Notes under the pieces: model-generated
Seen by the model: the letters and a program-made list of their open reading frames with translations, nothing else
What the model was told of the DNA's origin: nothing
Database searches by the model: none
Program-made: the position numbers and the translations under genes
NCBI GenBank assembly: GCA_019347855.1
Contig: JAHWKO010000024.1
Location: forward strand, 1-25,963
Direction: 5' to 3'
DNA from: Actinomycetota bacterium
GTDB lineage: Bacteria; Actinomycetota; Nitriliruptoria; Nitriliruptorales; JAHWKO01
DNA: 25,963 bases
Shown: in pieces, positions 1-25,963 of the stretch
Layout: each line of letters opens with the position of its first letter
Position numbering within the stretch: position 1 is the first letter of the stretch

Positions 1-27
1 TTGCAGGTTCAAGTCCTGCCGGGGGCG
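1..27 (+). tRNA. tRNA 3' end (partial, possibly tRNA-Arg)
   Basis: The window opens inside a tRNA. Bases 3-7 (GCAGG) and 15-19 (CCTGC) form a perfect 5-bp T stem around the loop TTCAAGT, which fits the TTCRANY T-loop consensus. Bases 20-26 (CGGGGGC) would be the 3' strand of the acceptor stem and G27 the discriminator. The next bases are CCC, so CCA appears not to be encoded. The anticodon lies outside the window. An acceptor strand like this is known to me from actinobacterial tRNA-Arg genes, so Arg is a guess. An 8-bp acceptor reading (as in tRNA-Sec) would give a C discriminator and is less likely. Confidence 0.8.
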
Positions 28-106
28 CCCATCAGGTTGCTGTACGGCTCGCGTACGCGTCCCCGTACGGAACGGGCACCGCGCTCCCGCGTTTGCGCCC
101 CGTGCG

Positions 107-595
107 TTAGCGGCGGCGGGAGGCCAGTCCGGCAGCGCCCGTGAGGACCACGAAGCCGGCGATGGCAGCGGCCGCGCCACCACCGGTGTCCGGCATGTCA
201 TCCAGGGCGATCGGTGTGCGGTCGTCGCTGGGGGTCGCGGTGGCCGACGGTGAGGCGGTCCCGCCCGGTGACGCACCCTCGGAGGGTGACTCGGTGCCTC
301 CAGGCTGCGCCTGGCCGGTGGTCCCGGTCTCGGTCGGAGACGGGGATGCGCCGGGCTCGGTTGCCGTCGGAGACGGTGAGGCCCCCGTGTCCGACTCGGT
401 GGGCGTCGGCGACGGGCCGTCTGCCTCGGTCTCCGATCCGGTGTCCGTGGTGTCGGGCTCGGCTGTGTCCGATGTCTCGGTGGGTTGGATCGCAACGGAG
501 CCACCCTCGTCACCGACGCGGACGCCGGCGATGATGGCGCCGACGATCAGGATCAGGACGGCCGCGACGAACAGCGGTGCGACGGCGCGTGGCAA
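107..595 (-). CDS. Ser/Pro/Thr-rich protein with LPXTG-like (MPDTG) cell-wall sorting signal
   Basis: This is a secreted, probably sortase-anchored protein of 162 residues. Residues 7-24 are a hydrophobic N-terminal segment (signal peptide or anchor). Residues 35-128 are a low-complexity stalk rich in Thr, Ser, Pro and acidic residues with repeated PSPT units. The C-terminus has the classic sorting order: MPDTG (134-138), a hydrophobic stretch (141-157) and the basic tail RRR. The pentapeptide starts with Met instead of Leu. There is no globular domain, so it may act as a wall spacer. The start is a TTG preceded by AGGGG about 9 nt upstream; no better in-frame start is visible. It lies downstream of bfr on the same strand, with a weak hairpin between them. 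Function unknown. Confidence 0.7.
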   Translation of the reverse strand: MPRAVAPLFVAAVLILIVGAIIAGVRVGDEGGSVAIQPTETSDTAEPDTTDTGSETEADGPSPTPTESDTGASPSPTATEPGASPSPTETGTTGQAQPGGTESPSEGASPGGTASPSATATPSDDRTPIALDDMPDTGGGAAAAIAGFVVLTGAAGLASRRR

Positions 596-669
596 CGGAC
601 GGATCCCCTCGGGTCGTCGATCAGGCGCATGCTACGGGACGGCTCCCCGCAAGCCTCGTAACCCCGGCA

Positions 670-687
670 GGTCGGACGGTACCGACC
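670..687 (-). terminator. Short inverted repeat downstream of bfr
   Basis: GGTCGG (670-675) and CCGACC (682-687) form a 6-bp GC stem around the 6-nt loop ACGGTA in the gap between the bfr stop and the next gene. There is no T tract. It could be a weak terminator of the bfd-bfr transcript, but stems this short are common by chance in GC-rich DNA. Confidence 0.25.
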
Positions 688-739
688 GGCCGAGGCTGGC
701 TGTGCCCGCGCGCCCCGGTCGGAAGGCGGTGTTCGGCGT

Positions 740-1213
740 TCAGTCCGACAGGGTCTGGTGGCCGAGGAAGTTCTGCACGCCGACCTGCTCGATCACGCCG
801 AGCTGGGTCTCGAAGTAGTCGGCGTGCTCCTCTTCTTCGGCGAGCATCCCGGCGACGAACTCGCGGGTGCCGTGGTCGCTCACCTCGACGCACAGCTCAA
901 CGCCGCGTTGGAGCGCCTCGATCGCCTCGTTCTCGCACCCGAGCGCGAGTGAGAACATCTCCTGCGGGTCCTCGCCGATCCTCACGTCGTTCAACCGTTG
1001 GAGGTTCGGGTGCCCGTCCAGGAACAGGATCCGGTCGATCAGGTGCTCGGCGTCCTCCATCTCCTCGAAGGAGATGTCCCGGAAGGCCTTGGCGAGGCGA
1101 GAGAAGCCCCAGTTCTCGCACATCTTCGAGTTGAGGAAGTACTGGTTGATGATCGTGAGCTCACGCGTGAGGTGCTCGTTCAGGAAGTCGATGACACGCT
1201 CGTCGCCGCGCAT
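740..1213 (-). CDS. bfr: Bacterioferritin, with one ferroxidase ligand replaced
   Basis: This is an iron-storage protein of 157 residues, the usual family length, that forms 24-subunit heme-containing shells and oxidises Fe2+ at a di-iron site. The match to E. coli Bfr is collinear. E18, Y25, E51, E94, E127 and H130 are present, as is the heme ligand M52 and the NIGED-like loop (IGED, 79-82). The usual di-iron ligand H54 is Asp here (context EEMEDAEH), with the nearest His at 57. Start choice is clear: GAGGAG precedes ATG 1213 by a few bases. It follows bfd by 44 bp on the same strand, so both are probably transcribed from the iron-box promoter at about 1510. Family identity is certain; the effect of H54D is inferred. 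Confidence 0.95.
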   Translation of the reverse strand: MRGDERVIDFLNEHLTRELTIINQYFLNSKMCENWGFSRLAKAFRDISFEEMEDAEHLIDRILFLDGHPNLQRLNDVRIGEDPQEMFSLALGCENEAIEALQRGVELCVEVSDHGTREFVAGMLAEEEEHADYFETQLGVIEQVGVQNFLGHQTLSD

Positions 1214-1257
1214 GGGTGGCTCCTCGGTCGGTAGGCCGGACGCTAGCGCAGCGCTCG

Positions 1258-1500
1258 TCAGGCGGGCAGGGGGACCGGGGCGCCGCGGCGTTCGAGCTCC
1301 GCCCGGATATCAGCGACCGTCAGTCCCTCGTCGCACGGCAGCCCCGCTTCGGCCAGGAGACGCCGGACCGCCGGGAGACAGCCGCCGCATCGCAGGCCGG
1401 TGCCGCAGTACTCGGCGAGCGAGCACTCGTCGCGGGCACCGCAGTCGATCGCTTCACGGATCTCGCCGTCGGTGACGACGCGGCAGTGACAGACGTACAT
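1258..1500 (-). CDS. bfd: Bacterioferritin-associated ferredoxin
   Basis: This small [2Fe-2S] protein of 80 residues donates electrons to bacterioferritin to release stored iron. The cluster motif is complete: C4-x-C6 and C38-x2-C41, nearly the same spacing as in E. coli Bfd, in the contexts YVCHC and RCGGC. Extra Cys at 20, 26 and 32 are not part of the family motif. It is the first gene of a bfd-bfr unit. The start ATG at 1500 lies only 5 nt from a DtxR/IdeR box (1506-1524) and has no Shine-Dalgarno sequence, so the mRNA may be leaderless or nearly so. The regulator gene is divergent next door. Confidence 0.93.
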   Translation of the reverse strand: MYVCHCRVVTDGEIREAIDCGARDECSLAEYCGTGLRCGGCLPAVRRLLAEAGLPCDEGLTVADIRAELERRGAPVPLPA

Positions 1501-1505
1501 GGGGG

Positions 1506-1524
1506 TGAGGTTAGGCGAACCTAA
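1506..1524 (+). promoter_or_regulatory. DtxR/IdeR iron box between bfd and dtxR
   Basis: TGAGGTTAGGCGAACCTAA matches the known 19-bp DtxR/IdeR consensus TTAGGTTAGSCTAACCTAA at 17 positions. It is palindromic and sits in the divergent region, 5 nt from the bfd ATG and about 90 nt from the dtxR ATG. The half-sites provide -10-like hexamers (TTAGGT on the minus strand), so bound repressor would block bfd initiation. Binding by the adjacent DtxR protein is inferred. Confidence 0.85.
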
Positions 1525-1561
1525 CTTCCTCGGCCACCCCGCGAGTCACGCGGGGGCGCCA

Positions 1562-1581
1562 GGGGGGGTGGGGGGGTGGGG
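1562..1581 (+). other. G-rich tract, possible G-quadruplex, in dtxR leader
   Basis: Three G runs (7, 7 and 4 bases) separated by single T bases lie between the iron box and the dtxR ribosome binding site. The longer runs could be split to give four G tracts for an intramolecular quadruplex on the coding strand or mRNA. It could also be a slippage-prone homopolymer. Confidence 0.4.
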
Positions 1582-1615
1582 TAGCCTCCGCCTCAGGGGC
1601 GAGGAAGGTCGCGGG

Positions 1616-2272
1616 ATGCACAACCCTCTCATCGACTCGACCGAGATGTACGTGCGGACCGTCTGGGAGCTCGAGGAGGAGGGCATCCCCCCGATCCGGG
1701 CGCGCCTCTCCGAGCGGCTGGGGTTGTCCGCGCCCGCGGTCTCCGAGACCGTCAGCCGGCTCGAGGAGGAGGGGCTGCTGCGGCTCACCGAGGACCGGAC
1801 CCTCGAGCTCACCGATGAGGGCCGTCACCTGGCGGTCAGCGTGATGCGTAAGCACCGGCTCGCGGAACGACTGCTGACCGATGTGATCGGTCTCGACTGG
1901 CGGCACGTCCACGCGGAGGCGTGCCGGTGGGAGCACGTCATCTCCGACGAGGTCGAGCAACGGCTGGTCGAGATCCTCGACGCCCCGGAGGTCGACGCCC
2001 ACGGCAACCCGATCCCCGGTGTGGGGGACGGCGAACAACCCCCGGTCCGGTCGCTGTGGGATACGACCGATGAGCCAACGACTGTCACGATCGTGCGGTT
2101 CTCGGAGCAGCTCCAGAACGACCCGGACATGATGGGCTTCGTCGCGGACCACGAGCTGCGGCCCGGGACCTCTGCTGAGGCCGAGCGCGGCGGCGCCAAG
2201 GTCGTCCTCGAGATCGACGGTGACGAGCTCGTCGTCAGCGAGGAGATGGCGCACCTCATCTACGTGCGCTGA
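1616..2272 (+). CDS. dtxR: Iron-dependent transcriptional repressor, DtxR/IdeR family
   Basis: This is a metal-activated DNA-binding repressor of iron genes, 218 residues. Its order is an N-terminal winged helix (about 5-65, with LSAPAVSETVSRLEEEGL as recognition region), a dimerisation and metal-binding domain (66-140), and a C-terminal SH3-like domain (about 150-218). The metal ligands of diphtheria DtxR are all visible, shifted by one residue: M11, H80, E84, H99, C103, E106 and H107 (motif EACRWEH). This argues for Fe2+ rather than Mn2+ (MntR) sensing. ATG 1616 is chosen over upstream in-frame codons because GAGGAAGG lies 8 nt before it and the protein begins like DtxR. The iron box at 1506-1524 suggests control of bfd-bfr and possibly autoregulation. 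Confidence 0.95.
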   Translation: MHNPLIDSTEMYVRTVWELEEEGIPPIRARLSERLGLSAPAVSETVSRLEEEGLLRLTEDRTLELTDEGRHLAVSVMRKHRLAERLLTDVIGLDWRHVHAEACRWEHVISDEVEQRLVEILDAPEVDAHGNPIPGVGDGEQPPVRSLWDTTDEPTTVTIVRFSEQLQNDPDMMGFVADHELRPGTSAEAERGGAKVVLEIDGDELVVSEEMAHLIYVR

Positions 2273-2323
2273 CTCGGGCGAACGGGCACCGACGGGGCCG
2301 GTCGGGGTCGCACCCGCCTTCGA

Positions 2324-2329
2324 TAGGGT
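2324..2329 (+). promoter_or_regulatory. -10 element for leaderless ctaC transcript
   Basis: TAGGGT, a good actinobacterial -10 hexamer (TANNNT), ends 7 nt before the GTG start at 2337, so transcription would begin on or beside the start codon. No convincing -35 is seen. This supports both a separate promoter for the oxidase operon and the choice of GTG 2337. Confidence 0.5.
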
Positions 2330-2336
2330 GACCGCC

Positions 2337-3365
2337 GTGTCAGCGCAGGGGGGCTCCCGGGAACGCCCACCGGGCAGGTGGGCGCGCTCGCGCTGGGTGC
2401 CGTCCTGGGTGGCGTGGGCGCTGCTCGCGTTCGCGACCGGTGCGTGCGGTGCCGGCGCGCTCGACCCAGCTGGTCCGGACGCCCAACGGCTGGCGGACCT
2501 GTTCTGGCTCCTGCTGGTATCCGCCGGCGTCGTCGTTGTGATCACCCTGGGGCTCATGGGCTACGCCCTGTGGCGTCGGAGGGACGACGGGGACGACGAG
2601 GACCCCGCACGATCGCAACCGTGGGAGAACCGGGTCGTGACGATCGGCGGGATCGTGATCCCGACCGTGATCCTCATGTCCCTGCTCGGGGTCACGATCA
2701 ACGCGCTCGTCGGGGAAGCCCAGTCGGGCGACCTCCAGATCCAGGTCGTCGGCCACCAGTACTGGTGGGAGATCTACTACCCCGACGCGGACTTCGAGAC
2801 CGCCAACGAGCTGCACGTCCCGACCGGACGCCAGGTCGAGCTGACGCTGGAGTCGGACGACGTGATCCACAGCTTCTGGATCCCCCAGCTCGCGGGCAAG
2901 ACCGACCTCGTCCCCGGGCGGACGAACACGATGGTCTTCCAGGCGGACGAGCCCGGCGTCTACGAGGGGGTCTGCGCCGAGTACTGCGGCCTGCAGCACA
3001 CCCACATGCGTTTCCTCGTGATCGCCCAGGAGCCGGCGGAGTACGACGCGTGGGTCCGAGCGCAGGCCCAGCCCGCGTCGGGGGAGGGGGCGGAGGGACG
3101 TCGCGTCTTCCTGGAGTCGTCCTGCGCTGGCTGTCACACGATCCGGGGGACCGAAGCGACCGGTGACCTCGGGCCCGACCTCACCCACCTGATGGAACGC
3201 CGAACGATCGGCGCGAACACCCTCGAGCTCACGCCCGAGAACCTCGCCCGGTTCGTCGCGGACACCCAGGACGTCAAGCCCGGGGCGGAGATGCCCCCGA
3301 TGGCGGACCTGTACTCCGAGGATGAGTTCGCGGCGCTGCTCGAGTACCTCCGGACCCTCGAATGA
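2337..3365 (+). CDS. ctaC: Cytochrome c oxidase subunit II with fused cytochrome c domain (caa3 type)
   Basis: Subunit II takes electrons from cytochrome c into the CuA centre. From GTG 2337 the protein has 342 residues. There is an N-terminal signal with a possible lipobox Cys at 37 (context ATGAC). Two membrane helices lie near 52-78 and 100-122. A cupredoxin domain carries the CuA ligands H178, C213, E215, C217, H221 and M224 (CAEYCGLQHTHM). A C-terminal cytochrome c domain has heme motif CAGCH (263-267) and likely axial Met 319. The aromatic stretch QYWWEIYY is typical of the electron entry site. The fused heme makes this caa3 type. The stop overlaps the ctaD start (ATGA). The start rests on the -10 element just upstream; GTG 2328 is an alternative. 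Confidence 0.95.
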   Translation: MSAQGGSRERPPGRWARSRWVPSWVAWALLAFATGACGAGALDPAGPDAQRLADLFWLLLVSAGVVVVITLGLMGYALWRRRDDGDDEDPARSQPWENRVVTIGGIVIPTVILMSLLGVTINALVGEAQSGDLQIQVVGHQYWWEIYYPDADFETANELHVPTGRQVELTLESDDVIHSFWIPQLAGKTDLVPGRTNTMVFQADEPGVYEGVCAEYCGLQHTHMRFLVIAQEPAEYDAWVRAQAQPASGEGAEGRRVFLESSCAGCHTIRGTEATGDLGPDLTHLMERRTIGANTLELTPENLARFVADTQDVKPGAEMPPMADLYSEDEFAALLEYLRTLE

Positions 3366-5335
3366 GCACGATCGCGACCTCCACGCACGAGCGTCTCGAG
3401 CACATCTGGTCGGACGCCCCGGGCCTGCCCGGGTTCCTGACCACCGTCGACCACAAGCGCATCGGTGTCCGGTACCTCGTGACGGTCGTGGTCTTCCTCA
3501 TGCTGGCGGGCCTCCAGGCGCTCGTGATGCGCACGCAGCTGGCCGCGCCGGGGCAGAACATCGTGAGCCCGGAGGTCTACAACCAGCTCATGACGATGCA
3601 CGGCACCACGATGCTGTTCCTGATGAACACGCCGGTGTGGGCCGGCTTCGGCAACTACTTCCTCCCGCTGCAGATCGGTACCCGCGACATGGCGTTCCCG
3701 CGCCTGAACGCGCTGTCGTACTGGATCTTCCTGTTCAGCGGGATCTTCATGTACTCCAGCTTCTTCGTCGGGGCGATCCCGGACGGGGGCTGGTTCGCGT
3801 ACGTGCCGTTCACGAGCATCGAGTTCTCGCCCGGCGTGAACCTCGACTTCTACGCGCTGGGCGTGATCTTCGTCGGTATCTCCACGACCGTCGGTGCCAT
3901 CAACTTCCTCGTGACGACCTTCAAGATGCGCGCCCCCGGCATGACCGTGAGTCGCATCCCCATCTTCGTGTGGGGCATCGTGGTGATGTCGTTCATGATC
4001 CTGTTCGCGGTGCCGTCGATCACGCTGTCGCAGGTCCTGCTCGAGATCGACCGGATCTTCGGGTTCAGCTTCTACGACCCGGGGGCCGGTGGCGAGCCGC
4101 TGCTGTACCAGCACCTGTTCTGGATCTGGGGACACCCGGAGGTCTACATCGTCTTCATCCCGGCGATGGGGCTGATCTCGATGGTGATCCAGACGTTCAG
4201 CCGAACCCGGCTGGCGGCCTACCTGTTGGCGGTGACGGCGCTGGTCGCCATCGGGTTCATCAGCTTCGGGGTCTGGGCGCACCACATGTTCGCGACGGGG
4301 CTGGGGCTGCTCGCCCTGAGCTTCTTCTCGGCTGCCAGCTTCCTCGTGGCGATCCCGTCCGGGGTGCAGTTCGCGTCGTGGATCGCGACCCTCTGGAAGG
4401 GACGCCCGCGGTTCACCACGCCGATGCTCTGGGCGCTCGGGACGATGGTGATCTTCCTGCTCGGAGGGGTCACCGGCGTGATGTTCGCCGTGATCCCGTT
4501 CGACCACGTCGCCCACGACAGCTACTTCGTGGTCGCGCACTTCCACTACACCCTGAACGGCGGTTCGGTGTTCCCGATCTTCGCCGGGCTCTACTACTGG
4601 ATGCCCAAGATGACCGGCCGGATGTACCACGAGGGCGTCGGCCGCTGGAGCTTCTGGCTGTCGTTCATCGGGTTCAACGTCGCGTTCTTCCCGATGCACA
4701 TCCTCGGACTGCTGGGCATGCCCCGCCGCGTCTACACGTTCGCCGACGGGCTCGGGTGGAACGGTTACAACCTGGTCTCGACCCTGGGAGCGTTCCTGCT
4801 GGGCTTCGGGTTCCTGCTGGCGGTCGGGAACTTCGTCTGGTGCCGGTTCCGCGGCGAGCCGGTGGGTGCCAACCCGTGGGGGGCCGACTCGCTGGAGTGG
4901 GCAACCTCCTCGCCGCCGGACGACTACAACTTCCTCCAGATCCCGACGGTGACCAGCCTGAACCCCCTGTGGGACCAGGTCCACCGGGAGGGCGCCCAGG
5001 ACGAACCCGAGCACCAGGACGCCTCGGCCGTGCTGCTGCCTCCGGAGGGGGAGGAGGAGCACTACACGCTGGCGACCGGCGGACTGGACGCGGCCCGCGA
5101 GAAGGTCATGCCGATGCCGGAACCGTCGTTCTGGCCGCTCGTGGTCGCGGTCGCAGCGACGGTGTTCTTCTACGCGCTGCTGATCGAGAACTTCTGGATG
5201 GGCGTCGTCGGTGTCGGGATGCTCGCCGTCGCGATCGTCGGGTGGCTGTGGCCGAACTGGGATCCCGAGGAGGTCCACCTGGCCGACGTCGGGCCGGGGA
5301 CCGGGTCCCGTGGCCGGGCCGGGGGCGACCGATGA
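3362..5335 (+). CDS. ctaD: Cytochrome c oxidase subunit I
   Basis: This is the catalytic heme-copper subunit, which reduces O2 to water and pumps protons. It has 657 residues with 12 core membrane helices. Visible ligands and motifs are H80 (low-spin heme a, MTMHGTT), H258-P-E-V-Y262 (CuB ligand and cross-linked Tyr), H307-H308 (CuB), and H393 and H395 (high-spin and low-spin heme, VVAHFHY). It is about 100 residues longer than a plain subunit I. The tail, roughly 530-657, has a charged linker, two more predicted helices (about 582-625) and a polar end; it may replace a small subunit IV. It overlaps ctaC and ctaE by 4 nt each (ATGA), which indicates translational coupling. Confidence 0.97.
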   Translation: MSTIATSTHERLEHIWSDAPGLPGFLTTVDHKRIGVRYLVTVVVFLMLAGLQALVMRTQLAAPGQNIVSPEVYNQLMTMHGTTMLFLMNTPVWAGFGNYFLPLQIGTRDMAFPRLNALSYWIFLFSGIFMYSSFFVGAIPDGGWFAYVPFTSIEFSPGVNLDFYALGVIFVGISTTVGAINFLVTTFKMRAPGMTVSRIPIFVWGIVVMSFMILFAVPSITLSQVLLEIDRIFGFSFYDPGAGGEPLLYQHLFWIWGHPEVYIVFIPAMGLISMVIQTFSRTRLAAYLLAVTALVAIGFISFGVWAHHMFATGLGLLALSFFSAASFLVAIPSGVQFASWIATLWKGRPRFTTPMLWALGTMVIFLLGGVTGVMFAVIPFDHVAHDSYFVVAHFHYTLNGGSVFPIFAGLYYWMPKMTGRMYHEGVGRWSFWLSFIGFNVAFFPMHILGLLGMPRRVYTFADGLGWNGYNLVSTLGAFLLGFGFLLAVGNFVWCRFRGEPVGANPWGADSLEWATSSPPDDYNFLQIPTVTSLNPLWDQVHREGAQDEPEHQDASAVLLPPEGEEEHYTLATGGLDAAREKVMPMPEPSFWPLVVAVAATVFFYALLIENFWMGVVGVGMLAVAIVGWLWPNWDPEEVHLADVGPGTGSRGRAGGDR

Positions 5336-5937
5336 GCATCGGGGTCACCTCGTCCGGGCCGGCCGTCGAGTCCGAGGGCCGCACCACCGGCTGGTGGGGC
5401 ATGGTCATGTTCATGGTGACCGAGGGGATGGTCTTCGGTCTGTTGATCTTCGCGTACTTCTTCTTCGCGGCGCACAACACCGAGTGGCCCCCCCGCGCGT
5501 TCCCGGACCCGGAGCTGAAGGTCTCCTTCATCCGGTCGCTGATACTGTTCGCGAGCTCCGCGACGATGATCATCGCCGAGCGTGCGATCGAACGGAACCG
5601 CACCGACCGGCTCGCGATCTGGACCGCGATCACGCTCGCCCTGGCGACCGTGTTCTTCATCGGGCACTGGCAGGAGCAGTTCAAGCTGCTGGCTGAGCTC
5701 GCCCCCGGGGAGTCCGCCTACGGCACCGTCTTCATCACGATCGTCAACTTCCACGCCTTCCACCTGCTGGTCGGGATGGCGATGCTGGGCTTCGTGTTCG
5801 CCGGGGCGATCTCGGGCCGGTTCAGCGACCAGCGCCACGAGATCGTGCGCAACGTCGGCATGTACTGGCACTACGTGGACGCGATCTGGGTGGTGGTCTA
5901 CAGCTCGCTGTACATCTCACCGCACCTGATCGGGTAG
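5332..5937 (+). CDS. ctaE: Cytochrome c oxidase subunit III
   Basis: This is an integral membrane subunit of 201 residues that stabilises the oxidase and its proton uptake. It has about five hydrophobic helices, consistent with the short five-helix form found in actinobacteria and Bacillus caa3 enzymes. Family signatures are GHWQEQFKLL, the VNFHAFHLLVGM helix and the C-terminal MYWHYVDAIWVVVYSSLYI, where WHYVDxxW is highly conserved. The start ATG 5332 overlaps the ctaD stop (ATGA). Confidence 0.95.
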   Translation: MSIGVTSSGPAVESEGRTTGWWGMVMFMVTEGMVFGLLIFAYFFFAAHNTEWPPRAFPDPELKVSFIRSLILFASSATMIIAERAIERNRTDRLAIWTAITLALATVFFIGHWQEQFKLLAELAPGESAYGTVFITIVNFHAFHLLVGMAMLGFVFAGAISGRFSDQRHEIVRNVGMYWHYVDAIWVVVYSSLYISPHLIG

Positions 5938-5946
5938 GGGGACGCG

Positions 5947-6294
5947 ATGGGCGAGGTAACCCAGCAACGGTCGGCGCTGATCCGCGGGTCGTCCTTCGCG
6001 CTGTGGTTCGCGGTCGCGGGTGGGATCGTGCTGTGGTTGGTGCACCTGTCGGCCTCGGCTGCGCTCGCGTCGTACGCCTGCGGGACCGGTCGGCTCTGGA
6101 CGATCCACGCGGCTTCGGTCGTTCTGCTCGTGCCCACGATCGTCGCTACCTGGCTGGGGTACCGCTTCTGGAAGCACGAGGCCGAGCCCGTGAGCTTCCT
6201 CGGGGCGATGGCCGCGGTCGTGAACCTCGCGAACGTCCTCGCGATCGTCGCCGAGTGGGCGCCCGTGTTCTTCATCGACCCGTGCGCGGTGTGA
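5947..6294 (+). CDS. Small three-helix membrane protein in the oxidase operon
   Basis: I do not recognise a named family. The 115-residue protein has three hydrophobic segments (about 18-42, 50-70 and 84-105) and Cys residues at about 45 and 113, both probably on the same side of the membrane. AGGGGGA lies about 5 nt before ATG 5947. It starts 9 nt after ctaE and its stop overlaps the ctaG start, so it is part of the oxidase operon. It could be a fourth oxidase subunit or an assembly factor; this is inferred only from position and topology. Confidence 0.85.
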   Translation: MGEVTQQRSALIRGSSFALWFAVAGGIVLWLVHLSASAALASYACGTGRLWTIHAASVVLLVPTIVATWLGYRFWKHEAEPVSFLGAMAAVVNLANVLAIVAEWAPVFFIDPCAV

Positions 6295-7187
6295 TGACGT
6301 CCGGGCTCGCGACGGGCCGGGCGCTCGTCGCGCACGCCGGACAACCGCCGCTCCCGCACGACCTGTGGGGCGCGTGGCCATTCGAACCGTTGGTGGTCGT
6401 CGGTCTCGCGGTCGCCGTGTGGCTGTACGTGGTCGGGTACGGCCGGATCCGCTCGCAGCCACCGGGGCGGCGGGCGGTCCCTCGCTGGCGTGCGTGGTGC
6501 TTCGGTGGAGCGGTGGCGGCGCTCACGGTCGCGCTACTCACCCCGCTGGGTCCGCTGGGGGAGGCGCTGTTCGGGGCGCACATGGGCCAGCACCTGCTGC
6601 TCACCATCGTCGCTGCGCCCCTGCTCGTCCTCGGCCGGCCGATCGTCGTCGGGTCGCTCGCACTTCCCCCGCGGTGGCGCCACCGCGTCAACCGGGTACG
6701 GCGTGCGTTCACCCCGGACGATCGCGGCACCACGCTGCTCGCCTTCCTGGTCGTGCTGGCGTACGTGGGAACCTGGTGGATGTGGCACATCCCGGCCTTG
6801 TACGCCGAGGCGCTCGAGAACACGCTCGTACACGCGGCCGAGCACGCGATGATGCTCGGCTCCGGGGTCGCCTTCTGGTGGCTGGTCGCCGACGCGCGGG
6901 GGCGGCACGCGAACGCGGCGGGCGTGATCGCCGTGTTCGCGGTCGTGATCGCCTCCAGCACCCTCGCGGGGTTGCTGACCTTCGGGACCGACGCCTGGTT
7001 CCCCCAGCACGGGCCGGTCGCGGAGGCGTGGGGCCTCACCCCGATGGAGGATCAGGAGCTCGCGGGGGGCCTGATGTGGTTCCCCGGCGGACTCGCCTAC
7101 ATGGTCGCCGGCGCCGTCCTGTTCGCACGCTGGCTGCGCGCCGACCAGCGTGGCTCCCAGCTCCGATGGGAGCCCCGCGCCCCCTGA
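6294..7187 (+). CDS. ctaG: Cytochrome c oxidase assembly factor CtaG (caa3 type)
   Basis: This is a membrane protein of the CtaG_caa3 family, needed for assembly (probably copper delivery) of caa3 oxidases in Bacillus. It has 297 residues and about seven hydrophobic helices. Conserved His-rich positions are seen in AHMGQHLL, WMWHIP and VHAAEHAMM, and the late loop QELAGGLMWFPGG is typical of the family. ATG 6294 shares its A with the preceding stop codon. It is the last gene of the operon and ends 14 bp from the convergent adenine deaminase gene. Confidence 0.93.
   Translation: MTSGLATGRALVAHAGQPPLPHDLWGAWPFEPLVVVGLAVAVWLYVVGYGRIRSQPPGRRAVPRWRAWCFGGAVAALTVALLTPLGPLGEALFGAHMGQHLLLTIVAAPLLVLGRPIVVGSLALPPRWRHRVNRVRRAFTPDDRGTTLLAFLVVLAYVGTWWMWHIPALYAEALENTLVHAAEHAMMLGSGVAFWWLVADARGRHANAAGVIAVFAVVIASSTLAGLLTFGTDAWFPQHGPVAEAWGLTPMEDQELAGGLMWFPGGLAYMVAGAVLFARWLRADQRGSQLRWEPRAP
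7152..7174. terminator. Inverted repeat at the convergent ctaG / adenine deaminase ends
   Basis: GGCTCCCA (7152-7159) and TGGGAGCC (7167-7174) form a perfect 8-bp stem with a 7-nt loop just inside the 3' end of ctaG, near the convergent stop codons. There is no T tract. It could serve as terminator or 3' stabiliser for either operon. Confidence 0.35.
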
Positions 7188-7201
7188 CCCTCCCAGGGAC
7201 C

Positions 7202-8197
7202 TCAGGAGACCGCGGCGATCTCCGCGTGCAGTTCCTCCTTGGGGTCGTCGTCCAGGAGGCTCGCGTCCACCGAGTTGCGCGCCAACGTGACCAGGTCGGC
7301 ATCGTCGAGCGCGAGGGTGTCCCGGACGGCCGCGTAGTTGTCTCCGATGTAGCCGCCGAAGAACGCGGGGTCGTCCGAGTTCACCGTGACCTTGAGGCCT
7401 GCCTCGAGCATCCGCGGGAGGGGGTGGTCCTCGAGGCGCGCGACGACACCCAGGGCGACGTTGGACAGGGGGCACACGGTCAGGGGGATCTGATCGTCGA
7501 CCAGTCGCTGGACGAGGTCGTCGTCCTCCATCGCGCGGATCCCGTGGTCGATCCGCTGGACCAGCAGCCGGTCCAGGGCCTCACGCACGTAGGCCGGCGG
7601 TCCCTCCTCGCCGGCGTGGGCGACGGGCACCAGCCCCGCGTACCGGGCCCGGGCGAACACGTCGTCGAACCGCGACGGGGGGTTGCCGAACTCCGCCGAG
7701 TCCAGTCCGACACCGTCGAGCAGGTCTATGTGGTCCAGGGCGAGCTCCAGCGTGTCCATCGCGGCCTCGGCGGGGCGGTCGCGCAGGAAGCACATGATCA
7801 GCCGCGTGCTGACGCCGTGATCCTCCTCGGCCGCGCGGAGCCCGGCGTCGATGCCTCCGATGATCGGCGGGAACGCGACGCCCCGTTCGAGGTGGATCTG
7901 GGGGTCGAAGAACACCTCGGCGTGACGCACCCCCTGCTCCGCGGCACGTGCGATGTAGGCGGAGGTGAGTTCGGCGAAGTCCTCGTCGGTCCGCAGGACC
8001 ACCATCGCGGACTCGTACACCTCCAGGAACGACCCGAGGTCCTCGAAGTCGAACGCTGCCCTGACCTCCTCGACGGTGGACCACGGGATGCGCACGTGGT
8101 TGCGGGTCGCGAGCTCCAGGAGCAGCTCCGGTTCGAGCGTCCCCTCGAGGTGCAGGTGCAGCTCGGCCTTCGGCAGTTCGTACGCGAGATCACCCAC
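7202..8197 (-). CDS. Adenine deaminase (adenosine deaminase superfamily)
   Basis: This zinc hydrolase of 331 residues is predicted to deaminate adenine to hypoxanthine in purine salvage. Metal and catalytic residues are in place: H14 and H16 (AELHLHLEG), H194 and E197 (AHAGEEG), H218 (IDHGI) and D275-D276. The NSDDPAFFGGY motif, plus the RHAEVFFDPQIHLERG segment, fits the adenine deaminase branch rather than true adenosine deaminases, whose motif reads TDDP. The start is GTG 8197 with AGGAG 6 nt upstream. It follows qcrB by 42 bp on the same strand, so it probably belongs to the bc1 transcript, an unexpected partner. Substrate choice between adenine and adenosine is inferred from motifs only. 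Confidence 0.88.
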   Translation of the reverse strand: MGDLAYELPKAELHLHLEGTLEPELLLELATRNHVRIPWSTVEEVRAAFDFEDLGSFLEVYESAMVVLRTDEDFAELTSAYIARAAEQGVRHAEVFFDPQIHLERGVAFPPIIGGIDAGLRAAEEDHGVSTRLIMCFLRDRPAEAAMDTLELALDHIDLLDGVGLDSAEFGNPPSRFDDVFARARYAGLVPVAHAGEEGPPAYVREALDRLLVQRIDHGIRAMEDDDLVQRLVDDQIPLTVCPLSNVALGVVARLEDHPLPRMLEAGLKVTVNSDDPAFFGGYIGDNYAAVRDTLALDDADLVTLARNSVDASLLDDDPKEELHAEIAAVS

Positions 8198-8239
8198 GGT
8201 CGTCTCCTGCGGTAGCGCTCACCTGCGACCGTAGGGCGG

Positions 8240-9745
8240 TCAGAAAGGGAGGTCGCCTTCGTCCCTGCCCCGGATCCGCCCCCAGAGGTAGCCCACGACC
8301 GCAGCCACACCGCCGACGGCGAGCGCCTTCGAGATGGTCCCGCCCCGTCTGCTGCTCGCGCCGTCGCCCCTCTCGGCGCGGGCCTCGCGCTCCTCCTCGG
8401 CCAGCCACGGCGTCGGGTCCTCGGGCACCTCGGCGCGTTCGTAGCCAGCGGGGCGGCCCGACGCGGCGAGCTGCCGGCAGTACAGGTAGACGAGCGCTCC
8501 GGCGATCACCGGCAGCACCAACGCCCCGATCCGCAGGACCCACACCAGCCGCACGATCGACACGTTCAGCTGCGTCGCGATGATGTCGTCGCTGCCGGCC
8601 ACGAACAGGACGAAGTAGAAGGTCAGCGCCCCGGCCCCGAACGCCGACCGGAACGGTCGATCCCGGGGACGGTCGAGCAGGTGGTGCTCCGCGTCGTCGC
8701 CCGTGAAGCGCCGTTCGATGAAGGGCCAGGCGTACAGCGCCAGGAACGTCACACCCGGCAGCAGCACCGCGGGGAAGAACGGGTTGGGGATCATGTACCC
8801 GAAGGCGCGGATCTCCCAGGCGGGGAACAGCCGCAGCGCACCCTCGAGCCATCCCATGTACCAGTCGGGTTGCGCGGCGGTCGAGACCACGAAGGGATCG
8901 AAGGGCCCGTACAGCCACACCGGGTTGATCTGGGTGGTCCCCCCGAGCAGCGCGAGCAGCCCGAACACGATGAAGAACAGCCCCACCGACATCGTCATGT
9001 ACGACGGCCACATCCGCAGGCCGACGACGTTGTCCTCGCGGCGCCCCGGTCCTGGGAACTGGGTGTGGTACTGCCGGACGATCAGCCCCAGGTGGGCGCC
9101 GATCAGCCCGAACATCGCCAGCGGCACGATGAAGACGTGCGCGGAGTACAGACGACCGATGATCTGGTCGCCCGGGAAGAGCCCACCGAAGGCCAGCGAC
9201 GCCGCCCACGTGCCGATCAGCGGCACCGATTCGGCGATCGCGTAGGCGATCCGCAGACCCGTCCCGGACAGGACGTCGTCGGGCAGCGAGTAGCCGGTGA
9301 AGCCGTTGAGCATGGCCAGCAGCAGGAGCGTGACACCGACCATCCAGTTGATCTCACGGGGCCGCCGGAACGCCCCCGTGAAGAAGACCCGCATCAGGTG
9401 GACGATCACCGACGCGACCATCACGAGCGCTGCCCAGTGGTGGATCTGGCGCATCAGCAGGCCCGCGCGCACGTCGAACGACAGCCGGAGCACCGATTCG
9501 TACGCACGCGACATCTCGATGCCCTGCATCGGGACGTAGCTCCCGTGGTAGGTCACCTCGGCGGTGCTGGCGTTGTAGAAGAGCGCCAGGAACGTGCCGG
9601 TGATGACCAGCACGAGGAAGCTGTACAGGGCGATCTCCCCGAACAGGAACGTCCAGTTCTCGGGGAACACCTTGTCGAGCTTGTCCCGGGTGAACCGCGC
9701 GGCGCCGAGACGGTCGTCGACCCAGCTGGCGAGGCGTCCGATCAC
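8240..9745 (-). CDS. qcrB: Cytochrome bc1 complex cytochrome b subunit
   Basis: This is the quinol-oxidising membrane subunit with two b hemes, 501 residues. Heme ligands are H102 and H116 in helix B and H203 and H218 in helix D; the 13- and 14-residue gaps are b6f/actinobacterial-like. The Qo motif is PDWY (293-296) rather than PEWY, as in related actinobacterial proteins. Eight core helices are followed by extra C-terminal helices, a charged stretch (about 435-470) and a final hydrophobic segment (SKALAVGGVAAVVGYLWG). The start GTG 9745 overlaps the qcrA stop by GTGA. Together with QcrA and QcrC it passes electrons from quinol to the caa3 oxidase. Confidence 0.96.
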   Translation of the reverse strand: MIGRLASWVDDRLGAARFTRDKLDKVFPENWTFLFGEIALYSFLVLVITGTFLALFYNASTAEVTYHGSYVPMQGIEMSRAYESVLRLSFDVRAGLLMRQIHHWAALVMVASVIVHLMRVFFTGAFRRPREINWMVGVTLLLLAMLNGFTGYSLPDDVLSGTGLRIAYAIAESVPLIGTWAASLAFGGLFPGDQIIGRLYSAHVFIVPLAMFGLIGAHLGLIVRQYHTQFPGPGRREDNVVGLRMWPSYMTMSVGLFFIVFGLLALLGGTTQINPVWLYGPFDPFVVSTAAQPDWYMGWLEGALRLFPAWEIRAFGYMIPNPFFPAVLLPGVTFLALYAWPFIERRFTGDDAEHHLLDRPRDRPFRSAFGAGALTFYFVLFVAGSDDIIATQLNVSIVRLVWVLRIGALVLPVIAGALVYLYCRQLAASGRPAGYERAEVPEDPTPWLAEEEREARAERGDGASSRRGGTISKALAVGGVAAVVGYLWGRIRGRDEGDLPF

Positions 9746-10653
9746 GTCTCACCGCCCCTCTTGGGCCACGACCAGAAACCCGGACCGATGGGTTCGGGGA
9801 AGTCGCCTGAGGCGATCAGGTAGCCCTCGCCGTCGACGGCGAGGGGCAGCTGCGGCAACGACCGGGTCGCGGGACCGAACGCCGGTCGGGCACCTTCGGT
9901 CACGATGAACGCCGACTGGTGGCAGGGGCAGAGGAGCCGGTGGTTCTCGGTCTGGTAGAGACCGACCGGACAGCCGGCGTGCGTGCACACCTTCGAGTAC
10001 GCCACGTGTCCCTCGGGCGCCCACGTCATGCGCTGCTGGTCGAGCTGCAGGTCCTCGGGGCGTACCCGGATGAGGACCGTCTGCGAGTCCGCCTCACGGA
10101 TGAACCCCTCGGGGAAGACGGTGACGACGGTGCCCACCTCGAGCTCGTCGACACGGACGGGATGACCGGTCTCGCGGACGAGTCGCGCACCTTCGGTCCA
10201 CCCGGTGGTCGTCCGTTCGGGGAAGGGATCGGGACCCAGGGAACGCAGCGGGAACAGGGCGGCGAGACCGAACGCTCCCGCCGCCAGGGCGAGCATCCGG
10301 CCGAGGAACCCCCGGCGCCCGATGCCGCGGGCACCTTCGCGGAAGGCCTCCGCCGCGCCGGCCTCCTCGTCCTCGTCGTCGTGCCACGGCAGGTCGCGCT
10401 TCTCGACATGTGGCCCCTGTGGCATCAGCTCGTGTGCCCAGGCCACCAGACCGATGCCGATCCCGACGCAGGCCACGGCGAGGGCGATCCCGAGCGGCTG
10501 GGTATCCCCACTGACGACGTAGGCGATCGCGAAGGCGATCCCGGCCACCGTGGCGATCCCGAACAGGACAGCCGCCCAGACCGCCGCGGCGCGGGCCTTC
10601 TGCAGCTGTCGTCGGTCCTCGAGGCGTTCCTCGGTCGCCCCGCTCACATCCAC
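9742..10653 (-). CDS. qcrA: Cytochrome bc1 complex Rieske iron-sulfur subunit
   Basis: This is the Rieske [2Fe-2S] protein that takes the first electron from quinol; it has 303 residues. The first half has two N-terminal helices (about 22-48 and 53-73) and a third after the twin-arginine-like GRRGFLGR (112-119), the usual three-helix actinobacterial topology with Tat-dependent export of the last domain. Cluster ligands are C223, H225, C242 and H245, with C228 and C244 for the disulfide (CTHAGC and CPCHQS). The start is GTG 10653, 7 nt after qcrC; GTG 10647 is an alternative. Confidence 0.95.
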   Translation of the reverse strand: MDVSGATEERLEDRRQLQKARAAAVWAAVLFGIATVAGIAFAIAYVVSGDTQPLGIALAVACVGIGIGLVAWAHELMPQGPHVEKRDLPWHDDEDEEAGAAEAFREGARGIGRRGFLGRMLALAAGAFGLAALFPLRSLGPDPFPERTTTGWTEGARLVRETGHPVRVDELEVGTVVTVFPEGFIREADSQTVLIRVRPEDLQLDQQRMTWAPEGHVAYSKVCTHAGCPVGLYQTENHRLLCPCHQSAFIVTEGARPAFGPATRSLPQLPLAVDGEGYLIASGDFPEPIGPGFWSWPKRGGET

Positions 10654-10660
10654 GCCCCGG

Positions 10661-11452
10661 TCACGTCCGCCTCCCGATCCACTTGGCGGTCACGAGGAGC
10701 GCGCCGATGCCGATCAGCCACGCGATCGCCCCCTCGCTGAACGGCCCGTAGTGGATCAGGGCGATACCGCCCTCGTCGCGTGGGTGGCGCAGCTCCTCGA
10801 CGTACGACGCGATCGCGTTGACCTCCTCCTCGCTCAAGACCCGTTCGGGGAACGCTGGCATCGTTCCGGGTCCGATCCGGATGGCCTCGGCGACCTCGAC
10901 CGGGGACGACAGGTGCAGCGTCGGTGCCTCCCCGCTGTCGATCAGGACGCCCCCGACACCGGCGAACTGGTGGCACGAGGCGCAGTTCAACCGGAACAGC
11001 TTCCCGCCCTCGGCTTCCAGGGCTTCTTCGACGTGGACGTCGGGAACCTCTGGGCCGTCGATGAACGTCCCCGTGTAGTCGACCAGCGCCTCGATCTCGG
11101 ACTCGGTGTACTGCGGCTCGGCGTGGGGCAGGTCCACCGTGATGTCGTACCTGTCGAGCGCCGGGTTCGGCGGCGGCATCCGTCCGGTGCGGACCATGAA
11201 GTCGATCGCCGCGGTCCCGACGCTCGTCAGATCGGGGCCTCGTGCGGTGCCTTGACCGCTCGTCCCGTGACAGATCGCGCAGTCCCGCTGGAACAGCTGC
11301 TTCGGCGAGGCAGCCTCGCCACGAGGCTCCTGCTGTTCGGTTCCCTGGGCGGACGCCGAGGGGCTCGAGAACGCGAGGAACGCCGCGACCGACGCGGTGA
11401 TCACGGCCGCGACGACGATCGCCCACGGGTCGCGAGGCTCGGCGCCGATCAC
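10661..11452 (-). CDS. qcrC: Cytochrome bc1 complex diheme cytochrome c subunit
   Basis: From GTG 11452 this is a 263-residue protein with an N-terminal signal/anchor (about 10-30), two cytochrome c domains with heme motifs CAICH (58-62) and CASCH (157-161), likely axial Met 92 and Met 198, and a C-terminal helix (about 241-260). The diheme form replaces soluble cytochrome c in actinobacteria and contacts the oxidase directly. The frame is open up to GTG 11530, but I prefer GTG 11452. The extra 26 residues are Arg-rich and unlike a signal, and a -10-like TAGGGT (11506-11511) lies within them. It is the first gene of the qcrC-qcrA-qcrB operon. Confidence 0.93.
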   Translation of the reverse strand: MIGAEPRDPWAIVVAAVITASVAAFLAFSSPSASAQGTEQQEPRGEAASPKQLFQRDCAICHGTSGQGTARGPDLTSVGTAAIDFMVRTGRMPPPNPALDRYDITVDLPHAEPQYTESEIEALVDYTGTFIDGPEVPDVHVEEALEAEGGKLFRLNCASCHQFAGVGGVLIDSGEAPTLHLSSPVEVAEAIRIGPGTMPAFPERVLSEEEVNAIASYVEELRHPRDEGGIALIHYGPFSEGAIAWLIGIGALLVTAKWIGRRT

Positions 11453-11505
11453 CGGTCCCGCGACTCCATCGGAGGCCCCCCTGGCGTGGGTCGTTCGCCT
11501 TCGGG

Positions 11506-11511
11506 ACCCTA
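11506..11511 (-). promoter_or_regulatory. -10 element of the qcr operon
   Basis: On the minus strand this reads TAGGGT, identical to the -10 hexamers proposed for ctaC and fdhA. It would give a leader of about 47 nt before GTG 11452. The -35 region (GGACGT) is poor. Confidence 0.4.
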
Positions 11512-11580
11512 GCGATGCGGGAGCGCGCACGTCCGACCGTTCATTGCCGCGAACGGACGGTGACCCGCACGGTGGGCGGC

Positions 11581-11982
11581 ATGGAGGCGACGGATGGGGA
11601 GCACGTGGCAGCAGCTCTGGGCAAGCGGCGGTGGGCCTGCGCCGAGGGGTACATCCCCTCGTGGAGCAACGGGCCCGAACCGGAGTTCCTCAGTCACGAG
11701 ACGGCCTGCCTGCTGAACACGTCCGATGACGACGCGACCGTCGAGATCACCGTCTACTTCTCCGACCGCGACCCGGCTGGTCCGTACGTCGTGGATCTTC
11801 CCGCGAGGCGGACCCGGCACGTCCGGTTCAACGATCTCGAGGACCCTGAACCCGTCCCCACGGCCACCGACTACGCGTGGGTCGTCGAGTCGGACGTCCC
11901 GATCGTCGTCCAGCACACCCGCCTGGATTCCCGCCAGGCCGAGAACGCGCTCCTGACGACCGTGCCCTACGCGGACGACTGA
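11581..11982 (+). CDS. Anabaena sensory rhodopsin transducer (ASRT) family protein
   Basis: The 133-residue protein matches the ASRT family closely: WACAEGYIPSWSNGPEPEF, the SHETACLLN stretch, VEITVYFSDRDPAGPY, ARRTRHVRFNDL and VPIVVQHTRLDSRQAENA. In Anabaena the family member is a soluble beta-sandwich tetramer that binds the sensory rhodopsin and may bind DNA. Many bacteria carry copies without a rhodopsin, and some members may bind small ligands. No rhodopsin gene is visible here. ATG 11581 gives the usual family length; an in-frame GTG at 11605 with GGGGAG close upstream is an alternative. It is divergent from qcrC and followed after 13 bp by the FAD/FeS dehydrogenase, possibly in one transcript. 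Confidence 0.9.
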   Translation: MEATDGEHVAAALGKRRWACAEGYIPSWSNGPEPEFLSHETACLLNTSDDDATVEITVYFSDRDPAGPYVVDLPARRTRHVRFNDLEDPEPVPTATDYAWVVESDVPIVVQHTRLDSRQAENALLTTVPYADD

Positions 11983-11995
11983 CCCGGACCATCTG

Positions 11996-14900
11996 ATGTC
12001 CCTCCACGATCTGTCCACCCCTGCCACCGGTCACCAGGGCGCCCTCTCGAACGCGCCACTCGACCTCGATGCCGAGGGCCTCGCATCGGCGCTCCGCCGC
12101 ACGATCGAGGGCGAGGTGCGGTTCTCGGACGGCGATCGCCACCTGTACTCGACCGACGCTTCGAACTTCCGCCAGATCCCGGTCGGCGTGGTGATACCAC
12201 GCACGATCGAGGACATCGTCCAGACCCACGCTCTGTGCCGGGAGTTCGGTGCGCCGATCACCAACCGAGGAGGCGGCACGAGCCTCGCCGGGCAGTGCAC
12301 CAACGTCGCCGTGATCCTGGACACCTCCAAGTACCTGCGGGACATCCTCGACCTCGACGCGGAGACCCAGCGCGTCACCTGCCAGCCGGGCATCGTGCTG
12401 GACGCCCTGCGCAACCACACCCAGCAGGAGGCGCAGCTGACCTGGGGCCCGGATCCCGCCACCCACAACCGTTGCACCGTCGGAGGGATGATCGGCAACA
12501 ACGCCTGCGGGATGCAGGCGTTCGTGTACGGGCGCACCGAGGACAACGTCCACGAGATGGAGGTCCTGCTCTACGACGGCACCCGCATGACCGTCGGGCC
12601 GACGTCCGAGGACGAGCTCGAGGCGATCATCCAAGGTGGTGGCCGCAAGGGGGAGATCTACGGGAAGCTGCGCGACCTACGGGACCGGTACGCCGACCAG
12701 ATCCGGGAGCGCTACCCGGATATCCCGCGGCGCGTGTCGGGCTACAACCTGACCGAGCTGCTCCCCGAGAACGGCTTCAACGTGGCGCGGGCGCTGGTCG
12801 GCACCGAGGGGACCTGCGCTACGACCCTGAACGCCACGTTGGACCTCAACCACTACTACCCGGAGCGGTCGCTGCTGGTCCTGGGGTACCCCGACGTGCA
12901 CACGGCAGGGGATCACGTTCGAGAGCTGCGCAGGATCGCGGATGCGATCGCGTTGGAGGGCATGGACGAGCTCCTGACCGAACGCATGCGAGAGAAGCAC
13001 CTGCACATCGACACCCTCGACCATCTCCCGGACGGCAACGCGTGGCTGATGCTCGAGTTCGGCGGCGAGACGGAGGACGAGGCCGACGCCAAGGCGCGCG
13101 ACCTCATGTCCCAGCTCGGGGGCGACGGCGCTCCCTCGATGAAGCTGTACGACGACGGGCGCGAGGAGGAGGCCGTCTGGTTGGCCAGGAAGGCCGGCCT
13201 CGGAGCGACCTCTCACTTCCAGGGCACCGACAGCTGGCCGGGGTGGGAGGACTCCGCGGTCCATCCCGACGACATCGGCGACTACCTGCGGGACCTCCAC
13301 GGACTGTTCGACGACCACGGCTACGAAGCATCGGTGTACGGCCACTTCGGGGACGGGTGCGTCCACTGCCGGATCGACTTCGACCTCGCGAGCGGCGAGG
13401 GGATCGCCGAGGACAAGCGCTTCCTCAACGACGCCGCCGAGCTCGTGTCCTCGTACAACGGTTCCTACTCCGGCGAGCACGGGGACGGCCAACAGCGCGG
13501 CGTCCTGCTCGAGAAGATGTACGGCCCGGAGATCCACCGGTCGTTCCGCGAGTTCAAGGCGATCTGGGACCCCGACAACCGCATGAACCCCGGCAAGGTC
13601 GTCGACGCGTACGACGTGGACCAGAACCTCCGGCTCGGCGAGGACTTCCGGCTACCGGTCGAGGTCGAGACGAGGTTCGGCTACCCGCACGACGACGGCA
13701 GCTTCGCGCGCGCCCAGATGCGGTGCGTCGGGGTGGGCACGTGCAGGCGCGACGACGGGGGCGGGACGATGTGCCCGTCCTACATGGTCACCCACGAGGA
13801 GATGCACTCCACCCGGGGACGGGCCCGGCTGTTGTTCGAGATGCTCAAGCCGGACTCGCAGCTCGACGGGTGGCGCGACGAGAGCGTCAAGGAGTCACTC
13901 GACCTCTGCCTGTCCTGCAAGGGTTGCGTCATAGACTGTCCCGTGGACGTCGACATCCCGACCTACAAGGCCGAGTTCCTCCACCACTACTACGACGGAC
14001 GGATCCACCCCCGCGTCCACTACGCGATGGGACGGGTCGACGTCTGGTCGCGACTGGCCGAGTGGATGCCGGGGATCGTGAACCTGACGTTGAACGCGCC
14101 GGGCCTCGGTGCCCTGCTGAAGAGGACGGCCGGGGTCGCCACGGAACGCTCCGCACCCCGCTACGCGGCGCAGACCTTCCGGGACTGGTTCCAACAGCGT
14201 GAGATCGGCAACCACGGGGCCGAACGGGTCCTGCTGTTCCCAGACACGTTCACGAACAGCTTCCACCCGGAGGTCGGCCGGGCGACCGTCGAGGTGCTCG
14301 AGGACGCCGGGTACCAGGTCACGATCCCCGAGCAGCGGTTCTGCTGCGGGAGGCCCCTGTACGACTACGGGTTCCAGGACCTGGCGCACCAGTACCTCGA
14401 CACGATGATCGAGGCCCTGCGCGACGACGTGGCGGCAGGGGTGAGGATCGTCGGGGTCGAGCCCTCCTGCGTCGCGGTGTTCCGTGATGAGCTCGTGCAG
14501 ATGAAGCCCGACGACGCGGACGCGCAGCGCATCGCCGACGCCACCTACACCCTCGGGGGGTTCCTCACCGAGGAGGCCGACTACGACTTCCCGAAGCTCG
14601 ACCGTCGGGCGATCGTCCACGGGCACTGCCACCACAAGGGCGCGCTCGGACTCGGCGATCTGAACGCCGCCCTGGACGCGCTCGGGTTGGAGTGGGAGGA
14701 GCTCGACGCCGGCTGCTGCGGCCTGGCCGGGTCCTTCGGGTTCGAGTCCGGCGACCAGTTCGAGATCTCCGTGAAGGCGGGGGAGCGCAAGCTGCTCCCC
14801 GCCGTCCGCGACGCGGACCCCACCACTCTGATCGTCGCCGATGGCTTCAGCTGCCGCACCCAGATCGAGCAGCTGCAGGAGCTCAACGGTGCGGGCGACA

Positions 14901-15121
14901 ACGGCGAACGACGTGCCCTGCACCTCGCCCAGGTGATCCGGATCGCTCAGGAGGAGGGACGCCACGGCACCACCGATCGTGATGTCCCGGTCGAACGCGG
15001 CTACGTCAGCGAGGACACCAACGGCGTCTGGACCACCCGGGACACCGTCGCGGCGTCGGTCGTGGGCGCGACCGTCGTCGCCACAGGCACGTACCTGTGG
15101 AGCAGACTCACCGACCGCTGA
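11996..15121 (+). CDS. FAD-linked oxidase / iron-sulfur (CCG-domain) dehydrogenase, YdiJ/GlcD-GlpC-like fusion
   Basis: This 1041-residue 2-hydroxyacid dehydrogenase-like protein fuses several domains. An FAD-binding PCMH domain lies at about 60-300 (NRGGGTSLAGQ, NACGM) and an FAD-oxidase C-terminal domain at about 300-545 (EHGDGQQRG, NRMNPGK). An iron-sulfur region has C577, C583, C593 and C638-x2-C641-x2-C644-x3-C648. Two CCG domains have CCG at 783-785 and 907-909. A last hydrophobic stretch (about 1020-1034) before WSRLTDR may anchor it to the membrane. The layout resembles E. coli YdiJ (about 1018 residues), for which D-2-hydroxyglutarate has been proposed as substrate. D-lactate or glycolate is also possible. 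Electrons probably go to quinone. Confidence 0.88.
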   Translation: MSLHDLSTPATGHQGALSNAPLDLDAEGLASALRRTIEGEVRFSDGDRHLYSTDASNFRQIPVGVVIPRTIEDIVQTHALCREFGAPITNRGGGTSLAGQCTNVAVILDTSKYLRDILDLDAETQRVTCQPGIVLDALRNHTQQEAQLTWGPDPATHNRCTVGGMIGNNACGMQAFVYGRTEDNVHEMEVLLYDGTRMTVGPTSEDELEAIIQGGGRKGEIYGKLRDLRDRYADQIRERYPDIPRRVSGYNLTELLPENGFNVARALVGTEGTCATTLNATLDLNHYYPERSLLVLGYPDVHTAGDHVRELRRIADAIALEGMDELLTERMREKHLHIDTLDHLPDGNAWLMLEFGGETEDEADAKARDLMSQLGGDGAPSMKLYDDGREEEAVWLARKAGLGATSHFQGTDSWPGWEDSAVHPDDIGDYLRDLHGLFDDHGYEASVYGHFGDGCVHCRIDFDLASGEGIAEDKRFLNDAAELVSSYNGSYSGEHGDGQQRGVLLEKMYGPEIHRSFREFKAIWDPDNRMNPGKVVDAYDVDQNLRLGEDFRLPVEVETRFGYPHDDGSFARAQMRCVGVGTCRRDDGGGTMCPSYMVTHEEMHSTRGRARLLFEMLKPDSQLDGWRDESVKESLDLCLSCKGCVIDCPVDVDIPTYKAEFLHHYYDGRIHPRVHYAMGRVDVWSRLAEWMPGIVNLTLNAPGLGALLKRTAGVATERSAPRYAAQTFRDWFQQREIGNHGAERVLLFPDTFTNSFHPEVGRATVEVLEDAGYQVTIPEQRFCCGRPLYDYGFQDLAHQYLDTMIEALRDDVAAGVRIVGVEPSCVAVFRDELVQMKPDDADAQRIADATYTLGGFLTEEADYDFPKLDRRAIVHGHCHHKGALGLGDLNAALDALGLEWEELDAGCCGLAGSFGFESGDQFEISVKAGERKLLPAVRDADPTTLIVADGFSCRTQIEQLQELNGAGDNGERRALHLAQVIRIAQEEGRHGTTDRDVPVERGYVSEDTNGVWTTRDTVAASVVGATVVATGTYLWSRLTDR

Positions 15122-15139
15122 ACAAGAGGAGGAGGCACC

Positions 15140-15751
15140 ATGGGAACCATCACCGACACCATCAGGACCGCCGCGAGGAACGTCGCCCGCTACGAGGTGG
15201 CGACCGCCGACACGAGGACCGGCACCGCCGCGGCTGCGTACGCCTTGGGGCGCATGAGCGGGAGCGACGGCGGGCCAGCCGGGGGCGACGGGCTGCTTGG
15301 TCGGATCGCTGGGGCGGCCGGCAAGGGACTGCTCGCGGGTCTCGTCGGCACCGCCGCGATGACGATCTCGAGCACGATCGAGATGAAGCTGCGGGATCGC
15401 GGTGGATCGTCCGCACCGACAGACGCCGCGGCCGAGGTCCTGGACATCGAGGGCTTCGAGGACGAGGACGCGGAGGAGCGCTTCGGGACCCTCGTGCACT
15501 GGGGGTACGGCACCGGTTGGGGCGCCGTCCGTGGCCTCTACGGGGCGACCGGGATGCCGAGCTCGGCAGCGACCGCCGCGCACTTCGCGACCGTGTGGGG
15601 CGCGGAGCAGGTCGTGCTGCCCGCCCTCGACGTGTCACCGCCCGTGACCGAGTGGGGCGCCAAGGAGATCGCGATCGATGCCTGGCACCACGCGGTCTAC
15701 GCGGTCACGACCGGCCTGGTCTACGAGCGGCTGGACGCCCGCGCCGCGTAA
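15140..15751 (+). CDS. Membrane-associated protein, DUF1440/YagU-like
   Basis: The protein has 203 residues. A glycine- and alanine-rich N-terminal half contains a hydrophobic helix (about 57-75, GLLAGLVGTAAMTISS). It is followed by HWGYGTGWGAVRGLYG and two further weakly hydrophobic helices near the C-terminus. The GxxGTxAM plus HWxYGTxxGxxxG pattern resembles the DUF1440/YagU group of inner-membrane proteins; the assignment is tentative and no function is known. Start choice is firm because AGGAGGAGG lies about 6 nt before ATG 15140. It follows the FAD/FeS dehydrogenase by 18 bp and may be cotranscribed. Confidence 0.8.
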   Translation: MGTITDTIRTAARNVARYEVATADTRTGTAAAAYALGRMSGSDGGPAGGDGLLGRIAGAAGKGLLAGLVGTAAMTISSTIEMKLRDRGGSSAPTDAAAEVLDIEGFEDEDAEERFGTLVHWGYGTGWGAVRGLYGATGMPSSAATAAHFATVWGAEQVVLPALDVSPPVTEWGAKEIAIDAWHHAVYAVTTGLVYERLDARAA

Positions 15752-15762
15752 CGACGTGCGCA

Positions 15763-16038
15763 TCAGGCCTGACTGTCCGCCTGCTCAGAAGCCTGCTCGG
15801 TGCGGATGTGCTGGGTGTCGTCGCGGATCTCGTCCAGCTTCGACTCGACCGCGGTCAACCGCTGGTCGATGTCCTCGAGCACCTCGAGCCGGTCGTCGAG
15901 ATCCTGGATGTCCTGCCGGAGCGGCCGGATGATCCTCTCGATCTCGGAGCGCAGCTCCCGCGTGTCCGTCCCGGTCGCCTGCTGGACGAGGCGTAGGGGC
16001 GCCTGTACGGCCTGTATCGCACGGTCGGTGAGTGCCAC
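15763..16038 (-). CDS. Short coiled-coil protein
   Basis: This 91-residue protein is unrecognised. Residues 24-80 show a heptad-like pattern of Leu/Ile and charged residues (RSEIERIIRPLRQDIQDL, then LEVLEDIDQRL), which predicts a long coiled coil. The N-terminus (ALTDRAIQAVQAPLRLV) is an amphipathic helix. The start is GTG 16038 with AAGGA 6 nt upstream. It is convergent with the DUF1440-like gene (11-bp gap) and divergent from the SRPBCC gene. Possibly a polyhydroxyalkanoate-granule or envelope-associated helper, but nothing in the sequence proves it. Confidence 0.75.
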   Translation of the reverse strand: MALTDRAIQAVQAPLRLVQQATGTDTRELRSEIERIIRPLRQDIQDLDDRLEVLEDIDQRLTAVESKLDEIRDDTQHIRTEQASEQADSQA

Positions 16039-16221
16039 GGTGGTCCTTCTTCATCGGCGTCTGGATCCGACGCTACGGAGCGGGGGCGGTGGGCAGGCCT
16101 CGGTGGTGTGGCCGTTGGGGCACGGGTCGACCGACCGCGTGTCGAACGCGGGGGTCGAGACGGCCCGCGAGGTCCGTGCGTCATCCACAGTGGGGGTGTC
16201 GGATCAACGGGAGGACACCAC

Positions 16222-16683
16222 ATGACAGAGACCATCGAGAAGTCCGTAGAGGTGAACGTCCCCATCTCCACCGCCTACAACCAGTGGACCCAGTTCGAGG
16301 AGTTCCCGCAGTTCATGAAGGGGGTCGAGAAGGTCACCCAGGTGGACGACACGACGCTGCGCTGGACCGGCGACATCGGCGGCGTGGATCGTGAGTGGGA
16401 GGCCGAGATCACCGAGCAGAAGCCGGACTCCCGGATCGCCTGGAAGGCGACCGGAGAGGTGACCCACGCCGGTGTGGTGACGTTCCACGAGATCGATCCG
16501 CAGACGACGCGGGTGATGCTCCAGCTCGACATCGCACCGGACGACTGGAAGGAGAAGGTCGCCGACGCCATCGGGATCACCGACGCGCGCGTGAAGGGCG
16601 ACCTCGAGCGCTTCAAGGAGTTCATCGAGACCCGCGGTAAGGAGACCGGCGCCTGGAGAGGCGAGGTCGACCGCGACGAGTGA
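16222..16683 (+). CDS. SRPBCC / START-like (polyketide cyclase/dehydrase-type) protein
   Basis: The 153-residue protein has the helix-grip fold signature of the SRPBCC superfamily: VEVNVPISTAYNQWTQFEEFPQFM at the N-terminus, the WEAEITEQKPDSRIAWK strand pair in the middle and a long C-terminal helix (VKGDLERFKEFIE). Such proteins bind hydrophobic ligands in a deep cavity; the ligand here is unknown. ATG 16222 is chosen over upstream codons because GGGAGGA lies 6 nt before it and the fold begins at once. The next gene encodes a CsbD-like stress protein. Confidence 0.9.
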   Translation: MTETIEKSVEVNVPISTAYNQWTQFEEFPQFMKGVEKVTQVDDTTLRWTGDIGGVDREWEAEITEQKPDSRIAWKATGEVTHAGVVTFHEIDPQTTRVMLQLDIAPDDWKEKVADAIGITDARVKGDLERFKEFIETRGKETGAWRGEVDRDE

Positions 16684-16711
16684 GTCGTCTTTCGGGCAGG
16701 GTCCGGAAGCG

Positions 16712-16733
16712 GGGGCACGTTCTCCCGTGCCCC
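16712..16733 (+). terminator. Hairpin after the SRPBCC gene
   Basis: GGGGCACG (16712-16719) and CGTGCCCC (16726-16733) form a perfect 8-bp stem with the 6-nt loop TTCTCC, 28 nt after the stop codon. There is no clear T tract. It is a plausible GC-rich terminator between the SRPBCC and CsbD-like genes. Confidence 0.5.
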
Positions 16734-16807
16734 GGGCCCCGCGCCCGAGGGATGGTTCGTAGGTTGCAGACGCAAGGTCAACGCACGCGACGCGGAGGAG
16801 ACCGCAG

Positions 16808-16981
16808 ATGAGTGACGACAGCACCGCAGAGAAGGCCAAGGGCACCGCCAAGGAGGTGGCTGGCAAGGCCACCGGTAGCGACGAGCTCGCCAACGAGGGC
16901 GAGGCCCAGCAGGAGAAGGCCGAGCACGAGGAAGAGGCTAAGAAGGCCAAGCAGGAGCAGGAGAAGCACCAGGGCACCTGA
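16808..16981 (+). CDS. CsbD-like small stress protein
   Basis: This is a short, very hydrophilic protein of 57 residues rich in Lys, Glu, Ala and Gln. The segment AEKAKGTAKEVAGKATGSDEL matches the CsbD family core (KGxxKExxGKxTGxxxL). The rest is a charged helix of Glu, Lys and Gln residues. In Bacillus subtilis CsbD belongs to the general stress regulon; its molecular role is unknown. The start is supported by GGAGGAG about 9 nt before ATG 16808. It ends in the strong hairpin at 17001-17026, shared with the convergent DUF4191 gene. Confidence 0.85.
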   Translation: MSDDSTAEKAKGTAKEVAGKATGSDELANEGEAQQEKAEHEEEAKKAKQEQEKHQGT

Positions 16982-17000
16982 GCCCACAGCGCGAATGGCG

Positions 17001-17026
17001 ACGGCGGCGGGTCCACCCGCCGCCGT
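17001..17026. terminator. Bidirectional GC-rich terminator
   Basis: ACGGCGGCGGG (17001-17011) and CCCGCCGCCGT (17016-17026) form a perfect 11-bp stem with the tetraloop TCCA. It sits between the convergent CsbD-like gene (stop 16981) and the DUF4191 gene (stop at 17037), the expected position for a two-way terminator. T-rich sequence on either side is weak. Confidence 0.75.
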
Positions 17027-17036
17027 TCGTCGTTCG

Positions 17037-17690
17037 TCAGCGCATCCGTCCTCCGCGGGGGATCGGACCCTTCGGGATCGGCGGCTGGTTGCCCGAGAGC
17101 GCCGACAGCTTCGTCTCGAGCGCTCGGACGTCCTTCTTCTTGAGCTCGTTCGAGAGCTTCATCATGTGGACCTGCAGCTCCTGGAGGGGGACCTGACCGG
17201 AAGCGGTCCCGACGTTCACCGTGTGGAGCGGGGCGTCCCCGACAACCCGCGCGAGCTGCCGCTTCTCCTTCTGCAGCATGGACTCGACGCGCGCCTTCGA
17301 ACCCTCGCCGACCAGGACCACGCCCGGCTTGCCGACGACCCGATGGACCAGGTCCTGCTTCCGGGTGACGGAGACCGCGGGCGTGACGTGCCACGTGCCG
17401 CGCATGTTCTGCAGCACGGCGAAGGCCGCGCCCGGCTGCCCCTCGATCGCGTCGAGCTGCGCCGACTGGGCCCGTCGTCCCAGGACGGACAAGGCCGCCA
17501 GCGGCGCGATCGCGAGGCCCGCGACGACCCCCCACAGCAGTGTCCCCAACAGCCACCCGACGACCGCCGGGATCAGCAGACCGAGCCCTCCAGCCAGCGC
17601 CATGTAGGGGATGAGCCGCCGATCCGACTGGCGCGTCGTCTCGAACGCGGTCCGGATCTGGTCGAACCGTTGCGTCAACGTCTCGAGCAT
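17037..17690 (-). CDS. DUF4191 family integral membrane protein
   Basis: The 217-residue protein begins MLETLTQRFDQIRTAFE. It has two adjacent membrane helices (about 29-52 and 55-75) and a soluble domain containing GTWHVTPAVSVTRKQDLVHR, then GKPGVVLVGEGS and a Lys-rich helix near the end. This layout matches the DUF4191 membrane proteins common in actinobacteria, whose function is unknown. The open frame extends to 17945, but the extra 85 residues are Arg-rich and overlap the divergent fdhD gene, so ATG 17690 is preferred. Confidence 0.88.
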   Translation of the reverse strand: MLETLTQRFDQIRTAFETTRQSDRRLIPYMALAGGLGLLIPAVVGWLLGTLLWGVVAGLAIAPLAALSVLGRRAQSAQLDAIEGQPGAAFAVLQNMRGTWHVTPAVSVTRKQDLVHRVVGKPGVVLVGEGSKARVESMLQKEKRQLARVVGDAPLHTVNVGTASGQVPLQELQVHMMKLSNELKKKDVRALETKLSALSGNQPPIPKGPIPRGGRMR

Positions 17691-17790
17691 GCGACCCCAC
17701 GGGACTCGGTGACGGGGCCAGGCTACCGAGACCGCGCGCAGGTCCGTCCTGACGGGTGCGCCCGTGTCCGCGACCTGCGATGCTCGCCCC

Positions 17791-18666
17791 ATGGACAGGC
17801 CGGGACGGACCGTACGCACGCGAGCCCTGCGCGTGCGGGGCTCCCGGGCCCGGTCGCGGCCCGACGTGCTCGCGACCGAGGAACCTCTCGAGATCCGGGT
17901 CGAGACGGGCGCGGACACGCGCACCATCGCGGTCACGATGCGCACCCCCGGGGACGACGTGGACCTCGCGGTCGGCTTCCTGTTCGGGGAGGGTGTGATC
18001 TCGTCGCGTGACGACGTCGTCCGGGCGGCCTACTGCACGCAGCCGTCGCTGTCCGAGGACGAACGGTTCAACACCCTCACGGTCTCCCTCCGGACGGACC
18101 TCGACGTCGACCTACAGCCGTTGGACCGTCACGTCCTCACGACCAGCGCCTGCGGGGTGTGCGGCCTCACCTCGCTGGAGGCGGTCCACGTGCACGGTCA
18201 GCCCGCCCCCGTGCCGGGGCTGAAGGTCGACGCGGAGGTGGTGCGCTCGCTCGATGCTCGTCTCCGAGAGGAGCAGGAGGTGTTCGAGCGCACCGGAGGA
18301 CTGCACGCGGCGGCGCTGTTCGACCTCGAGGGTGAGCTGGTGGCGATCCGGGAGGACGTTGGGCGGCACAACGCGCTCGACAAGCTCGTGGGATGGGCGC
18401 TCCTCGATGGACGCCTGCCCCTGACCGAACACCTCGTCATGCTGAGCGGTCGCGCCAGCTACGAGCTGCTCCAGAAGTCCGTCGTCGCCGGCATACCCGT
18501 GGTGTGCGCCGTGTCGGCTCCCAGCAGTCTCGCCGTCGCGGTCGCCGAGGAGTTCGGGACCACCCTGATCGGGTTCCTCCGCGACGACGGGTTCAACGTC
18601 TACGCGGGCGAGGGCCGCCTGGTCGGTGTGGGGTCGGACGTGGCGCGCGGCCGCGCCGTCCGGTGA
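17791..18666 (+). CDS. fdhD: Formate dehydrogenase accessory sulfurtransferase FdhD
   Basis: FdhD passes sulfur from the cysteine desulfurase to the molybdenum bis-MGD cofactor, a step needed for formate dehydrogenase activity. This one has 291 residues with the catalytic pair C121-G-V-C124 in TSACGVCG. Conserved blocks are the TEEPLEIRV start, GFLFGEGVI, REDVGRHNALDKLVGWAL, LSGRASYELLQKS and GFLRDDGFNVYAG. ATG 17791 is chosen because a -10-like GATGCT ends 6 nt upstream, suggesting a leaderless message; GTG 17764 is the alternative. It lies 0.5 kb upstream of fdhA on the same strand, and its 3' end overlaps a predicted antisense gene. Confidence 0.95.
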   Translation: MDRPGRTVRTRALRVRGSRARSRPDVLATEEPLEIRVETGADTRTIAVTMRTPGDDVDLAVGFLFGEGVISSRDDVVRAAYCTQPSLSEDERFNTLTVSLRTDLDVDLQPLDRHVLTTSACGVCGLTSLEAVHVHGQPAPVPGLKVDAEVVRSLDARLREEQEVFERTGGLHAAALFDLEGELVAIREDVGRHNALDKLVGWALLDGRLPLTEHLVMLSGRASYELLQKSVVAGIPVVCAVSAPSSLAVAVAEEFGTTLIGFLRDDGFNVYAGEGRLVGVGSDVARGRAVR

Positions 18667-18929
18667 GGTCCGTCGGCCAGCTCGACGTTCACCGTCGCGA
18701 CAGGGCCCTGCATCCCGGTGACGTCGAGTACGCGTACGCGACGGTGCGAGCCATCCGGTAGCTCGACCGTCACGATGCGACCGAGCGAGAGCGCCCACAG
18801 CGGGGCGCGGAGCCGTGCCGCCGTGGCGCCGGGCTGCTGTCCTCGCGACCGGGGCGCCGGTTCGAGCACCCCCCGGGCGACCGCATCGCCCGCGTGGATC
18901 GTGACCGTCAGATGTCCGGATCCCTCCAT
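18600..18929 (-). CDS. Small hypothetical protein antisense to the fdhD 3' end
   Basis: This 109-residue protein is unrecognised. Its frame has strongly G/C third positions like a real gene, while competing frames read as Arg/Ser-rich noise. It begins MEGSGHLTVTIHAGDAV and contains an alternating beta-strand-like stretch (RIVTVELPDGSHRRVRVLD, then ATVNVEL), which suggests a small beta domain. ATG 18929 is supported by GGGGGAG with a 7-nt spacer. The last 67 bp overlap fdhD on the opposite strand. It is divergent from fdhA. Without a homologue the call is uncertain. Confidence 0.5.
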   Translation of the reverse strand: MEGSGHLTVTIHAGDAVARGVLEPAPRSRGQQPGATAARLRAPLWALSLGRIVTVELPDGSHRRVRVLDVTGMQGPVATVNVELADGPHRTARPRATSDPTPTRRPSPA

Positions 18930-18977
18930 CCTTGAACTCCCCCGTGTGTCGGTGCGGAGGCGCACGGTACGCGGGCA

Positions 18978-18991
18978 TTCGCTGCAGCGAA
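18978..18991. promoter_or_regulatory. 14-bp perfect palindrome, candidate operator
   Basis: TTCGCTGCAGCGAA reads the same on both strands. It lies 49 nt upstream of the 18929 start, overlapping a possible minus-strand -35 (GTTCGC) and the spacer to a -10-like TACCGT (18964-18969). No regulator is assigned. Confidence 0.35.
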
Positions 18992-19143
18992 CACGTCCGT
19001 CCGTACGTCCACGAGGGGCGGTCGGTCGCTTCCTGTCCTCGGTTGAGCCTCGGCGATCCGCAGCCCGGCACCGATCCGGGCCGACGCGGCTGATCGCCTG
19101 CTGGAGGCTGGATCCGCGCGTCCATCCGTCCCTCCCCGGACCG

Positions 19144-19173
19144 TTGACCCTCCATCTGGCTCCTGCCTAGGGT
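19144..19173 (+). promoter_or_regulatory. Promoter of the fdh operon
   Basis: TTGACC (19144-19149) and TAGGGT (19168-19173) are separated by 18 nt and make the best housekeeping-type promoter in the window. Transcription would start near 19180, giving a leader of about 20 nt before ATG 19202. An inverted repeat GTTCG-N6-CGAAC (19176-19191) spans the expected start site and could be an operator. Confidence 0.65.
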
Positions 19174-19201
19174 CTGTTCGTCTCAACGAACGGGCGCATG
19201 G

Positions 19202-22200
19202 ATGGCGGGCGACGGGGTGCTCGGAGCGATCGGACGGTGGCCCGTGCTGCGGCAGTTCCGCGAGCGGGACGTCGCTGGATTGGGCGCGACCGCGTACTCG
19301 TCGGCCACGGAGCGCATGGGTCCCCGAACACGCGACGCCGACACGGTCGCGCGGTCCATCTGCCCGTACTGCGCCGTGGGCTGCGGTCAGCTCCTGTACG
19401 CCAAGGACGGGGAACTGATCGACATCGAGGGCGATCCGGACTCCCCGATCTCCCGGGGGAAACTGTGCCCCAAAGGGGCGGCGACGATGCAGCTCGTGGC
19501 GGGGAAGCACCGCGTGAAGACCGCGCGGTACCGCCGTCCGGGCGGGACCGAGTGGGAGGAGGTCGACCTCGACTGGGCGATGGACCGCATCGCCGACCGG
19601 GTCAAGGAGACCCGGGACCGCACCTGGGAGGACACCGACCCGGACGGGCACCCGCTGCGGCGGACGCTGGGCTTCGCGCACCTCGGCGGCGCGACGCTCG
19701 ACAACGAGGAGAACTACCTCATCAAGAAGCTCTTCACGGCGCTCGGCGCGATCCAGATCGAGAACCAAGCCCGCATATGACACAGCTCTACGGTCCCCGG
19801 TCTGGGGACCAGCTTCGGTCGCGGCGGCGCGACCACGTTCCAGCAGGACCTCGCGAACGCGGACTGCATCGTGATCGAGGGGTCGAACATGGCGGAGTGC
19901 CACCCCGTCGGGTTCCAGTGGGTGATGGAGGCCAAGCGGCGCGGCGCCACGATCATCCACGTCGACCCCCGGTTCACGCGCACCAGCGCGGTCGCTGATC
20001 TCCACGTCCCGCTCCGGGCGGGCACCGACATCGCCTTCCTGGGTGGCCTGATCAACCACGTGATCCAGAACGAGGCGTACTTCGAGGAGTACGTCCGTCA
20101 CTACACGAACGCGAACGTCATCATCAGCGAGGACTACCAGGACCCGGAGGACCTCGACGGGCTCTTCAGCGGGTGGGACCCCGACGAGGGACAGTACGAC
20201 CCCAGCAGCTGGCAGTACGTGGGCGGCTCGGTGGCACCGTCGGCGGGGCAGAAGGAGATGTTCGCCGGGGCCGCGTCGCCCGAACAGGGCGCAGGGTCGG
20301 GTCAGGCCGCGCGTGGCAGGGACGTCACCCACACGGAGACCGATGACTCGCTGCAGCACCCGAACTGCGTGTTCCAGATCCTGAAGCGGCACTTCTCGCG
20401 GTACACACCAGAGGTCGTCGAGGACGTCTGCGGGATCCCGGCGGAGCGGTTCCAGCAGGTCGCGGAGACGCTCGTCGCGAACTCGGGCCGGGACCGGACG
20501 TCGGCGTTCTGCTACGCCGTCGGCTGGACGCAGCACACGGTGGGCGTGCAGTACATCCGCACCGCGTCGATCCTCCAGCTGCTCCTCGGCAACATCGGTC
20601 GCCCGGGCGGGGGGATCCTCGCGCTGCGTGGACACGCATCGATCCAGGGATCCACGGACATCCCGACCCTGTACAACCTGTTGCCCGGCTACCTGCCCGT
20701 GCCACACGCGACGCACGACACGTCGCTGGACGAGTACGTCGAGTACAACGGGTCGGCCACCGGGTACTGGGCGGACTTCCGCTCCTACGCGGTCTCGCTC
20801 CTGAAGGCCTACTTCGGTGACGCCGCCACGCCCGACAACGACTTCTGCTACGACCACCTGCCGCACCAGAGCGGTGACCACTCCCACATGACCACCGTGG
20901 CCGCGATGGCGGACGGCATCGTCGAGGGCTACTTCATCATGGGGGAGAACCCGGTGGTCGGGTCGATGCACGGCGCGCTGCACCGCAAGGCCGCGCGCAA
21001 CCTGAAGTGGTGCGTGGTCCGGGACTTCTACCCGACGGAGTCCGCGGAGTTCTGGCGCAAGGGACCGGAGTTCGACCGAGGGGAGGCCCGTCCGGAGGAC
21101 TGCGACACCGAGGTGTTCTTCCTCCCCGCCGCGGCCCACTCCGAGAAGGACGGCGCCTTCACCAACACCCAGCGGCTGTTGCAGTGGCACGAGAAGGCGG
21201 TGGAACCTCCCGGGGACTGCCGGAGCGAGCTGTGGTTCATGTACCACCTCGGCCTGCGCCTGAAGGAGCGGTACGCGGGCTCCGAGGACCCGAAGGACCG
21301 ACCGATCCAGGACCTGACGTGGGACTACCCGACCCAGGGACCCCACGACGAACCCGAGGCGGAGGAGATCCTCGCCGAGATCAGCGGGTGGCGGATCGAC
21401 GAGGACGGGGAGCGCGAGTACCTGGCGAGCTACACCGAGCTCGAGCCCGACGGTTCGACCGTGGCCGGGTGCTGGATCTACACCGGCGCCTACGCCGATG
21501 GGGTCAACCTGCCGGCCCGGCGCAAGCCCTGGCACGAGCAGAACTGGATCGCCCACGAGTGGGCCTGGGCGTGGCCGGACAACCGGCGCATCCTCTACAA
21601 CCGGGCGTCGGCGGATCCCCAGGGCCGGCCGTGGTCGGAACACAAGCGCTACGTCTGGTGGGACGAGGACGCGGGCGAGTGGACGTCCCTCGGGGACTCC
21701 GTCGACTTCGTGCCGGGACGGGAACCCGGGTACGAACCGCCCGAGGACGCCACCGGCACGGATGCGATCGCCGGCGACAGCCCGTTCGTCATGCAGTCGG
21801 ACGGGAAGGGGTGGATGTTCGTCCCGACGGGGCTCCTCGACGGTCCCCTCCCGACGCACTACGAGCCGCAGGAGTCGCCGGTCGAGAACCTGCTCTACGG
21901 CCAGCAGTGCAACCCGGCGCGCATCGAGTGGGACCGGCCCGACAACCCCTACCACCGCGCGTTCGGGGACGAGCGGTTCCCGTACGTGCTCACCACGTAC
22001 CGGTTGACCGAGCACCACACGGCCGGCGGCATGAGCCGCTGGTTGGCGTGGCTCTCCGAGCTGCAGCCGGAGCTGTTCTGTGAGATCTCGCCCTCCCTGG
22101 CCCAGGAGAAGGGCATCGAGAACGGAGGCTGGGCGACGATCCGGACCGCCCGGGGGGAGATCGAGGCACGGGTCCTCGTGACCGAACGCATGCAGCCGCT

Positions 22201-22531
22201 GCGGATCGGTCGCGGTGGCCGACATGTCATCGAGCAGATCGGGGTGCCCTACCACTGGAGCTACGTGGGTCCGGTGACGGGTGACAGCATCAACGAGCTG
22301 ATCGGGTTCGTCGCGGATCCGAACGTCTCGATCCAGGAGTCCAAGGCCCTGACCGCGGACATCGAGGCGGGACGTCGCAGCCGCGGCCGGCGGGTCGTCA
22401 CCTCCGGCCCGCTCTTCACCCCGCTCGACGAGGATCCCGACCGTCTCCGCGACACGGACCAGGTCGGGCGGCGGCCGCCCAGCGAGCACGGTGTCCGTGC
22501 CGGGCAGACCCAGCAGACCGAGGAGACGTGA
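19202..22531 (+). CDS. fdhA: Formate dehydrogenase catalytic subunit, selenoprotein (UGA = Sec at codon 193)
   Basis: This molybdenum/tungsten bis-MGD enzyme of 1109 residues oxidises formate to CO2. A [4Fe-4S] motif (C54, C57, C61, C89) is followed by K91, then ENQARI-Sec-HSSTVPG with Sec193 as metal ligand, where other family members have Cys or Sec. Downstream blocks are intact: GRGGATTFQQDL, HPVGFQWVMEAK, IGRPGGGILALRGHASIQG and a C-terminal dinucleotide-binding domain with GIENGGWATIRTARGE. The frame is continuous through TGA 19778-19780, with a SECIS hairpin just after it. No clear twin-arginine signal is seen, so the location is probably cytoplasmic. ATG 19202 is about 20 nt after the predicted transcription start. 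It overlaps fdhB by TGATG. Confidence 0.96.
19778..19780 (+). other. Selenocysteine codon (UGA) in fdhA
   Basis: In-frame TGA between ARI and HSSTVPG, exactly the position of the active-site Sec or Cys in formate dehydrogenases. Both flanking frames are in phase and conserved, so it is recoded rather than a stop. Confidence 0.95.
19784..19814 (+). promoter_or_regulatory. Bacterial SECIS element of fdhA
   Basis: GGTCCCC (19792-19798) and GGGGACC (19804-19810) form a perfect 7-bp stem with the loop GGTCT, the SelB-binding loop known from E. coli fdhF. The loop begins 18 nt after the UGA, the spacing I recall for fdhF. A lower AGCT/AGCT stem (19784-19787 with 19811-19814) with a 4-nt bulge extends it. 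Confidence 0.92.
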
Positions 22532-23349
22532 TGGCCGCGGAGGCAGGAGCCCCAGGCGCCAGACTCGGCTTCTTCACGGACACGACCGTGTGCATCGGCT
22601 GCAAGGCGTGCGAGGTCGCGTGCAAGCAGTGGAACCAACTCCCCGATGACGGGTTCGCGTTCACGGGGATGAGCTACGACAACACGGTCGACCTGGGGGC
22701 GTCGACCTGGCGGCACGTGTCGTTCGTCGAACGCCCCGCGCCCATGCCCGGTGAGGACACGGGGCTCGGGGACTTCTCGTGGCTGATGATGTCGGACGTC
22801 TGCAAGCACTGTGTGCGTGCGGGCTGCCTCGAGGCCTGCCCAACGGGAGCGATCGTCCGTACGGAGTTCGACTCCGTCTTCGTTCAGGCCGACGTCTGCA
22901 ACGGGTGCGGGTACTGCGTCCCGGCCTGCCCCTTCGGCGTGATCGACCGCCGCGAGGACGACGGCCGGGCGTGGAAGTGCACCCTGTGTTACGACCGGTT
23001 GAAGGACGGCGAGCAACCCGCCTGCGCGAAGGCGTGCCCGACCGACTCGATCGTGTTCGGCGACATCGATGAGCTGCGCGAGCTCGCCGAAGAGCGGGTC
23101 GAGACCCTGCACGAGCGCGGACTGGACAGCGCGTACCTGTACGGGGCCGACGCGGCGAGCCAGCCCGGCACCGACGGACTGAACGCGTTCTTCCTCCTGA
23201 TGGACGACCCCGAGGTCTACAACCTCCCACCGGATCCGGTCGTCCCGACGAAGAAGGTCGCCGACCCCTGGCGGTCCACGGCGGTCGGAGCCGCGGGCAT
23301 GCTCGCGGCTGCAGCCGTGGCGGTCCTCGCTGGGAAGGCCGGCCGGTGA
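22531..23349 (+). CDS. fdhB: Formate dehydrogenase iron-sulfur subunit
   Basis: This is the electron-transfer subunit with four [4Fe-4S] clusters, 272 residues. The Cys groups are CIGCKACEVAC (21-31), then CKHCVRAGCLEACP, CNGCGYCVPACP, and CTLCYDR with CAKACP. A hydrophobic C-terminal helix (about 249-268) may anchor it in the membrane, as in FdnH. It would pass electrons from FdhA to the NrfD-like subunit. The ATG at 22531 overlaps the fdhA stop (TGATG); a GTG directly before it is less likely. The nrfD-like gene overlaps by GTGA. Confidence 0.95.
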   Translation: MAAEAGAPGARLGFFTDTTVCIGCKACEVACKQWNQLPDDGFAFTGMSYDNTVDLGASTWRHVSFVERPAPMPGEDTGLGDFSWLMMSDVCKHCVRAGCLEACPTGAIVRTEFDSVFVQADVCNGCGYCVPACPFGVIDRREDDGRAWKCTLCYDRLKDGEQPACAKACPTDSIVFGDIDELRELAEERVETLHERGLDSAYLYGADAASQPGTDGLNAFFLLMDDPEVYNLPPDPVVPTKKVADPWRSTAVGAAGMLAAAAVAVLAGKAGR

Positions 23350-24458
23350 GCGACGAGACCGAGATCCGGCGAGGGCTCGATCCCGACCACACCGGTCCGA
23401 TGGAGGGCATCGGGGGCGAGCAGGAGATCGCGCCCGAAACGCGGGGGCACGGCGACGACCTCGAGGCGCCGGGACCCTACGACACGTGGCACGGTCTGCC
23501 GACGGAGGACGGTCCCACCTACTACGACCGCCCGGTCCTGAAGGAGCCGGTCTGGATCTGGACCGTCCCCGCGTACTTCGCGGTAGGCGGCATCGCCGGG
23601 GCGTCGGCGGTGCTGGGGGCCGCGGCGCAGGTGACGGGAAGGCTCGATGACCTCGTGGGGCGGTGCCGGTGGATCGCCGCCGCGGGCACGACGGTCGGCA
23701 CCGGATTGCTGGTCGCCGACCTGGGACGCCCCGAGCGCTTCCTCAACATGTTGCGCGTGTTCCGTCCGTCCTCGCCGATGAGCGTGGGTTCCTGGCTGCT
23801 GGCGGCGAGCTCCGGGGCGGCGACCGTGTCGGCTCTTGGCCACCGCCGCGACGGCCTGGCGGGGTTCCTGGGGGATGCGGCGGGCCTCGGCGGTGCGGTC
23901 TTCGGAGGACCGCTCGCGGGGTACACCGCGGTGCTGGTGTCGAACACGGCCGTGCCGGCGTGGCATGGAGCACGCCGGAGCCTGCCGTTGCTGTTCGCGG
24001 GTTCGAGCATCTCCGCCGCGGGCTCGCTGCTGTACCTGTTCGACCTCGACGAAGCCGAGGGGAAGGTGGTCCGCACCTTCCAGGTGATCGGCTGCCTGTG
24101 GGAGCTCGCAGCGGGCGAGTTGGTCGAGCGCGAGGCCGGACAGGTCGACCGGGTCGCACGTCCCTACCACGAGGGCGTATCCGGCGCGATGTGGAGGGTC
24201 GCCAAGATCACGACCGGAGCGAGCCTGCTGGCGTCGTTGCTGCCCGGCCTATCGCGGTGGAAGCGTGCCGTCGCCGGGGTGCTCGGGGTGTTGGGGACGT
24301 TCCTGCTCCGCTTCGCGGTGTTCCAAACTGGGAAGGCGTCGGCCCGCGATCCCCGCGCGACCTTCCGTTCGCAGCGCGAGGGGCACGGGGCGGCGGAGGT
24401 GACCGGGACCGCAGCCGTGACGGGGGCCGGCGAGCAGCGTGCCGTCGGGCGCACGTGA
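23346..24458 (+). CDS. nrfD: NrfD/PsrC-like membrane quinone-interacting subunit
   Basis: The 370-residue protein belongs to the polysulfide-reductase NrfD family, multi-helix membrane subunits that exchange electrons between an iron-sulfur partner and quinone. A long polar N-terminus (1-66) is followed by about eight hydrophobic helices beginning at VWIWTVPAYFAVGGIAGAS. The GTGLLVADLGRPERFLNMLRVF block and SPMSVGSWLL are typical. The C-terminal tail (about 325-370) is polar. GTG 23346 overlaps the fdhB stop (GTGA). It probably links the formate dehydrogenase to the quinone pool. Confidence 0.92.
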   Translation: MSDETEIRRGLDPDHTGPMEGIGGEQEIAPETRGHGDDLEAPGPYDTWHGLPTEDGPTYYDRPVLKEPVWIWTVPAYFAVGGIAGASAVLGAAAQVTGRLDDLVGRCRWIAAAGTTVGTGLLVADLGRPERFLNMLRVFRPSSPMSVGSWLLAASSGAATVSALGHRRDGLAGFLGDAAGLGGAVFGGPLAGYTAVLVSNTAVPAWHGARRSLPLLFAGSSISAAGSLLYLFDLDEAEGKVVRTFQVIGCLWELAAGELVEREAGQVDRVARPYHEGVSGAMWRVAKITTGASLLASLLPGLSRWKRAVAGVLGVLGTFLLRFAVFQTGKASARDPRATFRSQREGHGAAEVTGTAAVTGAGEQRAVGRT

Positions 24459-25054
24459 GCTCGCGGATGACCGGGCTGGTCCTCGCAGGGGGACGCAGTC
24501 GGCGGATGGGGCGTGACAAGGCGCTGCTCGAGGTGGCGGGCGAGGCGTTGATCCTTCGTGTCGGTCGCGTCCTCGAGGACGTCTGCGACCGGGTGCTCGT
24601 CGCAACTGGTGAGGCGGACCGGTACGAGGTCGGGTGGGAGCAGGTCCCGGATGTGTCTGCGGGCAACGGACCGCTGGCGGGGATCCTGGCGGGGCTCGAA
24701 GCTGCGGACAGCGACCTGGTCGCGGTCGTGGCGGTCGACATGCCCTACGCGAACGCGGGCGTCCTCGAGCTGCTCGCCGACGAGTGGATGGGCGAGGCCG
24801 CCGTCGTCCCCCTCGTGGATGACCGCGTCCAGCCGCTGCATGGCGTCTACGCGACCAGCGCCGCCCCGTCGTTCCGGCGGCTGGTCGAAGACGGCAAACG
24901 ATCGGTGGTCCCAGCGCTATCGGACCTCGGGGCGCGGGTGGTCGGACCGGATGTGTGGGGCGAGGTCGACCCCGAGGGACGGTTCGCGCGCAACGTCAAC
25001 CGCCCCGAGGACCTCGACGACCTCATCGACCTGGATGACCTCGACGCCCGCTGA
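24455..25054 (+). CDS. mobA: Molybdenum cofactor guanylyltransferase
   Basis: MobA adds GMP to molybdopterin to make the guanine dinucleotide cofactor used by FdhA. The 199-residue protein has the nucleotide-binding start LVLAGGRSRRMGRDKALL (LAGGxSxRMGxDK), GNGPLAGILAGLEA, the metal-binding AVDMPY and the late PLHGVYA and NVNRPEDL motifs. The start is taken as GTG 24455, which overlaps the nrfD-like stop (GTGA), the same coupling used upstream; ATG 24467 is possible. It is the last gene of the fdh operon and ends at a strong hairpin. Confidence 0.94.
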   Translation: MSSRMTGLVLAGGRSRRMGRDKALLEVAGEALILRVGRVLEDVCDRVLVATGEADRYEVGWEQVPDVSAGNGPLAGILAGLEAADSDLVAVVAVDMPYANAGVLELLADEWMGEAAVVPLVDDRVQPLHGVYATSAAPSFRRLVEDGKRSVVPALSDLGARVVGPDVWGEVDPEGRFARNVNRPEDLDDLIDLDDLDAR

Positions 25055-25062
25055 CCCCCACG

Positions 25063-25108
25063 TCGAGTGTCCGGAGGGTCCATCTGGTTGGACTCTCCGG
25101 ACACTCGA
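25063..25108. terminator. Long hairpin between convergent mobA and DUF6457 genes
   Basis: Bases 25063-25081 and 25090-25108 are inverted copies with 18 of 19 positions paired around the 8-nt loop ATCTGGTT. It lies 8 nt after the mobA stop and 27 nt before the DUF6457 stop, so it can terminate both transcripts. No T tract is present. Confidence 0.75.
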
Positions 25109-25135
25109 TGGCTCCGGTCGCTGATCGGTCGACCG

Positions 25136-25384
25136 TCAGTCGGGGTCGTCGGGCAGGGTCGCGAGGACCCGGTCGACGGTCTCGTCGAAGGCCTCGCCGC
25201 GGTCCGCGCCGCCTTCGAGCTGCCGCCCCAGCTGGATGCCCACGAGGTACGACGTCAGCGGGGCGAGCTTGCGTTCCGTGCCGTGCGCCACGTCCCGGGT
25301 CAAGTCGAGGATCGCGGAGATCTCCTCGGGGGGGAGAGGTTCCTCGTCCAGTGCGTCCGCGAACCGTCGGAGCCAGTCGCTCAC
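25136..25384 (-). CDS. DUF6457 family small protein
   Basis: The 82-residue, mostly helical protein begins with GTG 25384 (VSDWLRRFADAL). The segments EEISAILDLTRDVAHGTERK and APLTSYLVGIQLGRQ resemble the DUF6457 proteins often found beside mobA in actinobacteria. The function is unknown; a link to molybdenum cofactor or formate dehydrogenase is suggested by context only. Its start overlaps the stop of the upstream rhodanese-CBS gene (GTGA), so the two are cotranscribed. Confidence 0.82.
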   Translation of the reverse strand: MSDWLRRFADALDEEPLPPEEISAILDLTRDVAHGTERKLAPLTSYLVGIQLGRQLEGGADRGEAFDETVDRVLATLPDDPD

Positions 25385-25962
25385 GTGTGACCTCCTCGGA
25401 GTGCGTCGTAGGCGTCCTGGATACCTAGGACACCGATGAGCTCCCCCTCCTTCGTGGTTACGACGACGGAGGAGGTCTCGGCGTCCTCCATGCGGGACGT
25501 CAACCCATCGAGGTCCTCCGACCCGCGGACCGTTGTCGGTCCCTCGATCATGACCTCCCGTGCGACGGAGTCGGGCTGGCCTTCGACGTGCCGGGGGAGG
25601 ACCTTGCCCAGGACGATCCGCTCCTCGTTGAGGACCAGGGCGAAGCCGACAGGGTGGTCCAGGTCGACGTCGCTGACCTGGTCGTCCAGGCCGCACGTCG
25701 GGACGTCGTCGTCGGCCGCCGTGGCCGCCGTGGCGTGTTGTCCCGCGTGCCCCTCGGTCGGCCAGCCGGCAGCCAGCCAGTCCTCCTTACCGCCGGCGTA
25801 GTCGTACACATCGCTGAACCCGAGCTGCTCGAGCCGCCACGCGGCTCGCGGGCTGAGGTCTCAGAGGAACCCACCGCAGTAGACGATGACCGGCAGGTCC
25901 CGGTCGAGCTGATCCAGGACGCCCTCACGGAAACTGGCCAGCGGGGCGTTGATCGCGCCTGG
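25381..25962 (-). CDS. Rhodanese-CBS fusion protein with in-frame UGA (candidate selenoprotein), 5' end outside window
   Basis: Read through the TGA at 25861-25863, this partial frame gives a rhodanese domain (PGAINAP at the edge, then DLPVIVYCGGFL-Sec-DLSPRAAWRLEQLGF and VYDYAGGKEDWLAAG). A CBS-pair-like region follows (FALVLNEERIVLGKVL, then TSSVVVTTKEGELIGVLG). Rhodaneses move sulfane sulfur through an active-site Cys; CBS domains often bind adenosyl ligands. In relatives of this kind the loop reads CxxxxC, and the UGA replaces the second Cys. A hairpin downstream fits a bacterial SECIS. The open frame after the stop (25381-25809) alone would lack the catalytic loop. A nonsense mutation or read error (TGC to TGA) is the alternative. 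The true start lies beyond the window. Confidence 0.75.
25830..25848 (-). promoter_or_regulatory. Candidate SECIS hairpin of the rhodanese-CBS gene
   Basis: On the minus strand CGAGCCGC and GCGGCTCG form a perfect 8-bp stem with the loop GTG. The loop starts 20 nt after the UGA, and its first base is G, as expected for bacterial SECIS elements (loop about 16-37 nt from UGA with an early G). Stems like this also arise by chance in GC-rich coding DNA. Confidence 0.5.
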
Positions 25963-25963
25963 G

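Follow-up and report, generated by a model that had tools for sequence, protein, structure and literature searches.

A gene at the very end of the DNA analysed here, a 25,963-nucleotide contig of an Actinomycetota bacterium (JAHWKO010000024.1, the whole of which is subsequently designated the window), very probably specifies a selenoprotein in which a rhodanese, with C-x4-Sec in its active-site loop, is joined to a CBS pair. Judged from sequence, we hold with high confidence that the in-frame TGA of this gene is a selenocysteine (Sec) codon throughout a rhodanese-CBS subfamily; this confidence refers to Sec decoding and not to the chemistry of the protein. The Sec reading is based on the in-frame TGA itself, the presence of TGA in four DNA sequences, protein halves that break at the same column, Cys as the alternative residue and conserved flanks. 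The gene comprises the following features:

25381..25962, minus strand: putative rhodanese-CBS selenoprotein gene, recognised by read-through, Pfam matches to rhodanese and CBS, and homologues; 5' end cut by the window end, stop codon TGA 25381-25383
25861..25863, minus strand: in-frame TGA, predicted to be read as Sec, second position of the C-x4-U motif; TGA also at the same column in L007, L008 and L010 (plasmid records, see below)
25876..25878, minus strand: Cys of the active-site loop that opens the C-x4-U motif; conserved in 102 of 102 full-length homologues among the matches listed
25771..25962, minus strand: rhodanese domain (Pfam PF00581), with its N-terminal part beyond the window end
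25396..25563, minus strand: CBS domain (Pfam PF00571), second half of the CBS pair; structure hits to CBS pairs were obtained with the AlphaFold2 model of homologue P0009
25693..25695, minus strand: third Cys (DVPTC), ahead of the CBS pair and nearly constant by homologue counts

Read on the minus strand from position 25962, the gene runs ...LPVIVYCGGFL-TGA-DLSPRAAWRLEQLGFSDVYDYAGGKEDW... and continues past this codon without another stop as far as TGA 25383-25381. As the initial annotation had stated, the rhodanese frame is broken only by the TGA at 25861-25863, which is the sole internal stop of the 194-codon rhodanese-CBS frame. The read-through protein, PGAINAPLASFREGVLDQLDRDLPVIVYCGGFL-U-DLSPRAAWRLEQLGF...CBS...GGHT, is partial at its N-terminus due to the window end, only 33 codons preceding the TGA inside the window. 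In Pfam, this partial protein matched rhodanese PF00581 with 31.9 bits (cut-off 22.2) over residues 1–64, i.e. across the TGA, and CBS with 24.6 bits (cut-off 24) over residues 134–189, one of the two CBS motifs being found. The corresponding read-through of Pseudonocardia autotrophica scored 46.1 bits for rhodanese and 35.8 bits for CBS.

Four plasmid records, from Rubrobacter marinus, P. autotrophica, P. broussonetiae and Nonomuraea, matched at least 80% of the query. Three of the four carry TGA at the Sec column (R. marinus, L007 position 6103; P. autotrophica, L008 position 4196; P. broussonetiae, L010 position 636), flanked as in YCxDxL-TGA-DMSPRAA, and the fourth, Nonomuraea, has TGC. 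Both Pseudonocardia copies are annotated as two adjacent CDS, rhodanese and then CBS, and ATG is the second codon after the TGA in three of the four TGA copies. These features would suit a true stop separating two genes, i.e. half a rhodanese, of 67 residues, followed by a CBS protein starting just after it by stop-restart at UGA-GAC-AUG or UGA-GAU-AUG. We regard such an arrangement as very unlikely: the TGA lies inside the rhodanese active-site loop, so that neither half would be a complete fold, the homologues with Cys are each encoded by a single uninterrupted frame, and the window offers no start codon within 17 codons 3' of the TGA, yet the sequence there is conserved, with 13 of the 17 residues identical to R. 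marinus. The R. marinus copy itself is frameshifted further upstream, its N-terminal part (L007 5840-6000) lying in another frame, and therefore could be a decayed gene or contain sequencing errors. On this plasmid record, some neighbouring genes likewise look split, and assembly frameshift errors are possible there.

Homologues were then sought among 5.8 billion proteins. The read-through query gave 1112 matches, the best 120 of which were listed, leaving 119 after removal of the window's own piece. Among these matches listed, 102 were full-length and 17 lacked the N-terminus, beginning at query residue 36 (12 proteins) or 52 (5 proteins), i.e. at start codons after the Sec column. The five that begin at residue 52, as does the window's own predicted piece, are the nearest relatives among the matches listed (P0003–P0007, 66–82% identity). 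The Sec-column residue of the 102 full-length homologues listed was Cys in 89, Trp in 10, Ser in two and Arg in one, in agreement with the initial annotation, which had placed Cys at this column in related rhodaneses. The Ser proteins P0030 and P0080 and the Arg protein P0056 are otherwise intact and represent possible losses of the redox pair.

The ten Trp forms (P0011, P0012, P0016, P0026, P0054, P0067, P0077, P0088, P0099 and P0105) might be taken to mean that UGA is read as Trp, in the manner of code 4, or is generally suppressed, rather than decoded as Sec. This appears highly improbable. The window uses the usual code, since TGA ends 10 of the 11 window genes checked, the rhodanese-CBS gene included, and the alternative to TGA is Cys, both in Nonomuraea DNA (TGC) and in the 89 of 102 full-length homologues listed. 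Moreover, JGI is the source of every Trp form among the matches listed, and each of them sits on a short contig (949–1848 bp). JGI is among the sources in 54 of the 102 full-length rows listed, and the hypergeometric chance of 10 out of 10 is 0.0011 in this test, which was chosen post hoc. Gene callers that pick code 4 on short contigs would yield Trp at TGA. The Trp forms are probably TGA codons read by code 4, a state deduced and not taken from DNA.

Support for Sec at this column also came from protein halves. N-terminal query pieces cut at the Sec column (alignment A1) gave at least 7999 matches, all below E 1e-3; the length filter in this search removed full-length proteins, whereas the read-through search above is free of such a bias in favour of pieces. 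Among the best 120 of 7999, the halves measured 67 (99 proteins), 68 (19 proteins), 77 and 92 residues, and all 120 stop just before the Sec column, four residues past the loop Cys. C-terminal query pieces cut at the same column (A5) gave 6953 matches of 7996 scored; the best 120, of which 12 were shared with the read-through search, all start exactly two residues past the Sec column. Although the queries favour pieces, contig ends or random mutations would scatter such ends, and some halves lie on long contigs (up to 308,898, 169,563 and 98,007 bp). A common break at one column, like the TGA shared across species, is more than chance would give. Two pairs of N- and C-terminal halves, P0136 with P0329 and P0225 with P0341, look like halves of one gene each, as the partners share a source and have equal contig sizes (4742 and 2401 bp for the two pairs). 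The stop of the halves is known by its place and not as TGA, and the Sec state assigned to them is putative. Their source names include Actinobacteria/Actinomycetota, Acidimicrobiia, Pseudonocardia, Gemmatimonadota (P0198) and Dehalococcoidia (P0338). The best reading is that a C-x4-Sec rhodanese-CBS protein is present in Actinomycetota and, going by record names, in Gemmatimonadota and Dehalococcoidia.

These data also bear on whether the interruption in the window is a read error or marks a recent pseudogene, the former being one of three routes by which, according to the initial annotation, the Sec reading might fall. Neither this route nor that of a non-Cys residue in homologues overturned the Sec reading. 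The window is a single sequence without raw reads and R. marinus shows that frameshifted copies exist; nevertheless, we give this explanation next to no credit. The TGA is common to three complete plasmid records, the 240 listed halves break at that place and the five nearest relatives among the matches listed, P0003–P0007, all begin at the same downstream codon.

Sec and Cys forms appear to have been exchanged repeatedly. A tree of 232 C-terminal regions (quick method, LG+G4), in which 77 of 227 inner branches are weakly supported and some branches are long, needs at least 13 Sec/Cys changes when TGA, Trp and truncated forms are counted as Sec. Well-supported branches alone force about 5–6 changes (5 independent pairs, or 6 if Cys is set against all other rows including the three Ser/Arg rows). 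Repeated exchange of this kind is typical of selenoprotein families. The third Cys (DVPTC) is found in 88 of 89 Cys forms, 10 of 10 Trp forms and 124 of 125 truncated forms; it is missing in both Pseudonocardia copies and thus not essential. A codon-level signal eight residues past Sec (loop U) was considered as support for Sec and set aside. Where the residue at that place is other than Trp, all 10 Sec-form rows have Cys or Ser (9 of these rows are distinct, P0304 being identical to P. autotrophica) versus 2 of 20 Cys-form rows, and the tree-aware test is powerless (5 pairs, median p 1).

Formate dehydrogenase provides a second Sec candidate in the window, which speaks in favour of the Sec reading, and a reference for the hairpin downstream of the rhodanese-CBS TGA:

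19778..19780, plus strand: predicted Sec codon, TGA, in the gene for formate dehydrogenase alpha (fdhA), IENQARI-TGA-HSSTVPGLGTSFGRGG in frame
19775..19833, plus strand: SECIS_3 match at fdhA (RF01989, 35.7 bits, E 9.8e-5, under the gathering score of 63)
25830..25848, minus strand: SECIS-like hairpin CGAGCCGC-GTG-GCGGCTCG, stem from +13 and loop at +21 after the TGA, not diagnostic

Downstream of the fdhA TGA, the NCBIfam model NF041513 (formate_DH_Act) matched with 1444.5 bits, and the hairpin there has a 7 bp stem with GU at +20/+21. For the rhodanese-CBS gene, the 8-bp stem and the G-first (GTG) loop described in the initial annotation are present, but the hairpin does not start 20 nt downstream: its stem begins at the 13th and its loop at the 21st base. 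All four TGA copies share a stem of 7–8 bp from +13 and a loop at about +20 to +24 containing GU; the Nonomuraea Cys form has an identical stem with another loop. When codons were randomised, the share of versions that equalled or exceeded the native sequence in stability was 0.024 for the window, 0.161, 0.372 and 0.623 for the plasmid copies, 0.529 for the Nonomuraea Cys form and 0.110 for fdhA. Three of the four TGA copies thus show no clear excess of stability; as the fdhA SECIS itself gives only 0.110, this test is weak in both directions. Relative to dinucleotide shuffles, the window hairpin reached z -0.67. A 91-base search of the rhodanese region with the Rfam SECIS families yielded no SECIS match, the sole match being a chance one. 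Taken together, the hairpin is compatible with a SECIS element and is not evidence by itself.

None of the 17 window frames scanned matched a sel family, and SelB was not found on the three TGA-bearing plasmids searched. The Actinomycetospora species A. chiangmaiensis presumably belongs to the Pseudonocardiaceae. According to the accessible text of PMC7176365, its strain DSM 45062 expresses SelA, SelB and SelD and removes formate in a selenium-dependent manner. Rubrobacter xylanophilus is entered in a selenoprotein-loss table with the number 5, taken here as its selenoprotein count (PMC1794560, available portion).

Searches elsewhere returned little. Viral contigs, addressed by protein, alignment and DNA pattern, contained no useful homologue and one match to the rhodanese part (L028); phage records had no match to the rhodanese-CBS protein. 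In 398 Bacillota genomes, 17 matches at E <= 1e-12 were obtained, none of them extending beyond position 129 of 230. A scan of genome contigs with patterns from the window's unusual variant hit six loci, covering at most query residues 1–73 with no stop in the matched stretch. One rhodanese match with a single TGA in a Bacillota genome (L015, G160:C189:10123-10482) was rejected as a candidate: its C-x4-C loop is open, and the only stop seen, about 41 residues past the loop, looks like an ordinary gene end.

We then considered the gene neighbourhoods. In the window, the gene has the following direct neighbour:

25136..25384, minus strand: DUF6457 gene (Pfam PF20058, 58.6 bits), whose GTG start overlaps the rhodanese-CBS stop (GTGA)

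The DUF6457 gene, for which the initial annotation had proposed cotranscription, is the overlapping neighbour. mobA (NTP_transf_3) lies on the opposite strand, convergent on the DUF6457/rhodanese-CBS pair, and is not co-transcribed. Between the convergent mobA and DUF6457 genes there is an inverted repeat (25063-25108; 20-nt arms, 95% complementary, 6-nt loop), which is probably a two-way terminator. A role in sulfur or selenium supply, suggested previously from the link to mobA and fdh, found no support on the three plasmids, where the surroundings of the gene differ from those in the window.

On the P. autotrophica plasmid (L008 2484-6297), the order is MerR, MerB, an unknown protein, the rhodanese-CBS gene, another unknown and an MFS transporter. 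On that of P. broussonetiae (L029/L010), it is an ArsR-type regulator, an unknown, merA, merB, 607 bases with one open frame, the rhodanese-CBS gene, which is separated from merA and merB by the record start, and an MFS transporter. Thus, MerB is encoded upstream with one frame between on both Pseudonocardia plasmids (95.3 and 123.3 bits), the intervening frames not being alike by eye; of these two, P. broussonetiae alone has MerA (507.2 bits). Across all four DNA copies a conserved operon context was not seen, merB being upstream in both Pseudonocardia only. Located between merB and an MFS transporter on both plasmids, the Sec rhodanese-CBS gene may contribute a selenoprotein to mercury resistance clusters.

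Tight mercury binding would be within the reach of a C-Sec pair. The Sec protein may accordingly serve metal handling, above all of mercury, the pair working alongside MerB to take over Hg(II) or organomercurials, or may act on arsenic or selenium species; this would compete with the persulfide chemistry outlined below and leaves Sec decoding untouched. In its favour are MerB upstream and the MFS transporter downstream in both Pseudonocardia plasmids, as well as several other selenoproteins implicated in mercury or arsenic resistance and the listing of a MerB-like selenoprotein, SaoL, in the accessible part of a review (PMC13188914). Against it, the R. marinus plasmid gave no MerB or MerA match, the window neighbours are fdh, mobA and DUF6457, and a single mobile cluster may be common to both Pseudonocardia plasmids. 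The merB neighbourhood moved weight toward metal handling, and we therefore rate it as possible but doubtful, and persulfide chemistry as a tentative proposal.

The fold was modelled confidently with AlphaFold2 for the Cys homologue P0009 (31 rows; pLDDT 95.3, pTM 0.81). In a Foldseek comparison, this model came closest to the solved structures of BH2092, a single-domain rhodanese, and of CBS pairs, several of the latter with AMP, ADP or ATP in their titles. Sec of the rhodanese-CBS protein occupies the sixth position of the loop, which in common rhodaneses is Arg or Thr. By analogy with established biology, SelB with Sec-tRNA would insert Sec at the UGA, aided by the hairpin just downstream. 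In the persulfide chemistry that we tentatively propose, the loop Cys would take up sulfane sulfur or an oxidised group, Sec would attack the group bound to this Cys to form a Cys-S-Se bridge (selenenylsulfide), thioredoxin-like reductants would reopen the bridge and the CBS pair would tune the reaction by binding an adenine nucleotide. A wider and, as a whole, improbable scheme would make these proteins a large unlisted subfamily with Sec at the sixth rhodanese-loop position, in which selenium-sulfur or selenium-mercury chemistry is linked to the adenylate state by way of the CBS pair, and in which copies with AUG after the UGA may act as a selenium switch, producing the full-length protein with selenium and a CBS-only restart product without it.

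Several known systems resemble the rhodanese-CBS protein. The closest NCBIfam model is TsoB (NF045694; rhodanese/DsbD fusion-like, 'rhodanese form 5', U-x4-U), which likewise has Sec in a rhodanese and matched residues 19–86 of the partial window protein; however, the score of 29.5 bits is below the cut-off of 805, and TsoB has two Sec residues and, by its name, a DsbD-like fusion instead of CBS. The LYCAU rhodanese-related (seleno)protein (NF041203, 'form 3') shares the rhodanese and a Cys ahead of Sec, but its motif is CxU, not CxxxxU, and the partial window protein scored 26.3 bits against a cut-off of 115. Forms 1, 2 and 4 (UxxS, UxxG and UxxG) share Sec in a rhodanese and begin with it, whereas here Cys comes first and Sec follows five residues later. 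With seven proteins scanned against NCBIfam 20.0, no listed model reached its cut-off. BH2092 of Bacillus halodurans (PDB 3nhv/3o3w), the closest solved fold (Foldseek E 3.4e-10), has a C-x4-C loop, YCWGPACNGATKAA, aligned to the rhodanese-CBS loop, but Cys at both loop places, no CBS domains and 28% identity. The rhodanese-CBS Cys proteins (P0009, the Nonomuraea copy) match in architecture and column, with Cys instead of Sec. In its accessible part, the 2026 review (PMC13188914) counts 119 selenoprotein families or subfamilies with five rhodanese forms, UxxS, UxxG, CxU, UxxG and UxxxxU (TsoB), and a C-x4-U rhodanese or CBS fusion is absent from its 119-family table. No report of a rhodanese-CBS selenoprotein was found in the literature covered, which included the available text of PMC9312934, PMC1088965, PMC2398784, PMC5029168 and PMC12013277, most subscription journals and preprints being outside its scope. 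The rhodanese-CBS protein may therefore be described as a further member of the rhodanese selenoproteins, set apart by a new motif as well as a new fusion, which may be in print elsewhere.

If the Sec reading is correct, a single selenoprotein subfamily is represented in databases by many broken entries, split by annotation into a 'rhodanese-like domain-containing protein' of 67 aa and a 'CBS domain-containing protein' of about 160 aa. This pattern holds for each of the 240 halves listed (the best 120 of 7999 and of 6953). The confinement of Trp at the Sec column to short-contig JGI proteins among the matches listed would, in addition, indicate a possible general route to selenoproteins missed in code-4 gene calls. 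The subfamily would add to the thiol-type selenoproteins of Actinomycetota and further phyla and provide natural Sec/Cys pairs for enzymology, and direct tests would be possible in isolates carrying the gene. Finally, it would link selenium to CBS-type sensing and serve as a pointer to selenium in mercury resistance clusters.
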